From an uncultured Bacteroides sp. (GTDB lineage: Bacteria; Bacteroidota; Bacteroidia; Bacteroidales; Bacteroidaceae), in the NCBI GenBank assembly GCA_947074195.1, contig CAMTOS010000002.1, forward strand, positions 20,091 to 84,090: DNA of 64,000 bases, in the 5' to 3' direction. The notes beneath the pieces were generated by a model that saw only the letters and a list, made by a program, of their open reading frames with translations, had not been told where the DNA came from and searched no databases. How positions within the stretch are numbered: the stretch's first letter is position 1; every line of letters begins with the position of its first letter. Both the position numbers and the translations under genes were made by a program. This document shows positions 1-64,000 of this stretch, piece after piece.

Positions 1-2
1 CT

Positions 3-2258
3 GAAGCTGCTGCATTTGCTGATCTTAGCTTTATGGGTGGTAAGGGTAATGTTTATAATGAAGTTCTTGTTTTTCAGGCCAATAACCTGATGGAAAAAGT
101 AATCCGTCGTCTGGATCTGAATATGAGCTATAAAATGAAGTCTGGTTTAAGAAATGTCGAACTTTACAAGCATTCGCCTGTAGTTGTTGCATTTCCTGAT
201 GCTGAAGATAGTCAGTCAGTAAGTCTTACTGTAATGCCTCTGGACTCTACACGTGTGGCTGTTTCGAACATTCTTTGGAGAGCTGGCGATTCTAATATCG
301 AAATCGATGATAAATATGAGTTGGCTCTTGGCGATACTCTTCAGACTGCAGTGGGTTCTTTCGTAGTAATCCCTACACTTTATTATACAGAAGATTTCTT
401 TGAAACACCTGTTAATGTAACTAAGAATAGTGTTGAAGGTACGAAGTTGAGCTTTAACAACAGATTGAAAGTAGCTTTGGCTGAGAAATTCTCATCAGTT
501 ATTACGCTTTCTATTACCGATGAATCTACTGCACGTGCAGAAGATGTGTTGAATACATTAATTGCTATCTATAATGAAGATGCAGTTAACGATAAGAATC
601 AGATTACAGTAAATACATCAGACTTTATCAATGATCGTTTGATCATCATCGAAAAAGAACTGGGTAGTGTAGACTCGAATATCGAAACATTTAAACGTCA
701 GCACCAGCTTACTGATATCACATCAGAAACTGGTATGTACCTGCAGTCTAACAGTCGTTATCAGCAGGAAGGTTTAAATCTTGAAAATCAGTTGAGTGTA
801 TCTAAATTCATTCGTGAATATCTGGTTGATCCAACGAAGAGTGGTGATCTTATTCCTGCAAATACAGGTATCTCTGATGCAAGTGTTGAAGGTCAGATTT
901 CTGAATATAATGATATGTTGCTTAAACGCGATAAATTAGTGGCTGGTAGCAGTAATAAGAATCCAATCGTTATGGATTTGAATAACTCACTTTCGGCTAT
1001 GCGTTCAACAATTGTTCGTTCTATCGATAATCTTATTATGAGTTTGAATATCAAGCTTAGTAATATTCGTGAACAGGAACGTCAGACGTTCCAACGAATT
1101 GAAGCGGTACCAACTCAGCAGAAATATGTGTTAACTGTAGAACGTCAGCAAAAGATTAAAGAGGAACTTTATCTTTATCTTTTGAACAAACGCGAAGAAA
1201 ATGCCCTTTCTCAGGCAATTACTGAAAGTAATGCACGTATCATTGATCCTGCAACAGGTAGTTCAAGACCTATCGCTCCTAAATCAATGATGGTAATGCT
1301 TGCTGCCGGTGTTATTGGTCTTGCTATTCCAATGGGTATTCTTTGGATGATGAGTATTCTCGATACTAAAGTTCGTTCAAGAAAACAGATTGAAGATTCG
1401 ATTTCTGTGCCATTCCTTGGTGATGTTCCTAAGCGTACTGACCATAACGGAAATCTAAATACTGATATTGTAGTTACTGAAAATAGTCGTGATTCTGTTT
1501 CTGAAGCGTTCCGTATTATTCGTACAAATATGGATTTCATGACGCTGAAAGCAAACAAAACACAGGTGGTGATGTTTACATCATTTAATCCGGGCGCTGG
1601 TAAGACATTTGTATCGACAAACCTTGCAATGAGTATTGCAATGACTGATAAAAAAGTTGTGATTGTTGATGCTGATATTCGTAAAGCTACACTGAACAAT
1701 GTATTCACGAAGACTACAGCTAAGATGGGTCTGACGAATTATTTGTCTGGTAAAACAAATAATATTAATGATATTATCGGTAAGTCTGATGAATCAGATA
1801 AACTTGATATCGTTTTTGCTGGCCCTATTCCTCCTAACCCTGCTGAATTATTGTTGAGTGACAGATTTGCTCAGTTAATAAACGAACTGAAAACCCGTTA
1901 CGATTATGTAATTATTGATAACGTTCCTGTAGGTGTTGTTGCTGATGCATTTATCGTGAACCGTGTAGCGGATATTACTATCTTCGTTGTTCGTTCGGGC
2001 TGGTTGGATCGCAGATTATTGCCAGATCTTCAGAAAATGTACGACCAGAAGAAACTGAATAATATGGCTATTATCCTGAATGATGTTTCATACTCGGCTA
2101 ATAGCTATGGTTATGGTTACGGATATGGCTATGGTTACGGCTATGGATATGGCTACGGTTATGGTAACGATGCTGAAAAACGTCTTGATCGTCGACGTAA
2201 GAATTCATTTACGCACAAGATGAAGAAGAAAGTAAATGATATAATAAACAAACGCTAA
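3..2258 (+). CDS. Wzz/BY-kinase polysaccharide co-polymerase (5' partial)
   Basis: C-terminal part of a polysaccharide chain-length/export protein fused to a bacterial tyrosine kinase. The frame stays open to the left edge, so the N-terminus (first membrane helix and the start of the Wzz region) is missing. Counting from the first in-window Met (base 33), a coiled-coil-rich periplasmic region is followed by a membrane helix near residues 417-440. The cytoplasmic kinase has Walker A (NPGAGKT, about 519), Walker A' (VVIVDADIRKA) and Walker B (YVIIDNVPVG). An alternating Tyr-Gly tract at about 692-711 is the expected autophosphorylation tail, and a basic end follows. The next gene is the matching phosphatase, overlapping by one base. 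Family assignment is secure; the polymer handled is unknown. Confidence 0.93.
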   Translation, partial: EAAAFADLSFMGGKGNVYNEVLVFQANNLMEKVIRRLDLNMSYKMKSGLRNVELYKHSPVVVAFPDAEDSQSVSLTVMPLDSTRVAVSNILWRAGDSNIEIDDKYELALGDTLQTAVGSFVVIPTLYYTEDFFETPVNVTKNSVEGTKLSFNNRLKVALAEKFSSVITLSITDESTARAEDVLNTLIAIYNEDAVNDKNQITVNTSDFINDRLIIIEKELGSVDSNIETFKRQHQLTDITSETGMYLQSNSRYQQEGLNLENQLSVSKFIREYLVDPTKSGDLIPANTGISDASVEGQISEYNDMLLKRDKLVAGSSNKNPIVMDLNNSLSAMRSTIVRSIDNLIMSLNIKLSNIREQERQTFQRIEAVPTQQKYVLTVERQQKIKEELYLYLLNKREENALSQAITESNARIIDPATGSSRPIAPKSMMVMLAAGVIGLAIPMGILWMMSILDTKVRSRKQIEDSISVPFLGDVPKRTDHNGNLNTDIVVTENSRDSVSEAFRIIRTNMDFMTLKANKTQVVMFTSFNPGAGKTFVSTNLAMSIAMTDKKVVIVDADIRKATLNNVFTKTTAKMGLTNYLSGKTNNINDIIGKSDESDKLDIVFAGPIPPNPAELLLSDRFAQLINELKTRYDYVIIDNVPVGVVADAFIVNRVADITIFVVRSGWLDRRLLPDLQKMYDQKKLNNMAIILNDVSYSANSYGYGYGYGYGYGYGYGYGYGNDAEKRLDRRRKNSFTHKMKKKVNDIINKR

Positions 2259-2980
2259 TGTTTTCATTCTTTTCTTCAAAGAAAAATATTTTAAAAACTG
2301 ATTTGCTAATGGGTATGACGGATGTTCATGCCCATTTGCTTCCGGGGGTAGACGATGGTGTCTCATCGGTTGAAGAAGCAAAGAAAGCCATTAAATATTT
2401 TGAAGATATGGGGGTCGAGAGGATGTTTTTAACTCCTCACATTATGACTGATTGCCCTAATAATAATGCTGAATTTCTGAAACAGCGTTTTGAGGAATTC
2501 AAAAAATCGTGTCCGTCAAAAATTGAGTTTCGTCTTGCAGCTGAATATATGCTTGATGAAAAATTTATCGGACATCTGAATAAAGAAGTTCTTTCTTTTG
2601 ATAATAAACATCTGTTAGTCGAGACATCATATTTTTCAGCACCCATCGAACTCGATACACTGATTTATGATATTATGGCTACAGGTTATCAGCCAGTGCT
2701 TGCGCATCCCGAAAGATATCTGTATATGTCTGATGCTAAATTAATGCAATTATTAAGCCGTGGTGTTAAGTTGCAACTCAATTTCCTTTCACTAGCAGGC
2801 TTATATGGTAAGCATGTATCAGCTAGAGCAAAATCATTGTTGCTTTCCGGTAAATATACTTTTGTTGGTTCTGATTTTCATCATCAGGAGCGTTATGAAA
2901 GGGTTTTATCGCGCATTATACTAAAAAAAGAAGAGATCGAAGCTATACGAATTCTTTTAGAGAATAACCGCAAACTTTGA
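2258..2980 (+). CDS. CpsB/YwqE-type tyrosine-protein phosphatase (PHP fold)
   Basis: Manganese-dependent protein tyrosine phosphatase of the PHP family that dephosphorylates BY-kinases and so controls capsule or exopolysaccharide export. The N-terminal metal motif DVHAHLLPGVDDG (about residues 22-34) and a late SDFHH metal motif (about 206-210) are visible. Its length of 240 aa is normal for the family. Its ATG shares a base with the TAA of the kinase gene (TAATG), which indicates translational coupling, and the kinase is its likely substrate. There is no signal peptide, so it is cytoplasmic. A strong hairpin with a T-run follows at 3022-3066. Confidence 0.93.
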   Translation: MFSFFSSKKNILKTDLLMGMTDVHAHLLPGVDDGVSSVEEAKKAIKYFEDMGVERMFLTPHIMTDCPNNNAEFLKQRFEEFKKSCPSKIEFRLAAEYMLDEKFIGHLNKEVLSFDNKHLLVETSYFSAPIELDTLIYDIMATGYQPVLAHPERYLYMSDAKLMQLLSRGVKLQLNFLSLAGLYGKHVSARAKSLLLSGKYTFVGSDFHHQERYERVLSRIILKKEEIEAIRILLENNRKL

Positions 2981-3021
2981 TCTCTTTATAATAGTAATCC
3001 GGATGGATTATATTTGTGGAG

Positions 3022-3066
3022 CTTCAGAAATAGAATTTAATTAATTTCTATTTCTGAAGTTTTTTC
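3022..3066 (+). terminator. Rho-independent terminator after the phosphatase gene
   Basis: Perfect 14-bp inverted repeat (arms 3022-3035 and 3046-3059) followed by TTTTTT on the plus strand. The right arm lies inside the 3' end of the convergent helicase gene, so the two transcription units overlap at their ends. Confidence 0.8.
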
Positions 3067-4270
3067 TTTTACCGTTGTTATTGTTTCTTCCTCTCGGATT
3101 GCCTCTTCTTTGCTTTTGTGGAGCATATTCAGGACCTTCGCCTAACTCGGCCGGAAGTTGGATCTTATAAATGTCTTTATCCAGGAATGTTTCGATAGCT
3201 TTAAACTTGCCTTGCTCGCTCTCGCTTACGAAAGTAATTGCCACTCCGTCATTATTTGCACGGGCAGTACGACCAATACGGTGCACGTAATCTTCGCTGT
3301 CGTGAGGTACATCAAAGTTGATTACAGAGCGAATATCATCAATATCAATTCCTCTTGAAACGATATCAGTTGCTACCAGAATATTGATTCTTCCGGCTTT
3401 GAAATCCAGAATCATATTTTCTCTCTGCGACTGATCAAGATCTGAGTGCATCTCGCCAACATTCAATTTCATATGTTTAAGTGCCTTTGTCACTTCTTTT
3501 ACTTTCAGTTTGGAAGATGCAAAGATGATGATGCGTTCGGGTACGCTGTGCTCAAACAGACTCTTGATGATATGAAGTTTTTGGCTTTCGTAGCAAATAT
3601 AGGCAGCCTGAACAATTTTATCGGCCGGTCTGGAAATAGCCAGTTTAATTTCTGTCGGATCATTCAGAATGTTCTGTGCAAGTTGCTTAATCTTATTAGG
3701 CATAGTTGCCGAGAACATAATTGTCTGTCTTTCTTTGGGGAGATATTTTACAATCTGCATGATGTCTTCATAAAATCCCATGTCGAGCATTCGGTCTGCT
3801 TCATCAAGGATAAAAAAAGAAACCTTTGAAAGATCAACATATCCGAGGTTAAGATGGGAGAGTAGACGTCCCGGGGTGGCAATAACCACATCTGCTCCGA
3901 GTGTAAGCCCTTTCTTCTGTTGTTCGAACATGATTCCATCATTACCGCCGTAAACTGCCACGCTCGATACCGGCATGAAATACGAGAAACCTTCCATTTG
4001 CTGATCTATTTGCTGGGCAAGCTCTCTCGTAGGCGACATGATAATGCAATTAATAGCTTCATCAGGATGATTGCCTTCAGATAATCTATTGAGAACAGGC
4101 AAAAGAAATGCAGCGGTTTTACCGGTTCCTGTCTGAGCAACGGCTATTAAATCTTTACCTTCAAGTATGATTGGAATTGCCTGCTCTTGTACGGGGGTAC
4201 ATTCTTCGAAACGCATGGCATCGAGAGCTTCGAGAACGCCGGAATTAAGTTTTAGTTCGGAAAATTTCAT
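3041..4270 (-). CDS. DEAD-box RNA helicase
   Basis: ATP-dependent RNA helicase of 409 aa, expected to act in ribosome assembly or mRNA turnover. The two RecA-like domains carry the Q-motif region (ECTPVQEQAIP), motif I (AQTGTGKT, about 45), motif II DEAD (LDEADRMLD, about 153), motif III SAT and motif VI HRIGRTAR (about 331). The C-terminus is a short Arg/Asn/Gly-rich basic tail that should bind RNA non-specifically. It lies 28 bp downstream of serB on the same strand and is probably co-transcribed with it. It is one of three DEAD-box helicases in this window. Confidence 0.95.
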   Translation of the reverse strand: MKFSELKLNSGVLEALDAMRFEECTPVQEQAIPIILEGKDLIAVAQTGTGKTAAFLLPVLNRLSEGNHPDEAINCIIMSPTRELAQQIDQQMEGFSYFMPVSSVAVYGGNDGIMFEQQKKGLTLGADVVIATPGRLLSHLNLGYVDLSKVSFFILDEADRMLDMGFYEDIMQIVKYLPKERQTIMFSATMPNKIKQLAQNILNDPTEIKLAISRPADKIVQAAYICYESQKLHIIKSLFEHSVPERIIIFASSKLKVKEVTKALKHMKLNVGEMHSDLDQSQRENMILDFKAGRINILVATDIVSRGIDIDDIRSVINFDVPHDSEDYVHRIGRTARANNDGVAITFVSESEQGKFKAIETFLDKDIYKIQLPAELGEGPEYAPQKQRRGNPRGRNNNNGKRKNFRNRN

Positions 4271-4298
4271 TATACGATATTGGAATATTATATTTCTG

Positions 4299-5522
4299 TC
4301 AAATATTTAAATATGAATCTTTAAAACCAAGGAAATATAAAACACCATCCAGACCTATTGTATTGATAGATTGTTTGGCATTGGCTACAACTTTTGGTTT
4401 TGCATGGAAAGCGATACCCAGACCAGCTATTCCGAGCATCGGCAAATCATTAGCTCCATCACCTACGGCGATTGTCTGGGCAATATCTACCTTTTCAACT
4501 TGTGCAATAAGCTGCAGAAGCTCTGCTTTACGTTTACCATCTACAACATCTCCAAGGTAACGACCGGTGAGTTTGCCATCCTCAATTTCCAGTTCGTTGG
4601 CATAAACATAATCTATGCCGAACTTCTGTTGCAAATGTTTTCCAAAGTAAGTAAAACCACCGCTAAGAATAGCAATTTTATAGCCATATTTCTTTAAAAC
4701 ATACATTAATCGCTCCACACCTTCGGTAATTGGAAGTTGTTCGGCAATTTCTTGCATCACAGAAACATCCAGACCTTTCAGTAAGGCTACTCTTTCGCGG
4801 AAACTTTCTATGAAATCTATTTCTCCGCGCATGGCACGTTCGGTAATTTCTTTCACTTGTTCGCCAACACCTGCACGCATGGCAAGTTCGTCGATGACTT
4901 CTGTTTCAATCAGTGTGGAGTCCATATCGAAACAGATCAGACGGCGCATTCTGCGATACATATTATCTTCCTGAAAAGAGAAATCCATCTGCAGTTCATT
5001 GGCAAGTTTCATTAACTTCTCCTGCATGCCAATACGGTCTTTCGGAGTACCTCTTACTGAGAATTCTATACAGGCACGGGTTCTCGAATCCTGTTCATTC
5101 AGAGGAATACGGCCGGTAAGTCTTTTTATAGCATCAATATTAACTCCTTGTTCTGCCAGAATGCGGGTAGTAGCAGAAATCTGATGCGCCGAGAGTTTGC
5201 GACCAAGCACAGTAAGGATATATCTGTTTTTTCCCTGCATCTGCACCCAATCTTCATATTCTTCTGCACTAATAGGATAGAAACGGATTGTGATGCCCAG
5301 AGAAGACGCTTTGAACAGAAGCTCTTTCATGATAAAACCAGAATGCTTTTCCTCTGTTTTACATAAAATTCCAAGGGATAGCGTATTGTGAATGTCGGCC
5401 TGACCAATATCGAGAATTGTGGCATCATATTTTGCCAGAATTTCTGTTATCGACGCTGTTAGTCCCGGTCTGTCTTCTCCTGTAATACGAATTAGTATTA
5501 ATTCGGTAGTATATGAATGCAT
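4299..5522 (-). CDS. serB: Phosphoserine phosphatase with ACT domains
   Basis: Last step of serine synthesis: hydrolysis of O-phosphoserine to serine. Two ACT-like regulatory domains fill the first 170 or so residues (LIRITGEDRPGLTASI; then RYILTVLGRKLSAHQI). A HAD phosphatase domain follows with motif I FDMDSTLIE (about 199), motif II in ILSGGFTYF and motif III GDGANDLPML. At 407 aa it is the long, ACT-containing form. serC and serA sit about 26 kb away in the same window rather than beside it. A TAnnTTTG box lies 26 bp upstream of the ATG. Confidence 0.95.
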   Translation of the reverse strand: MHSYTTELILIRITGEDRPGLTASITEILAKYDATILDIGQADIHNTLSLGILCKTEEKHSGFIMKELLFKASSLGITIRFYPISAEEYEDWVQMQGKNRYILTVLGRKLSAHQISATTRILAEQGVNIDAIKRLTGRIPLNEQDSRTRACIEFSVRGTPKDRIGMQEKLMKLANELQMDFSFQEDNMYRRMRRLICFDMDSTLIETEVIDELAMRAGVGEQVKEITERAMRGEIDFIESFRERVALLKGLDVSVMQEIAEQLPITEGVERLMYVLKKYGYKIAILSGGFTYFGKHLQQKFGIDYVYANELEIEDGKLTGRYLGDVVDGKRKAELLQLIAQVEKVDIAQTIAVGDGANDLPMLGIAGLGIAFHAKPKVVANAKQSINTIGLDGVLYFLGFKDSYLNI

Positions 5523-5547
5523 AAAAAGTCTCTCTTTTCGTGATATA

Positions 5548-5555
5548 CAAAAGTA
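5548..5555 (-). promoter_or_regulatory. Bacteroidota -7 box for serB
   Basis: TACTTTTG on the minus strand fits the TAnnTTTG consensus of the Bacteroidota primary sigma factor and sits just upstream of the serB start. No clear -33 TTTG was found at ideal spacing. Confidence 0.5.
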
Positions 5556-5787
5556 GATATTTTATAACGAAAATATGCTATAAAGCATAAAAAAAGAATG
5601 GCATTATAAAGAAATTTGCTTTTATGTTTGGTATTTAACGAAATTATCTCGTCCTTTGCAGGAAGTTTCGCGTATGAAATTGCTGATTATCAGGGATATT
5701 CCTTGTTTATGTGGCGATTTAAACGATGTTCCGGGTGAAACTACTGTTGACGACAGTCCCGGATAGTATTAACTAAACCCGAGTTAC

Positions 5788-6297
5788 ATGAAGTGTTATG
5801 TAAGATGGATTTTTGTTGTATTATTAATGTGTTCTCTCACCTCTTTTATGGGAAAAGATAAACATAGCAGAGGTCTTGAAGTGGGCGATATAGCTCCGGA
5901 TATTCGTATCAAATCTATATCAAAAAACGATTCTTTGAATCAATTTACCATTAGTCAGAAACAGCAATTCACGCTGTTGAGCTTTTGGGCAAGTTACGAT
6001 GGCAGTTCGCGAATGAAGAATGCCAGCCTGAACAACTTTCTGAATTCAGGCAATTACGATGTGAAGATGGTATCTATAGCGTTTGACAATTATTCGTCAG
6101 TTTTCGCTGAAGCCATCAAGCGGGATCAAATAATGTGTGTAGACTGTTACCTGGAGGAGCTTGGTACTGATTCTGAAGTTTACAAGAAGTTTAAACTGAA
6201 TCAGGGTTTTACAAATTATTTGTTAGATGAAGATGGAGTAATTGTTGCAAAAAACATTTCAGCTGCAAATCTTGCTGATTATGTAAAAATGAACTAA
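5788..6297 (+). CDS. Thioredoxin-fold envelope protein lacking CXXC
   Basis: A 169-aa protein with an N-terminal signal or anchor segment (IFVVLLMCSLTSFMG), then a TlpA/AhpC-TSA-like domain: the GDIAPDIRI entry motif, LLSFWASYDGS at the usual active-site position, then the VSIAFDN strand and a C-terminal DEDGVIVAKN strand. The normal WCxxC after FWA is replaced by YDGSS, so no redox-active cysteine pair exists there. Two cysteines further on (MCVDCY, about residue 111-115) form a CxxC elsewhere. The fold assignment is fairly sure and the function is not; it may be a non-catalytic binding protein. It stands alone between divergent and convergent neighbours. Confidence 0.75.
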   Translation: MKCYVRWIFVVLLMCSLTSFMGKDKHSRGLEVGDIAPDIRIKSISKNDSLNQFTISQKQQFTLLSFWASYDGSSRMKNASLNNFLNSGNYDVKMVSIAFDNYSSVFAEAIKRDQIMCVDCYLEELGTDSEVYKKFKLNQGFTNYLLDEDGVIVAKNISAANLADYVKMN

Positions 6298-6382
6298 GAC
6301 AATTACTTTAATTGGGAGAATAAGCATTATCGGATTAGAATTTATTCTATCGTCTGAAGATGCTTTTGAATACAACAAAAAT

Positions 6383-6423
6383 AAATAGCCGCAACAGGAT
6401 TTCCTGATGCGGCTATTTTTATT
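6383..6423. terminator. Bidirectional terminator hairpin
   Basis: Near-perfect 16-bp arms (6383-6398 and 6403-6418) around ATTT, with an A-run before and a T-run after. It serves the convergent thioredoxin-fold gene (plus) and lptG-type gene (minus). Confidence 0.8.
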
Positions 6424-6448
6424 TTATTTAGGGATGAATTTCCTGTTC

Positions 6449-7546
6449 TTATTTTGGTGCCTTCCGATACAAATAGAATGCAATGAATGCATAGATAAAG
6501 TTAGGTATCCATACCGCAATGGCAGGAGGCATATTTCCTTTAATCGCAAAGGTCGATGAAATTGTCTGGAAGAGGATATAAGAAAAACTCAGAGCCAGAC
6601 CGATACCTAAATGTAACCCCATACCACCTTTAGTTTTACGCGATGATAAAGAAACCCCGATAATAGTAAGGATAAAAGAGGCAAACGACATGGCGATGCG
6701 TTTGTGATACTCAATCTCGAACTCCTTTATATTGGCCACACCACGGCGTCTTTGCTTTTCAATGTACTCGCTCAATTGCGGATTGGACATAATTTCCTGC
6801 TGATTCTTCATAATAAGGAAGTCAGCCGGCTCCATGGCAATAATCGAATCCATTTTGTCGCCTTTGGTGATGTATTCGTTCATTTCACCAAGCTCACGTA
6901 TCATATAATCGTGGATAGTCCATTTATATACCGATGTGGTATCATATACAATACGACGGGCTGTCATCTGCGAAACCAGCTTTTTGTTTTCAAACTTATC
7001 AAGGGTAAAACGATGCCCCGTTTTATTGTAATTCTGATAGTTATCGATGTAAGCAATAACACCATCTTCTACCTCAAGCCTCACATTGCGGACACTGCTT
7101 TTCTTTTTAGATTTTACATACTGATCCTCAAAGTCAAGACGAGTTGCGCTTCCCTGAGGAATAACAAACGAGCTAAGCAAAAAAGTAACTACAGCAATGA
7201 TACCTGCCGATATCATATAGGGCCGAAGCATACGCTTAAAGCTCATACCTGCCGAGAACATGGCAATAATTTCCGAATTCTCTGCCAGCTTCGACGTAAA
7301 GAAGATTACGGCAATGAAGACAAATAGCGGACTAAAAAGATTGGCGAAATAGGGTACAAAATTAAAGTAGTAATCGAAAACCACTGCACTCCATGGTGCC
7401 TGATTCTCGAGAAACTTATCCATCTTCTCATTAAAGTCAAATACCACTGCAATCGAAATAATCAATGCAATGGCAAAAACATAAGTTCCGAGAAACTTCT
7501 TAATAATATACCAGTCTAAACGTTTAATAAATCGGTTACTCCTCAT
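6449..7546 (-). CDS. LptF/LptG family permease
   Basis: Inner-membrane subunit of the LptBFG ABC transporter that extracts lipopolysaccharide for transport to the outer membrane (YjgP/YjgQ family). The 365-aa protein has N-terminal helices (FAIALIISIAVVF; LFSPLFVFIAVIFF), a helix near 105-130, a central periplasmic beta domain, and two or three C-terminal helices (SFASFILTIIGVSL; IAVWIPNFIYAFIAFYLYR). The N-terminal RLDWYIIKKFLGTYVFAIAL is typical of the family. Whether it corresponds to LptF or LptG cannot be decided here. It is last in the operon with lon and tgt, 21 bp after tgt. Confidence 0.9.
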   Translation of the reverse strand: MRSNRFIKRLDWYIIKKFLGTYVFAIALIISIAVVFDFNEKMDKFLENQAPWSAVVFDYYFNFVPYFANLFSPLFVFIAVIFFTSKLAENSEIIAMFSAGMSFKRMLRPYMISAGIIAVVTFLLSSFVIPQGSATRLDFEDQYVKSKKKSSVRNVRLEVEDGVIAYIDNYQNYNKTGHRFTLDKFENKKLVSQMTARRIVYDTTSVYKWTIHDYMIRELGEMNEYITKGDKMDSIIAMEPADFLIMKNQQEIMSNPQLSEYIEKQRRRGVANIKEFEIEYHKRIAMSFASFILTIIGVSLSSRKTKGGMGLHLGIGLALSFSYILFQTISSTFAIKGNMPPAIAVWIPNFIYAFIAFYLYRKAPK

Positions 7547-7567
7547 AGTCCTGTTATAAATAGCAGA

Positions 7568-8698
7568 TTATAATCGTGTCGTCACTTTTTTGATCATCAT
7601 TGATTTCCAGCTTGCAAAATCTCCTGCAATGATGTGTTTGCGTGCTTCGCCTACCAACCATAGGTAGAAAGCCAGATTGTGAATAGACGCAATCTGCATA
7701 GCCAATAGTTCCTGTGCGTGGAACAGATGGCGTAAATAAGCCTTAGTATATAATGTATCCACTACAGATGCGCCGTCAGCTTCGATAGGAGAGAAGTCCA
7801 GCTCCCATTTCTTGTTGCGCATATTCATGATACCATCTTTGGTAAACAACATACCATTACGGCCATTACGGGTTGGCATCACACAGTCGAACATGTCCAC
7901 ACCGCGTTCAATACCTTCCAGAATATTGGCCGGCGTACCCACACCCATCAGGTAGCGGGGCTTGTCTTTTGGTAAAATCTCGTTCACCACCTCAATCATC
8001 TCGTACATCTTGTCTACAGGTTCACCCACTGCCAGACCTCCAATGGCATTACCATCTGCATTTTTCGATGCGATGAATTCAGCAGAGCGCTTACGCAGCT
8101 CAGGATAAACACAACCCTGCACGATAGGGAAGAGCGATTGCGAATAACCGTATTTAGGTTCTGTTTCGTTAAAACGGGTGATGCAACGATCAAGCCATCT
8201 GTGTGTCAGCTCCATCGAGTTCTTTGCATACGTATAGTCTGAATTACCCGGAGGACATTCATCGAACGCCATCATGATATCTGCACCAATGGTACGCTCA
8301 ATATCCATCACCTTTTCGGGGGTAAAGATATGCTTACTGCCATCGATGTGCGAACGGAATTCAGCACCTTCTTCGCGAAGTTTGCGGATAGCCGAAAGCG
8401 AAAACACCTGGAAGCCACCACTGTCGGTTAGCATAGGTTTGTCGAAGCCATTAAACTTATGCAAACCACCTGCTTTCTCCAGCACCTCCAGTCCCGGGCG
8501 AAGATATAAATGATAGGTATTTCCTAAGATGATCTGAGCTTTGATATCCTCTTTCAGCTCAGGCATATGTACTCCTTTTACAGACCCCAATGTGCCTACA
8601 GGCATAAAAATAGGAGTCTGAATCTGCCCGTGGTCTGTGGTAATCAGACCGGCACGGGCATTACTTTTTTTATCAGTATGTTGTAATTCAAAAATCAT
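7568..8698 (-). CDS. tgt: Queuine/preQ1 tRNA-ribosyltransferase, zinc-ligand-poor
   Basis: Exchanges guanine-34 of GUN-anticodon tRNAs for preQ1 in queuosine synthesis. Visible are the fold entry (ARAGLITTDHGQIQTPIFMPVG), the substrate-binding DSGGFQVFSL with catalytic Asp (about 92), and MAFDEC, VQGCVY, GGLAVGEP and VMPTRNGRNG in the right order. Length (376 aa) is normal. The C-terminal zinc site, normally CxCxxC plus a His, has lost all three cysteines (the stretch reads ADGASVVDTLYTKAYL), while the downstream His in SIHNLAFY remains. It lies between lon (12 bp upstream) and the lptG-type gene. Confidence 0.95.
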   Translation of the reverse strand: MIFELQHTDKKSNARAGLITTDHGQIQTPIFMPVGTLGSVKGVHMPELKEDIKAQIILGNTYHLYLRPGLEVLEKAGGLHKFNGFDKPMLTDSGGFQVFSLSAIRKLREEGAEFRSHIDGSKHIFTPEKVMDIERTIGADIMMAFDECPPGNSDYTYAKNSMELTHRWLDRCITRFNETEPKYGYSQSLFPIVQGCVYPELRKRSAEFIASKNADGNAIGGLAVGEPVDKMYEMIEVVNEILPKDKPRYLMGVGTPANILEGIERGVDMFDCVMPTRNGRNGMLFTKDGIMNMRNKKWELDFSPIEADGASVVDTLYTKAYLRHLFHAQELLAMQIASIHNLAFYLWLVGEARKHIIAGDFASWKSMMIKKVTTRL

Positions 8699-8710
8699 TG
8701 CTTACGCAAT

Positions 8711-11167
8711 TTATTGTTTTATATTAAAATCGATAGCACCGTTCACCTTTTCATTGGTCAGTGCGATATTAAGAACCTCAGTGATGTCATTCACATAGTG
8801 GAAAGTCAATCCTTTCAGATAGATATCCTGAATTTCATCGATGTTCTTCTTGTTCTCTGCACAAAGAATAATTTCTTTAATGCCGGCACGTTTCGCAGCC
8901 AGAATCTTTTCTTTGATACCGCCTACAGGAAGCACTTTCCCGCGAAGTGTAATTTCGCCTGTCATGGCCAGATTTGGTTTCACCTTGCGCTGAGTCAGTG
9001 CCGAGGCAAGAGATGTCACCATAGTGATACCTGCTGACGGACCATCTTTCGGGATAGCACCTTCGGGCACATGCACATGGATGTTCCAGTTATCGAATAC
9101 ATCTTCGCTGATGCCAAGCAGTGACGTATGAGCTTTCAGATATTCAAGTGCCAGCATAGCCGACTCTTTCATTACATCGCCCAGATTACCAGTGAGGGTC
9201 AGTTTACCACCTTTACCTTTGCTAAGGCTGGTTTCCACAAACAAAATCTCACCACCAACGGCAGTCCATGCCAGTCCGGTAACAACACCTGCGTATTCGT
9301 TGCCCTGATATTTGCCATGTGAGTATTCAGGCGCACCAAGGAATTCATACAAATCGGCCGGTTTAATTTCAGAATATTTGAAATAACCATCTGTTGCCAG
9401 ATATCTTGCCGATTTACGCAGAATCTTATTAATCTTCTTTTCAAGCTCGCGCACACCACTTTCACGGGTATATTTTTCAATAATCGCCTCGAGTGTATTT
9501 TTCGGGAACTTAATATCATTTTTCTTCATTCCGTTTGCCTCAAGTGCTTTCGGAACCAAGTGTTTACGTGCAATTTCAATCTTCTCTTCGGTAATGTAGC
9601 CACTCACCTCAATTAGTTCCATACGGTCCAGAAGCGGTCCCGAAATGGTGTTCAGATTATTGGCAGTTGCAATAAACATAACCTTAGACAAGTCGTAATC
9701 CACATCCAGGAAGTTATCGTGGAATGTAGTGTTTTGTTCAGGATCCAGTACCTCCAGCAAAGCCGAAGAAGGATCGCCCTGACGATCGGTTGTAATCTTA
9801 TCAATCTCATCAAGGATGAATACCGGGTTAGAAGAACCCGCCTTAATCATACTCTTGATGACACGTCCCGGCATTGCGCCGATATATGTTTTACGATGTC
9901 CGCGGATTTCGGCTTCATCGTGAACGCCACCCAAAGACATACGTATATATTTACGCTTCAGAGCCGATGCGATAGAACGTCCCAACGAAGTCTTACCAAC
10001 TCCCGGAGGGCCATAAAGACAGATGATAGGCGATTTCATATCCCCTTTCAGCTTCAATACCGCCAGGTGTTCAAGAATACGCTCCTTCACTTTTTCAAGA
10101 CCATAATGATCTTTATCGAGTGTTTTTTCGGCATTCTTCAAATTCAGATTATCTGTTGTAAACGTATTCCATGGCAAGTTCAGCAGCGTTTGAATATAGT
10201 TCAACTGAACGCTGTAGTCGGGCGATTGCGGATGTGTACGTTCAAGTTTAGCAAGTTCTTTATCGAAAGTTGCCTGAATTTCAGTACCCCAATCCATGCC
10301 AAACGATTTCAGTCGCAATTCTTCGATTTCCTGCTCCTGACCGCTACCACCCAGTTCATTCTGAATCGTTTTAATCTGCTGTTGCAGGAAATATTCACGC
10401 TGTTGCTGGTCAATATCTTCACGCGTACGCATCTGGATAGAAGCTTTAATCTCTGCCAGTTGCACCTCGCGGTTTAGTATCTCCAATAATCTGTAACCTC
10501 TGTCTTTTAGTGAATTGATGCTAAGTAACTGAATCTTCTCATCTTTTTTAAGCGGAAGGTTAGTCGCCAGAAAATCAATCACAAACAAAGGAGCATTCAG
10601 GTTACGAATCGCAAAGATTGTCTCCTGATTAATCATTTCAGATGTTTTGATAAAACGAACCGTCAGATCTTTACAGGTATCTACCAGTGCGGTAAATTCC
10701 TTATCATTCTTTTCGGGTTTTTCTTCGTCTCTGATTTCAATTTTTCCTTTCAGATAGGGTTGATTACCGGTAATCTCGGTAAGCTCCATACGTTTAAAAC
10801 CCTGTACAATAGCTGTTGTCGAGTGATCGGGCATTTCCAATACTTTCACGATACGACCCACTACGCCAATGTTATGCAAATCATTGAACTCAGGGTGATC
10901 GGTCTGCGGATCTTTCTGACAAACTACGGCTACAAATGAATTGTTTTTTTCGGCTTCGCGAACCAACTTTAAAGTGGCCGGACGTCCGATAGATATCGGT
11001 AAAAATACACCTGGAAACAATACCATATTTCGCAATGGCAACACAGGAATATTATCGGTTGATTCTAGTTTAAAGTCAAATACGGATTCATCATTATTAT
11101 CGAAATCTGCGATCAATGAAAAACCGTTGTTGCTGGACTCATGCATCATATATTTTCTTTTTATCAT
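8711..11167 (-). CDS. lon: ATP-dependent Lon protease
   Basis: Cytoplasmic AAA+ serine protease that degrades misfolded and regulatory proteins. The 818 aa show an N-terminal LON substrate domain ([18 protein letters not shown], about 40), a coiled-coil region, Walker [12 protein letters not shown] (about 388), Walker [10 protein letters not shown], and the protease domain with catalytic Ser in [11 protein letters not shown] (about 715) and Lys in [14 protein letters not shown]. Two start options exist: the listed ATG, or the internal MMHESS a few codons later. It heads an operon with tgt and an lptG-type gene. A TAAATTTG box lies about 55 bp upstream. Confidence 0.97.
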
Positions 11168-11219
11168 GGTGCTTAAATAATTAACGCCATTCTGACATAA
11201 TTATATGTAAAAATGACTG

Positions 11220-11227
11220 CAAATTTA
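11220..11227 (-). promoter_or_regulatory. Bacteroidota -7 box for lon
   Basis: TAAATTTG on the minus strand matches TAnnTTTG. It sits about 53 bases before the lon ATG, leaving a normal leader. Confidence 0.5.
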
Positions 11228-11353
11228 GTTCATTCTTTGTAAATAGTGAAGTTAATGCCTATAAAAATACAAAAACTATGCCATTGAAAACTCATATTCG
11301 GAATAACTCCTCTCATTAATATATATAAACACCTGATCCATCATTTTTTATCA

Positions 11354-11447
11354 CACTGTCGGGCAACTATTCTCAGCTCGTTGACAAGCTATCGCCGGCA
11401 CGCTGATTATAGCTTGCCGGCAGACTGCCGATAGTTGTCTGACAGTG
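11354..11447. repeat. Nested imperfect palindrome, REP- or MITE-like
   Basis: Outer arms 11354-11370 and 11431-11447 match at 15 of 17 positions. Inside them are GCCGGCA/TGCCGGC and AAGCTAT/ATAGCTT complementary blocks, so one or more long hairpins can form. It occupies the intergenic space between lon and trmN6 (11168-11568), is GC-richer than its surroundings, has no T-run at its end and encodes nothing I can see. Confidence 0.65.
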
Positions 11448-11534
11448 AGTTTGTAATATGCTGATAAACAGCTGTGTATGCAGAAAGAATAAATTCCTTA
11501 AAGCGACTTTAACCATTGCAGAGAATAAAAATCG

Positions 11535-11542
11535 TATTTTTG
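11535..11542 (+). promoter_or_regulatory. Bacteroidota -7 box for trmN6
   Basis: TATTTTTG fits TAnnTTTG and lies 26 bases before the ATG at 11569. It supports the internal start rather than the longer upstream reading frame that begins at 11458. Confidence 0.55.
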
Positions 11543-11568
11543 CAGGATCAATATTTTTATTCATTAAT

Positions 11569-12279
11569 ATGGCTAATTCATATTTCAGCTTCAAGAAGTT
11601 TACTGTAAATCAGGAGCATTGTGCCATGAAAGTCGGCACAGATGGCGTATTGCTTGGTGCCTGGGCTCCCGTGGAAAATGCGAAATCCATACTCGATATC
11701 GGTGCCGGTACCGGACTCGTATCGCTCATGCTGGCTCAGCGTAATGAAGAAGCGCTGATCACTGCCATAGATATTGATAAAGGGGCAGTTCTGCAGTCGA
11801 CTCAGAATTTCGAAGCATCCCCCTGGGCCAATCGTCTTCAGGCTATAGAAGCCGATATCCATACATTTACTCCGGAAGCCGGAAAATATGACGTCATCGT
11901 CTCGAACCCGCCTTTCTTTGTCAATTCGCTCAATTCGCCCGACAAGCAACGCAATCTGGCTCGTCACAATGACGGACTGACTCACCGCGATTTGCTGACA
12001 CACGTCGGTCGTTTGCTTTCGCCCGATGGAGTTTTTTCGGTAATTCTTCCCGCTACTGATGCAGAAACATTGATACAGATTGGGGAAGAAGTGGGGTTAT
12101 ATCCATTCAAAATGTTGTATATTATTCCAAAACCCGGTGCAGTGCCCAAACGTACACTTTTAAGTTTCTCGTTTAAAAATCAGCCCGTAGAAGTATCCGA
12201 AATGATACTCGAACTTGAGCGTCATAAACTCAGCGATGAATATGCCACTCTTACAAAAGATTTTTATCTGAAACTTTAG
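11569..12279 (+). CDS. tRNA1(Val) adenine-37 N6-methyltransferase (TrmN6/YfiC)
   Basis: SAM-dependent methyltransferase that makes m6A37 in tRNA-Val in the Enterobacteria family prototype. The protein begins FSFKKFTVNQEHCAMKVGTDGVLLGAW, the standard family N-terminus. The SAM-binding motif LDIGAGTGLVSLMLA is near residue 45, and the amino-methyltransferase motif NPPFF is near 110. I chose the ATG at 11569 because the family motifs start right after it, a -7 box lies just upstream, and the 37 extra codons of the longer frame look non-coding. Single gene, 236 aa. Confidence 0.88.
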   Translation: MANSYFSFKKFTVNQEHCAMKVGTDGVLLGAWAPVENAKSILDIGAGTGLVSLMLAQRNEEALITAIDIDKGAVLQSTQNFEASPWANRLQAIEADIHTFTPEAGKYDVIVSNPPFFVNSLNSPDKQRNLARHNDGLTHRDLLTHVGRLLSPDGVFSVILPATDAETLIQIGEEVGLYPFKMLYIIPKPGAVPKRTLLSFSFKNQPVEVSEMILELERHKLSDEYATLTKDFYLKL

Positions 12280-12313
12280 TGTATAAATATTCAGCTATAA
12301 ATATTTAGGAAAG

Positions 12314-12345
12314 TTTGCTCATATAGGTTAATTCATTTACTTTTG
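12314..12345 (+). promoter_or_regulatory. Bacteroidota promoter for the UXS gene
   Basis: A -33 TTTG (12314-12317) and a -7 TACTTTTG (12338-12345) are separated by 20 bases, close to the consensus spacing. The ATG follows 29 bases downstream. Confidence 0.65.
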
Positions 12346-12374
12346 TCAGTAAAGAAGCAACTCATAACTCAATA

Positions 12375-13310
12375 ATGAAAAAAATATTAGTTAGCGGAGG
12401 GGCAGGTTTTATAGGTTCACATCTTTGTTCGCGTCTTATTAAAGATGGTCATCAGGTCATTTGTCTGGACAATCTTTTTACCGGGGCCAAGAGAAACATC
12501 GAACACCTGATTGCTCATCCCCGTTTTCAGTTTGTAAACCACGACATTACTCTTCCATATACCGCCGAAGTAGACGAAATTTACAATTTGGCCTGCCCGG
12601 CTTCCCCCATACATTATCAGTATGACGCCATTAAAACCATTAAAACATCTGTTTTGGGGGCGATAAACCTGATAGAACTTGCCGATAAAACCGGTGCAAA
12701 GATTTTGCAGGCATCCACAAGCGAAGTGTACGGCGATCCGCATGTACATCCGCAAACTGAAGAATACTGGGGCAATGTAAATCCCATCGGCTTGCGTTCT
12801 TGTTATGATGAAGGAAAACGATGCGCTGAAACGATATTCATGGATTTCAACCGGATGAAAGGTACACGTATCAAGATCATTCGTATATTCAATACCTATG
12901 GTCCAAATATGCTCCCTGACGACGGGCGTGTGATCTCAAACTTCATTGTTCAGGCACTTCGCAACGAAGACATAACCATTTATGGCACAGGTGCACAGAC
13001 CAGAAGTTTCCAGTATGTCACCGATCTGATTGAAGCCATGATTCGGATGATGGCTACTGGCGATGAATTTACGGGTCCTGTAAATATTGGTAATCCCAAT
13101 GAATTTACCATCCTTGAACTGGCCAATAAAGTGATTGCTGAGGTGGGCTCTGAATCGAAAATCATTTTCAAACCATTGCCCATGGATGATCCCCAGCAAA
13201 GACAGCCGGATATTACACTGGCAAAAAAATATTTAGACTGGCAGCCAACAATTTTTCTGGATGAAGGTTTAAAGTATATGGTAGATTATTTTAAGAATTA
13301 CAATTTATAA
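12375..13310 (+). CDS. UDP-glucuronate decarboxylase (UDP-xylose synthase family)
   Basis: NAD-dependent extended short-chain dehydrogenase that converts UDP-glucuronate to UDP-xylose for surface glycans. The N-terminal [10 protein letters not shown] dinucleotide motif, the UXS-typical [12 protein letters not shown] (about 73), STSEVYGDP, the catalytic Tyr/Lys in SCYDEGKR (about 143-147) and [11 protein letters not shown] are all in place. At 311 aa it is the soluble bacterial form. It is a single gene and may supply the polysaccharide systems of this cell. A related dehydratase specificity is less likely. Confidence 0.9.
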
Positions 13311-13342
13311 GTGCTAAACAAAATATAATAGATCTGATTATC

Positions 13343-14473
13343 ATGAAGATGGAAATTAACCCCTCGGAATATAAAATTCTCATTGTAGATGATGTAATGT
13401 CGAATATACTTTTGCTTAAAGTTCTTTTGACGAATGAGAAATTCCAGATTGTAACGGCCGGTAATGGTACCGAAGCGCTGGAACAAGTTGAGAAAGAAAA
13501 GCCCAATCTGATATTGCTGGATGTAATGATGCCTGATATAAACGGATTTGATGTCGCTCAAAAGCTAAAGGCAAATCCCGATACAGCCGATATTCCTATT
13601 ATTTTTCTGACAGCCCTTAACAGTACAACAGATATCGTGAAAGGTTTTCAGGTAGGCGGAAACGATTTTATCTCGAAACCATTTAATAAAGAAGAGCTGA
13701 TTATTCGTGTGATGCATCAGTTGTCGCTGGTTGCCGCTAAACGAATCATTACTTCACAAACCGAAGAACTGAAGCGTACCATTGTAGGTCGCGATAAACT
13801 TTATTCGGTCATTGCTCATGATCTTCGTGCACCTATCGGTTCAGTAAAGATGGTGTTGAATATGCTGATGCTTAAATTGCCTGCATCAACCATTGGTGCA
13901 GAGAATTTCAAGATGCTGACTACGGCAAATAAAACCACAGAAGATGTATTCTCATTACTGGACAATCTGCTGAAATGGACAGAAAGCCAGATTGGTAGCC
14001 TGAAAGTAGTGAGTCAGGATGTCGATCTTGTCGAAGTGATTAAAGGTGTGTTAGACCTTTATTCATCGGGTGCACAGCTTAAGAAAATTGCTTTGAAGCT
14101 TGATGCACCTGTTGAACCCGAAGTACATGCCGATATTGATATGATCAAAACAGTAGTACGCAATCTGCTAAGCAATGCCATTAAGTTCAGCAATGAAAAT
14201 AAGGAGATTGTCATTTCTGTAGAAGAAAAAGACGGCATGGCCATTGTTCATGTTAAAGACAGTGGTTGCGGCATTGATCCTGAAGATCAGAAGAAGCTGT
14301 TGCATCCCGATACACACTTCACAACTTACGGAACAAACAATGAAGAAGGCTCAGGCCTCGGACTATTGCTTTGCAAGGATTTCGTGAAGAAAAACGGCGG
14401 CGAGCTATGGTTTACTTCTCAAAAGGGTGTAGGCTCTACGTTTAGTTTCTCCGTTCCTTTAATTGCGCAATAA
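13343..14473 (+). CDS. Response regulator-histidine kinase hybrid
   Basis: A soluble hybrid of 376 aa. An N-terminal receiver domain (phospho-Asp in LLLDVMMPD, about residue 57; Lys in SKPFNKEEL) is followed by a HisKA dimerisation domain (VIAHDLRAPIGSVKM, phospho-His about 159) and a HATPase domain with N box NLLSNAIKFS, G1 DSGCGI and G2 GSGLGLLLC. There is no membrane segment or sensory domain, so it probably relays a signal from another kinase. It starts 32 bp after the UXS gene and may be read with it. A strong terminator follows. Confidence 0.92.
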   Translation: MKMEINPSEYKILIVDDVMSNILLLKVLLTNEKFQIVTAGNGTEALEQVEKEKPNLILLDVMMPDINGFDVAQKLKANPDTADIPIIFLTALNSTTDIVKGFQVGGNDFISKPFNKEELIIRVMHQLSLVAAKRIITSQTEELKRTIVGRDKLYSVIAHDLRAPIGSVKMVLNMLMLKLPASTIGAENFKMLTTANKTTEDVFSLLDNLLKWTESQIGSLKVVSQDVDLVEVIKGVLDLYSSGAQLKKIALKLDAPVEPEVHADIDMIKTVVRNLLSNAIKFSNENKEIVISVEEKDGMAIVHVKDSGCGIDPEDQKKLLHPDTHFTTYGTNNEEGSGLGLLLCKDFVKKNGGELWFTSQKGVGSTFSFSVPLIAQ

Positions 14474-14491
14474 TATCTTATTACCCGATAA

Positions 14492-14538
14492 CGACAACGG
14501 GCAGGTCATCAGAAATGATACCTGCCCGTTGTCTTTTA
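14492..14538 (+). terminator. Rho-independent terminator after the hybrid kinase
   Basis: Perfect 14-bp outer arms (14492-14505 and 14520-14533) with a further short stem around a GAAA tetraloop, then TTTT. It lies between convergent genes. Confidence 0.85.
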
Positions 14539-14558
14539 ATTATATATCAATTTATCTA

Positions 14559-16829
14559 TTATGGAAAATCTGTCTGCACATACAGATAATCATTCTTTAT
14601 GAATCCTTTATACGATTTGGTATTCTTCTTCCGGGTCAGCGGAATCATCTTCACCATATAGGCATCTTTATTTATCTCCCAGGCTATGGCATTATTGTTA
14701 TTCACAAATGGTGCTTCCTGTGATGTTCCGATGCAATACAGCAGTTGGTCGTTCTCGGTCAGATTATTGATGTCAATCTTGCCTTTTTCCGAAATCTTGT
14801 TCTGCCATTCGGTATTGACCATATTGTCGAACTTCAGAATGTATTTACCATCAGGAGCATACAAATAGAATCCTCCGTATTTTGATACGCAATATCTTTG
14901 TTTCGAAGTAATGATACTCGAATCGGCTTTCATATTGAACTTCTTCCAGAACTCATTCGAATTGATATTGATATTATTCAATACAATCGGGTTGAAGCTT
15001 TTACTATCGAATACACAGATAAAATCTTCCTGATCTGATATGTTGAAAGTCAAAAGCAGATTTCCTACATTTAACACCTGCATGGTGGCCAGTTTATTAA
15101 ATATCAGATCGCTTTTAGCCGGTATAATAGGAGAGAAGCCATTCTTCAGATCGATAGATCCGTTTTTATAACTTCTGTATATTTCGTAAATAGGTGTCAG
15201 TACGGGTTTCATTTTCTGTTTACTTCTGATATCGTAACGGTCGATGATTAATATTTCGTCATAATCATTAAACTGTTCATAAGCCATATAGGCAATATAA
15301 ACCATATTAATCTTTCGGTCTACAAAGAAACAGGTATTACTCGGGTTCAGTTTCTTGTAGAAAGTATAGATTAAGCCATCCTGATCTATTTCGATAGAAT
15401 CGCCGGGGAAGCGTTCAATTTCTTCATTCAGAATGTTGACTAACGCATAACCTTCTTTACCCAGTAGCTTCAGGCGATAAAAAACGCCATCGTTATCATA
15501 GGTACTTTCCGACTCATCGATAATACTGTTTTCGTTTTGCTGATCGGCCATGACAAGTCCGTTTTCACAGATACCGATAAACTCAGTCGGATTGTTGGAT
15601 ATTAATCCGATATTTAGCATCGGTGTAACCGGCAGACTGTTTCTGTCGAGTGAGTCCGGGTAGAGAATCGTATTTTCGTTAGACAGATAGTCCATACCGA
15701 AAATAGGATAATACTGACCGTCGTCCGCTTTCTTTACGATGATGCCGTTATAAGCATAAAGCTGACCAAGCGGGCTATTTCCGATTTTTGTAAACCGGCC
15801 GTATGAATCTTTATGAATAAATTCACCCGAAGTATTTATGTAACCCACGCTACCGTTCAAATCCGCAAGGGCAAGATTCTCGTCATTAAAATCTTCAATT
15901 AAGCTAAATTCCGGTTTAACCAGATAATCTAAATCATCTTTTAAAATACCATAAAGTAGTTCACCATTGTCGTTGGTTACACAGACAATTGCTAAACCGT
16001 TCTTAAAATCAGGAATACTATCGAATACAGGCTCTATGGCAATATCACCTTTAAGGCTGATAAACCCATATTTATCCGATGCCACTGAATCCTGAGGAAG
16101 AGGTTTGAACCAGGCCACACCATTTTCGAATTTACCCACATTGGCAAATTGCGGAGTATAAAGATAGCTACCATCTTTCTTTAGAATACCTACACCGCCT
16201 TCAGTGGCAACACGTGCCACACCATCCGCACAGAAAGGTTCTGCATAGATATAAATCTTATTGTTGAGCCAATTTCCTTTTGAAGTAATATATGTATAGA
16301 TATATTCCTTTTGGACGGCCGGATTATCTTTGATGAATTCAATGTTATCCGGAAGATCTTTCAATACATTCTTATTCGATTCAAGACCGCTCCATATCTG
16401 CGTATCACATTGAAGTAATGAAAGCCCGAATTTATCGAAGGGTTGCATCTTGCTAAAAAACGGAATAAGGAAAAATAATCCGTCGCGGTTCAGTAAACCC
16501 CATCTTTTGTTGTATTCAACCCGTGCCAGTCCTGAATCATTAAATTCATAGGCATTGTTCAGAATAGGGCTGATAACAAATTTCATTTTTTCATTTACAT
16601 ACCCCCATTTCCCGTTGTCTGCTTCCATCGGGATGATATTCGTTTGTAAATTTTTGCCTTTTAACCTGATCAGACCGATGTTAGTATTAAAATTTTCTAA
16701 TATCGTAGCTGAATGGGCTGAGGTATGCGGCCATGATACAGGATTCTCTTTGGTCTGAGAATACCCGTATGGCTGAAGAAAGGATAGAATAAAAAGCAGC
16801 ACAATGATTTTCTTTTCAAACTTGTCCAT
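14559..16829 (-). CDS. WG-repeat protein, exported
   Basis: A 756-aa protein with an N-terminal signal peptide (KKIIVLLFILSFLQPYGYSQ). The first half holds repeated WG-type units, each with a G(Y/L/F) core after an aromatic (KWGYVNEKMKFVISP, RWGLLNRDG, KYGFISLKGDIAIEP, SVGYINTSG). The second half is less regular and beta-rich. WG repeats are common in Bacteroidota surface or periplasmic proteins, but no activity is established for this one. It is a single gene, convergent with the kinase hybrid, with a 620-bp gene-free stretch upstream. Function unknown. Confidence 0.8.
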   Translation of the reverse strand: MDKFEKKIIVLLFILSFLQPYGYSQTKENPVSWPHTSAHSATILENFNTNIGLIRLKGKNLQTNIIPMEADNGKWGYVNEKMKFVISPILNNAYEFNDSGLARVEYNKRWGLLNRDGLFFLIPFFSKMQPFDKFGLSLLQCDTQIWSGLESNKNVLKDLPDNIEFIKDNPAVQKEYIYTYITSKGNWLNNKIYIYAEPFCADGVARVATEGGVGILKKDGSYLYTPQFANVGKFENGVAWFKPLPQDSVASDKYGFISLKGDIAIEPVFDSIPDFKNGLAIVCVTNDNGELLYGILKDDLDYLVKPEFSLIEDFNDENLALADLNGSVGYINTSGEFIHKDSYGRFTKIGNSPLGQLYAYNGIIVKKADDGQYYPIFGMDYLSNENTILYPDSLDRNSLPVTPMLNIGLISNNPTEFIGICENGLVMADQQNENSIIDESESTYDNDGVFYRLKLLGKEGYALVNILNEEIERFPGDSIEIDQDGLIYTFYKKLNPSNTCFFVDRKINMVYIAYMAYEQFNDYDEILIIDRYDIRSKQKMKPVLTPIYEIYRSYKNGSIDLKNGFSPIIPAKSDLIFNKLATMQVLNVGNLLLTFNISDQEDFICVFDSKSFNPIVLNNININSNEFWKKFNMKADSSIITSKQRYCVSKYGGFYLYAPDGKYILKFDNMVNTEWQNKISEKGKIDINNLTENDQLLYCIGTSQEAPFVNNNNAIAWEINKDAYMVKMIPLTRKKNTKSYKGFIKNDYLYVQTDFP

Positions 16830-17449
16830 ATAATAATAATTAAATTGCCCATGGCTCAGAAGGCATATATCAAAATGGAAGTGTGAGCCTGATAGACATT
16901 CCTAATCGAAAACTTTGCGTTAAATATCTAAATATTAGAGTGATACATATTAAAAATGTATCTTTTAGAAAGGGGTGAAACTAACTTTTCTAAATATTAA
17001 TCATCAACACCTCAAAGCTTTATGACACAGATTGAACTAAACGCTTCCACATTTTTTTTACTATTCTTTATGTCAATTATCATCATAAAATATAGATTAT
17101 TTTTAATGTGTAAACGTGTTAATAGGGGTATTGGTTTTGGATTTAACATAAAAAAATCTTCTGTAAGACTGTTTTTTTTTCATTTACGAAAATAATCAGA
17201 ATTTAAGAAAAGGAATTGCAGATTTCAGGCATTATTATCATCTGTCTTTTTTTGTGAGAAAATGGTATAATACACCTTTTATTTAACAATATTGGCATTG
17301 TAATCATGGCTTTATATTACTAAATGGAGGTTTATTGCTGACTATTATATACAATTAAGGATTGATTAAATCTACTGAAAGTAAAAATTTAATCAATCCT
17401 TATGGTGTATTTCAGACAATAAATGCCTGAATAAATTTGCTCTGTTTTA
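16830..17449. other. Gene-free stretch with one hairpin
   Basis: About 620 AT-rich bases between the starts and ends of two minus-strand genes. I see no credible reading frame, RNA gene or repeat apart from the hairpin at 17357-17401. The right part is downstream of nothing on the plus strand, so it probably holds only the promoter and leader of the WG-repeat gene. Confidence 0.5.
17357..17401 (-). terminator. Hairpin downstream of the BamA-like gene
   Basis: Perfect 15-bp arms (17357-17371 and 17387-17401) with a 15-base loop, 48 bases past the stop of the minus-strand outer-membrane protein gene. No T-run follows directly, so termination is inferred from position. Confidence 0.55.
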
Positions 17450-18700
17450 TCAGAATGCCTCTGTCATATTAAAGTAGAACAGATTTTGTTTATTAACCAT
17501 GTTGCGACCCAGGTCAAAGCGTATATTCATGCGTGGTTGTATCTCTATACGCAAACCAGCACCGAAGTTAGGCAGTACACCCTGAATTTTGAAAGGATTA
17601 GGACCTATAAATCCGCATCCGCCCCAAACCACAAAGCCAAGATGATTAACTATTTTCTTAAACCAGTTGCTCTGATCGGTGTTGAACATCTGGCGATACT
17701 CTGCTATTCCAAGGTGTGCAGATTTATCACGATATTGTCCGGTGTAATATCCGCGCAAGTCAAACGGTGTACCCGCTAAAGAATATTTATTCAACGGCAC
17801 ATTGCCAAACACATTTTTAGTCTGCAAAGTCCAGGCGATAACCTTTCGATGTCCCACCGATTTATACTGCCGGTAGTCTATATCGAGCCGGTAGAAATTA
17901 TCGTTACTACCTAACCATTTCTGATATAACATCCCCTGAAAATTCAGATAAATACCTTTATAGGCATTTGCAGGAATATCGCGGGTATCATATGAAAGCA
18001 ATACCCCCAAACCAGAACTGAAGTTTTTATATCCATGCTCTGTACCTCCATGATCTACATAAGAAGGCAAATCAATCATGTGTTTCGCAGGTTTGCTCAT
18101 CTTATCGAGGGTGATATCTATTTGCGGACCTACAAAGAAATCGCTTTCTCCCATACGGAACAGGAACCATGGGTTTATTTGCATACCACTATAGCGATAA
18201 CGGCTGGTGGAATCGCTTCTTTCCCAATGCTTGTTCGTATTAAAGCCTACACCATAAAAATTCTCCAATGAGTTTTTATAGCTGAACTGGCCGAATATTC
18301 TGAATTTATCTTTGCGGAAGAACAATTGCGGTTTGGTTTGAAAACTTACCCCGCCATTGAGCATAAGAGCTATTGACGAAGGGATAACTGAACGTAACTG
18401 AAGTGTATCCTTAGGATCCATTCGGAAGGTAAACAAAGCTGTACCACCAATCAGCACACCAAAGTCGGGAGTGTAACTTGGTCCGCCCAGAATATTATAA
18501 TGAAGATTTCTTTTTGCGACTTCTTCTTTTCTTAACTGCTTTCTGTAAGCCTTCGAAGTTGTATCTATCGGAGTTGTCGGTTTGAATACCGTATTTGTCG
18601 AGAATTTACCGTCCTGAACAAGTTGAATACCGTCTTCTTGAGCATAAGCTGCAGAAAATGAAGCCATTATGAGGCATATCAATACTAATGCTTTTTTCAT
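17450..18700 (-). CDS. BamA/TamA-family outer-membrane beta-barrel protein
   Basis: Predicted outer-membrane barrel of 416 aa. It has a signal peptide (MKKALVLICLIMASFSAAYAQ), a short linker without POTRA domains, then alternating amphipathic strands and a terminal aromatic residue (FNMTEAF). Motifs such as GLGVLLSYDTRDIPANAYKG and FDLRGYYTGQYRD are typical of the surface-antigen (Omp85) barrel. Without POTRA domains it is unlikely to be the general assembly factor BamA and may be a lineage-specific barrel. It is divergent from the two-component genes across a 400-bp gap. Confidence 0.82.
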   Translation of the reverse strand: MKKALVLICLIMASFSAAYAQEDGIQLVQDGKFSTNTVFKPTTPIDTTSKAYRKQLRKEEVAKRNLHYNILGGPSYTPDFGVLIGGTALFTFRMDPKDTLQLRSVIPSSIALMLNGGVSFQTKPQLFFRKDKFRIFGQFSYKNSLENFYGVGFNTNKHWERSDSTSRYRYSGMQINPWFLFRMGESDFFVGPQIDITLDKMSKPAKHMIDLPSYVDHGGTEHGYKNFSSGLGVLLSYDTRDIPANAYKGIYLNFQGMLYQKWLGSNDNFYRLDIDYRQYKSVGHRKVIAWTLQTKNVFGNVPLNKYSLAGTPFDLRGYYTGQYRDKSAHLGIAEYRQMFNTDQSNWFKKIVNHLGFVVWGGCGFIGPNPFKIQGVLPNFGAGLRIEIQPRMNIRFDLGRNMVNKQNLFYFNMTEAF

Positions 18701-19102
18701 ATTTTTAATTAATATGGGTGCAAAGAAAACTCATTTATCTGAAACGGTTTTCATTAAGAGATTTAATAAATCTAAAAAAATAAATATATATGCAAGGCTT
18801 TATACCATTTCTTAATGATTCTTAGATAGTTAACATTATGCAGGATAGGTTTGTTCTGCAATTTAAATTTTAATACTTCTACAAAAAACAATCTTTTTCA
18901 GGTTTTATTAGTTGTATTTTAAACTTTCGGGAAAGATAATCAGTTCATCTATAAAGTCGGTTATATTCCATGCTTTAAGTAGTTTTTCTTAAACCTTTGA
19001 GAACATTTACGCAAACCATTGAGAAAAGTTACGATAAGTATGTTCTGATTTGACACATTTCGTTTTAGTTTTATTTTAGATTCATATTTTATATTTGCCG
19101 TT
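18701..19102. other. Divergent intergenic region
   Basis: About 400 very AT-rich bases between the BamA-like gene and the response regulator. It holds the promoter box at 19090-19097. I see no other clear operator, RNA or reading frame. Confidence 0.5.
19090..19097 (+). promoter_or_regulatory. -7 box directly before the response regulator start
   Basis: TATATTTG matches TAnnTTTG and ends only five bases before the ATG, so the transcript would begin at or within a base or two of the start codon. Confidence 0.6.
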
Positions 19103-19783
19103 ATGAAAATATTGATTGTAGAAGACGAGCCTTCGTTACGAAATTTAATGATGCGCGAATTGATTAAAGAAAGATATGTGGTAGAATGTGCCGCTAATTA
19201 TGCAGAAGCCGAAGAGAAAATCGGTATGTATAGCTATGATTGCATATTGCTGGATATAATGCTGCCCGATGGAAACGGGCTTAAACTACTTGAAGAGCTG
19301 AAGCAAAAACAAAAACGCGAGAATGTCATTATCATCTCGGCCCGCGATTCTCTGGAAGATAAAGTGGCCGGACTGGAGCTTGGTGCCGACGATTATTTGC
19401 CTAAGCCTTTTCATTTGATGGAACTAACTGCACGTATCAGAAGCGTCATCCGCCGAAGTAGCGGAGGAGGGCAGAAGGGCTATCGTTATGGGAATGTTTT
19501 TCTGGACCCCGAGAGTTTTAAAGTCGAGATTAACGGCGAAGCAGTGACATTGCTCAAAAAGGAGTTCGACATTCTGGCTTACTTTATGCAACGCCCCAAT
19601 CATCTTATCGATAAAGCTGTATTGGCCGAAGGTGTATGGGGAGATCATATCGATCAGGTCGATAACTTTCACTTCATCTACGCTCAAATGAAGAATCTGC
19701 GCCAAAAGCTCGTGAAGTATGGTGCCGATATAGAAATTAAAGCCATCTACGGATTTGGATATAAATTGCAAATGGTTGATTAA
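19103..19783 (+). CDS. OmpR-family response regulator
   Basis: A 226-aa DNA-binding response regulator. The receiver domain has the acidic pair in VEDEPSLR, the phospho-Asp in CILLDIMLPDGNG (about residue 51) and Lys in PKPFHLMEL. A C-terminal winged helix follows (LTLKKEFDILAYF-like region, then FHFIYAQMKNLRQKL and IYGFGYKL). The cognate kinase begins 12 bp downstream, and two PepSY-like envelope genes follow, which are plausible targets. The transcript may be leaderless. Confidence 0.93.
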   Translation: MKILIVEDEPSLRNLMMRELIKERYVVECAANYAEAEEKIGMYSYDCILLDIMLPDGNGLKLLEELKQKQKRENVIIISARDSLEDKVAGLELGADDYLPKPFHLMELTARIRSVIRRSSGGGQKGYRYGNVFLDPESFKVEINGEAVTLLKKEFDILAYFMQRPNHLIDKAVLAEGVWGDHIDQVDNFHFIYAQMKNLRQKLVKYGADIEIKAIYGFGYKLQMVD

Positions 19784-19795
19784 CAAATAACTGAT

Positions 19796-21067
19796 ATGAA
19801 ACTGATTTATCGCATTACGCTTCGTCTTACCTTAATATTACTCCCGTTGCTGGCCATCTGGGGAGTTGTATTTTATGTAAGTCTGATAAATGAGGTGAAC
19901 GATGAAACCGATGACGCCCTGGAATGGTATTCCGAGCAGGTGATGCGCAGAGTCCTGGTAGGCGAAGAATTATCTACTCTTTCCGATGGCACCAACAACA
20001 GCTATTCGCTTCGTGAAGTATCGAAACAGTATGCAGATGAGAATAGCCGTATTATCTATTTTGATACCATATATTATATAGCAAATTTAAATGACTATGA
20101 ACCTGCACGTGTCTTACGCACCATTTTTAAAACCGATGATGCCAGATACTATCAGTTAACCGTTTCCACGCCTACTATAGAAAAGGCCGATATTATAAGT
20201 GCCATTCTGAATAAAATGATTATGCTCTATGTGGTAGTAATCTGTACCATCGTTGTAGTTGTACTGCTGATGCTTAAACGAAGCATGCGACCGCTGTTTC
20301 AGATGCTTGACTGGCTGAACGCATATAATCCCGGTACCAAAAAGGAGGCTATCAATGTGAAAACCAATACGCCTGAGTTTGAACAATTGAAAATTGCATT
20401 GCAAGATGCTGTGGATCGTTCTGAATCGGTATTCGAACATCAAAAGCAATTCATAGGGAATGCCTCGCACGAATTGCAGACGCCACTGGCTGTGATTGGA
20501 AATCGCATCGACTGGATGGTCGATCAGATGAATCTAAATGAAGAACAATTGCATGAGTTATTTCTGATTAAGAAAGAATTACGACACCTGGTGAGGTTGA
20601 ATAAGACTTTGCTGCTTCTGACGAAGATAGATAATCATCAGTTTCCTGAAACCACCGATGTGGATATTGTAAAACTCATCCGGGAATTAAGAGAAACGTT
20701 CGAAGAAGTGTATCATTCCAAAGCGATAAATTGTATTTGTGTTTTGCCGAATGAATATATTGTCATGATGAACGAATCTCTGGCAAATATTCTCATTTCA
20801 AATCTTTTAAAAAATGCATTTGTGCATGCGCCGGAAAGATCGCAATTAAAAATAGAAATTAAGAATGATTGTTTGAGGATAAGTAATAACGGTGAGACAG
20901 CACTCGATAAGGATAAAATATTTGATCGCTTTTATCAGGGGAATAAAAAAGAAGGTTCTTCGGGTTTAGGTTTAGCTCTGGTTTATGCTATAGTGGATTA
21001 CTATAACCTTAAAATTGACTATCATTTTAGTGAAAACCGCCATTTGTTTGAACTTTTATTTCGTTGA
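19796..21067 (+). CDS. Membrane sensor histidine kinase
   Basis: A 423-aa sensor kinase paired with the preceding regulator. Two membrane helices (residues about 7-28 and 140-161, the latter MIMLYVVVICTIVVVVLLML) bracket a periplasmic sensor of about 110 residues. The phospho-His is in GNASHELQTPLAVIG (about 224), and the ATPase domain has NLLKNAFVHA and GSSGLGLALV. The DxGxG box is degenerate, reading LRISNNGE. The signal sensed is unknown. Location is the inner membrane. Confidence 0.92.
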   Translation: MKLIYRITLRLTLILLPLLAIWGVVFYVSLINEVNDETDDALEWYSEQVMRRVLVGEELSTLSDGTNNSYSLREVSKQYADENSRIIYFDTIYYIANLNDYEPARVLRTIFKTDDARYYQLTVSTPTIEKADIISAILNKMIMLYVVVICTIVVVVLLMLKRSMRPLFQMLDWLNAYNPGTKKEAINVKTNTPEFEQLKIALQDAVDRSESVFEHQKQFIGNASHELQTPLAVIGNRIDWMVDQMNLNEEQLHELFLIKKELRHLVRLNKTLLLLTKIDNHQFPETTDVDIVKLIRELRETFEEVYHSKAINCICVLPNEYIVMMNESLANILISNLLKNAFVHAPERSQLKIEIKNDCLRISNNGETALDKDKIFDRFYQGNKKEGSSGLGLALVYAIVDYYNLKIDYHFSENRHLFELLFR

Positions 21068-21186
21068 TGGTTTATTAAAATGATTATTTTTTCTGATAAG
21101 GCAATTATTTCAGTTTCATTTTAGAATTGGATACGAACTTTGCATTATCAAAAAGAAATTATTGTATTATTTAAATAGAAGAAAAT

Positions 21187-21627
21187 ATGAAAAAGTTTTT
21201 AATTATTCTGGTGAGTGTATTTAGTCTGGGAATTTTTGCAGCTTATGCTGGTAATGATAAACCGATTACTATCAATGAATTACCTGTAGCAGCTCAAAAC
21301 TTTATTAAAACTTATTTCCCTAATAGTAAAGTAGCTCTTGCAAAAGTAGAAAAAGAAATGATGACCACTACCTATGACGTGGTTATGACCGATGGTGTAA
21401 AGCTTGAATTTAATAAAGATGGTAGTTGGACAGAGGTTGATTGCCAGTATTCTGCAGTACCTGCAGGTATTGTGCCAGCTCAGATTGTTCAGAAAGTTGC
21501 CGATCTTTATCCGAATGCCAAAATCGTGAAAATAGATCGCGATAAGAAAGAGTATGAAATTAAACTCGATAGCAAAGTCGAACTGACTTTCGATATGAAG
21601 TTTAATCTTGTGGAAGTTGATCATTAA
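21187..21627 (+). CDS. PepSY-like periplasmic protein
   Basis: A 146-aa exported protein with a signal peptide (MKKFLIILVSVFSLGIFAAYA) and two PepSY-like repeats. Each has the pattern LPVAAQNFIKTYFPN then a DGVKLEFNKDGSWTEVDC-type strand pair, typical of Bacteroidota PepSY-like (DUF2874) proteins. The next gene repeats the same architecture. It follows the two-component pair by 119 bp, and such proteins often accompany two-component systems. The ligand and role are unknown. Confidence 0.8.
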   Translation: MKKFLIILVSVFSLGIFAAYAGNDKPITINELPVAAQNFIKTYFPNSKVALAKVEKEMMTTTYDVVMTDGVKLEFNKDGSWTEVDCQYSAVPAGIVPAQIVQKVADLYPNAKIVKIDRDKKEYEIKLDSKVELTFDMKFNLVEVDH

Positions 21628-21674
21628 TAAAGAGATACTCCGCTAAAATACATTTTAATCTAAACAAACTTATT

Positions 21675-22136
21675 ATGTCAGCTAAAATTAAATTATCTGC
21701 ACTTATACTTACTCTGACTCTTGGAATCTTCGCATTGAGCAGTTGCGGTGATAGTGAAAAGGAAATTTATTTCTCAAAGCTCCCTGAAAAAGCGCAGGCT
21801 TTTATAGTGGCTTATTTCCCTAATAAAACAGCGATTGATATTGAAAAGAAAAAAGATAACGGAAATATTCATTACGAAGTAACGCTAAGTGATGGAACTG
21901 ATATCGAATTCGATAAAGACGGGGAGTGGGAAAGTGTGGATTGCAAAACTTCAAAATTGCCTTCGGGTATATTGATAAGCGAAATAGATATCTATATTAT
22001 AGACAATTTTTCAGGTCAATATGCAGTGAGTGTTGATAAAGAAGTGTGGGGATATGAAGTCGATCTGAACACAGGCATTGAGCTTCATTTCTCGTACGAT
22101 GGAACTTTCCTTGGATCTCAAATAGATAACGATTAA
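21675..22136 (+). CDS. PepSY-like lipoprotein
   Basis: A 153-aa paralogue of the preceding gene, sharing LPEKAQAFIVAYFPN and DIEFDKDGEWESVDC. Its N-terminus ends in a lipobox (FALSSCG, Cys about 24), so it is probably a lipoprotein. The second PepSY-like unit is more diverged (ISEIDIYIIDNFSGQ). It lies 47 bp after its paralogue in the same transcript, followed by a hairpin terminator. The pair probably arose by tandem duplication. Confidence 0.8.
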   Translation: MSAKIKLSALILTLTLGIFALSSCGDSEKEIYFSKLPEKAQAFIVAYFPNKTAIDIEKKKDNGNIHYEVTLSDGTDIEFDKDGEWESVDCKTSKLPSGILISEIDIYIIDNFSGQYAVSVDKEVWGYEVDLNTGIELHFSYDGTFLGSQIDND

Positions 22137-22167
22137 CGTAGTATATATAGTTTTATAATCAAAAAAA

Positions 22168-22209
22168 GCCGCGGAGGAGAATGTGAATTCTTCTTCGCGG
22201 CGTCTTTTT
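22168..22209 (+). terminator. Terminator after the PepSY-like pair
   Basis: GC-rich stem beginning GCCGCG (22168) and ending CGCGGC (22201), extended by G-U-tolerant pairs, then TCTTTTT. An A-run before it could serve the convergent gene too. Confidence 0.75.
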
Positions 22210-22227
22210 ATATGAATAATGCAATGC

Positions 22228-22560
22228 TTATTTTTTCAAAAAACAAGTTTTCAAAACAATGCTGCTGCCATCAATCTTGCAATCCACTTCTTCAGGATTG
22301 TCAGTAAGGCGAATAGATTTCACTTTAGTACCACGCTTAATTACCATTGAAGATCCTTTTACTTTCAGGTCTTTGATAACTGTCACGGCATCACCATCCA
22401 TTAATTCAGCACCATTGCTATCGCGGGCAACATCAGAGGTCGCTTCTTCTTGTGCGGCATCAGGATTAAACTCGTGTGCACAATCAGGACAAACATAAAG
22501 AGAACCATCGAAGTAAGTGTTTTCTCCCTGACAGCTTGGGCAATTTGGAATTTCGTTCAT
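22228..22560 (-). CDS. PhnA/YjdM-type zinc-ribbon protein
   Basis: A 110-aa protein with an N-terminal zinc ribbon (two CPxC pairs, CPSC and CPDC, about residues 7-33) and a C-terminal PhnA domain (LMDGDAVTVIKDLKVKGSS, about 53; RGTKVKSIRL; DCKIDGSSIVLKT). Despite the historic name it is not shown to act on phosphonates. Single gene with its own promoter box at 22611-22618. Confidence 0.9.
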   Translation of the reverse strand: MNEIPNCPSCQGENTYFDGSLYVCPDCAHEFNPDAAQEEATSDVARDSNGAELMDGDAVTVIKDLKVKGSSMVIKRGTKVKSIRLTDNPEEVDCKIDGSSIVLKTCFLKK

Positions 22561-22610
22561 TTTGAATCTTTATTATATTAAAATTATATTATTAATCGGA
22601 TTTTGCGTTG

Positions 22611-22618
22611 CAAAGGTA
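22611..22618 (-). promoter_or_regulatory. -7 box for the PhnA-type gene
   Basis: TACCTTTG on the minus strand matches TAnnTTTG, about 50 bases upstream of the ATG. Confidence 0.5.
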
Positions 22619-22805
22619 GGATATCCGCGAGAATAATGCAGAATTGCGTGTGAAGATTTAGCATGATTTTAAGATTGAGACTATATCTGTTTGTTTTAGG
22701 TTCGATTATTGATAAAAATCTCTACTGTGTGCGCAAACGAAATTGATTAAAGAAAAATATCTTTTATTACCTTGATTTTTGTTACCTATTTGTCTTATAA
22801 ATTAT

Positions 22806-22813
22806 TAATTTTG
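22806..22813 (+). promoter_or_regulatory. -7 box for the nqr operon
   Basis: TAATTTTG matches TAnnTTTG and lies 37 bases before the nqrA ATG. Several TTTG triplet-rich stretches upstream could serve as the -33 element. Confidence 0.5.
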
Positions 22814-22850
22814 CGTGCAATTTTATAGGAATCATTATTTAATATAACAC

Positions 22851-24203
22851 ATGGCAAATGTAATAAAGTTACGTAAAGGCCTTGACATCAACCTAAAAGG
22901 TAAAGCTCCATTAGAAATTGCACAGGTAAAAGAGCCTGGATTCTATGCTTTAGTTCCCGATGATTTTACGGGTGTCACTCCAAAAGTGGTAGTGAAAGAG
23001 CAGGAGTATGTGATGGCCGGAGGACCCTTGTTTATCGACAAGAATAATCCCGAAATTAAATTTGTTTCGCCCGTAAGCGGTGTAGTGACGAGCGTAGAGC
23101 GCGGTGCACGTCGTAAGGTGCTGAACATTACTGTAGCTGCTTCTGAGGAGCAGGATTACGAAGAATTCGGTAAACAGGAGGTGTCTAAACTATCAAATGA
23201 ACAGGTAAAAGATTTATTATTGCAATCGGGTATGTTTGCGTTTATTCGTCAGCGTCCTTACGATGTAATTGCTGATCCTAACGTTCAACCAAGAGCAATT
23301 TTTGTTTCGGCTTTTGACACAAACCCAATGGCTCCTGATTTTGAATTTGCATTGAAAGGTGAGGAAGCCAACTTCCAGACTGGTCTCGATGCATTGGCAA
23401 AAATGGCAAAAACGTATCTTGGTATCAGCATCAATCAAACTGCTTCAGCATTGACACAGGCGAAAAATGTGGATATCAATATTTTCGATGGCCCTAATCC
23501 TGTCGGAAACGTAGGTGTTCAGATCAATCATGTTGCTCCGGTAAACAAAGGTGAAACTGTATGGACTATCGATCCGCAGGCTGTTATCTTTATTGGACGT
23601 CTGATGAATACGGGTCGTGTAGACCTCACTCGTACTGTGGCTGTTACCGGCTCTGAAGTTCTGAAACCTGTTTATTGCAAACTTAAAGTAGGTGCTTTAC
23701 TTACTAAAGTGTTTGCCGGAAATGTAAACAACGAAATTCCTTTGCGCTATATCAGCGGTAATGTTCTTACCGGTAAAACTGTTTCTCCAAACGGATATCT
23801 TGGCGCTTTCAATAGTCAGCTTACCGTTATTCCTGACGGTGAAGACATTCACGAAATGTTTGGCTGGATTCTTCCACGCTTCACTCAATTCAGCGTAAGC
23901 CGTTCTTACTTCAGCTGGCTTATTGGTCCGAAAAAAGAATATACATTCGATACACGTGTAAAAGGTGGCGAACGTCATATGATTATGTCGGGCGAATATG
24001 ATAAAGTATTCCCAATGGATATTCTTCCTGAATACCTGATTAAAGCTATCATTGCTGGCGATATCGACCGCATGGAAGCTCTGGGTATTTATGAAGTAGC
24101 ACCCGAAGACTTTGCACTTTGCGAATTTGTTGATTCATCGAAACTTGAATTGCAACGCGTTGTACGTGCCGGACTGGATGCGCTACGTGCAGAAATGAGT
24201 TGA
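22851..24203 (+). CDS. nqrA: Na+-translocating NADH:quinone reductase subunit A
   Basis: Peripheral quinone-binding subunit of the sodium-pumping NADH:quinone oxidoreductase. At 450 aa it has normal length. It begins KLRKGLDINLKGKAP, the usual start of the family, and carries conserved stretches such as VSPVSGVVTSVERGARR and FIRQRPYDVIADP. It is first of six nqr genes in the standard A-B-C-D-E-F order with short gaps. The complex links NADH oxidation to a sodium gradient, the main respiratory entry point in many Bacteroidales. Confidence 0.96.
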   Translation: MANVIKLRKGLDINLKGKAPLEIAQVKEPGFYALVPDDFTGVTPKVVVKEQEYVMAGGPLFIDKNNPEIKFVSPVSGVVTSVERGARRKVLNITVAASEEQDYEEFGKQEVSKLSNEQVKDLLLQSGMFAFIRQRPYDVIADPNVQPRAIFVSAFDTNPMAPDFEFALKGEEANFQTGLDALAKMAKTYLGISINQTASALTQAKNVDINIFDGPNPVGNVGVQINHVAPVNKGETVWTIDPQAVIFIGRLMNTGRVDLTRTVAVTGSEVLKPVYCKLKVGALLTKVFAGNVNNEIPLRYISGNVLTGKTVSPNGYLGAFNSQLTVIPDGEDIHEMFGWILPRFTQFSVSRSYFSWLIGPKKEYTFDTRVKGGERHMIMSGEYDKVFPMDILPEYLIKAIIAGDIDRMEALGIYEVAPEDFALCEFVDSSKLELQRVVRAGLDALRAEMS

Positions 24204-24240
24204 TGGTGTAATATAAACAGTAATAATTGAATTCAAATAA

Positions 24241-25419
24241 ATGAAAGCGTTAAGAAATTATGTCGACAAGATAAAACCGCATTTTAAGGAAGGCGGTAAG
24301 CTCCACGCGTTTCACTCGGTATTCGATGGCTTAGAGACTTTTCTCTTTGTTCCAAATACCACTTCGAAAACGGGAGTACATATACACGACGCCATCGACA
24401 GTAAACGTATCATGTCGATTGTGGTTATTTCATTGATGCCGGCTCTTTTGTTCGGTATGTATAATGTAGGATATCAACACTTCACTTTTGCTAATGTACC
24501 CGCTACTTTCTGGCAGATGTTTGGTTATGGTTTCCTTTCTATTTTGCCTAAAATCATTGTATCATATGCAGTGGGTCTGGGTATTGAGTTCGTTGTAGCT
24601 CAATGGAAAAAAGAAGAAATTCAGGAAGGTTTTCTGGTTTCGGGTATGCTTATCCCGATGATCGTTCCGGTAGAATGTCCGCTTTGGATTCTTGGTGTAG
24701 CTACTGCATTTGCAGTAATCTTCGCTAAAGAAGTGTTTGGTGGTACAGGTATGAATATCTTCAATGTGGCCCTTGTAACACGTGCATTCCTTTTCTTTGC
24801 TTATCCTGCACAGATGTCGGGTGACTCGGTTTGGGTTGGCGCAAAAAGCATCTTCGGATTTGGCGAAAACATCGATGGTCTGACTGCGGCTACTGCACTT
24901 GGTGAAGCGGCTACAGCAGCTACTCCAACTGGTTATCCTGCTTTCTCTATCGATATGGTGACTGGTTTGATTCCCGGTTCTATCGGTGAAACAAGTATGA
25001 TTGCTATCGGTATCGGTGCTATCATTCTGTTGTGGACTGGTATTGCCAGCTGGAAAATCATGTTGTCTGTATTTGTTGGTGGCGCATTCATGGGATGGAT
25101 CTTCAACATTGCAGGTCCTGATACAGCGATTGCACACATGCCATGGTACGAACAGTTGTGTTTAGGTGGTTTCGCGTTTGGTGCTGTATTTATGGCAACT
25201 GACCCTGTAACTGCTTCGCGTACTAAAAACGGTAAGTTTATCTATGGATTCCTGATCGGTGCACTGGCTATTATTATCCGTGTACTAAACCCTGGTTATC
25301 CTGAAGGTATGATGCTTGCTATTCTGTTCATGAATATCTTTGCACCGCTGATTGACTACTGTTTCATGCAGAGTAATATTAATATGCGTACAAAACGCGC
25401 GTTAAAGGCTAACAAATAA
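24241..25419 (+). CDS. nqrB: Na+-translocating NADH:quinone reductase subunit B
   Basis: Integral membrane subunit of 392 aa with many helices. It carries riboflavin and covalently bound FMN in the known family; the flavinylation region PGSIGETS is at about residues 244-251. The N-terminal HAFHSVFDGLETFLFVPN region and DPVTASRTKNGKFIYGF are family hallmarks. It lies 37 bp after nqrA. Confidence 0.96.
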   Translation: MKALRNYVDKIKPHFKEGGKLHAFHSVFDGLETFLFVPNTTSKTGVHIHDAIDSKRIMSIVVISLMPALLFGMYNVGYQHFTFANVPATFWQMFGYGFLSILPKIIVSYAVGLGIEFVVAQWKKEEIQEGFLVSGMLIPMIVPVECPLWILGVATAFAVIFAKEVFGGTGMNIFNVALVTRAFLFFAYPAQMSGDSVWVGAKSIFGFGENIDGLTAATALGEAATAATPTGYPAFSIDMVTGLIPGSIGETSMIAIGIGAIILLWTGIASWKIMLSVFVGGAFMGWIFNIAGPDTAIAHMPWYEQLCLGGFAFGAVFMATDPVTASRTKNGKFIYGFLIGALAIIIRVLNPGYPEGMMLAILFMNIFAPLIDYCFMQSNINMRTKRALKANK

Positions 25420-25431
25420 ACCGGAGAAAAA

Positions 25432-26121
25432 ATGAATACAAATAGTAATTCCTATACCCTCATTTATGCTTCGGTAATGGTTGTTATCGTTGCGTTCCTT
25501 CTGGCTTTTATCTCGAACTCTTTGAAAGACAGACAAGATGAAAATGTCAGACTTGATAAAATGAAACAAATCCTTTCTGCAATCAATGTTGATTCTAAAG
25601 GACAAGATGTGCAGGCTTTGTATGCACAATACGTAAAAGAAGCTGAGATTCTGAATGTAAACGGCGAAGTTGTAGAAACTACTGGTGGTTTTGATATCAA
25701 CATGGCTTCTGAAATGGCTAAACCTGTTGCTGATCGTTTGCTTCCTCTTTATATCTGTGAAGTTAATGGTGAAACAAAATATGTAATTCCTTTGAGTGGC
25801 GCCGGTCTTTGGGGTCCTATCTGGGGTTATGTAGGTTTGGATGATGATAAAGATACTGTATTTGGTATTTTCTTCTCTCACGCCAGCGAAACTCCGGGTC
25901 TTGGTGCAGAAATCACAACGACTAAATTTACCAGCGAATTCTTCGGTAAGAAAGTATTGAAGAATGGTCAGGTGGCTCTTGCCGTTGAGAAATTTGGTAA
26001 AGTAACTGATCCTGCATATCAGGTAGACGGTATTTCGGGTGGTACAATCACTTCAATCGGTGTATCTAACATGATTAAGGATTGTATGAGCCTTTACGAT
26101 AAGTTTTTAACCAATAAATAA
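25432..26121 (+). CDS. nqrC: Na+-translocating NADH:quinone reductase subunit C
   Basis: FMN-carrying subunit of 229 aa with one N-terminal membrane helix (LIYASVMVVIVAFLLAF) and a periplasmic FMN-binding domain. The flavin-Thr motif reads SGGTITS (about residues 202-208), matching the S-G-x-T pattern. GLWGPIWGYVGL and HASETPGLGAEI are family signatures. It starts 12 bp after nqrB. Confidence 0.96.
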   Translation: MNTNSNSYTLIYASVMVVIVAFLLAFISNSLKDRQDENVRLDKMKQILSAINVDSKGQDVQALYAQYVKEAEILNVNGEVVETTGGFDINMASEMAKPVADRLLPLYICEVNGETKYVIPLSGAGLWGPIWGYVGLDDDKDTVFGIFFSHASETPGLGAEITTTKFTSEFFGKKVLKNGQVALAVEKFGKVTDPAYQVDGISGGTITSIGVSNMIKDCMSLYDKFLTNK

Positions 26122-26138
26122 AAAGGGGAGAATAGAAT

Positions 26139-26771
26139 ATGAGCTTATTTTCAAAAATAAACAGAGAAGTATTTAGTTCACCGCTTACGATGAATAATCC
26201 TGTTACAGTACAGGTGCTTGGTATTTGTTCGGCACTGGCTGTTACGGCGAAATTGGAGCCTGCTATCGTAATGGGCTTTTCGGTGACCATTATTCTTGCT
26301 GTGGCCAATGTAGTGATCTCTTTGCTTCGTAATACAATACCTAACCGTATCCGTATCATCGCGCAATTGGTTGTAGTAGCTACTCTGGTAACTATTGTGA
26401 GTGAAATTCTTAAAGCTTTTGCTTACGATGTAAGTGTACAGCTTTCTGTATATGTTGGTCTTATTATTACAAACTGTATCATCATGGGTCGTTTAGAGGC
26501 TTTCTCTATGCAGAATGGCCCCTGGGAATCGCTTTTAGATGGTCTTGGTAATGGTTTGGGTTATGCCAAAATCTTAATTATCATTGCTTTCTTCCGCGAG
26601 TTGCTGGGTTCGGGTACATTGTTCAATGTAAAGGTAATCCCTACAGCATTCTACGATATGGGTTATGTAAACAATGGATTGATGTTGATGCCTCCGATGG
26701 CATTGATTATTTGTGCTTGTGTAATCTGGTATGAAAGACACAGACACAAAGAAATGCAGGAAAAAAATTAA
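26139..26771 (+). CDS. nqrD: Na+-translocating NADH:quinone reductase subunit D
   Basis: Six-helix membrane subunit of 210 aa, homologous to NqrE and RnfE. The LGICSALAVTAKLEPAIVMG stretch and IITNCIIMGRLEAFSM carry the conserved membrane cysteines that bind an iron centre between NqrD and NqrE in characterised complexes. It lies 17 bp after nqrC. Confidence 0.96.
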   Translation: MSLFSKINREVFSSPLTMNNPVTVQVLGICSALAVTAKLEPAIVMGFSVTIILAVANVVISLLRNTIPNRIRIIAQLVVVATLVTIVSEILKAFAYDVSVQLSVYVGLIITNCIIMGRLEAFSMQNGPWESLLDGLGNGLGYAKILIIIAFFRELLGSGTLFNVKVIPTAFYDMGYVNNGLMLMPPMALIICACVIWYERHRHKEMQEKN

Positions 26772-26790
26772 TTTTTATTCTTAAAGAATT

Positions 26791-27420
26791 ATGGATCATC
26801 ACTTATTAAGTTTATTCGTCCGCTCGATATTTGTGGACAATATGATATTCGCATTCTTCCTGGGTATGTGTTCGTACCTGGCTGTATCGAAGAATGTGAA
26901 AACCGCTCTCGGACTGGGTATCGCCGTAATTTTCGTATTGTTTATTACGCTTCCGGTTAACTACTTGCTTCAAACCAAGGTGCTCGGCCCTAATGCTCTT
27001 GTAGAGGGTGTAGACCTGAGCTTCCTGAGCTTCATTCTGTTTATTGCCGTTATCGCTGGTATCGTGCAGTTGGTAGAAATGATTGTAGAACGCTTCAGCC
27101 CGTCGCTTTATGCTTCTTTGGGTATCTTCCTTCCGCTTATCGCTGTAAACTGTGCGATCATGGGTGCTTCTTTGTTTATGCAGCAAAGAATTGGTATGGA
27201 CCCTTCAAACCCACAGGCTATTACTGGTGTAGGCAGCGCTATTATCTATGCATTAGGTTCTGGTGTGGGTTGGTTACTGGCTATCGTTGGTCTTGCAGCT
27301 ATCCGCGAAAAGATGACTTACTCTGACGTACCTGGCCCGTTGAAAGGTCTTGGTATTACTTTCATCACTGTAGGATTGATGGCAATGGCCTTTATGTGTT
27401 TCTCAGGTTTGAAAATTTAA
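26791..27420 (+). CDS. nqrE: Na+-translocating NADH:quinone reductase subunit E
   Basis: Six-helix membrane subunit of 209 aa, paralogous to NqrD and homologous to Rnf[21 protein letters not shown] and [18 protein letters not shown] hold the conserved cysteines facing those of NqrD. It lies 19 bp after nqrD. Confidence 0.96.
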
Positions 27421-27442
27421 TCAATGTAAATCGTAAATAACA

Positions 27443-28714
27443 ATGGGTCCTTTAATATTGACGAGTATCATAGTGTTCTTGATAGTAATCTTGCTATTAG
27501 TCATTATTCTGCTCGTGGCAAAAAGATTTCTCTCTCCATCTGGAGAGGTTACAGTTACGCTTAACAGCGAAAAAGAACTGTTGACAGAGCCGGGCGGTAC
27601 ACTGCTTAATACGCTTTCGGCAAATCAGATTTTCCTTTCTTCGGCATGTGGGGGTAAAGGTTCATGCGGACAATGTAAATGTCAGGTAATCGACGGAGGT
27701 GGTGAGATTCTTCCTACTGAAGCGGTTCACTTCTCGCGCAAAGAACAGGCTGCTCACTGGCGCTTAGGTTGTCAGGTGAAGGTAAAACAAAATATGGATG
27801 TGAAGATTGACGAATCAATCCTTGGTGTGAAAGAATGGGAATGCGAGGTAATCAGCAACAAAAATGTGGCTACCTTCATTAAAGAGTTTATCGTGGCTCT
27901 TCCTCCGGGAGAACACATGGACTTCCTTCCGGGTTCTTACGCACAGATCAAGATTCCTACATTCAACATGGATTATAATGTTGATATCGATAAGAGTCTG
28001 ATCGGTGATGAATATCTTCCGGCATGGGAAAAATTCGGATTGTTTACACTAAAATGTAAAAACGACGATCCTACTATCCGTGCTTATTCTATGGCCAACT
28101 ATCCTGCTGAAGGAGACCGCATCATGCTTACTGTGCGTATTGCTACTCCTCCGTTCAAACCAAAAGACCAGGGTCCTGGCTTTATGGATGTACCTGCGGG
28201 TATCGCTTCATCTTATATCTTTACGCTTAAACCAGGCGATAAAGTAACGATGAGTGGTCCTTTCGGTGATTTCCACCCGATTCTCGACTCTAAGAACGAG
28301 ATGATGTGGGTAGGTGGTGGTGCCGGTATGGCTCCTCTTCGTGCTCAGATTATGCACCTTACTAAAACATTGCACATCACAGACCGTACGATGAACTATT
28401 TCTATGGTGCGCGTGCATTGAACGAAGTTTTCTATCTGGAAGACTTCCTGCAACTGGAAAAAGATTATCCTAACTTCAAATTCCATTTGGCGTTAGACCG
28501 TCCGGATCCTGCAGCCGATGCAGCTGGTGTAAGCTATACCGCTGGTTTTGTACACGAGGTAATTTATAATACTTATCTGAAGAACCATGAGGCTCCTGAA
28601 GATATTGAATATTACATGTGTGGTCCTGGCCCGATGTCTAAAGCAGTAGAAAATATGCTCGACGGACTTGGTGTTCCAGCCAAAAACCTGATGTTTGATA
28701 ACTTCGGAGGTTAA
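27443..28714 (+). CDS. nqrF: Na+-translocating NADH:quinone reductase subunit F
   Basis: NADH-oxidising subunit of 423 aa. An N-terminal membrane helix is followed by a plant-type [2Fe-2S] domain (SSACGGKGSCGQCKC, about 69-83, with a later Cys in RLGCQV), an FAD domain (RAYSMANYP) and an NADH domain (GGGAGMAPLRAQI, about 292; YMCGPGPM). It is last in the operon, and a terminator hairpin follows directly. Confidence 0.97.
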   Translation: MGPLILTSIIVFLIVILLLVIILLVAKRFLSPSGEVTVTLNSEKELLTEPGGTLLNTLSANQIFLSSACGGKGSCGQCKCQVIDGGGEILPTEAVHFSRKEQAAHWRLGCQVKVKQNMDVKIDESILGVKEWECEVISNKNVATFIKEFIVALPPGEHMDFLPGSYAQIKIPTFNMDYNVDIDKSLIGDEYLPAWEKFGLFTLKCKNDDPTIRAYSMANYPAEGDRIMLTVRIATPPFKPKDQGPGFMDVPAGIASSYIFTLKPGDKVTMSGPFGDFHPILDSKNEMMWVGGGAGMAPLRAQIMHLTKTLHITDRTMNYFYGARALNEVFYLEDFLQLEKDYPNFKFHLALDRPDPAADAAGVSYTAGFVHEVIYNTYLKNHEAPEDIEYYMCGPGPMSKAVENMLDGLGVPAKNLMFDNFGG

Positions 28715-28732
28715 TACTCCAAAATAATAACG

Positions 28733-28773
28733 AAAAGCCGGCAACGTAAATGAAACGTTCGCCGGCTTTTTTT
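28733..28773 (+). terminator. Terminator of the nqr operon
   Basis: AAAAGCCGGC ... GCCGGCTTTT stem (outer arms 28733-28742 and 28761-28770) with inner AACGT/ACGTT pairing, then more T residues. The right arm runs into the promoter of the next gene. Confidence 0.85.
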
Positions 28774-28775
28774 GT

Positions 28776-28783
28776 TACTTTTG
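28776..28783 (+). promoter_or_regulatory. -7 box directly before the DbpA-like helicase start
   Basis: TACTTTTG matches TAnnTTTG and ends four bases before the first ATG, immediately after the nqr terminator. The transcript probably starts at the first ATGs, so it is leaderless or nearly so. Confidence 0.55.
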
Positions 28784-28787
28784 TGTT

Positions 28788-30122
28788 ATGATGAAAATGA
28801 ACAAAGATATACTGAATGCAGCTCTGAAGAATCTGAAGATTGAAGAGCTGAATCTGATGCAGCAGGCCGCACTCGAAGCTTCGCTCGATGATAATGATGT
28901 AATACTGCTGTCGCCCACCGGCTCGGGTAAGACACTGGCTTTCCTGTTGCCATTACTTTATTATCTTAAACCCGGTAGTCAGGGTGTGCAGGCATTGATT
29001 CTGGTACCTTCGCGCGAACTTGCTTTGCAGATCAATACAGTCTTCAAACAGATGGGTTCTGACCGTAAAAGCTGCTGTTGCTACGGGGGGCATGCCATGG
29101 CAGAAGAGAAAAAGGATTTGCTGCTGAACCATCCCGATGTAGTTATAGGTACACCCGGGCGTATCATAGATCATCTGGATAAAGGTAACCTGAATCCTGA
29201 AACCATACAGACTTTAATTATCGATGAGTTTGATAAATCTCTGGAATTTGGTTTTCACGATGAGATGGCCGAAATCATTCAGCGCTTGCCTAATCTGAAT
29301 CGCCGTATTCTTCTTTCGGCTACTGATGCCGAAGAGATTCCGCAATTTACCGGCCTTGGCAAAGTTACCAAACTGAACTTCCTTACCGAAGATTCTGACC
29401 TATCAGAGCGTCTGACGTTGATGAAAGTCGTGTCGCCCGAAAAAGATAAAATCGATACCTTATATAATCTGCTTTGTTCGGTAGGCAATGAATCTTCTAT
29501 AGTTTTTTGTAATCACCGCGAATCAGTAGACCGTGTTTGCAAATTACTCAGAGAACGCAAACTGGAATGTGACCGTTTTCATGGGGGGATGGAACAGCCT
29601 GATCGCGAACGTGCACTTTATAAATTCAGAAACGGAAGTTCGCATATCCTTATTTCGACTGACCTTGCTGCACGCGGGCTCGACATTCCCGAAGTAGCGC
29701 ATGTGGTTCACTATCATCTGCCTGTAAACCAGGAAGGCTTTACTCACCGCAATGGCCGTACGGCCCGTTGGGATGCCACTGGTACTTCATACTTTATTCT
29801 CAATAATGAAGAAAGAGTGCCCGATTATATTCCGCAGGATATTGAAGAATATGAAATTACTTTCCCGTTACCAAAACCGACGAAATCGAAATGGGTAACA
29901 TTATATATAGGTAAAGGAAAGAAAGATAAGTTAAGTAAAATGGATATAGCCGGATTCCTCTATAAAAAGGGGAAACTCGCTAAAGAGGATGTTGGAAACA
30001 TCGATGTAAAAGAACAATATGCTTTTGTTGCCGTGCGAAGAACGAAGGTGAAGCAACTTCTAACGTTAATTCGTGGCGAAAAGATAAAAGGAATGAAGAC
30101 TATCATAGAAGAGGCTCGATAA
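28788..30122 (+). CDS. DEAD-box helicase with DbpA-type RNA-binding domain, DEFD variant
   Basis: A 444-aa RNA helicase. Motif I is SPTGSGKT (about 44), motif II reads DEFD instead of DEAD (LIIDEFDKSLEFGF, about 146), motif III SAT, and motif VI HRNGRTAR. The C-terminal 75 residues (KWVTLYIGKGKKDKLSKMDIAGFL onwards) look like the DbpA domain that in E. coli DbpA binds 23S rRNA hairpin 92, suggesting a ribosome-assembly role. Three in-frame Met codons occur in the first four positions (28788, 28791, 28797). The -7 box position favours one of the later ones. Confidence 0.88.
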   Translation: MMKMNKDILNAALKNLKIEELNLMQQAALEASLDDNDVILLSPTGSGKTLAFLLPLLYYLKPGSQGVQALILVPSRELALQINTVFKQMGSDRKSCCCYGGHAMAEEKKDLLLNHPDVVIGTPGRIIDHLDKGNLNPETIQTLIIDEFDKSLEFGFHDEMAEIIQRLPNLNRRILLSATDAEEIPQFTGLGKVTKLNFLTEDSDLSERLTLMKVVSPEKDKIDTLYNLLCSVGNESSIVFCNHRESVDRVCKLLRERKLECDRFHGGMEQPDRERALYKFRNGSSHILISTDLAARGLDIPEVAHVVHYHLPVNQEGFTHRNGRTARWDATGTSYFILNNEERVPDYIPQDIEEYEITFPLPKPTKSKWVTLYIGKGKKDKLSKMDIAGFLYKKGKLAKEDVGNIDVKEQYAFVAVRRTKVKQLLTLIRGEKIKGMKTIIEEAR

Positions 30123-30191
30123 GTTCTTACTATTAGTTAAAAATAAGTACCCTTGATTGACTTTTTGACAAAAGCAAGAAAGAGCATGTTT

Positions 30192-30227
30192 ATTTCCATG
30201 TATCATAATGATACATGGAAATCTTTT
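30192..30227 (+). terminator. Perfect 15-bp palindromic hairpin
   Basis: Arms 30192-30206 and 30208-30222 are exactly complementary around a single A, then CTTTTT. It lies 70 bases after the helicase stop and probably terminates that gene. With no loop it would fold with a few terminal bases unpaired, or act as a protein-binding palindrome. Confidence 0.6.
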
Positions 30228-30338
30228 TATATGGGGTTGAGAAGCATTATGTATGACATATAGATATGAAATTAACAATATATAACTATAAATACATCCT
30301 TTAAGCCTTACAGATTCTATAACTTTTATAAAGAAAGA

Positions 30339-30369
30339 TTTGTTTTGAAAGAATTTATCTGTACTTTCG
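30339..30369 (+). promoter_or_regulatory. Promoter of serC
   Basis: TTTG (30339-30342) and TACTTTCG (30362-30369, one mismatch to TAnnTTTG) are separated by 19 bases, the consensus spacing. The ATG follows 54 bases later. Confidence 0.6.
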
Positions 30370-30423
30370 CAAAGTCAAAGACATATAGTAAAGAAAATCG
30401 TTAAATCAAAAACAAACTTCAAA

Positions 30424-31491
30424 ATGAAAAAGCATAATTTCAATGCAGGACCATCTATACTTCCACGCGAAGTAATTGAGGACACAGCGAAGGCTATTTT
30501 AGATTTCAATGGCTCGGGACTTTCACTGATGGAAATTAGCCATCGTGCAAAAGACTTTCAGCCTGTCGTTGATGAGGCTGTTGCCCTTTTCAAGGAACTT
30601 TTAAATATCCCCGAAGGGTATTCCGTTCTTTTCCTGGGAGGTGGCGCGAGTTTGGAATTTTGCATGGTTCCATACAATTTTCTTGAGAAGAAAGCGGCTT
30701 ATCTGAATACTGGTGTATGGGCTAAAAAAGCCATTAAGGAAGCAAAAGCTTTTGGCGAAGTAGTAGAAGTTGCTTCATCTGCTGCCGAAAACTATACTTA
30801 TATTCCTAAAGATTATACTGTACCTGCGGACGCCGATTATTTCCATATTACAAGTAACAACACAATTTATGGAACTGAATTGAAACACGATTTAGAATCA
30901 CCAGTTCCTATGATAGCTGATATGTCTTCTGATATTCTTTCGCGCCCAATCGACATTTCAAAATATATTTGTATCTATGGTGGTGCTCAGAAAAATCTTG
31001 CTCCGGCCGGTGTTACTTTTGTTATTGTAAAAGATGATGCCCTGGGTAAAGTCACACGTCATATCCCTTCAATGCTCGATTATAAAATTCACGTTGATGG
31101 TGGTTCTATGTTCAATACTCCTCCGGTTGTGCCTATCTACACAGCAATGCTTACGCTGCGTTGGGTAAAAGAACAGGGTGGTGTGAAAGAGATGGAACGT
31201 CGCGCTATCGAAAAAGCAGATTTGCTTTATGGTGAGATTGACCGCAACAAACTGTTTGTTGGTACTGCTGCAAAAGAAGACCGTTCACGCATGAACATCT
31301 GTTTTGTAATGGCACCAGAATATAAAGAACTTGAAGCCGACTTCCTGAAATTCGCTACTGAACGTGGCATGATTGGTATCAAAGGTCACCGTTCTGTTGG
31401 AGGCTTCCGTGCATCTTGCTACAATGCTATGTCCAAAGAAAGTGTGCAGGCCTTAGTTGACTGCATGCAGGAGTTCGAAAAATTACATTAA
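30424..31491 (+). CDS. serC: Phosphoserine aminotransferase
   Basis: PLP-dependent class V aminotransferase of 355 aa that converts 3-phosphohydroxypyruvate to phosphoserine (and acts in pyridoxine synthesis in some bacteria). The N-terminus [29 protein letters not shown], and the PLP-lysine region [12 protein letters not shown] (Lys about 190) are diagnostic, and the C-terminal [17 protein letters not shown] matches the family. It is followed by serA and DUF1015, a familiar Bacteroidota grouping. Confidence 0.97.
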
Positions 31492-31508
31492 TATTACCGA
31501 AAATACAG

Positions 31509-31588
31509 ATACACCATATAGTTATTTTATAAATGCTCTTTTAATAAATGATGCGAACTTAAATATGACTATATGGTGTATTTTTTTA
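31509..31588 (+). terminator. Long-loop hairpin with T-run between serC and serA
   Basis: Exact 14-bp arms (31509-31522 and 31568-31581) separate a 45-base AT-rich loop and are followed by TTTTTTT. It looks like an intrinsic terminator or a partial attenuator within the serine operon. Confidence 0.6.
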
Positions 31589-31612
31589 TAACCCACATTT
31601 AAACAATAACTT

Positions 31613-32533
31613 ATGAAAGTACTTTTGGCTACAGAGAAACCATTCGCGAAAGTTGCCGTAGATGATATTCGCAACGTGATTGAATCTGCAGGTTATGAAT
31701 TGATTTTATTAGAGAAATATACTGATAAAGCTCAGTTGCTCGAAGCTGTGAAAGATGTAAATGCAATTATCATTCGTAGTGATATCATAGACAAAGAAGT
31801 TCTTGATGCTGCTAAAGAATTGAAAATCGTAGTACGCGCCGGAGCAGGTTATGATAATGTGGATCTTGAAGCTGCAACTGAACACGGTGTTTGTGTGATG
31901 AATACTCCCGGTCAGAATTCGAATGCAGTTGCCGAACTCGTTTTCGGTATGTTCGTTTATGCGGTACGTAACTTCTTCAACGGTACTTCGGGTACAGAAT
32001 TGAAGGGTAAGAAACTGGGTATCCATGCTTATGGTAACGTTGGCCGCAATGTGGCACGTATCGCCAGAGGCTTTGAAATGGAAGTATATGCATACGATGC
32101 TTTCTGTCCTAAAGAAGTAATGGAAGCAGATGGTATTAAAGTGGTAGGTTCAGCTAAAGAACTTTACGAAGTTTGTCCGCTGGTTTCTTTGCACTTGCCT
32201 GCAACTGCTGAAACCAAAGGTTCTATCAACTACGATTTGCTGAAAGATATGCCTAAAGGTGCGGTATTGGTAAATACTGCCCGCAAAGAAGTGATCAACG
32301 AAGATGAGCTGATCAAACTGATGGATGAGCGCAATGATTTCAAATATATTACTGATATCATGCCTGCCGCACACCGTAAATTCGTGGAACTTTTCCCGAC
32401 ACGCTACTTTAGCACTCCTAAGAAAATGGGTGCACAAACTTCAGAAGCCAATATTAATGCAGGTATTGCTGCAGCCGAACAAATTGTTGGTTTCTTCAAA
32501 GAAGGTTGCGAGAAATTCCGCGTGAATAAATAA
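31613..32533 (+). CDS. serA: Short-form 3-phosphoglycerate dehydrogenase
   Basis: NAD-dependent D-2-hydroxyacid dehydrogenase of 306 aa without an ACT or regulatory domain; first step of serine synthesis. The substrate region VVRAGAGYDNVDLEAA, the nucleotide-binding GKKLGIHAYGNVG (about 131-143) and the catalytic Arg in NTARKEVINE are present. The usual catalytic His of TPHxG is Lys here (STPKKMGAQTSEAN, about 269). This Lys variant is, as I recall, also seen in the short Bacteroides/Entamoeba-type enzymes. Context with serC supports the assignment. Confidence 0.9.
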   Translation: MKVLLATEKPFAKVAVDDIRNVIESAGYELILLEKYTDKAQLLEAVKDVNAIIIRSDIIDKEVLDAAKELKIVVRAGAGYDNVDLEAATEHGVCVMNTPGQNSNAVAELVFGMFVYAVRNFFNGTSGTELKGKKLGIHAYGNVGRNVARIARGFEMEVYAYDAFCPKEVMEADGIKVVGSAKELYEVCPLVSLHLPATAETKGSINYDLLKDMPKGAVLVNTARKEVINEDELIKLMDERNDFKYITDIMPAAHRKFVELFPTRYFSTPKKMGAQTSEANINAGIAAAEQIVGFFKEGCEKFRVNK

Positions 32534-32546
32534 ACGGATTTTATCA

Positions 32547-32738
32547 ATGAATAAGAAGAAAAGATTTCCTCTGGAATCAATAGCTTTGCTTGCCGGAGGA
32601 ATCTTCTTAATGATTCTCGATGCCTGTAAAGAATATTTCTGGCACTGGGTATTTCCTTCCTTAGCCATACTCTACATCATAGCTGTTCTTGCTTTGATGG
32701 TAGTTGTATTGCGCAGAAAAATCAAGAAAAAGACTTAA
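32547..32738 (+). CDS. Small two-helix membrane protein
   Basis: A 63-aa protein with two predicted membrane helices (SIALLAGGIFLMILDA and LAILYIIAVLALMVVV) and basic ends (MNKKKR and RRKIKKK). It sits 13 bp after serA and just before the DUF1015 gene in the same transcript. I do not recognise a family. Coding is supported by its location, hydrophobic pattern and lack of overlap with the real DUF1015 start. Confidence 0.6.
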   Translation: MNKKKRFPLESIALLAGGIFLMILDACKEYFWHWVFPSLAILYIIAVLALMVVVLRRKIKKKT

Positions 32739-32763
32739 AACAATATCAAAACACAATAGAATT

Positions 32764-34011
32764 ATGGCTGTAATTAAACCCTTTAAAGGAATTCGACCTC
32801 CTCAGGAGTTAGTTGAGCAAGTTGCTTCTCGTCCTTATGATGTACTAAATTCGGCTGAAGCCCGTGAGGAAGCAGCAGGAAATGAGAAGTCTCTTTACCA
32901 TATCATTAAACCCGAAATTGACTTTCCTGCAGGTACCGATGAACACGATGAATGTGTTTATCAGAAAGCCGCCGAAAACTTCAAAAAGTTTATGGATAAG
33001 GGCTGGTTGGTACAAGATCAGAAAGATAGTTATTACATCTATGCGCAAACCATGAACGGTAAAACGCAATATGGTTTGGTTGTCGGCGCTTATGTTCCCG
33101 ATTATATGAATGGGGTCATTAAGAAGCACGAACTTACACGCAGAGATAAGGAAGAAGACCGCATGAAGCATGTTCGTGTAACCGATGCAAATATCGAACC
33201 GGTGTTCTTTGCTTATCCGGATGATGCTGTGCTTGACGAGATTGTAAAGAAATATACGGCACAAAAGCCGGTTTATGACTTTGTGGCTCCGGGCGATGGC
33301 TTCGAACATAGTTTCTGGGTTATCGATAACGATGCCGATATAGCAACAATTACAGCTGAATTCGCAAAGATGCCGGCACTCTATATTGCCGATGGTCACC
33401 ACCGCTCAGCTGCTGCGGCACTGGTTGGGGCTGAAAAGGCGAAACAAAATCCTGATCATAAGGGTGATGAAGAATATAACTACTTCATGGCAGTTTGTTT
33501 CCCTGCAAATCAGCTTACGATTATCGACTATAATCGTGTGGTGAAAGACTTGAATGGCCTGACTCCTGAGGAGTTTTTGAAAGCGCTGAAACACAATTTC
33601 ATCGTGGAAGAAAAAGGTAAAGAAGTCTATAAGCCTGATACATTGCATAATTTTGGTCTCTATCTGGATGGTAAATGGTATAGCCTGACAGCTAAGCCCG
33701 GTACTTACAAAGATGAAGATCCGATTGGTGTTCTTGATGTAACCATCTCGTCTAACCTGATTCTGCATGATATTCTGGGAATTAAAGATCTTCGTTCAGA
33801 TAAGCGCATCGACTTCGTAGGCGGTATTCGTGGTTTAGAAGAATTAAGCAAAAGAGTGGATAGTGGCGAAATGGCTATGGCACTGGCATTATATCCGGTT
33901 TCAATGAAACAACTGATGGATATTGCCGATACCGACAATATTATGCCACCAAAAACTACCTGGTTCGAACCTAAACTACGTTCGGGACTGGTGATTCATT
34001 CTTTAGACTGA
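32764..34011 (+). CDS. DUF1015 family protein
   Basis: A 415-aa soluble protein of the DUF1015 family, regularly found next to serA/serC in Bacteroidota. Conserved stretches include IKPFKGIRPPQELVEQVASRPYDV at the start (20 residues of which define it), the YADGHHR-like IADGHHRSAAA motif (about 211) and RHEL-type KKHELTRRDKEEDR. I chose the ATG at 32764 because the family N-terminus starts there and an upstream start would overlap the small membrane gene. Its biochemical role is not established; a link to serine metabolism is inferred from context. Confidence 0.88.
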   Translation: MAVIKPFKGIRPPQELVEQVASRPYDVLNSAEAREEAAGNEKSLYHIIKPEIDFPAGTDEHDECVYQKAAENFKKFMDKGWLVQDQKDSYYIYAQTMNGKTQYGLVVGAYVPDYMNGVIKKHELTRRDKEEDRMKHVRVTDANIEPVFFAYPDDAVLDEIVKKYTAQKPVYDFVAPGDGFEHSFWVIDNDADIATITAEFAKMPALYIADGHHRSAAAALVGAEKAKQNPDHKGDEEYNYFMAVCFPANQLTIIDYNRVVKDLNGLTPEEFLKALKHNFIVEEKGKEVYKPDTLHNFGLYLDGKWYSLTAKPGTYKDEDPIGVLDVTISSNLILHDILGIKDLRSDKRIDFVGGIRGLEELSKRVDSGEMAMALALYPVSMKQLMDIADTDNIMPPKTTWFEPKLRSGLVIHSLD

Positions 34012-34121
34012 TTAAAATTTAACAAACATCTATAATGCGGCTCTTTCTTTTTTAAAGAATTGGCCGCATTTATTATTTTTGTAGAATCAATTCGAATAAA
34101 ACTAAATAAAATATACTGATT

Positions 34122-34523
34122 ATGGGAAAAAAGAAGGATTACAGATTGCTGAATAAAGAACTCATGCTTAAGATTTGTAAAGAAGAAGATTCTCATCCGT
34201 TGCCAAATAAGATCTGGTACAAAGTTATCGAGAAAGGTACGGGCACTGCACATCCTGCACCAAACAGTCTGGTGATGGTCTATTACAAAGGCACTTTGGT
34301 CGATGGCAAAGAATTCGATAGCAATATGGCCAATTCTTACCCCGAAGCATTTCGTTTGAAAGACCTGATTGAAGGCTGGCAAATTGCTCTGATGCATATG
34401 GTTGCAGGTGATCACTGGATGGTTTATATCCCTGCTGATATGGGTTACGGCAACAAAAACAGCGGTCCGATTCCGGGTAATTCTACACTGATTTTCGAAA
34501 TTAAACTTGAAGGCATTGCCTGA
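34122..34523 (+). CDS. FKBP-type peptidyl-prolyl isomerase
   Basis: A 133-aa FKBP domain protein without a signal peptide. Visible are PNSLVMVYYKGTLVDGKEFDS (about 45), GWQIALMHMVAGDHWMVYIP and the DMGYGNKNSG loop and FEIKL strand, the standard FKBP order. It catalyses proline isomerisation or serves as a chaperone in the cytoplasm. It follows DUF1015 by 110 bp and ends before a terminator. Confidence 0.92.
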   Translation: MGKKKDYRLLNKELMLKICKEEDSHPLPNKIWYKVIEKGTGTAHPAPNSLVMVYYKGTLVDGKEFDSNMANSYPEAFRLKDLIEGWQIALMHMVAGDHWMVYIPADMGYGNKNSGPIPGNSTLIFEIKLEGIA

Positions 34524-34539
34524 TAAGTTATAAATATTC

Positions 34540-34580
34540 AACCATCCTACGCGGTTTTCTAATCGCAGGATGGTTTTTTC
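34540..34580 (+). terminator. Terminator after the FKBP gene
   Basis: Stem AACCATCCT ... AGGATGGTT (34540-34575, one internal mismatch) followed by TTTTC. Confidence 0.8.
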
Positions 34581-34615
34581 TTTCCTCTCATTTTCCCTGT
34601 CGTATCAAAATATTC

Positions 34616-34623
34616 TATCTTTG
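34616..34623 (+). promoter_or_regulatory. -7 box directly before the YigZ-type gene
   Basis: TATCTTTG matches TAnnTTTG and ends five bases before the ATG, implying a leaderless or near-leaderless transcript. Confidence 0.6.
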
Positions 34624-34628
34624 CATCT

Positions 34629-35240
34629 ATGAGCGAAGATACTTATAAAACGATTACCGATCTGTCCGAAGCTATTTACACCGAAAAGCGAAGCAAATTT
34701 ATTGCCATCGCTCTTCCGGTTCGTACGCTCGATGAGATTAAAACTCATCTGGAATTTTATCAGAAAAAATATTACGATGCACGCCATGTGTGCTATGCCT
34801 ATATGCTGGGCCCCGAGCGCAAAGACTTCCGTGCCAACGATAATGGCGAACCCTCCGGAACGGCAGGTAAACCCATTCTTGGTCAGATTCTTTCTCACGA
34901 ACTTACTGATATTCTTGTTGTGGTTGTCCGTTATTTTGGAGGTATCAAACTGGGCACCAGTGGGCTCATTGTGGCTTATCGCGAAGCGGCAGCCGAAGCT
35001 ATCAACGATGCTACGATTATCGAAAAGACAGTCGATCAGGAAGTTACCGTGCTCTTCGAATATCCTTTTATGAACAGCGTCATGCGTATTGTAAAAGAAG
35101 AAGAGCCCGAAATTGTATCACAAAGCTACGATATGGACTGTAGTATGACGCTGCGCATTCGCAGTTCGCTGATGTCAAAACTCCGTGCACGATTAGAGAA
35201 AGTAGAGACTTTGCGATTCGAAGATTCAGAAGAATCGTAA
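34629..35240 (+). CDS. YigZ/IMPACT family protein
   Basis: A 203-aa member of the YigZ (Impact N-terminal) family. Diagnostic are KRSKFIAIALPV, DARHVCYAYMLGPE (about 50), the DNGEPSGTAGKPILG motif (about 75) and VVVVRYFGGIKLGTSGL. The C-terminal part resembles the EF-G-like DUF1949 domain. The molecular role of bacterial YigZ proteins is not settled. Single gene with its own promoter. Confidence 0.92.
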   Translation: MSEDTYKTITDLSEAIYTEKRSKFIAIALPVRTLDEIKTHLEFYQKKYYDARHVCYAYMLGPERKDFRANDNGEPSGTAGKPILGQILSHELTDILVVVVRYFGGIKLGTSGLIVAYREAAAEAINDATIIEKTVDQEVTVLFEYPFMNSVMRIVKEEEPEIVSQSYDMDCSMTLRIRSSLMSKLRARLEKVETLRFEDSEES

Positions 35241-35315
35241 TAGGGTATGCAACTTCAGGCATGTTTTATTGTTATATTTTTATTCAATCCTTTTTAAAAA
35301 TAAAATCCTTTATAT

Positions 35316-36404
35316 ATGGCTTTTGAAGCAACAAAGAAAGAGTGGGGCGAAATCTACGCCTTTTTCCGTATTCTGGCCGATGGCAGCGTAACAATGGGTA
35401 CGCCCGATTTGAAAGATGCCGGCGAAACCGTATGGCCTGTGGCATACATTCTTCGTGAAGAGCACGATGGCGAACGCCGTTATTACATAGAAGAAAATGT
35501 GGTACGCATCGTTTCCGAGCAGGGTGAAAAAACTGTGGAACGTGAAGATTTTGATGCAGTGGCTGCTATCATACTTCGTGCCATAAAAGAAGCCGAAACC
35601 AATGATGTAAATTCACCCGAAGGGGTTGAGGAGTTTCTGGATAATCTGGCTATCTTCGATCTGGAAGCCAAAACACAGGATCGTACCGATTTCTCTATTG
35701 CTTTCTGGCATGCCAATGTGCCGGTATCGGGTTTTGTGGTTCGTTCTCGTTTGGGTACAATGACTCCACTGCTTGATGGTGGCCGAAGCGCTAATCTGAA
35801 GTTCGAGCAAACCGGCGTGAAATTTTCTTCGCCTACGGTAAATAAAGTCAATGCCACTCCCGAAACTACTCACGAAGTGGCCGAGCGTATGGAGATGATT
35901 CAGCGCTTAGGCGGTGTTTTGCGTTATTCGGATGTTGCTGACAGAGTTTTCCGTTGTAATCTTCTGATGATCGACTTACACTTCCCGCGTATGCTGGCCG
36001 AAATGCTTCGCATCATGCACCTCGATGGTATTACTCGCATCAGTGAGCTTACAGAAATGATGAAGCAGGTAAATCCACTCAAGATAAAAGATGAGCTCAT
36101 CAATAAACATGGTTATTATGAGTTTAAAATGAAGCAATTTCTCATGGCGCTGGCTATGGGAATGCGTCCGGCAAAGATTTATAACGGCACCGATTCTGCA
36201 GTAGAAGGTATGCTTCTTATTGATGGAAAGGGTAAGGTATATGGCTTTCATAAAAATCTGCGTACTGAATTCGAAGAATTCTTATTGAAGAATACGCGCT
36301 TTGAAATTGGTGCTCTCGAAAAAGATAAATACGGATTCCTCGAACGTGAAAACGGGGTCTATTACTTTAAACTGAATGCAAAAATCGGATTTGTTAAACG
36401 ATAA
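35316..36404 (+). CDS. HpaII restriction endonuclease-like protein, no methyltransferase partner
   Basis: A 362-aa protein that I match by eye to the HpaII endonuclease family (CCGG cutters). The N-terminal EWGEIYAFFRILADG resembles the family's EWSELYxxxKLL start, VWPVAYILREE resembles its xxPIxKIxRDE, and GFVVRSRLGTMTPLLDGG (about 146) resembles FSIKSxLGxxxTLLNAS. In that last motif the family Lys is Arg here, so catalysis may be altered or lost. No DNA methyltransferase is nearby. The next gene, a nitroreductase, starts 15 bp later. The match is from memory and needs a profile search. An uncharacterised Bacteroidota protein is the alternative. Confidence 0.55.
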   Translation: MAFEATKKEWGEIYAFFRILADGSVTMGTPDLKDAGETVWPVAYILREEHDGERRYYIEENVVRIVSEQGEKTVEREDFDAVAAIILRAIKEAETNDVNSPEGVEEFLDNLAIFDLEAKTQDRTDFSIAFWHANVPVSGFVVRSRLGTMTPLLDGGRSANLKFEQTGVKFSSPTVNKVNATPETTHEVAERMEMIQRLGGVLRYSDVADRVFRCNLLMIDLHFPRMLAEMLRIMHLDGITRISELTEMMKQVNPLKIKDELINKHGYYEFKMKQFLMALAMGMRPAKIYNGTDSAVEGMLLIDGKGKVYGFHKNLRTEFEEFLLKNTRFEIGALEKDKYGFLERENGVYYFKLNAKIGFVKR

Positions 36405-36419
36405 AACCATAAATCAACA

Positions 36420-36986
36420 ATGAACAATATAATTCTTCAGACTATAAAAAAACGTCGTAGTACAAGGGTATATACCCAACAACCTCTTGGCGAAACAGAA
36501 CTTAAACAGATTCTCGAAGCTGGCGTTTATGCGCCTTCGGGCATGAATTACCAAACCTGGCATTTCACGGCTATTATTAGCGGAGAGAAATTGCACAAAC
36601 TCAATGAGCTGATAAGAAAGGCTTTTGCAAAGAGTGAAGAAAAGAAATTGCAGGAACGTGGAAATAACCCGGATTACTGTTGCTATTATCATGCACCGGC
36701 ATTGGTGATTGTATCTAACGAACCTACACAATGGTGGGCGCCAATGGATTGTGCCTGTGCTATAGAGAATATGTTTCTGGCCGCTACTTCTTTAGGAGTT
36801 GCATCTTGCTGGATTAATCAGTTGGGGCAAACCTGCGATGACGAAGAGGTCCGTAATTACATTACCAGTCTGGGTATACCTGCAAATCATAAGGTATATG
36901 GCTGTGTAGCATTGGGATATGCTGATGAAACTGTATCTCCAAAAGAAAAAATACTCAAGGATGATACCATCAATATTGTTCGTTAA
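36420..36986 (+). CDS. Nitroreductase family protein
   Basis: FMN-dependent oxidoreductase of 188 aa. The N-terminal KKRRSTRVYTQQPLGE and GVYAPSGMNYQTWHF bind FMN in this family; AIENMFLAATSLGVASCWI and CVALGYADE complete it. The natural substrate is unknown. It follows the HpaII-like gene closely and precedes a strong terminator, marking the left edge of the nif region. Confidence 0.9.
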   Translation: MNNIILQTIKKRRSTRVYTQQPLGETELKQILEAGVYAPSGMNYQTWHFTAIISGEKLHKLNELIRKAFAKSEEKKLQERGNNPDYCCYYHAPALVIVSNEPTQWWAPMDCACAIENMFLAATSLGVASCWINQLGQTCDDEEVRNYITSLGIPANHKVYGCVALGYADETVSPKEKILKDDTINIVR

Positions 36987-37042
36987 TTAACCGTTTACTG
37001 GCTAGCCTTTGACAGTCTCTTGTCAAGCCTTTGCCAACATGC

Positions 37043-37087
37043 AGGGAAACCTTTGCCAACAAGCTGGCAAAGGTTTCCCTGTTTTTA
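37043..37087 (+). terminator. Perfect 17-bp hairpin terminator
   Basis: Arms 37043-37059 and 37066-37082 are fully complementary around a six-base loop, then TTTTT. It is unusually long and GC-rich for this window and ends the nitroreductase transcript. Confidence 0.85.
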
Positions 37088-37163
37088 GTAAAATATTTGT
37101 CAGAAACATGCTGCTTTCTGAGTTCGACATAAGTGTATTTATCCTTCGAAAAGCGTATATAGC

Positions 37164-37177
37164 CTACATTTATGTAG
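37164..37177. promoter_or_regulatory. nif-island palindrome, site 1 (before the molbindin gene)
   Basis: CTACATTTATGTAG, 12 of 14 matches to the island consensus TTACATTTATGTAA, flanked by C and G that extend the symmetry to 16 bp. It lies about 200 bp upstream of the di-Mop gene. Confidence 0.6.
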
Positions 37178-37281
37178 GATTAAATATATCTTCATTATTT
37201 CACTTCTATGATTAAAAATAAATAACACATCTGCCCCGAATATATCCTCTTTTGGTTATGAAGATTTCTTTGTAAAATAAA

Positions 37282-37289
37282 TAAATTTG
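37282..37289 (+). promoter_or_regulatory. -7 box candidate for the molbindin gene
   Basis: TAAATTTG matches TAnnTTTG, 85 bases upstream of the ATG. No properly spaced -33 TTTG is visible, so the promoter may depend on an activator. Confidence 0.4.
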
Positions 37290-37374
37290 CAACGATTTAA
37301 GAAACTCTGCTAAAGCGGTATTTGGGATACTTCTTTATACTCTTATCCCATTCATTTTTTATTAAAGTGTTATT

Positions 37375-37791
37375 ATGAAAATTAGTGCAAGAAATCAATT
37401 CGCCGGAAAAATTATTTCTGTTGTTGAAGGTGCAGTGAGTAGCGCAGTTATTATTGACGTAGATGGTGTTCATATTTACGGAACAATTTCAAAAGCTGCT
37501 GTAGAAGATCTTAAATTGGAAGTTGGTGGTGAGGCTATCGCTATCATTAAAGCTACAGAGGTGATGATCGCTTTGGGTGATTTCATCATCAGCGCACGCA
37601 ATAAATTCAGCGGTAAGATTACCTCTGTTACAGAAGGTGCAGTAAACTCGGTAGTTACTTTGTCTTTTGGACAGGATAAAGTTATCACTTCAATCATCTC
37701 TAACAATGCTGTGAAAGAGCTTGGTTTGAAAGAAGGTAAAGAAGCTGTTGCTGTAGTTAAAGCAACTTCAGTAATGTTTGGTGTAGAATAA
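37375..37791 (+). CDS. Free-standing tandem-Mop (TOBE) molybdate-binding protein
   Basis: A 138-aa molbindin made of two consecutive Mop domains. Each starts ISARN(Q/K)F(A/S)GKI and ends in AxxKAT(E/S)VM (second unit from about residue 72). Mop domains bind molybdate or tungstate at oligomer interfaces. Its place beside nifX-like and modBC suggests molybdenum storage or sensing for nitrogenase. The same di-Mop unit normally forms the C-terminus of ModE, and the ModE-type protein and ModC in this window both lack it. It may therefore be the detached sensor module; this is inference. Confidence 0.92.
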   Translation: MKISARNQFAGKIISVVEGAVSSAVIIDVDGVHIYGTISKAAVEDLKLEVGGEAIAIIKATEVMIALGDFIISARNKFSGKITSVTEGAVNSVVTLSFGQDKVITSIISNNAVKELGLKEGKEAVAVVKATSVMFGVE

Positions 37792-37854
37792 AAAAAGAAA
37801 ATTGAAGTCACTTCCTGCGGGGGAGTGGATATTCATATATTGCATCAAAGAAAT

Positions 37855-37901
37855 AACGGTACAAGGCCTGATGATATGTCAGTCCATTGTACCGTTTTCA
37901 C
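37855..37901. terminator. Hairpin between molbindin and nifX-like genes
   Basis: Arms AACGGTACAA (37855-37864) and TTGTACCGTT (37887-37896) plus inner CTGA/TCAG pairing, then TTT on the plus strand. It separates two convergent genes. Confidence 0.75.
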
Positions 37902-37961
37902 TTTGGGAAACTCTGTTTTAGTTTATTGCATTAGGTATATATAACTGAAAAATGAATTCTT

Positions 37962-38363
37962 TTAATCACTGCATTTCTCTTCCGTTTTGCAGTCGTCACA
38001 CTTGCCACCACATAGCTTATTATTTTCAAGGGCTTCTTCGGTTGAGTAAAAGTTTAGTTTATCAGCTTTAAGCAGTTTAAGATTACTCTGCAAATCGGCT
38101 CCGTTACTTTTGTAGACAGCAATGCCATTATCGCGAAAGAGGTTGAGAGCCAGTAGTTGCATTTCCTGCGTAAGTACCGCATAAATACCCTCTTCTTTAA
38201 GGCGTTTGGTAATTTTACTTCCCGGCGGAATAATCTCTCTCCAGTTCGTAAAGATGCAAGCCTCTTTTAACTCTTTATCTCTGTCGTAAATACATACATC
38301 AGGTGTTTCATTGAATCCCGAAGCGATGGTATGATTTTCTTTAACGGGTATAATAATTTTCAT
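37962..38363 (-). CDS. NifX/NifB-CTD-like FeMo-cofactor carrier with Cys-rich tail
   Basis: A 133-aa protein of the dinitrogenase iron-molybdenum cofactor-binding family. The body (MKIIIPVKENHTIASGFNETP; then ILTQEMQLLALNLFRDNGIAVYKS-like strand-helix order) matches NifX/NafY-type domains that bind NifB-co or FeMo-co. The last 17 residues carry four cysteines (CGGKC, CKTEEKC pattern), a tail that could hold an iron-sulfur cluster. It is last in the minus-strand nif-mod operon, 7 bp after modC. I leave the symbol blank because NifX, NifY and VnfX are hard to separate. Confidence 0.8.
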   Translation of the reverse strand: MKIIIPVKENHTIASGFNETPDVCIYDRDKELKEACIFTNWREIIPPGSKITKRLKEEGIYAVLTQEMQLLALNLFRDNGIAVYKSNGADLQSNLKLLKADKLNFYSTEEALENNKLCGGKCDDCKTEEKCSD

Positions 38364-38370
38364 AATAACA

Positions 38371-39000
38371 TCATGTTAAACTTATAATACGGTCGCCCAT
38401 TTTCTCGGCTTCATCCTTATCATGTGTCACCATAATACTGATGCCATCCATAAACTTATGGGCTTTTAAAATTTCATCCTGAAGAGATTCTCTCATTTGC
38501 CAGTCGATTGATGAAAGAGGTTCGTCAAGAAGCAAAACAGAGGGTTTCGAGGCAAGTGCACGAGCCAGTGCAACACGTTGTTTCTGGCCACCCGATAATT
38601 TAATGGGGTGTACTTTCTCAAGATTGTGCAGTCCAAATATATCAATCAGATATTTCACCATCTCTTTATCTTTTTCTTTTTGAGCATAAGATATGTTTTG
38701 CTCCACATTCATATTGGGGAAGAGGGCAAAGTCCTGAAACATATAAGCTATATTCCTTTTCTGCGGAGGCATATTCTTTTTTGTTTTCGAATCGAACCAG
38801 ATATCTTCACCGTATTTCACCATTCCTTCATCGGGCATTACCAGTCCTGCCAGGATTCTTAGCAAAGTACTCTTTCCGCTTCCCGACTGTCCCACGAGCG
38901 AGATGAATTCTCCTTTTTTAAAATCATCTTTAAATATTAGAAATCGTTCTCCTTCGGTGGTCAGCATCTTTCTTTTGATATCGATATATAATGATTTCAT
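38371..39000 (-). CDS. modC: Molybdate ABC transporter ATPase, lacking the Mop domain
   Basis: ATP-binding subunit of the molybdate importer, only 209 aa. Walker A GQSGSGKST (about 37), the ABC signature LSGGQKQRVALARAL (about 114), Walker B LLLDEPLSSID and the switch His in MVTHDKDEAEKMGD are present. Typical ModC continues for about 140 residues with a regulatory TOBE/Mop domain, and this one stops right after the nucleotide-binding domain. Its ATG overlaps the modB stop by four bases (ATGA), which indicates coupling. Confidence 0.88.
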   Translation of the reverse strand: MKSLYIDIKRKMLTTEGERFLIFKDDFKKGEFISLVGQSGSGKSTLLRILAGLVMPDEGMVKYGEDIWFDSKTKKNMPPQKRNIAYMFQDFALFPNMNVEQNISYAQKEKDKEMVKYLIDIFGLHNLEKVHPIKLSGGQKQRVALARALASKPSVLLLDEPLSSIDWQMRESLQDEILKAHKFMDGISIMVTHDKDEAEKMGDRIISLT

Positions 39001-39671
39001 AATCTGCGGCGTTTGTTAATGCTATAAATAGTAGTAAGTACAATAAATGAAATGATGAAGAGCGTAAAAGCATATTTGTTGGCCTGATCGTAGTTGAGCG
39101 ACTGAACTTCGTCATACAGTGCGATAGACGCAACGCGGGTATCTCCCGGCATATTTCCGCCAACCATCAGCACAATACCAAATTCTCCGATGCAGTGTGC
39201 AAAGGTCATGGCAATAGCAGTGATTATATTTCCTTTTATATTGGGCAGTAATACCCTGAAAAAAGTCTCGACTTTTCCTTTACCCATGGTATAAGATGCT
39301 TCGCGGAAACTGGTAGGGAGTAGGGTTAACCCATTCTGGAGAGGTTGTATCATATATGGAAATGAGCAGATGATACTGGCAATCAAGACTCCGGTAAATG
39401 AAAACGCAAGACGAATATTGAATGTATTTTCCAGCCACGCACCGAAAAAGTTTTGCGGACTATAAGCCACAAGAATGTAAAAACCCAGTACGGTGGGCGG
39501 TAATACCATGGGCATACATATTATAGCTTCGATAGCACTTTTACCTCTGAACTTACTGAATGAGAGAAAATAGGCTATCGGCAGTCCGATAATTAATAAA
39601 ACCACAGTTGTCCAGAAGGCTAATCGTCCTGTGGTGAGTAGGGTTTGCAGAAATTCACTGTCGGCTATCAT
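38997..39671 (-). CDS. modB: Molybdate ABC transporter permease
   Basis: A 224-aa inner-membrane permease with about five helices. The ModB N-terminus (LLTTGRLAFWTTVVLLIIGLPIAYFL), PMVLPPTVLGFYIL and the EAA loop that docks the ATPase (FREASYTMGKGKVETFFRVLLPNIKGNI, shown here in part) are typical, as is CIGEFGIVLMVGGNMPGDTRVAS. The matching binding protein modA lies about 11 kb away on the same strand. A Mo-box-like sequence (39713-39735) sits about 42 bases upstream of its start. Confidence 0.93.
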   Translation of the reverse strand: MIADSEFLQTLLTTGRLAFWTTVVLLIIGLPIAYFLSFSKFRGKSAIEAIICMPMVLPPTVLGFYILVAYSPQNFFGAWLENTFNIRLAFSFTGVLIASIICSFPYMIQPLQNGLTLLPTSFREASYTMGKGKVETFFRVLLPNIKGNIITAIAMTFAHCIGEFGIVLMVGGNMPGDTRVASIALYDEVQSLNYDQANKYAFTLFIISFIVLTTIYSINKRRRL

Positions 39672-39712
39672 ATTTGCTTTATTACTGATGAAACAATCTT
39701 TTATCCTTATTA

Positions 39713-39735
39713 CGTTATTGCGATTTAAGATATCG
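39713..39735. promoter_or_regulatory. Mo-box-like operator before modBC
   Basis: CGTTAT-N11-ATATCG, one base off a perfect CGTTAT-N11-ATAACG inverted repeat. It lies in the nifV-modB gap (39672-39748), close to the modB start. The E. coli ModE site in front of modABCD has CGTTAT and ATAACG halves at nearly the same spacing. Confidence 0.6.
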
Positions 39736-39748
39736 CTCTTTAAAAAAA

Positions 39749-40873
39749 TCAGATTATGCTCTGATAGATGTTTAATATTTCGCTTTCATTTAGCGAACGC
39801 TTTTTTTCAATCGATATATGTTTTACCTGTTGTAACATACGCATACCATCATCTTTTGTAATCTGTACTCCTTTCTGATGGAGAAAAGAGATCAACGCAT
39901 GACTTCCGCTATGTTTTCCAAAAACAAGTGCCGGTTGCTGCGTACCAATCATATCTGGTTTTAGAATTTGATAAGAATCCGGGTTTTTGATTATAGAGCT
40001 GGTATGAATTCCCGATTCATGACACATGGCCATTTCACCGGTAATGGGTTTTGCAACGGAGTTATTCCGGCCCGAAGCTTTTTCGACAAATGCAGATAAT
40101 TCAGAAAAGTATGCTGTATTTAATCCGCAATCATAATTCATGCTTAACTGCAATGCCATTACCAATTCTTCCAAAGGCGTATTGCCGGCACGTTCCCCAA
40201 GTCCGTTTACCGTTACGCTCACAGCCTTAGCGCCCGATGTTACGGCAGTAAGTGCATTGGCTGTAGCCATTCCCAGGTCATTGTGACCATGAAATTCAAA
40301 TATCATTTCAGGATAATCCGAAGATAACTTCCTGAAAAGCCGGGCCACGGTATACGGATTCATAATACCGACAGTATCGGCAATCCGTATTCTTGAAACT
40401 TCATTGAACTTCGCTGCCGAGATGAAATCGTTCAGGAAAGAACTGTCAGCTCTGGAGGCATCCTGTGCACCGATGCTTACAAATTCAAAACGGTCGCGGG
40501 CATATTGCGTCAAAGATTCGATGGAGTTCAGCACCCACGAGCGGCTTTTGCCTAAAAGATGAATATGCTGATCGGAAACGGGTAGCGAAATATGCACTCT
40601 CTGACAATGTGCGTTGCAAGCAGCATCAATATCTTTTTTCTTTGCCCGGCACCAGCCAAGCGATTTAAATCTGAATCCCGCATTACACAACATCCGGATG
40701 TCAGAAGCTTCTCTTTCAGACATTCCCGGCATACCGATTTCAATTTCAGGAACACCTGTTTTGTCGAGCATTTCGGCAATCTTTAGTTTTTCCTGCAATG
40801 AAAATACCACTCCGGGTGCCTGTTCGCCATCCCGGAGAGTGGTATCAACGATATGTAAAGCCAAGGGTTTCAT
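39749..40873 (-). CDS. nifV: Homocitrate synthase
   Basis: Makes homocitrate, the organic ligand of FeMo-co, from acetyl-CoA and 2-oxoglutarate. The HMGL-like barrel shows IVDTTLRDGEQAPGVVF at the start, EIGMPGMSE, the metal-binding FHGHNDLGMATAN (about 202) and VNGLGERAGNTPLEE. I chose the ATG at 40873, which overlaps the ferredoxin TGA as ATGA. A start eight codons upstream would run further into that gene. The 374-aa length and nif context favour NifV over isopropylmalate synthase. Confidence 0.93.
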   Translation of the reverse strand: MKPLALHIVDTTLRDGEQAPGVVFSLQEKLKIAEMLDKTGVPEIEIGMPGMSEREASDIRMLCNAGFRFKSLGWCRAKKKDIDAACNAHCQRVHISLPVSDQHIHLLGKSRSWVLNSIESLTQYARDRFEFVSIGAQDASRADSSFLNDFISAAKFNEVSRIRIADTVGIMNPYTVARLFRKLSSDYPEMIFEFHGHNDLGMATANALTAVTSGAKAVSVTVNGLGERAGNTPLEELVMALQLSMNYDCGLNTAYFSELSAFVEKASGRNNSVAKPITGEMAMCHESGIHTSSIIKNPDSYQILKPDMIGTQQPALVFGKHSGSHALISFLHQKGVQITKDDGMRMLQQVKHISIEKKRSLNESEILNIYQSII

Positions 40874-41178
40874 TCGGAGATAAGGTATTTCTGACAAGCT
40901 TCTCCTTCCTCGAGCGCATCGAGAATAGCATCAATCGCATCCTCGGTTTCAACTTCACCATACCAGAAATTGTTGGGCTGAATCACGATAACCGGCCCCT
41001 GTGAACAGATATTAAGACAACCTGTGGTAGACACTGCCACATCGAGTCCGCGGTCAGAACATTCCTCCATTAAATATTGTAGCAGAGTAGGCGCTCCTTT
41101 TTTGTTGCACGCCCCTTGTGCATCTCCGGCCATGCGGAAAGAGTTGCATACCAGAATATGATAATTAGGCTTTTTCAT
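40870..41178 (-). CDS. Thioredoxin-fold [2Fe-2S] ferredoxin
   Basis: A 102-aa (2Fe-2S) ferredoxin of the thioredoxin-like type. Cluster ligands are expected at Cys11, Cys24 (GACNKKG) and the pair in STTGCLNICSQGPV (about 54 and 58). This type occurs in nif clusters of many diazotrophs (for example Azotobacter FdIV-type or clostridial Cp2Fe-type). It may donate electrons in FeMo-co synthesis or to nitrogenase; the partner is inferred. It is 37 bp downstream of nifB and coupled to nifV by a 4-bp overlap. Confidence 0.88.
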   Translation of the reverse strand: MKKPNYHILVCNSFRMAGDAQGACNKKGAPTLLQYLMEECSDRGLDVAVSTTGCLNICSQGPVIVIQPNNFWYGEVETEDAIDAILDALEEGEACQKYLISE

Positions 41179-41215
41179 TTGATGTAATTTTTAAGATTAG
41201 AATAAAATTTATTTA

Positions 41216-42493
41216 TCAGGCACAGCCCATCGCGTTTCCTTTACAACCCGAACCGCACTTAAACTCGTTTGGTTTGGCAATAGTTTTTATAGGTTTATGG
41301 TTATAAACTCCTTCAAGTCCTTCATCAATCAATCCCGTCATTTCAATTACGTTTGTACCGCAATTATTAATGATGCTTTTAGGGTTTTCGCCAACGCTGC
41401 TGACCAAAAGTGCACGGCAATCTTTAATTGTTTTGGCCAGATCAACCCATCTCTGATCACCACCACCTGCTTTGGGCAATGCCCGCATTTCTTTAAACTG
41501 AAATCCTTTAGGCGTTTGCTGATAGATATAGAGATGCATCGCTTCTCCCAAATGGAGATTCACTAACAGGCCTTCGTTGGTAGCTACGGCAACAAATGGT
41601 TTGTTGCTTAACTCTTCATCCGACGTCGTCATTACTTTTTGGAGAATATGGTACGAGTCAGATAAATCATGACCCAGCAGACCGGCTGCATCTGCACGAC
41701 AACGCGCACAATGCGACATCATGGGCAGATGTTCTTTTGAAAACTCTCTGACACGCATAATCTCTACCGGAGTTGGCTTTTCTATCTCTTCAAAAGGAGT
41801 ATCTTCGGTCGGTATTAAAGGAATACAGTTCATGATGTCAGCGCCGAGCTCTTTACATACTCTGGCAACTTCGGGGATATGTGTATCATTAATACCGGGG
41901 ATAATGATAGAGTTGATCTTTACAACAATACCATGTGCTTTCAGCAATGGAATACATTTGAGTTGTCGCTCCAGCAATAAAGCCGCTCCTGCAACACCTC
42001 TGTATACTTTCCGTTGGAAACGTACCCAGCGATAAATCCGTGCAGATATTTCAGGATCTACAGCATTGATAGTAATAGTCACATGCGTCACACCAAGAGT
42101 TGCAATCTCATCTATATGTGGTTCAAGTTCAAGTCCGTTAGACGAAAGACAGAAGATCTTTTCGGGGAATTCTTTATTAACCCTTCTGAGTGTCTCCATG
42201 GTTTCCTCGGCATTGGCAAAAGGATCGCCCGGACCAGCAATGCCTACCACAGAGATATTATCAATAACCTCAGATAATTCCTTCAGGTACATGGTAGCTT
42301 TACCGGGAGTCAGTACCCCCGATGTAACACCAGGACGGCTCTCATTTACACAATCATATTTACGGTTGCAGTAATTACACTGAATATTGCATTTCGGTGC
42401 AACCGGAAGATGAACGCGTGCATATTTATGCTTTGCATCCTCATTAAAACAAGGATGTTTATGAATATCATTTTCAGTAATTAATTTAGCCAT
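41216..42493 (-). CDS. nifB: FeMo-cofactor biosynthesis radical SAM protein NifB
   Basis: Radical SAM enzyme that builds the carbide-containing NifB-co precursor. The SAM-cluster motif CNIQCNYC (about residues 34-41) and GIAGPGDPFAN (about 91) are clear. The last 100 residues form a NifX-like cofactor-binding domain (VAVATNEGLLVNLHLGEAMHLYIY onwards), so this is the fused two-domain NifB. It ends in GSGCKGNAMGCA. I used the ATG at 42493, with TTG six bases earlier as the alternative. It lies 11 bp after nifN. Confidence 0.95.
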   Translation of the reverse strand: MAKLITENDIHKHPCFNEDAKHKYARVHLPVAPKCNIQCNYCNRKYDCVNESRPGVTSGVLTPGKATMYLKELSEVIDNISVVGIAGPGDPFANAEETMETLRRVNKEFPEKIFCLSSNGLELEPHIDEIATLGVTHVTITINAVDPEISARIYRWVRFQRKVYRGVAGAALLLERQLKCIPLLKAHGIVVKINSIIIPGINDTHIPEVARVCKELGADIMNCIPLIPTEDTPFEEIEKPTPVEIMRVREFSKEHLPMMSHCARCRADAAGLLGHDLSDSYHILQKVMTTSDEELSNKPFVAVATNEGLLVNLHLGEAMHLYIYQQTPKGFQFKEMRALPKAGGGDQRWVDLAKTIKDCRALLVSSVGENPKSIINNCGTNVIEMTGLIDEGLEGVYNHKPIKTIAKPNEFKCGSGCKGNAMGCA

Positions 42494-42504
42494 AACCAAT
42501 CTTT

Positions 42505-43914
42505 TTACATGTATTTATATCCAATAGGAGAGTGCTCCTGCTTATATTCCAAGAGTGCATTGACAATGGTATCGAAGAGGTTTTGAGTACCTTCATAGCA
42601 CAAATGCTTTATGCGTGGACCGCCAACACGATCGTGAACAGGAAAACCGATGCGTACGATAGGTATACCCAGTTCGCGGGCAATGTAATACCCTTTACTA
42701 TTCCCTATAATAAAATCGGGTTTCAGCTCTTTGGCCATTTCACGGATTGTTTCGAAATCGGCACCCGAAAGGATTTCTGTATCGGTAAACATTTCCGCAT
42801 TATGCTTCAATAACTCTTTTCGCATCATTCTGCTTTCTCCGCCAGAGGCAATGATTACGGGCTTTATTCCTATTTCGGCCAAAAACAAACTCATGGCAAT
42901 AACCAGATCTTCTTCGCCGTAAACCACCGCTTTTTTACCAAAGACATATTTGTGTCCGTCAATATAGGCATCTACTAATCTGCCGCGTTGCAATGTGTAT
43001 TTTTCAGGAACCGGCTGTTGTGTTATGGCAGAGAGGGTATTCATAAAGGCATCTGTGGCCTCAATGCCAATTGGCATAATCAGCTGATGATTCTGAATAT
43101 ACATCTGCTTTTGCAACCATTCGCCTGCACTGACTACCGAAGCACGATTAAGAATAAACTCCGATACTGAACCTTTATTCAGTACGGTACCAAATTCGAT
43201 AGTGGCTACTGCTTTGCCTGTTTTCTTCAGATCCTCAACCTTAGTCCCTCCTTCAGGAATCAGATGATAATCGTTCCAGCAGGGATTATCCATAGATGCC
43301 GAATAGTCGGGAAATAAAGTATAATCAATTCCGAAATCAGTAACGATATCCTTTAGCATGCGGATATCGGCAGGAGATATAAAACCGGAAAAAAGATTAA
43401 TCCGGTTTTCTCTTTTACCTTCCTGTGCAAGTGTTTTGACGGTTGATAGAACAGCTTCATGAAAGCCATCCATGTGCGTGCCGTTGTAGCTTGGGGTCGA
43501 TGCATGTATAAATACAGGCATTGTTTTGTCGTCACCTTTCAATTCTTTATATTCGGCAATAAGCGATGGAATATCTTCTCCGATAGTTTCCGATAAACAG
43601 GTGGATGCTATTCCCATTACTGCCGGTGCATATTGCTTGCGGATATTATCAATACCGGTAATGAAATTCCGGTTACCGCCATATATAGTAGTTTCTTCGC
43701 TGAAATTTGATGATGCGATATCCATCGGCTCTTTATAATGACTGATGAGATACCGGCGAATATAAGTGGCGCATCCCTGAGAACCATGAATCATTGGGAT
43801 ACATCCTTCAATACCTTTAAATACCATAGATGCACCAAGCGGTGAACATAGCTTGCAGGCATTTCTTGATGCCGCATAAGGTTTTACTTTTGTTGTTGTT
43901 CCTTCTTTTTGCAT
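42505..43914 (-). CDS. nifN: Nitrogenase cofactor scaffold subunit NifN
   Basis: Beta-type subunit of the NifEN scaffold on which NifB-co matures to FeMo-co. The N-terminus (NACKLCSPLGASMVFKGIEGC, Cys-rich) and HGSQGCATYIRRYLISHYKEP match NifN, and the order CLSETIGEDIPSLI is shared with NifK. The gene starts 181 bp after the nifE stop. That gap carries a sigma-54-like element and two island palindromes, so nifN probably opens a second transcription unit (nifN-nifB-ferredoxin-nifV). Length is 469 aa. Confidence 0.93.
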   Translation of the reverse strand: MQKEGTTTKVKPYAASRNACKLCSPLGASMVFKGIEGCIPMIHGSQGCATYIRRYLISHYKEPMDIASSNFSEETTIYGGNRNFITGIDNIRKQYAPAVMGIASTCLSETIGEDIPSLIAEYKELKGDDKTMPVFIHASTPSYNGTHMDGFHEAVLSTVKTLAQEGKRENRINLFSGFISPADIRMLKDIVTDFGIDYTLFPDYSASMDNPCWNDYHLIPEGGTKVEDLKKTGKAVATIEFGTVLNKGSVSEFILNRASVVSAGEWLQKQMYIQNHQLIMPIGIEATDAFMNTLSAITQQPVPEKYTLQRGRLVDAYIDGHKYVFGKKAVVYGEEDLVIAMSLFLAEIGIKPVIIASGGESRMMRKELLKHNAEMFTDTEILSGADFETIREMAKELKPDFIIGNSKGYYIARELGIPIVRIGFPVHDRVGGPRIKHLCYEGTQNLFDTIVNALLEYKQEHSPIGYKYM

Positions 43915-43943
43915 AGTGATCCATCTTTTTACATCTGTTATAA

Positions 43944-43959
43944 TACCAAATTCATGCCA
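43944..43959 (-). promoter_or_regulatory. Sigma-54-like promoter before nifN
   Basis: Reads TGGCATG-N4-TGGTA on the minus strand against TGGCACG-N4-TTGCW. The -24 GG and -13 G are kept and the -12 C is T. It ends about 30 bases before the nifN ATG. Confidence 0.4.
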
Positions 43960-44048
43960 AAGAACATGTTTTTGGAAAATTAATCTCTAAGTGGCTGTAA
44001 AATAATTAATTATAATTGGTGAGGGTTTTTCCTCGTGAGGTGAGTGTC

Positions 44049-44062
44049 TTACTTTTATGTGA
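44049..44062. promoter_or_regulatory. nif-island palindrome, site 2
   Basis: TTACTTTTATGTGA, 12 of 14 matches to TTACATTTATGTAA. It starts exactly 30 bp before site 3. Confidence 0.5.
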
Positions 44063-44078
44063 TAAGAAGTTTTAAATC

Positions 44079-44092
44079 TTACATTTATGTAG
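44079..44092. promoter_or_regulatory. nif-island palindrome, site 3
   Basis: TTACATTTATGTAG, 13 of 14 matches to the consensus, just downstream of the nifE stop and upstream of nifN. Confidence 0.6.
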
Positions 44093-44095
44093 CAT

Positions 44096-45421
44096 TTAAC
44101 GAACGAATTTCCATACCGGACTCATACATGTGGCATAAACTTCTTTTGCAAAATTCAGCATACCATCATAGCCGGCAAGCGGTTCTTTGCGCTCATGATT
44201 GTGGTCGCAAAATCCCAGACCAATCTTATAAGCAATAGGCCGTTCTTTAACTCCACCAATAAAAAGATCCGCTTTCGTCTCTTTTACAAAAGTTGATAGC
44301 TCCACCGGATTAGCATCATCCACAATTATCGTATCATCATCGCAAAGTTGCTGAATCAGTTTATAGTCATCCTTATCTCCCGTTTGCGATCCGATAACGA
44401 CAGTCTTAACTCCAATCAGGCGAAGAGCCTTGACTAAAGAGATAGCCTTAAATGCACCGCCAACATAAATCGCTGCACGTTTACCGTTGAGTGCTTCTTT
44501 ATACTCTGCCAGTGCCGGAATAAGACGATTCAGTTCATCGCGTACCAGTATGCGGGCTTTCTCCAATAATTCATCACTCTTAAAAAAACGGGCCACGTCA
44601 TACAGGGCATCACTCATATCCTCGATGCCAAAATAAGATACCCGCATAAAAGGAATGCCATATTTCTCTTTCATGTCTTTGGCTAAGTGCGTCATTGACC
44701 CGGAGCATTGTACAACATTCAGCTCTGCATTATGCGCATTGCGTATATCATCCACCCGGCCGTCTCCTGTTATCGTCGCATTGACATGCACACCCATTTT
44801 GCGGTAATAATCCAGTAAGATCCAGAGTTCACCTGCCAGATTGAAATCGCCCAGAATATTAATGGAATATTTAGGAACCGGTTTATCGAGCGTTCCCACT
44901 AATTTAGATAACGCTTCGCACGCCACTTTATAACCATCTTTCTTAGATCCCTGAAAGCCCGGAGCCTGTACAGGTATAATGGGTATGCCTTTTTCTTTCT
45001 CCATCTGTGAACAAAGAGATTCTACGTCATCACCAATCACACCCACAATGCATGTTGTATAAACAAATGCGGCTTTAGGCTGATGCTTTTCTATTAAGCC
45101 ATCCAGCGCCTTTCGTAGTTTTTCTATTCCTCCGAATACGATATCTCTTTCTCTTAAATCTGTCGAAAAACTTAAGCGATGTAGTTCAGGTCCCGATGAA
45201 AGAGATCCGCGGATATCCCAGGTGTAAGCTGCACAACCGATGGGACCATGAATGATATGCAGTGCATCGACAATAGGGTAGAGCACCACCCGCGAACCAC
45301 AAAAGACACATGCACGCTGGCTTACAGAACCAGCCAGACTAACTTTGCCGCAATCTATTTCCTGAGCTCCCTGACCGACACGGGAGATTTGCTTTTTTCT
45401 ACCTTCTAATATACCTTCCAT
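44096..45421 (-). CDS. nifE: Nitrogenase cofactor scaffold subunit NifE
   Basis: Alpha-type subunit of NifEN, 441 aa. It has SQRACVFCGSRVVLYPI (about 31) and HIIHGPIGCAAYTWDIRGS, the metal-cluster cysteines of the family, then TTCIVGVIGDDVESLC and VQAPGFQG. The cofactor-proximal region around NVVQCSGSMTHLA keeps a Cys. It follows nifK after an 82-bp gap that contains a hairpin. Confidence 0.94.
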   Translation of the reverse strand: MEGILEGRKKQISRVGQGAQEIDCGKVSLAGSVSQRACVFCGSRVVLYPIVDALHIIHGPIGCAAYTWDIRGSLSSGPELHRLSFSTDLRERDIVFGGIEKLRKALDGLIEKHQPKAAFVYTTCIVGVIGDDVESLCSQMEKEKGIPIIPVQAPGFQGSKKDGYKVACEALSKLVGTLDKPVPKYSINILGDFNLAGELWILLDYYRKMGVHVNATITGDGRVDDIRNAHNAELNVVQCSGSMTHLAKDMKEKYGIPFMRVSYFGIEDMSDALYDVARFFKSDELLEKARILVRDELNRLIPALAEYKEALNGKRAAIYVGGAFKAISLVKALRLIGVKTVVIGSQTGDKDDYKLIQQLCDDDTIIVDDANPVELSTFVKETKADLFIGGVKERPIAYKIGLGFCDHNHERKEPLAGYDGMLNFAKEVYATCMSPVWKFVR

Positions 45422-45446
45422 AACGATAAGAATTTAATATAAATGT

Positions 45447-45486
45447 ACGGGTGAATCCCTTCCATGAAGAATAAAGAATCACCCGT
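45447..45486 (-). ncRNA. Intercistronic hairpin between nifK and nifE
   Basis: ACGGGTGA (45447-45454) pairs with TCACCCGT (45479-45486), with a loop of 24 bases and no T-run. It is more likely an mRNA processing or stability element than a terminator, and could set different levels of nifHDK and nifE. Confidence 0.5.
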
Positions 45487-45503
45487 CTGATTATGGTATA
45501 AGA

Positions 45504-46883
45504 TTACATTTGGAATTCAACCTTTTCATCCGGACATACACGATCCTGATGATCCATCAATGCATTTAAGATTTGAATGGTTAGATTAATTGCACCTGTG
45601 TAGCAAGTCTTCGGAAAGTAGTTATGTCCTGCTCTGTCGGCAATCGGGAATCCAAAACGAATGAACGGGGTATCTTCATCCCGGGCAATATATTTGCCAT
45701 AGGTATTCCCAATCAATAGATCAACCCCTTCCTGTTTTATCCACTGGTGCAGCTGAAACATATCGGCATTGGCTCCGCTTTTATATTTCGCTTCGGGTAT
45801 ATCTTTTAGCAATTCAGCCATGCGTTCATCAAAAGGCTTACCGGGTGTGCCTGTAACGATATAAACTGGTTTCATATCAAGCGAAATCAGAAATTCGGTA
45901 AGTGGAATCAGTGTATCCGGGTCTCCCCATAACGCCACTCGTTTGCCATAAAAATATTTCTGATTATCAGCTATCATGTCGATAAGACGGGCACGCTCTT
46001 CTGTTATAGAATCGGGTACAGGAACATTTGCATGACGACTGAGCGACATGATGAAACGGTCGGTAGCTTTCAAACCGATGGGAATATCATCTACTTCGAA
46101 TTTCACTTTACATTTATTCTCGAGTTTGATGCAAGCATCCTGTGTGCAATACTCACCAAGTCCGATAGTAAATTTGCTGTCACCCGTAGCAATCATATCC
46201 TTTTGGGTTGTACCGCCTTTAGGATACATCACATATTTTCCGTTTAAACCGGTGTCCAGCACATCAGTCATATCGGGAAATAAAATGATGCGGGCTTCCA
46301 TCTCTTTGGCTACACGTTTAATTTCGCGCATATCCGATGGTTCCATCCATCCGGCAATGATATTCACCACATTTTTCTTTTTCGGAGTAGCAGTCGAGAA
46401 GAACTTAACGAATGCCGAAAGCTGACTGGAATAACCAGTAATATGGCTTCCCACATAAGAAGGGGTATTGCAATAGATCACCTTTTTCCCTTCAGGTATT
46501 TTACCATCTTCATTCGCTTTAGAAACAATCTGCGTAAGGTCATCTCCGATTGTTTCAGAAAGGCAAGTCGTATGTACTGCAACGATATCCGGGTTATAAA
46601 CCGTAAATATGGTATCTATGGCCTGTACAAGATTAGCTGAACCACCAAATACGGAAGAACCTTCAGAGAATGAAGAGGTTGAGGCCATTATAGGCTCCTT
46701 GAAGTGGCGTGTAAGAGTACTTCGGTGATAAGCGCAGCAACCTTGCGATCCGTGGCTATGCGGCAAGCACCCATGCAGTCCGAAAGCTGCATACATGGCC
46801 CCGATGGGCTGGCAGGTCTTTGCCGGATTAATCGTAAGAGATTTCCTTTCAATCTCCTTAGCTGTAGTATGTTTTAGTAGCAT
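45504..46883 (-). CDS. nifK: Nitrogenase molybdenum-iron protein beta subunit
   Basis: Beta subunit of dinitrogenase, 459 aa from the ATG at 46883 (a TTG six bases upstream is the alternative). P-cluster ligands are expected in NPAKTCQPIGAMYAAFGLHGC and the SQGCCAYHRS stretch (about 52-60), and HTTCLSETIGDDL carries another. It is the short form without the N-terminal extension of Azotobacter NifK, usual in anaerobes. It lies 25 bp after nifD. Confidence 0.96.
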   Translation of the reverse strand: MLLKHTTAKEIERKSLTINPAKTCQPIGAMYAAFGLHGCLPHSHGSQGCCAYHRSTLTRHFKEPIMASTSSFSEGSSVFGGSANLVQAIDTIFTVYNPDIVAVHTTCLSETIGDDLTQIVSKANEDGKIPEGKKVIYCNTPSYVGSHITGYSSQLSAFVKFFSTATPKKKNVVNIIAGWMEPSDMREIKRVAKEMEARIILFPDMTDVLDTGLNGKYVMYPKGGTTQKDMIATGDSKFTIGLGEYCTQDACIKLENKCKVKFEVDDIPIGLKATDRFIMSLSRHANVPVPDSITEERARLIDMIADNQKYFYGKRVALWGDPDTLIPLTEFLISLDMKPVYIVTGTPGKPFDERMAELLKDIPEAKYKSGANADMFQLHQWIKQEGVDLLIGNTYGKYIARDEDTPFIRFGFPIADRAGHNYFPKTCYTGAINLTIQILNALMDHQDRVCPDEKVEFQM

Positions 46884-46908
46884 AATCAATTTGTTTTAAG
46901 TGATTCAT

Positions 46909-48531
46909 TCAATAGGCGTATGATGCTTCCACAACTTCTTCCATTTCCCATGGCGCTTTCATTTCTTTCCAGATGGTACAACAGGCAATCTGTTCAATAT
47001 CTTTATAGAAATTAATAGCACCCTCGAAAGCGGCATATGGGCCACCATAGTCATAATTATGCAACTGTTTCAATGGAACACCCATTTTCTGTACACAGAA
47101 TTTCTCTTTAATACCGGCACAGAAGATATCTGGCTTATACATTTCGATCAGTTTCTCCATTTCATAATGACTTAAGTCATCAATCACCAGAGTTCCTTTC
47201 TGCATTTCAGCCATCATTCCTTCGTATCCGTTGAATTCAAGTCCTTCCGCAGTGAGTGCATTCAGTTCATCTTCGGTTTTACGGGCACGATATCTGGTCG
47301 GATCCTTCTCAACCGTAATTTGTTCGATGTTACGACTATCTGCATCAATTACAATGCTTGGAATTACGCGGCGTCCTTCGTAGTCATCACGGTGACCAAA
47401 TTCATAACCGGCAGCCAGAGTTGTCATGCCCAATTCATTGAAAAGTTCCTGATAATGATGAGCGCGGGAGCCACCAACAAACAACATCGCTGTTTTGCCT
47501 TTAGTCTTAAGTTTCGCTTTCTCGGCAGCTTCATTTACAGCTTTCATTTCTTCCTCAATCACTTCTTCGATTTTATCAATCAATTCCTGATCCTGGAAAT
47601 ATTTACCCACCTTTCTTAATGTTTTAGCAGTGGCTTCTGCACCAATCAGGTTAGCTTTCATCCATGGAATACCAAAAGAGGTTTCCAGCATTTCAGCCAC
47701 ATAGTTGATAGAACGATGACACATCACTAAGTTAAGATCGGCTGTATGGGCTGTCTGGAACTGATCCAGCGAAGAATTACCCGAGAAAGTAGCAACCAGT
47801 TCGATACCGCATTTTTCGAGAAGAGTTTCAATGGCAAAAGCATCCCCACCAATATTATACTCACCAAGAACATTGATGCGATATTTGAATTTGCCTTTTA
47901 CTGTATCATCCCGGCCAATCAGGTGACGCATCAGCTGATTGTTGGCAATGTGGTGACCTGCTGATTGAGATACACCACGATACCCTTCGCACGAGAAACC
48001 AAATATATTGATATCACCGCCGATCTCTTCCATCATATGGCGGGCAACACGATGCACATCATCACCAATCAGTCCCACCGGACAAGTCGAAAAGATGGCA
48101 ATCGCTCTGGGATGAAACAGTTCATAAGCTTCGCGAATGGCCTGTTTCAGCTTTTCCTCACCTCCGAATACAATGTTCGAATCCTGCATATCGGTAGAAA
48201 ATGCATAAGGAATGAAGTTTGTATTATATTCATCGGGACGGGTTTGATTTCGGCGGGTCAGCCATGAATAAAAGGCACATCCAATGGGGCCATGCGTAAT
48301 ATTAACGATGTCGCGGGTAGGTCCGAGCACCACCCCTTTACATCCTGCATAAGTACAACCACGCTGAGTAATAATTCCCGGAATGGTTCTGACATTCGCC
48401 TGAATCTCAGGAATATCATTCGGATCGTTATAAGTAATTGCCTTATTCCTCTTTTTCCCCACTTTCTTTGGATAGATCTCCAATACTTCCTCTTTAAAAG
48501 AAGCAAGAGGGGTAATTATATCTTTTTCCAT
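46909..48531 (-). CDS. nifD: Nitrogenase molybdenum-iron protein alpha subunit
   Basis: Alpha subunit of dinitrogenase, about 540 aa. P-cluster cysteines lie in QRGCTYAGCKGV and HGPIGCAFYSW. The FeMo-co ligands are the Cys in LNLVMCHRSINY (about 270) and the His in QLHNYDYGGPY (about 499). It is longer than proteobacterial NifD by about 50 residues inserted before the His (region KDPTRYRARKTEDELNAL onwards), as in clostridial and other anaerobe Mo-nitrogenases. No delta-subunit gene is present, so it is not a V or Fe-only enzyme. I used the ATG at 48531. Confidence 0.96.
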   Translation of the reverse strand: MEKDIITPLASFKEEVLEIYPKKVGKKRNKAITYNDPNDIPEIQANVRTIPGIITQRGCTYAGCKGVVLGPTRDIVNITHGPIGCAFYSWLTRRNQTRPDEYNTNFIPYAFSTDMQDSNIVFGGEEKLKQAIREAYELFHPRAIAIFSTCPVGLIGDDVHRVARHMMEEIGGDINIFGFSCEGYRGVSQSAGHHIANNQLMRHLIGRDDTVKGKFKYRINVLGEYNIGGDAFAIETLLEKCGIELVATFSGNSSLDQFQTAHTADLNLVMCHRSINYVAEMLETSFGIPWMKANLIGAEATAKTLRKVGKYFQDQELIDKIEEVIEEEMKAVNEAAEKAKLKTKGKTAMLFVGGSRAHHYQELFNELGMTTLAAGYEFGHRDDYEGRRVIPSIVIDADSRNIEQITVEKDPTRYRARKTEDELNALTAEGLEFNGYEGMMAEMQKGTLVIDDLSHYEMEKLIEMYKPDIFCAGIKEKFCVQKMGVPLKQLHNYDYGGPYAAFEGAINFYKDIEQIACCTIWKEMKAPWEMEEVVEASYAY

Positions 48532-48543
48532 TCGATTCAAATT

Positions 48544-48909
48544 TTAGTCAAGTGTTTTGTCACCTGTTTCACCTGTTCTGATGTGAACAGAATCCACTGT
48601 ATCTATCACAAAAATCTTACCGTCTCCGCTCGATCCGGTCTGATTCGTTTTGATAATGGTCTCTAAAGCCAGATCTTTTTTTTCATCAGTAACCACAAGC
48701 GAAATCATTCTTTTCGATTTTAATCGCGGCATTTCAGAAATCAAATCTCTCAGGGCAGGATCATACTTATCTGCTTTCTCAAGGTCACCATGTCCTTTAC
48801 CTCTGCCGAGCACAGGCATAACGGTGAACGATGGCAGACCAGCTTCCTGAAGGGCATTTTTAGTATCCTGCATTTTGGCTATCCGGAGAATTGCTAATAT
48901 TAATTTCAT
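48544..48909 (-). CDS. nifI2: Nitrogenase-regulating PII-like protein NifI2
   Basis: PII-family protein of 121 aa, second of the NifI pair between nifH and nifD. The N-terminal KLILAILRIAKMQDTKNAL and the VMPVLGRGKGHGD start of the T-loop are visible, with a longer and diverged loop and C-terminal GDGKIFVIDTVDSVHIRTGE. In methanogens the NifI1-NifI2 complex binds dinitrogenase and blocks it when nitrogen is plentiful, reversed by 2-oxoglutarate. The same is inferred here. Confidence 0.93.
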   Translation of the reverse strand: MKLILAILRIAKMQDTKNALQEAGLPSFTVMPVLGRGKGHGDLEKADKYDPALRDLISEMPRLKSKRMISLVVTDEKKDLALETIIKTNQTGSSGDGKIFVIDTVDSVHIRTGETGDKTLD

Positions 48910-48926
48910 AGATCTTTAACTTTAGA

Positions 48927-49253
48927 TTATTTATCCATTTTACCCGATGAAATGGTATAAGTCTCTTCTACCGGAGTAACAAATATTTTACCATCACCAA
49001 ACTGACCCTCCGGACCCGAACGTGCGGCATCCATAATCGTTTCGACAACATAATCCTTGTCTGCTTCCGGAATTACAATCATCAGGAGGTCTTTAGGCAA
49101 TTCGTCATAAGTCACGTTTCCTACTTTCAATCCTCGTTGTCGTCCGCGTCCGAATACCGAAAGTTTCGTTACGGCGGGAAAGCCTGCATTAAATAAAGCG
49201 GCCATGACAACTGGCGATTTTTCTGGTCTCACAATGGCTCTTAAAAGATACAT
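48927..49253 (-). CDS. nifI1: Nitrogenase-regulating PII-like protein NifI1
   Basis: PII-family protein of 108 aa. It has LLRAIVRPEKSPVVMAAL, the T-loop start KLSVFGRGRQRG (about 32-43) and the C-terminal FGDGKIFVTPVEETYTI. It lies directly between nifH (24 bp) and nifI2 (17 bp), the arrangement found in group II/III nitrogenase clusters. It works together with NifI2 in post-translational switch-off. Confidence 0.94.
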   Translation of the reverse strand: MYLLRAIVRPEKSPVVMAALFNAGFPAVTKLSVFGRGRQRGLKVGNVTYDELPKDLLMIVIPEADKDYVVETIMDAARSGPEGQFGDGKIFVTPVEETYTISSGKMDK

Positions 49254-49277
49254 AGTATTTTCTCCTATTTATTTTGG

Positions 49278-50114
<837 letters not shown>

Positions 50115-50174
50115 TTAATATTAATACATAGTGTAATCGTGAAAACTAAAAGATTAATTCTTTATTATTCATTA

Positions 50175-50190
50175 AGAAAAAAGCGTGCCA
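50175..50190 (-). promoter_or_regulatory. Sigma-54-like promoter before nifH
   Basis: Reads TGGCACG-N4-TTTCT on the minus strand against TGGCACG-N4-TTGCW. The -24 block is perfect; the -12 block keeps the C but has T for G. It implies a leader of roughly 60 bases. Confidence 0.5.
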
Positions 50191-50288
50191 TAATGTGATA
50201 GAAAGTGAAAGTAACTTTTGTTATGTGTTGTAAAATACTGATATATAGCAGTATATAAAATGATAATTTTTTAAAGCGAAGAGATTAT

Positions 50289-50324
50289 ATAAAAAAAGTA
50301 TCCTACTGTTAAGGTAGGATACTT
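50289..50324 (-). terminator. Terminator of the porin-modA transcript
   Basis: Perfect 11-bp arms (50296-50306 and 50314-50324), followed on the minus strand by a run of T. It isolates nifH from modA. Confidence 0.85.
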
Positions 50325-50333
50325 CATACAATC

Positions 50334-50347
50334 TTACATTAATGTAA
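50334..50347. promoter_or_regulatory. nif-island palindrome, site 4 (before nifH)
   Basis: TTACATTAATGTAA, a perfect 14-bp palindrome about 150 bp upstream of the nifH -24 element. It is located beyond the modA terminator, which suits an activator site acting at a distance. Confidence 0.65.
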
Positions 50348-50397
50348 CTTTTAAGAGCCACTTATGTACATGTGCAAGATCTTATATTATTATCTGA

Positions 50398-51153
50398 TTA
50401 TTCACCTGCCGGAGATGCATAACCATATTTCTCCCACACCTCTTTTGTGGCCGGAGATAATACATAGTTCATAAACTTCTTCGCTTCAGGATTAGCGGCA
50501 TTCTGTTTAATAAGAATACAAGCCTGTTCAATTGGCGTATACATCGATTGTGGAATAACATATGCTTTACCTTTTTCAGTCATTTCGGGTGACAGAGCAA
50601 GCGATAAAGCAACAAAACCAACTTCTGCATTACCGGTATATGCAAACTGTGCAGCCTGAGAGATGTTATCGGCAAATACAATTTTTGGTTTTAATATTTC
50701 ATAAAGATCCTCTTTCTTCAGTAATTCAATCGATCTTTCGCCATAAGGTGCTGTTTCGGGTTTAGCTATCGAAATCTTTTTAACAGCAGGTTCAGTCAGA
50801 ACTGAAAGACCTTTATCAACGTCAACAGAAGTACTATACATCGCAAGTTTTCCGAAAGCATATGTTTTCATATCGCCATAAGTAACCCCTTTCTCTTTCA
50901 GTTTAAGTGGAAAGCTATTGTCTGCAGCCATAAAGAAATTGAAATTGGCTCCATTTAGAATCTGTTGTACCAGATTTCCCGAGGCACCGAATGTAATGTT
51001 TATCTTGCTACCGGGATTCACCTTTTCATAATCATTCTTTATTTCCTCAAGCACATATCTGAGATTGGCGGCAGCAGCCACATTCACTTTTTGTGCATTC
51101 ACTGTAAATACAACTGCAAAAAGCAAGCTGATTAAAAACATTGTTTTTTTCAT
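50398..51153 (-). CDS. modA: Molybdate-binding protein of the ABC importer
   Basis: Periplasmic molybdate/tungstate-binding protein of 251 aa with a signal peptide (MKKTMFLISLLFAVVFTVNAQ). The mature start VNVAAAANLRYVLEEI, FGASGNLVQQI, IAKPETAPYGERSIELL and VGFVALSLAL are ModA signatures; oxyanion-binding Ser in GASGN is kept. It is the partner of modB/modC, which lie 11 kb away. It is 36 bp downstream of a porin gene and read with it. Confidence 0.94.
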   Translation of the reverse strand: MKKTMFLISLLFAVVFTVNAQKVNVAAAANLRYVLEEIKNDYEKVNPGSKINITFGASGNLVQQILNGANFNFFMAADNSFPLKLKEKGVTYGDMKTYAFGKLAMYSTSVDVDKGLSVLTEPAVKKISIAKPETAPYGERSIELLKKEDLYEILKPKIVFADNISQAAQFAYTGNAEVGFVALSLALSPEMTEKGKAYVIPQSMYTPIEQACILIKQNAANPEAKKFMNYVLSPATKEVWEKYGYASPAGE

Positions 51154-51189
51154 AACATTTATTCTTTTAGAGTTTTAATACCTATGAAT

Positions 51190-52497
51190 TTATTTTTTAC
51201 TTAATAGCTGGAGTGCCACCGATGGTTTGATAGATATACTTGCATAAGCCCATTGCGGAGTTCTGATTTTCTCGCCCGCTACACCTTTAATGATTTTCAG
51301 ATTATCGTTTACAAAATAGATGCTATAGCCAGCTTCCAAAGATAGCCACGTATAAGCTTTATGTTTAAAAGTGAAATCGAGTTCGCTACCGATTTTCTTT
51401 CCGTCAAGATTAGAAACCTGAACCCCGGTTTTAAAGTAGTGATAATTGCCTTCGATAGTGGTACGTCCTTTCTTGAAATCGAGCAGGAATCCTCCGTATA
51501 AATCCTGCAAACCACGATTACCGGTATTGTTCCAGTAGTCCATCGATCCATTGAAGTCATGATGGCCTCTGAACAAATGGATGAAGCCACGCTGAATACC
51601 ATTATTCGGATTCTTATCTCCCGAGATATATTCATAACCGGCCGCAAGAGAGAATACCGGACAGAATTTATATGATCCATTTGCTACAAGATAATAACTT
51701 TTCAATTTATCAAGAGCACCTTTATAGATTACCTTACCTCTCTGATAATAAGCTTCAGCCATTAATTTTAAAGGGAATGATTGCGGGCTATAGCTTACAG
51801 TTCCCCCCATGGTATATTGTGTATAGTGATGATACGTTTTATAATTGTTTTTGCCTTCGGTAGCAATGGTATCCTGTGCAGAAAGAGCAACTCCGATGGC
51901 AGTAACAGTCACATCGTCGCCAAACTTCTTAGACATCCACAGCAATTCCATGAAACGATATTTCATTGCCGGCGTATAGTATGATTCATGAGAAATTGCA
52001 CTGTTGTTTGAATAGGAGAATCCTCCATCAATCATGAAATCATTATCCAGATTATACTTCAATAAAATCATGTCGAATGCATTCCCGGTATTACTCCAGT
52101 TGGCCGGACTAAATAGTTTACGATTATCGTATCTTAATGGCTGACGACCTACCCTGGCCACAAAACCCGGTAACATCAGAATTTCACCCCAGGCTTCATA
52201 TACTCCTATAGAGGGATTGTCAACATTGTGTCCTCCTTCGCCCCAGGTGCGTGCATCTTGCAGAGTGACTTGCATTTTAACCAGACTATTAGAAAAAGTA
52301 GCTCCGAATCTGGTTCTTTGCTGTACAAAGAAACCACTTCTGTTGTCCGATGTAATAGGCGAACCATATCCATCTCTGTATTCCGCCCTCGGGCGAATTT
52401 CCCCAAAAATTGTAAGATTCTGTGCCTGAGTAATTGCGCACATCAATAATGTTAATCCCAGAAATAATCCTCTTTTAAATACCCATTTTTTTTTCAT
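51190..52497 (-). CDS. Outer-membrane porin, alginate-export-like family, in the mod unit
   Basis: A 435-aa predicted beta-barrel with a signal peptide (GLFLGLTLLMCAITQAQ), starting NLTIFGEIRPRAEYRDGYGSP and rich in amphipathic strands. It belongs to the alginate-export-like porin group of Bacteroidota. It is first in a transcript with modA, and two Mo-box-like sites lie upstream, so it may admit molybdate through the outer membrane. That role is inferred from context. A close paralogue is at 55845-57146. Confidence 0.82.
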   Translation of the reverse strand: MKKKWVFKRGLFLGLTLLMCAITQAQNLTIFGEIRPRAEYRDGYGSPITSDNRSGFFVQQRTRFGATFSNSLVKMQVTLQDARTWGEGGHNVDNPSIGVYEAWGEILMLPGFVARVGRQPLRYDNRKLFSPANWSNTGNAFDMILLKYNLDNDFMIDGGFSYSNNSAISHESYYTPAMKYRFMELLWMSKKFGDDVTVTAIGVALSAQDTIATEGKNNYKTYHHYTQYTMGGTVSYSPQSFPLKLMAEAYYQRGKVIYKGALDKLKSYYLVANGSYKFCPVFSLAAGYEYISGDKNPNNGIQRGFIHLFRGHHDFNGSMDYWNNTGNRGLQDLYGGFLLDFKKGRTTIEGNYHYFKTGVQVSNLDGKKIGSELDFTFKHKAYTWLSLEAGYSIYFVNDNLKIIKGVAGEKIRTPQWAYASISIKPSVALQLLSKK

Positions 52498-52532
52498 AAT
52501 AATACCATTTAAATTTATGTTTGAAAACGTGT

Positions 52533-52555
52533 CGTTATATTTAAAGAGGATAACG
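52533..52555. promoter_or_regulatory. Mo-box-like operator A (before porin-modA)
   Basis: CGTTAT-N11-ATAACG, perfectly symmetric halves, 36 bases before the porin ATG. Its right half overlaps the hairpin at 52547-52587. Confidence 0.65.
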
Positions 52556-52587
52556 GTTCTTTTAAAAAAAGGATAAACCGTTATCCT
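52547..52587 (-). terminator. Hairpin in the modE-porin gap
   Basis: Perfect 12-bp arms (52547-52558 and 52576-52587) with a 17-base loop. On the minus strand a T-run lies in the loop rather than after the stem, so it could be an attenuator, or simply reflect repeated CGTTAT/ATAACG half-sites. Confidence 0.45.
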
Positions 52588-52630
52588 CTATAAATTCTAT
52601 TGAAAACCTATTAAGCAAGCCTTTTAAAAA

Positions 52631-52653
52631 CGTTATTCTTTTTGCAGATAACG
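52631..52653. promoter_or_regulatory. Mo-box-like operator B
   Basis: CGTTAT-N11-ATAACG, again with perfect halves, immediately after the ModE-type gene stop and upstream of the porin. It is 98 bp from operator A. Confidence 0.65.
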
Positions 52654-52666
52654 ATACACAAAAAAA

Positions 52667-53017
52667 TTATAATACACATTTCTGCATGTCCATATTCGTG
52701 TGTTCCAGATACTGATTGAAATCTTTTATCTTATATTCAAAGAGTCTTAAAATTGCTTTGCCGTAATTGCTGACAGTACAGCCACCTCCTCCTGATCCTC
52801 CTTTTTGTCGTATTACAATAGGAATAGGTGAAACTCTGTTTAGCTGATCTATAAGATTCCATGCCTGCTGATAAGACATCCCTTTTCTTTTTGCTGCCGC
52901 GTTAATAGATCCTTCTTCGAGTATCAGTTTTAAAAGTGTGTAATGTGACATGCCTAAAAACAATTCTTCACCTTTATAAATTGCAATAGCTCCGTTAATC
53001 TGAAAAACATTTTCCAT
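52667..53017 (-). CDS. ModE-type winged-helix regulator without Mop domains
   Basis: A 116-aa DNA-binding protein corresponding to the N-terminal half of ModE. The helix-turn-helix shows LLKLILEEGSINAAAKRKGMSYQQAWNLIDQLN (in part, about 30-62), then the family's glycine-rich GGSGGGGCTVSNYGKAIL. The C-terminal tandem Mop domains that sense molybdate in E. coli ModE are missing. It is upstream of porin-modA and divergent from nifA. Likely target: the CGTTAT-N11-ATAACG sites. How it senses molybdate, perhaps through the separate di-Mop protein, is open. Confidence 0.85.
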   Translation of the reverse strand: MENVFQINGAIAIYKGEELFLGMSHYTLLKLILEEGSINAAAKRKGMSYQQAWNLIDQLNRVSPIPIVIRQKGGSGGGGCTVSNYGKAILRLFEYKIKDFNQYLEHTNMDMQKCVL

Positions 53018-53043
53018 AATGCATCATTTTACATAATTTATAT

Positions 53044-53059
53044 AACTAAAATCGTGCCA
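53044..53059 (-). promoter_or_regulatory. Sigma-54-like promoter before the ModE-type gene
   Basis: Reads TGGCACG-N4-TAGTT on the minus strand; the -24 block is perfect, and only the -13 G of the -12 dinucleotide is kept. It lies 27-42 bases before the ATG. Confidence 0.4.
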
Positions 53060-53115
53060 AAATGATATGTAATTGTAAATCAGTAGTATATGTGTTAAGT
53101 GCGCTTGGTGAACAA

Positions 53116-53129
53116 TTACTTTAATGTAT
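53116..53129. promoter_or_regulatory. nif-island palindrome, site 5
   Basis: TTACTTTAATGTAT, 11 of 14 matches to the consensus, exactly 30 bp before site 6. Confidence 0.45.
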
Positions 53130-53145
53130 TTAAATAAGTGAAATA

Positions 53146-53159
53146 TTACAATTATGTAG
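53146..53159. promoter_or_regulatory. nif-island palindrome, site 6
   Basis: TTACAATTATGTAG, 12 of 14 matches to the consensus. Confidence 0.5.
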
Positions 53160-53209
53160 TATTTGCGAAGTATCATAAAGGTATGTAAAACATGGAATAA
53201 ATATAAATA

Positions 53210-53223
53210 AGACATTTATGTAG
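53210..53223. promoter_or_regulatory. nif-island palindrome, site 7
   Basis: AGACATTTATGTAG, with the core ACATTTATGT intact, about 50 bp upstream of the nifA -7 box. Confidence 0.5.
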
Positions 53224-53265
53224 CATAAAAACGGATAAAAAGATTTATTTGATTAAAATAATGCA

Positions 53266-53273
53266 TATATTTG
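53266..53273 (+). promoter_or_regulatory. -7 box for nifA
   Basis: TATATTTG matches TAnnTTTG, 42 bases before the nifA ATG, so nifA itself is probably read by the primary sigma factor. Confidence 0.5.
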
Positions 53274-53315
53274 GCAAATCAGTAGGTCTAAATCTCTTTT
53301 TAAAAGATTGTTTTT

Positions 53316-54881
53316 ATGGGAAATCTATGTATTAACAGGGTAAGGGAAGAATGTGAAGTAAAGAAAGATCTAAATCTCTTGTTACAAATAAGTAACGAAC
53401 TTAATGCTACCGATCTGAATATTGATGTGGTTATTGACTTGCTTCAAAAACAACTTAAAGCAGATACAATTATGATTTCTGTGCTCAACAGAAAAAAGGA
53501 ATTAATATACGTTGAGGGTGCATATGGTTTAAACAATAAAGATCTTACAAACATCACCTATAAACCGGGTGAGGGTGTAATAGGGAACGTCATTCAAACA
53601 GGAAAAATGATTATTGTTCCCTGCATTTCAGATTGCAAAGAATTTATTAATAAAATTGGGCTGCCTTATAAAATCGATAATCTTGATGTCTCTTTTTTGT
53701 GTATTCCGTTGAAAGAGAAAAATGAGATTATTGGTGCATTAAGCATTCATAAAGTTTATCGTGGTGTTCCTAATTTTAATGATAATATGCAGTTGCTTTC
53801 TATCGTAGGATCAATGATTGCACGTGCAGTGCGTCGCCGGCAAAAAAATCACGAAGCAATTGATGAACTCCGAAAAGAAAACAGTATGCTCAAACAAGCC
53901 ATTACCGAGCGTACTTTTAAAGGTATTGTTGGTAACTCCGGGAAGCTGCACGAAGTATTCAGATTAATCCAAAGTGTGGCACCAACTCAAACCACAGTCT
54001 TAATTCGTGGTGAAAGTGGAGTAGGTAAAGAGCTTATTGCAGATGCTATTCATTTCAATAGTAAGCGTAGCACAAAGCCTTTCATAAAAGTAAACTGTGC
54101 TGCATTGCCTGATAACTTAATTGAAAGTGAGCTTTTCGGTTATGAGAAAGGAGCATTCACCGGAGCTACCACTCAGCGAATAGGTCGGTTTGAAGCTGCA
54201 AACGGCGGAACTATCTTTCTTGATGAATTTGGCGATATTCCGTTATCCACACAGGTAAAATTGTTGCGTGTTCTGCAAGAGCGTCAGATCGAAAGAATTG
54301 GTGGAAATAAATCTATCAATGTAGATGTGCGCGTAATATGTGCTACAAATAAAGATCTGGAGAAAATGATTGCTGAAAATACTTTCAGAGAAGATTTATA
54401 TTATCGTATAAATGTTTTCCCGATCTACACGCCGCCATTGCGTGAAAGACTCCATGATATTCCTACACTTGTCAATTACTTTATCGATAAGTTTAATAAA
54501 CAGAATGGACGAACCATAAAGAGAATCACAGCATCTGCAATAGATTCGCTTATGGTCTATCACTGGCCCGGTAATATTCGCGAACTCGAGAACTGTATTG
54601 AACGCTGTTGTATTCTTTCTACAGATGATGTCATACATTCATATAACTTACCGCCAACCATACAGAATGCTTCATCGAGCAAAACCGAACATCAGGGCAC
54701 GCTCGAAGTGATACTCGATAAATTAGAGAAACAGATTATTCATGATACGCTGATAACCACCAAAGGTAATATTACAAAAGCGGCTGGTATTTTAGGCATC
54801 ACCGAACGAATGATGGGTTTACGAATAAAGAAATATAATATGGAGCCGAGAATCTTTAAAACTCATGAGGGTAAAAATTGA
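53316..54881 (+). CDS. nifA: NifA-type sigma-54 activator
   Basis: Enhancer-binding transcription activator of 521 aa. An N-terminal GAF sensor domain (about 15-170) is followed by an AAA+ domain with Walker A GESGVGKE (about 236), the sigma-54-contacting GAFTGA (about 276), [19 protein letters not shown] and [12 protein letters not shown] Fis-type helix-turn-helix follows ([24 protein letters not shown], shown as the last 50 residues). It lacks the C-x4-C linker of oxygen-sensing alpha-proteobacterial NifA. It is divergent from modE and followed by two small genes. It is the best candidate to bind the island palindromes. Confidence 0.93.
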
Positions 54882-54907
54882 ATATTCACCATTTAATCTA
54901 TTTCATT

Positions 54908-55399
54908 ATGGCTTTTCAGGTATACAATAATTCAAAATATTTTGAGAACTGCGATTTTACTGATCCACAGCACTGCTCACGATTATGCGATTTGGTAAAT
55001 GCTTATATCACCGATCCTAAAGGAGGTGGTACACCACTCACCGATCGGCAGAAGCTGCATTTACTCGATGGATTGGAGACTAATCCGAATGCTATTGTTC
55101 TTTTCATTGTTCAGGAAGAAGAAATCATCGGTTATGCCGTGGCATTTATCAGTTTCTCCACATTTCTTGCAGGAAGAGTGATGAACATTCACGATCTGTT
55201 TATTGAGGAGGAATATCGTGGAAAGAAAAAAGGGAAAATGTTGTTACGTAAGCTCATAGAGATAGCCGGACAAATAAACTGCAGGAAAATGACTCTCGAA
55301 GTGCGTAAAGATAATGAAGTTGCACAAATCCTCTATTTCTCTGAAGGCTTCTCGCCAACTACTCCCGAAATGTATTTTTGGGCACGAAGACTCGATTGA
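54908..55399 (+). CDS. GNAT-family N-acetyltransferase
   Basis: A 163-aa acetyltransferase. The acetyl-CoA loop is seen in FIEEEYRGKKKGKMLLRKLIE (in part; the R/Q-x-x-G-x-G/A variant RGKKKGK, about 105), preceded by MNIHDLFI and followed by LEVRKDNEVAQILYFSEGF. I chose the ATG at 54908; a TTG at 54878 overlapping the nifA stop is possible. It follows nifA closely and should be co-transcribed. The substrate is unknown, and a nitrogenase-related target is speculation. Confidence 0.85.
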   Translation: MAFQVYNNSKYFENCDFTDPQHCSRLCDLVNAYITDPKGGGTPLTDRQKLHLLDGLETNPNAIVLFIVQEEEIIGYAVAFISFSTFLAGRVMNIHDLFIEEEYRGKKKGKMLLRKLIEIAGQINCRKMTLEVRKDNEVAQILYFSEGFSPTTPEMYFWARRLD

Positions 55400-55439
55400 T
55401 TAACTATCCAAATTCTATTCACCCGCAAAATAAATCATT

Positions 55440-55844
55440 ATGGAATTTTTCAGTTGGAAGAAACAAAGCAAACAATTATTCAGGGATGGTGAAGGCTATT
55501 TAAACACCCTGGAAAAACATCTTACCAAACCAAGCCGGTTCGATAATACATTGCTGTTTAATATTGCCATCATGTCTTATGAGAAGATGTTCGCCGCATT
55601 ATTGGCGCATTACGAAACTGATGCCTTACACCATACTCCTGTGGCTATGTTTAATGAAGCATCAGAATATGACAAAGGACTTACTGATGAGATGAAAGAA
55701 ATAGCTAAATTTATTCAGAGTTTTGAATCTATCTGCAGTTTCGAAGATAAGCCATATCGCACACCGGCGAATGAGGAGCTCATCCGCATCATTCACGGTT
55801 TGCTCCTGTTAAAGCAGCATATTGCAGGAGTGATAAACCAATGA
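55440..55844 (+). CDS. Small helical protein downstream of nifA, unrecognised
   Basis: A 134-aa, mostly helical, soluble protein. It opens with MEFFSWKKQSKQLFRDGEGYLNTL and contains NTLLFNIAIMSYEKMFAALLAHYE, a helix pattern reminiscent of HEPN-like four-helix proteins, though I cannot confirm it and the HEPN catalytic RxxxxH is not evident. It is third in the nifA operon, 40 bp after the acetyltransferase. Its stop abuts the stop of the convergent porin gene. It could be a nitrogen-fixation accessory protein; that is inferred only from position. Confidence 0.65.
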   Translation: MEFFSWKKQSKQLFRDGEGYLNTLEKHLTKPSRFDNTLLFNIAIMSYEKMFAALLAHYETDALHHTPVAMFNEASEYDKGLTDEMKEIAKFIQSFESICSFEDKPYRTPANEELIRIIHGLLLLKQHIAGVINQ

Positions 55845-57146
55845 CTAATCTTTCTTTTTCTTAATCACATTAAGCGCCACCGATGGGTTGAGGTTAATAC
55901 TGCCATATACCCATTGTGCCAGGCGTGTTTTTTCTCCCGATGCTCCTTTTAGAATGCGTACATTTTCGTTTGTAAAATAGATATCATAGCCTATTTCAAA
56001 CTTTAGCCATGAATTCTGTTTATGCTTAACGATAAAATCGAGCTCATAACCCAGTTTCTTTCCTTTAAGATTCTTAACAGGAACAGCTGTTTTAAAATGA
56101 TGGAAAATGCCCTCTATAGATGTACGCTTTTTATTTAGTTCAAATAGAACACCTGCATATACATCCTGTAAACCTCTTTCGCCGGTATTCGTCCAATAGT
56201 CCATCGTCCCGTTAAAATCGTGTGTATCGCCAAAAAGATGCATATATCCACGCTGAATACCGTTATCCGGATTTCTGTCGCCAGAAATATATTCATAACC
56301 TGCTGCTACCGAAAGCCATGGTAAAAACTCATAAGATGCATTCCCGACAATGTAATAACTTTTTAGGCGGTCTAACGCATCTTTATAAACCACTCTGCCA
56401 TACTGATAATAGCCTTCAAACATAAGTTGGAGTGGAAAGGATGAAGGGGTATAGCGGAAAGTACCACCTATCGTTCCCTGATTATAATATTTCCGTTTTT
56501 TATAATTCTCTTTACCACCAACAGATATAGTGTCCTGATTAGACAGGATCGCCCCGATGGCCGATAGAGTAATATCTTTAGTAATGTTTTTCGACATCCA
56601 GAACATTCCCATAATTCTGTATATCATTTCAGTCTGATAATATGTTTCCTCAGAAATATCATTATTGTTAGAATAAGAAAAACCTGCATGAACTTTAAAA
56701 TCATCATTAAGCTCATATTTCAGCAGCAACATATCAAATGCATTACCAGAATCCGACCAATCTGATGGTCCGAAGAGTTTTCGGTCATCATATTGTAGTA
56801 CTTGTCTGCCCACTTTTGCCTGGAATCCCGGAAGAATGTCAAATAAAGCCCATGCCTGGTATAAACCAACTGACGGATTATCCGTATCATCCGATGAATC
56901 GCCCCATACACGCGAGTCCTGGAAAGTCACTTCCATTTCAATGAAATCATAAGTGAAATTCGCTCCTATTCGGGTCCTTTGTTTTACGAAGAAGCCACCT
57001 TTATTACTGGTTATAATGGGTTTTGCATAACCATCTCTGTATTCAGCTCTGGGTCTTACCTCACCAAAGATTGTCAAATCCTGTGTATAGACAAATCCGG
57101 CACAACACATCAGAAGGGCACACAACCATATACGTTTCGCTTTCAT
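55845..57146 (-). CDS. Outer-membrane porin, paralogue of the mod-linked porin
   Basis: A 433-aa beta-barrel with a signal peptide (IWLCALLMCCAGFVYTQ). It is very similar along its length to the porin at 51190-52497 (shared DLTIFGE(V/I)RPRAEYRDGY, VGRQVLQYDDRKLF-type and AAGYEYISGDRNPDNGIQRG stretches). Strand pattern and family are alginate-export-like. Unlike its paralogue it has no Mo-box-like site or island palindrome upstream, so the two copies may be used under different conditions. It converges on the nifA operon. Confidence 0.82.
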   Translation of the reverse strand: MKAKRIWLCALLMCCAGFVYTQDLTIFGEVRPRAEYRDGYAKPIITSNKGGFFVKQRTRIGANFTYDFIEMEVTFQDSRVWGDSSDDTDNPSVGLYQAWALFDILPGFQAKVGRQVLQYDDRKLFGPSDWSDSGNAFDMLLLKYELNDDFKVHAGFSYSNNNDISEETYYQTEMIYRIMGMFWMSKNITKDITLSAIGAILSNQDTISVGGKENYKKRKYYNQGTIGGTFRYTPSSFPLQLMFEGYYQYGRVVYKDALDRLKSYYIVGNASYEFLPWLSVAAGYEYISGDRNPDNGIQRGYMHLFGDTHDFNGTMDYWTNTGERGLQDVYAGVLFELNKKRTSIEGIFHHFKTAVPVKNLKGKKLGYELDFIVKHKQNSWLKFEIGYDIYFTNENVRILKGASGEKTRLAQWVYGSINLNPSVALNVIKKKKD

Positions 57147-57254
57147 AATACATTCTCATCGTTTGTTGTTTTTTTAACGTCCTGAAGAGATGTATTGTTT
57201 TTATTATTATTGTAAAAATCAATATTTATTAATCTTTCGGTAGAGAGATACAAA

Positions 57255-57290
57255 AAAAGAGTCTGGCATTTATTGCCAGACTCTTTTGAG
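57255..57290 (-). terminator. Terminator of the helicase-CSD-RRM operon
   Basis: Perfect 13-bp arms (57255-57267 and 57275-57287) with a seven-base loop; on the minus strand a T-run follows. It lies 24 bases past the RRM gene stop. Confidence 0.9.
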
Positions 57291-57313
57291 ATTATCTATC
57301 AGTTCTTATCGAA

Positions 57314-57676
57314 TTAATATCTGCCACCGCCACGGTTATAACCACCGCCGTTGTTGCCATAGCCACCACGGCTACCACCACCGTAACCACCGCGGTTGCC
57401 ACCACCGTAACCACCACCACCTGCAGGGCGTTCAGTTCTTGGACGTGCAACACTTACATTAATCGTTTTTCCTTCGAAATCAGTACCATTTAAAGCGTCG
57501 ATAGCTTTCTGACCTTCTTCATCGTTTGGCATTTCAACAAAACCAAAACCACGAGAACGACCAGTTTCGCGATCATTAATAATGTTTGCTGAAGCAATTT
57601 CACCATACTGAGCAAATAAATCGTGCAGGCTGTCACTTTTTGTGCCCCAGCTCAAATTTGAAACATAAATGTTCAT
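57314..57676 (-). CDS. RRM RNA-binding protein with Gly-rich tail
   Basis: A 120-aa protein with one RNA-recognition motif: RNP2 IYVSNLSW (residues 2-9) and RNP1 RGFGFVEM (about 43-50). A Gly/Tyr/Arg-rich tail (GGGYGGGNRGGYGGG repeats) follows, similar to cyanobacterial and plant glycine-rich RNA-binding proteins. It is likely cold-induced, as such proteins usually are. It is last in an operon with a cold-shock-domain protein and a helicase, 24 bp after the former. Confidence 0.93.
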   Translation of the reverse strand: MNIYVSNLSWGTKSDSLHDLFAQYGEIASANIINDRETGRSRGFGFVEMPNDEEGQKAIDALNGTDFEGKTINVSVARPRTERPAGGGGYGGGNRGGYGGGSRGGYGNNGGGYNRGGGRY

Positions 57677-57700
57677 TTTCTTTCTAAATTAAAATTGTTA

Positions 57701-58135
57701 TTATATAATTGAAATACGAACGGCAACCAAACCGCGGGCACCACGTTCTACTTCAAAGGTTACTTTATTTCCGATGGCAATGTTTTGCGGAGCCGAAGAT
57801 ATATGAAAAAAGTATTTATCAGCGTTATTCAGATTTTTAATAAAGCCAAATCCTTTTTCTTCATTAAAAAATTCAACTCTTCCCTGATTTGGTTCTTCCA
57901 CGATATCTTCCTGTTTTGGTGTAGAAACAGCAATGTTTTCAAGATCTACCTCAACCTTAGATTTCTCGGGTGGAGTAGAGTGTAGCATACCGTTTTCATC
58001 TACATAAGCAATCATATCATCAAAAGAACGAGTTCCGGCATTGGCACGCTCTTGTTTGCGCTTTTGTTTCTCTTCACGCTTTTGTTGTTTCTTCTTTTCA
58101 ATATCTCTTTTTCCTGTTGTTACTCTATTTGCCAT
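57701..58135 (-). CDS. Cold-shock-domain protein with charged N-terminal extension
   Basis: A 144-aa protein whose C-terminal 65 residues are a cold-shock domain (GRVEFFNEEKGFGFIKNL, then YFFHISSA), a nucleic-acid-binding fold. The N-terminal 75 residues form a very basic Lys/Arg/Gln-rich helix (KKKQQKREEKQKRKQER) and an acidic linker, unlike single-domain CspA. It sits 10 bp after the RhlE-type helicase gene and before the RRM gene. Confidence 0.9.
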   Translation of the reverse strand: MANRVTTGKRDIEKKKQQKREEKQKRKQERANAGTRSFDDMIAYVDENGMLHSTPPEKSKVEVDLENIAVSTPKQEDIVEEPNQGRVEFFNEEKGFGFIKNLNNADKYFFHISSAPQNIAIGNKVTFEVERGARGLVAVRISII

Positions 58136-58145
58136 TCTAAATTTT

Positions 58146-59273
58146 TTAGGCCGGTTCAGAAACTCTGTTCAGTTTTCTACCGGTTAGTTTTTGTATATCA
58201 TTTAACATTGTCCGATCTTCCTTTGTGCAGAAGGTATATGCCATTCCATCTTTACCCGCACGTCCTGTGCGACCAATACGGTGTACATAAGTCTCCGCCA
58301 CATCCGGTAAATCATAATTAATAACCACTCCAAGGTCCTGAATATCAATACCTCTTGCGGCTATATCTGTTGCAATAATAATTCTGGTTTTACCCGATTT
58401 AAAATTGCTTAGAGCATTCTGACGCGCATTCTGAGATTTATTCCCGTGAATGGCCTCACATCCTATTTTCTTTTTATTCAGCACGCGTGCAATTTTATCT
58501 GCACCATGTTTCGTCCGCGAAAAGACTAATACACGTTCGTCATGCTTTTTGTTTAGCAAATCAACTAATAAATCAATTTTTTCAGGTTTTTCAACATAAT
58601 ACAAAAACTGATCTATTTTATCTACAGTCGATGAAACCGGGGCAACCTCAACTCTGACCGGTTTTTTCAATAAAGCATCCGATATTTTTTCGACAGCTTT
58701 CGGCATTGTAGCCGAGAAGAATAAGGTCTGTTTCTTTTTCGGAAGCATCGGAATAATGCGGCGAATATCATGAATAAAACCCATATCAAGCATGCGATCA
58801 GCTTCATCGAGCACAAATATATTGATTTCGTGCAATTTAACGATACCTTGACCAATAAAATCTAATAATCTTCCTGGTGTAGCTATCAAAATATCGACTC
58901 CGGCCTTTAAAGCTTTAACTTGCGGTGCTGGTTTTACGCCACCAAAAATCACGGTATGACGTAAACCGGTATATTTACCATAGTCTGCAAATGCTTCTTC
59001 AATCTGGATAGCAAGTTCTCGTGTAGGAGTAAGAATCAAAGCTTTGATGGAGGGAAATCTTTTATTAACCGGGGCATTCTTCTTTAGCAATTCCAAAACA
59101 GGAATTGCGAAGGCTGCTGTTTTGCCCGTTCCTGTCTGGGCAAGTCCCAATACGTCCTGGCCTTGAATAGCCACTGGTATTGCCTTCTTTTGAATCGAAG
59201 TAGGTGTAGTATAATTTTTTTCTTCTAAAGCCTTTAAAACGGGCTCAGATATATTTAAATCCTTAAATGTCAT
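58146..59273 (-). CDS. RhlE-type DEAD-box RNA helicase
   Basis: A 375-aa minimal DEAD-box helicase. Q motif (NYTTPTSIQKKAIP), motif I AQTGTGKTAAF (about 43), DEAD in LDEADRMLDMGF (about 150), SAT, and HRIGRTGRAGK (about 330) are clear. It ends soon after the second RecA domain, like RhlE. First gene of an operon with a cold-shock-domain and an RRM protein, a set that together would remodel RNA in the cold or under stress. Confidence 0.95.
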   Translation of the reverse strand: MTFKDLNISEPVLKALEEKNYTTPTSIQKKAIPVAIQGQDVLGLAQTGTGKTAAFAIPVLELLKKNAPVNKRFPSIKALILTPTRELAIQIEEAFADYGKYTGLRHTVIFGGVKPAPQVKALKAGVDILIATPGRLLDFIGQGIVKLHEINIFVLDEADRMLDMGFIHDIRRIIPMLPKKKQTLFFSATMPKAVEKISDALLKKPVRVEVAPVSSTVDKIDQFLYYVEKPEKIDLLVDLLNKKHDERVLVFSRTKHGADKIARVLNKKKIGCEAIHGNKSQNARQNALSNFKSGKTRIIIATDIAARGIDIQDLGVVINYDLPDVAETYVHRIGRTGRAGKDGMAYTFCTKEDRTMLNDIQKLTGRKLNRVSEPA

Positions 59274-59744
59274 TTACTTTAAAATTAGTATATAAATTGA
59301 TGCAAAGAATTTTAAAGTATGATTTATAAATAATACGTAGAATAAATTTGTTGCGGAATAAAGAGGAATATAAAGAACAAATTATATTATGGAGAAGACT
59401 GTATTATCAAATCCTTTAAAAATGCATCAGGCCTGAATGTTTCTCGCAACATCTGTGCCTCAATTTTAGAACAGTGGAATTTGATAATGAAGCCTGGTTT
59501 CAAGAGATCGATTTAATATTATTTATTGGCTTCGAAATAAACTCTGATGTTTCTGGAATACAAAGGTAAGATTAATAATTCAGATATTTTTATTTTTAAT
59601 CAAATATCCGTCATAATTTATATTGACTTCTTTATTTTGCTTTTAAATTAACATAGTTGTCAAACTACTGATGTTTAAATGCTTAGTCTTCTTTGCAGCT
59701 GGTTATTCCTGCAAAGAAGATTTTAAATTTGTTTTCCCGGTTTT
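59274..59744. other. Gene-free stretch with possible decayed coding remnant
   Basis: About 470 AT-rich bases. A plus-strand segment near 59430-59567 reads as a stop-interrupted protein-like stretch (for example VEFDNEAWFQEIDLILFIG), which may be a decayed gene or chance. A hairpin lies at 59687-59720. Nothing else is recognised. Confidence 0.35.
59687..59724. terminator. Hairpin downstream of the Cys/Met PLP gene
   Basis: Perfect 12-bp arms (59687-59698 and 59709-59720) with TTTT on the plus-strand side only. It lies just beyond the stop of the minus-strand PLP gene. Confidence 0.5.
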
Positions 59745-60968
59745 CTACAGAAGACTCAATGCATGGTTTAAATCCCCGATTAAATCATCCGCATCCTCCA
59801 ATCCTACTGACAAACGGAATATTCCTTTACCGGCAAATTCCTGCCATGAGTCGAGTTCTTCTTTTGTCGTAAACCGGAAAGATGTTTTAAGTAAATCCTC
59901 ACTATTCAGGTAAAAGATAAGCGAGCGGTGATGCCCCAGAGAAACCGCATAGTGAATCACTTTTAATTCTCTGGCCAATACAGCTGCTGCCGCTTTGCCA
60001 TCTTCTACCTGAAATGTGAGTAAACCAGAAAAATTCTTCATCTGTTTTTCAGCCAACTGATATTGCGGATGCGAAGGCAATCCCGGATAAATTACCCTTT
60101 TTACTTTTGAATGTTGCTCCAGAAAATGTGCCACTTTCAGAGCATTCGCTTCATGCACTTTCATACGTATAGGAAAAGTGGCTATGCCCCTGAGAATAAG
60201 CCATGCGTTAAACGGACTCAATGAACCACCCAGACGAATGGCCGTCTTTTTTCGTAACGGAATAATATCTTTCTTATAACCGAGAATTACACCTCCAAGA
60301 GCATCGCCATGACCGCCTAAATATTTTGTAAGCGAATGAATTACAAAATCAGCACCTAATTCCAGTGGCTTAGTTGCCGCCGGAGTAGCAAACGTTGAGT
60401 CCACCGCCAGTTTGATGCCATGTGTGCGAGCTATTTCAGCCACCGCCTCAATATCCGTCAATCGTAAAAGCGGATTGCAGGGCGTTTCGGTATAAATCAG
60501 TCGCGTATTCGGTTTTACCGCATTCTTTATGGCCTGAACATCGGCACAATTCACCTTTGTAACTTCAATGCCAAGTTCAGGAATCATCTCATTTGTGATT
60601 TCCGATAAAGCCGCATAAGCCACATCACTAATAATGGCATGATCACCCGCTTTCAGCTGATCGAATAACAATGTAGAAATCGCTGCCATTCCGCTACCCA
60701 GAGCAATGGCTGCCTCGGCCCCTTCAATAGCGCACAGCTTTTCTTCCAATTGGCGCACAGTGGGGTTTCCCCAGCGCGTATATATAAACGGGTCATTCTC
60801 GCTCATACCTTCGACAGAAAAGCCGGCATCAGCTTCAGCTATAAAAGTAGTCGACATAACAAGGTTGGGCGATGAGGCTTTAGTTACGGGGTCGGGTATT
60901 TCACCGGCATGGATGGCAATTGTCTGTTCGCCATAATTATTATAAATATCAGTCTTTTCCATATCCAT
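59745..60968 (-). CDS. Cys/Met metabolism PLP enzyme (cystathionine synthase/lyase family)
   Basis: A 407-aa PLP-dependent transsulfuration-type enzyme. TIAIHAGEIPDPVTKASSPN and YTRWGNPTVRQLEEKL (about 62) open it. ALGSGMAAIS, ETPCNPLLRLTD, DSTFATPAATKPLELGAD and the PLP-lysine motif HSLTKYLGGHGDALGG (Lys about 213) follow. Residues alone do not decide between cystathionine gamma-synthase, cystathionine or methionine gamma-lyase. It is a single gene with a TAnnTTTG box upstream. Confidence 0.9.
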   Translation of the reverse strand: MDMEKTDIYNNYGEQTIAIHAGEIPDPVTKASSPNLVMSTTFIAEADAGFSVEGMSENDPFIYTRWGNPTVRQLEEKLCAIEGAEAAIALGSGMAAISTLLFDQLKAGDHAIISDVAYAALSEITNEMIPELGIEVTKVNCADVQAIKNAVKPNTRLIYTETPCNPLLRLTDIEAVAEIARTHGIKLAVDSTFATPAATKPLELGADFVIHSLTKYLGGHGDALGGVILGYKKDIIPLRKKTAIRLGGSLSPFNAWLILRGIATFPIRMKVHEANALKVAHFLEQHSKVKRVIYPGLPSHPQYQLAEKQMKNFSGLLTFQVEDGKAAAAVLARELKVIHYAVSLGHHRSLIFYLNSEDLLKTSFRFTTKEELDSWQEFAGKGIFRLSVGLEDADDLIGDLNHALSLL

Positions 60969-60985
60969 CTAAATCTTAATACCTG

Positions 60986-60993
60986 CAAAATTA
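60986..60993 (-). promoter_or_regulatory. -7 box for the Cys/Met PLP gene
   Basis: TAATTTTG on the minus strand matches TAnnTTTG, 17 bases before the ATG. Confidence 0.5.
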
Positions 60994-61132
60994 AATTATG
61001 CAGATGTATTGACCAATATCGATTGAATAATTGGATAAAAACACTGGAATAGACTCGGGAAATGGAATGAATGACAGGATAGGAGTGAGTGAAAGCCTTA
61101 AAACAGAATAAATATCTTTTCAGAAGATATAT

Positions 61133-61537
61133 TTAAAGAAACTTCATCAGATTCCAGCCCCAATTTATAAGATACAGAAACAAGATACTAAACAAAATTC
61201 GCTTGTTCTTCAATTTCTGTTCAACGTATTGATAACTATTATAAAAACTATCTTTATTTAAAAGTAAGTCCATGACAATCCACAGCGGAATAATCATCAT
61301 CGCTGAAAGAAGCACCAATCCATTAGGATTAAGAAGAAGAGATTCTTTAAATTCGCCGGTAAGCAATAAACGCATGGCGCGTGTCGATCCGCAGGCAGGG
61401 CAGGGAATATGAAAAAACTGCTTCAGGCCACAACCTCGCCAGAAATGCGTTCCGTCAGAAGAAGAAGAGAAAAAAAGCCATATATATCCCGCAATGCTTA
61501 TCGATAAAAGGGTAATATACAGCTTTCGTTTATTCAT
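61133..61537 (-). CDS. DUF2752 membrane protein
   Basis: A 134-aa membrane protein of the DUF2752 family. The hallmark CPACGSTRAMRLLLTGEF (about 45) is present, between an N-terminal helix and two later helices (NGLVLLSAMMIIPLWIVMDLLL; ILFSILFLYLINWGW). The function of the family is not known. Its ATG overlaps the TM2 gene stop by one base (TAATG), so the two are coupled. Confidence 0.88.
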   Translation of the reverse strand: MNKRKLYITLLSISIAGYIWLFFSSSSDGTHFWRGCGLKQFFHIPCPACGSTRAMRLLLTGEFKESLLLNPNGLVLLSAMMIIPLWIVMDLLLNKDSFYNSYQYVEQKLKNKRILFSILFLYLINWGWNLMKFL

Positions 61538-61872
61538 TATAAAAACATTTGAAGTTTTTCCATATTTTTATCTTTGGCAACGCCCATAATCAGAAACCAG
61601 TCAACGATGGTCCATATATAAGCCCCTCCACAGGTAATCAATTTGACCACACCCAAACCGATATCACCCACATAAAAGCGGTCAATACCCAATCCGCCCA
61701 CTAAAAGCGAAACGACTAAAGCGATGGTTGGATCTTTAAAATCTAAAGATTGTAGCATAACCCATTTCGATTCATCGGCTTTCAATAAAATCTCTCTGAT
61801 CAATGGAATGTGATAATCTCTGAAATTCCTTCTATTTGCAATGATAAATGCATCGACGTTTTGCGCGTTCAT
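61537..61872 (-). CDS. TM2-domain protein
   Basis: A 111-aa protein with a soluble N-terminal part and a C-terminal TM2 domain: two membrane helices around the short conserved loop (ALVVSLLVGGLGIDRFYVGDIGLGVVKLITCGG in part; the GIDRFYVG and WTIVDWFLI motifs). TM2 and DUF2752 genes are often adjacent in Bacteroidota. Role unknown. A TAnnTTTG box lies 39 bases upstream. Confidence 0.9.
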   Translation of the reverse strand: MNAQNVDAFIIANRRNFRDYHIPLIREILLKADESKWVMLQSLDFKDPTIALVVSLLVGGLGIDRFYVGDIGLGVVKLITCGGAYIWTIVDWFLIMGVAKDKNMEKLQMFL

Positions 61873-61910
61873 AGATAAATTATAATAAATGTGTGAATTA
61901 AATTAAAGCA

Positions 61911-61918
61911 CAAAATTA
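61911..61918 (-). promoter_or_regulatory. -7 box for the TM2-DUF2752 pair
   Basis: TAATTTTG on the minus strand matches TAnnTTTG. Confidence 0.5.
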
Positions 61919-61970
61919 GAGTAAAGTTTTTGATATAAAAATTTCCTGACAGAGAATATTTGCAATAATC

Positions 61971-63095
61971 TTAAAATGGTAATCCCGAAAGCCAAAGCGC
62001 CATGAAACGATCATAAACAATATATCCTTTATCCGATTTGTATACAATCTCATTAGATATAAGTTTTTTCAATGCTACATTCACACTACTTGCCGCTTTC
62101 AGTTTGTATTTGGTAATAAATTCACCGGAATTAATCTCTTTAACGCAACCCTCTTTTGCAATAGCCTTAAGAAGCTTAATGCTGCTAAGTGTATACGCCT
62201 TTATCAGATTCTCATAATTATAAACCGATTCAGAAACAATTTCTTCTATCGCAAAATTGACCAACTCAACCGATGCCGGTTTTCTATAACCATAAAGCCT
62301 GTTCAGTAAAGCCTGTATATACCAGGTATGGCCATCAAACTTCTGGTAAAAATGACCGAAAGTAGTTGCATCCAGCTCAAGACCCTGTTCCGTAAAAAGC
62401 TCTGCTGCAAAATTATAATATATCATTTCATCTATCTTGTCAATAGATAAGATTTGCGTGCTCTGATAAAACGGTCGTTTAGCCGAAAGAAACATTTCCT
62501 GCATGACATGTTGTTTGCTGCCGGCAAATATAAAATTGATATGCGGCATAAACTGAATATAAGAACGTAGTAATGCTTCTACACCCTTTTCGGGATATTC
62601 GGCTATTTGCTGAAATTCATCAATAGCAATATAGCAACGCTTCTCTGAAGACTGGAGATAATCAAAAATTTCCTTCAGCGTAGCTTCCTCTTTTGATGGT
62701 GCAATTTCAAGTGCTACTTTAGGAATACCATTCAATTCATCAAACGTTAAGGAAGGACGACAACTTTTTAAAAACTGATTAATTCGGTTCAATGCTTTTT
62801 GCGGAGTAGAATCCAGTTTCCCAAGTACGGTGCTTGCAAACAAATGAACAAAATCGCTCAGACACTGAGTCGAGAAAATATCCATGTAAAAGGTGATGGT
62901 ATCAGGCTCATGGTCTTGTAAATTATAAAATACATTCTTGATCAACCCTGTTTTACCCATACGTCGCGGAGCAATCAGTGTAATATTTCTGCCATTATAT
63001 AAAGCATTCATCATTAACTCTGTCTCCTTTTCGCGATCACAGAAATATTCCGGACTATAATATCCTGAAATAAGGAATGGATTATTCGGTTTCAT
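61971..63095 (-). CDS. AAA ATPase, archaeal-ATPase-like
   Basis: A 374-aa ATP-binding protein of the group common in Bacteroidota genomes. The start NPFLISGYYSPEYFCDREKE and P-loop LIAPRRMGKTGLI (about 42), Walker B CYIAIDEFQQI and FIFAGSKQHVM are visible. A C-terminal winged helix (INSGEFITKYKLKAASSVNVAL region) follows. I chose the ATG at 63095 because the family begins there; the longer frame adds 14 unlikely residues. Such STAND-like ATPases are numerous and largely uncharacterised. Single gene. Confidence 0.85.
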   Translation of the reverse strand: MKPNNPFLISGYYSPEYFCDREKETELMMNALYNGRNITLIAPRRMGKTGLIKNVFYNLQDHEPDTITFYMDIFSTQCLSDFVHLFASTVLGKLDSTPQKALNRINQFLKSCRPSLTFDELNGIPKVALEIAPSKEEATLKEIFDYLQSSEKRCYIAIDEFQQIAEYPEKGVEALLRSYIQFMPHINFIFAGSKQHVMQEMFLSAKRPFYQSTQILSIDKIDEMIYYNFAAELFTEQGLELDATTFGHFYQKFDGHTWYIQALLNRLYGYRKPASVELVNFAIEEIVSESVYNYENLIKAYTLSSIKLLKAIAKEGCVKEINSGEFITKYKLKAASSVNVALKKLISNEIVYKSDKGYIVYDRFMALWLSGLPF

Positions 63096-63276
63096 AATAA
63101 ATGTAATTACAGTATTTACGTTACACAAATTACGCAATAAGTATCTTGAATTGCAAATATTTGAAAGATATAAAGTTAGAATAGTCTAACACAGTATGAT
63201 AAAACCTGGTGCATTATGGTTTTTGCCGACTTTAAGAACGGATATTTTTTATTCTGATTCAGAATTGGAGAAGAGT

Positions 63277-63780
63277 TTACCAATAAAACCGGCGCCTGCA
63301 TTTGCGGCATTTATAATTGGCCTGACAATACTCTTTTTTTGAGAAATGCAAAAGTATGCCACCAATAACCATTAGCGAGGTTAATAAGAATATCATTGGG
63401 GTAGAATCCTTAACGAGTGCTTGTTTAAATATGAAAATGCAAATACACAAAATGATACATACATGGCCGGTTATTCGCATTATTTTCCGGTATTTGGCAT
63501 ATGGAGTAATACTGCTCACTTCCTGACTGTCGCAAGTGGGGCAGAAAACTATTGATTTCGTATTTCGTGTGCTGCCAATCTCTGATAATATATCAGATGC
63601 CCGATCATAATCATCACCGGATACAAAGATGTCAACTTCATCTAAAGGACCGCGATTCTTGCTGTCTTTACTCTCAAATTGCTGACGTGAATCAATATCC
63701 TGTTCGAGTAGTGCATCGGTTACCTCATCAGCATAAAGTGAATTGAGGCATCTTATTAAAAGTTTATCATGCTTGGCCAT
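63277..63780 (-). CDS. DUF2007-like protein with zinc-ribbon halves and two membrane helices
   Basis: A 167-aa protein. The N-terminal 70 residues resemble the DUF2007 'putative signal transducing' domain (LIRCLNSLYADEVTDALLEQDID, then DEVDIFVSGDDYDRASDIL). A CPTC pair (about 87-90) follows, then two membrane helices (ITGHVCIILCICIFIF; MIFLLTSLMVIGGILLHF), and the second pair CRKCRRRFYW at the end could complete a zinc ribbon across the membrane hairpin. Function unknown. Confidence 0.75.
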   Translation of the reverse strand: MAKHDKLLIRCLNSLYADEVTDALLEQDIDSRQQFESKDSKNRGPLDEVDIFVSGDDYDRASDILSEIGSTRNTKSIVFCPTCDSQEVSSITPYAKYRKIMRITGHVCIILCICIFIFKQALVKDSTPMIFLLTSLMVIGGILLHFSKKEYCQANYKCRKCRRRFYW

Positions 63781-63815
63781 GGCTTTCGGTTTTTCAATGT
63801 TTTTCAGATGTGAAG

Positions 63816-63850
63816 ATATAAAAAAAGCTTCTGAGAAGTTAGAAGCTTTT
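63816..63850 (-). terminator. Hairpin upstream of the DUF2007-like gene
   Basis: Perfect 10-bp arms (63823-63832 and 63841-63850). On the minus strand it is followed by TTTTTTT, so it would terminate a minus-strand transcript entering from beyond the right edge. Confidence 0.7.
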
Positions 63851-63930
63851 GTTTTGATTGTTTATCTGAGAATATCCTAAGAGAATTATGCTTTCGATAT
63901 TTAAGGTATTATAATTTCGAATATCAAATT

Positions 63931-63964
63931 GTCAGCTTCCCCTTTTTGTCAGCTTCCCCTTTTT
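63931..63964. repeat. Two-copy 17-bp tandem repeat
   Basis: GTCAGCTTCCCCTTTTT occurs twice head to tail (63931-63947 and 63948-63964), followed by a diverged AGGACAGCCCTAAAT stretch and a further GACAGCT. It is C/T-rich, unlike its surroundings, and may continue past the window edge as a longer repeat array. Confidence 0.7.
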
Positions 63965-64000
63965 AGGACAGCCCTAAATTAGACAGCTAAGTTAATATTT

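Follow-up and report, generated by a model that had tools for sequence, protein, structure and literature searches.

The crossing of the outer membrane by molybdate is usually left to general porins. Among outer-membrane channels, OprP and OprO (PF07396) are starvation-induced phosphate and polyphosphate porins that carry an arginine ladder and supply an ABC importer through its periplasmic binding protein, and the OprD/Occ channels are substrate-specific, have 18 strands and a basic ladder, and take mainly carboxylates. The alginate exporter AlgE of Pseudomonas aeruginosa has a ring of cationic residues, to which selection of the polyanion is attributed, and citrate has been seen bound to it (PMC4118822). 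An outer-membrane protein has been reported in molybdate acquisition in this species, as part of a ModA-IcmP system (PMC8602904). With regard to regulation, the published Mo-box consensus of Escherichia coli, ATCGNTATATA-N6-TATATANCGAT, contains CGNTAT-N12-ATANCG, and a lone ModE DNA-binding domain has been noted for Desulfovibrio (PMC545781). modABC is noted in a survey of nif clusters in Bacteroidetes, which makes no mention of a porin (PMC4356463). BT1414 of Bacteroides thetaiotaomicron, an "alginate export family protein", is reported to lie in the nrfAH operon and to be co-regulated with nrfAH (PMC10434189). No paper joining "alginate export family" and "molybdate" was found in a literature search that covered mainly freely accessible papers.

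The locus considered here lies in a stretch of 64,000 nucleotides (the window) from an uncultured Bacteroides sp., within a nif region (Table 1). The protein of interest, porin P, matches PF13372 over residues 32–396 with 61.5 bits (cut-off 25.2); the Pfam scan lists this family alone, with no match to PF07396 or to the OprD family. A Sec-type signal was recognised by eye. The porin gene is followed after 36 bp by modA and preceded, across a gap of 169 bp, by a modE-like gene. Given the strong terminator after modA, nifH (at 50102) needs a start of its own, and porin and modA look like a two-gene unit. The original prediction had made the porin the first gene of a modA transcript with Mo-box-like sites upstream, and this was confirmed by the exact reading frame, the short intergenic gap, the terminator and two exact boxes. 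The modB and modC genes are split from modA by nif genes in this window, while in most relatives modA, modB and modC are contiguous.

Table 1. Positions in the 64,000-nt window of the porin-modA unit, its putative control sites and related genes
Feature	Position	Strand	Evidence or remark
di-Mop with two TOBE domains; may act as a separate molybdate sensor or store	37375..37791	+	PF03459, two stretches
modC, ATPase	38371..39000	-	PF00005; orthologues in mod operons
modB, inner-membrane permease	38997..39671	-	PF00528; orthologues in mod operons
Relaxed Mo-box before modB, CGATAT-N11-ATAACG	39713..39735	-	third relaxed match in the window
Intrinsic terminator 3' of modA	50295..50325	-	12-pair stem and T run; RNA fold z = -7.4
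modA, periplasmic molybdate-binding protein	50398..51153	-	TIGR01256, 198 bits (cut-off 62.5)
Porin P, AlgE-type 18-strand outer-membrane channel (predicted), 435 aa	51190..52497	-	PF13372, 8.5e-17; first gene of the Mo-box unit
Mo-box 1, CGTTAT-N11-ATAACG	52533..52555	-	exact; 35 bp upstream of the porin P start; conserved in L043 and L044
Mo-box 2, CGTTAT-N11-ATAACG	52631..52653	-	exact; conserved in L043, one change in L044
modE-like lone DNA-binding domain, 116 aa	52667..53017	-	TIGR00637, 1e-21, 76.8 bits (cut-off 98.5)
Porin Q, paralogue of porin P, 59% identity	55845..57146	-	no Mo-box, no mod neighbour; WSDS replaces WSNT

The gap between modE and the porin holds the only two exact Mo-boxes of the window, where Markov copies of the same DNA lead one to expect 0.003, and the entire 3.5 Mb assembly contains three. 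Relaxing the motif to CGWTAT-N10-12-ATAWCG yields three sites in the window, where 0.07 would be expected from Markov copies; the additional one lies upstream of modBC. In two close relatives (L043 and L044) the half-sites stand out as conserved islands amid diverged DNA. A chance origin was ruled out by these expected counts together with shuffles of the upstream DNA. The notion that the boxes serve modE alone was ruled out by their position, downstream of modE and upstream of the porin, and by their mostly preceding the porin in relatives. No TOBE or molybdate-binding domain was found in the 116 residues of the ModE-like protein by Pfam scan, and the separately encoded di-Mop protein is a candidate for its molybdate-sensing partner. 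A 20-nt inverted repeat (95%, with a 17-nt loop; RNA fold z -7.1) at positions 52539–52595 overlaps Mo-box 1. A conserved leader RNA hairpin at this site was considered and dropped, and the repeat was excluded from the model, since it was not found in L043, L044, L048 or L055.

The third exact Mo-box of the genome is on another contig (G000 contig C51:19658–19680; L250:13659–13681). It precedes a run of genes for a lipoprotein, a TonB-dependent receptor, a CobW-type GTPase, an ATPase, TrmO, a FecCD-like permease and a further ATPase, with a PF01497 binding protein adjoining; the TrmO/TsaA-like gene (TIGR00104) of this operon is at L250:8346–8831. From its sequence, the run may encode TonB-dependent uptake of a Mo species under ModE control, with the single box possibly there by chance.

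The arrangement was sought in 393 genomes of the order and in a species-genome collection; 178 loci were read, and removal of near-copies left 166 porins. modA is the same-strand neighbour of the porin in 28 non-redundant loci, typically in the order modE-porin-modA-modB-modC, with mop or TrmO genes inserted at times and a median porin-modA gap of 37.5 bp. The original prediction had held that a dedicated, co-regulated channel would be unusual; within Bacteroidales the porin-modA adjacency is a recurrent operon design. The same order is present in a cultured relative, Bacteroides graminisolvens DSM 19988 (L055). A relaxed Mo-box directly precedes the porin (within 300 bp of its start) in 21 of the 28 mod-linked cases, whereas shuffling the same upstream DNA gave a mean of 0.015; none was found before the 135 family porins that are not mod-linked or before 33 modA genes. 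In operons led by a TrmO-like gene, the box stands in front of that gene. The strict form precedes 9 of 38 mod-clade porins and 1 of 2187 other genes. Spacer sequences vary among relatives, which points to selection on the half-sites and not to recent descent alone. Because many relatives have the box, each time with another spacer, Mo-box control of the porin-modA unit, a part of the original prediction, is strongly supported by comparative sequence evidence.

In half of the mod-linked loci (14/28) no nifH was found in the locus DNA examined, which ties the porin to Mo uptake and not to nitrogen fixation as such; an origin of the adjacency as a by-product of nif clusters was ruled out on the same grounds. 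Nor do all mod systems need the porin, as 16 of 27 modA loci in the order are without it (including G029, which reads modE-modA-modB-modC); universal need is refuted at the level of gene content. TrmO/TsaA-like genes (TIGR00104) also recur inside mod operons, between modE and the porin or modA (L131:8386–8904 and relatives). Beside modA in some relatives is a membrane protein that by eye looks like TauE/SafE (L232:666–1493, L236:596–1393, L249:660–1517); it replaces the porin or stands between porin and modA.

Three members of the porin family are present in the genome: porin P, the unlinked duplicate porin Q, and a copy on contig C13 that directly follows nrfH, nrfA and cytochrome-assembly genes. 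Both a modA-adjacent P-type porin and a Q-type copy are present in two related genomes (L045 and L047); no modA was found in the L046 genome, which holds a Q-type copy. Like porin Q itself, its kin lack a Mo-box and mod neighbours. Porin Q may share the function of porin P or may have lost it. It is very improbable that porin P serves nitrogen fixation or another ModE-regulated process, such as the passage of nitrite or nitrate, in place of Mo entry. The surrounding nif region and the sister clades adjoining nitrite and nitrate reductases would fit such a role, but modA is the constant partner of the mod-linked porins whether or not nifH is found, and this genome has a separate NrfHA-linked paralogue.

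An AlphaFold model of porin P forms an 18-strand barrel (pLDDT 84). No solved structure was found by sequence search; by Foldseek the best solved match is AlgE (E 8e-18), followed by chitoporin and OprD/Occ channels. Taken with the PF13372 match, this likeness to AlgE could be read as the Pfam name suggests, with the porin exporting polysaccharide and its adjacency to modA being incidental. Such a reading is scarcely credible, given that adjacency and Mo-box have been retained across porins only about 30% identical, that the recognisable conserved neighbours are inorganic-anion systems, and that no polysaccharide genes lie next to porin P. Specifically, none of the alginate synthesis genes alg8, alg44, algK and algX is beside it in the window or was recognised among the conserved neighbours; in a genome-wide search for AlgX in this genome the control queries were silent. 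Gene order, together with the clade-by-clade agreement of neighbours described below, gives good support to a molybdate role for the porin.

In a FastTree phylogeny of 167 porins, a branch supported at 100 delimits a group of 40 rows that includes all the mod-linked porins, 29 in number, and the split of the mod clade is supported at 99 by IQ-TREE on 83 rows. Curated models identify NrfH, NrfA, PstA/B/C/S, WtpA and WtpC (tungstate), Hcp, NapA and NirK as recurrent neighbours in the sister groups, with NrfH, NrfA, PstC, WtpA, Hcp, NapA and NirK above an equivalog cut-off and several neighbour-protein hits below strict cut-offs; a further neighbour, protein cluster 19, is ResB-like. About a quarter of all porin rows have no recognised partner. 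In Flavobacteriia-type genomes, family porins adjoin NirK or NapA genes (L118:7581–9062, L116:11513–13852), which suggests nitrite and nitrate channels. The mod clade itself contains exceptions, with pst genes as neighbours in L063 and L151 and a PF03601 permease in L068, L127 and L128 (a family of putative sulfate exporters; the identity was tested in L127 and L128, and L068 was assigned by the same protein cluster). Four Q-type rows of the clade are without a clear partner. These exceptions suggest that the channel may be re-assigned between oxyanions, and that substrate may not be fixed by clade.

Arginines 35, 37, 61, 63 and 118 occur in 97–100% of alignment rows throughout the family, and R35, R37, R41, R61 and R63 would lie on the polar face, judging by strand alternation on the model. 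Following the nearly invariant W134, positions 135–137 are SNT for the mod clade, AQQ for the nitrite group and NQ[IVN] in most tungstate-linked and many phosphate-linked rows; the pst-linked L063 and L151 keep WSNT. Net charge is +11 for porin P, +6 on average for mod rows and -3 for nitrite-linked rows. The shared arginines, and the phosphate and PF03601 permease genes beside members of the same clade, two of which carry WSNT, lend something to the idea of a general small-anion channel for sulfate, phosphate, nitrite and molybdate alike, in which linkage to mod genes would be a matter of timing, raising permeability when Mo is scarce, and selectivity would reside entirely in ModA. We regard this as unlikely, as neighbour type agrees with clade much more closely than expected by chance (34 label changes on the tree; 94 after shuffling of the labels) and is accompanied by clade-specific residues for which a purely general channel would have no use.

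Gene order, boxes, terminator, recurrence, clade structure and predicted fold are all read from the sequences, and from these we infer that porin P is probably a Mo-repressed anion channel, the outer-membrane step of a high-affinity molybdate uptake system that feeds ModA. When the cell has ample molybdate, perhaps sensed by the Mop domains encoded apart, the ModE-like protein would bind the two Mo-boxes and repress porin and modA, and through the third, relaxed box modBC as well. Under molybdate shortage, such as synthesis of the neighbouring Mo-nitrogenase would bring, porin and ModA would rise together. MoO4(2-) would then diffuse into the periplasm through the AlgE-type barrel with its invariant arginines, there to be trapped by ModA for ModBC. 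Repression by ModE, molybdate passage, selectivity and a benefit at low Mo are all inferred; the TIGR00637 score of the ModE-like protein, below the cut-off, and its want of a molybdate-binding domain count against the model.

The dedicated molybdate channel originally predicted survives in part, in that gene order and clade-matched neighbours favour a molybdate role. The porin-less modA loci, the box-less and unlinked paralogue Q and the phosphate- or PF03601-linked members of the clade tell against the words "dedicated" and "essential". Frequent occurrence of the porin without mod genes had been expected to count against the prediction; it is indeed seen in the wider family, but many of these porins adjoin other oxyanion systems, which refines the claim. 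Porin P would then be one branch of a Bacteroidota anion-channel family whose branches pair with different oxyanion users, and the unusual dedicated channel is, on our best reading, better described as a branch of an unrecognised oxyanion-porin family. We lean slightly towards a wider proposal, in which the small Bacteroidota "alginate export" porins are inorganic-oxyanion channels. Individual branches would be tuned to molybdate, tungstate, phosphate, sulfate, nitrate or nitrite, each encoded together with the importer or periplasmic reductase for its anion. The mod branch would then provide the first molybdate porin under ModE control, with the motif after the tryptophan (WSNT, WAQQ, WNQx) as a candidate selectivity element. 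A ModE-controlled channel co-encoded with ModA would fill the outer-membrane gap for Bacteroidota, nitrogen fixers included, and would supply a role for a family that takes its annotation from alginate export. Since the sister channels are found with nitrite, nitrate, phosphate and tungstate systems, they are natural test cases for oxyanion discrimination by a barrel.

Porin P shares PF13372 and the predicted 18-strand fold with AlgE; however, the two are only about 12% identical, the neighbourhood of porin P is one of molybdate uptake and not of alginate synthesis, and AlgE exports a polymer, whereas porin P would import a small dianion. The structural matches to OpdO, OccK and OprD chains are a likeness of fold only. 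In its proposed physiology porin P resembles OprP and OprO, as a starvation-induced anion porin with arginines that would feed the binding protein of an ABC importer, but these belong to a different barrel family and pair phosphate with PhoB, rather than molybdate with ModE. BT1414 corresponds, by name and operon, to the Nrf-linked sister group and differs from porin P in having a nitrite partner and no molybdate genes. The geometry of the Mo-box is similar to that of E. coli, with CGTTAT-N11-ATAACG here and spacers of 10–12 in relatives; unlike E. coli ModE, the putative regulator here is a lone DNA-binding domain, with di-Mop encoded apart. The general idea of an outer-membrane partner in molybdate uptake has a precedent of another kind in ModA-IcmP, where IcmP is described as a metalloproteinase outer-membrane protein with a secreted ModA as partner, whereas here a barrel is encoded together with a periplasmic ModA.
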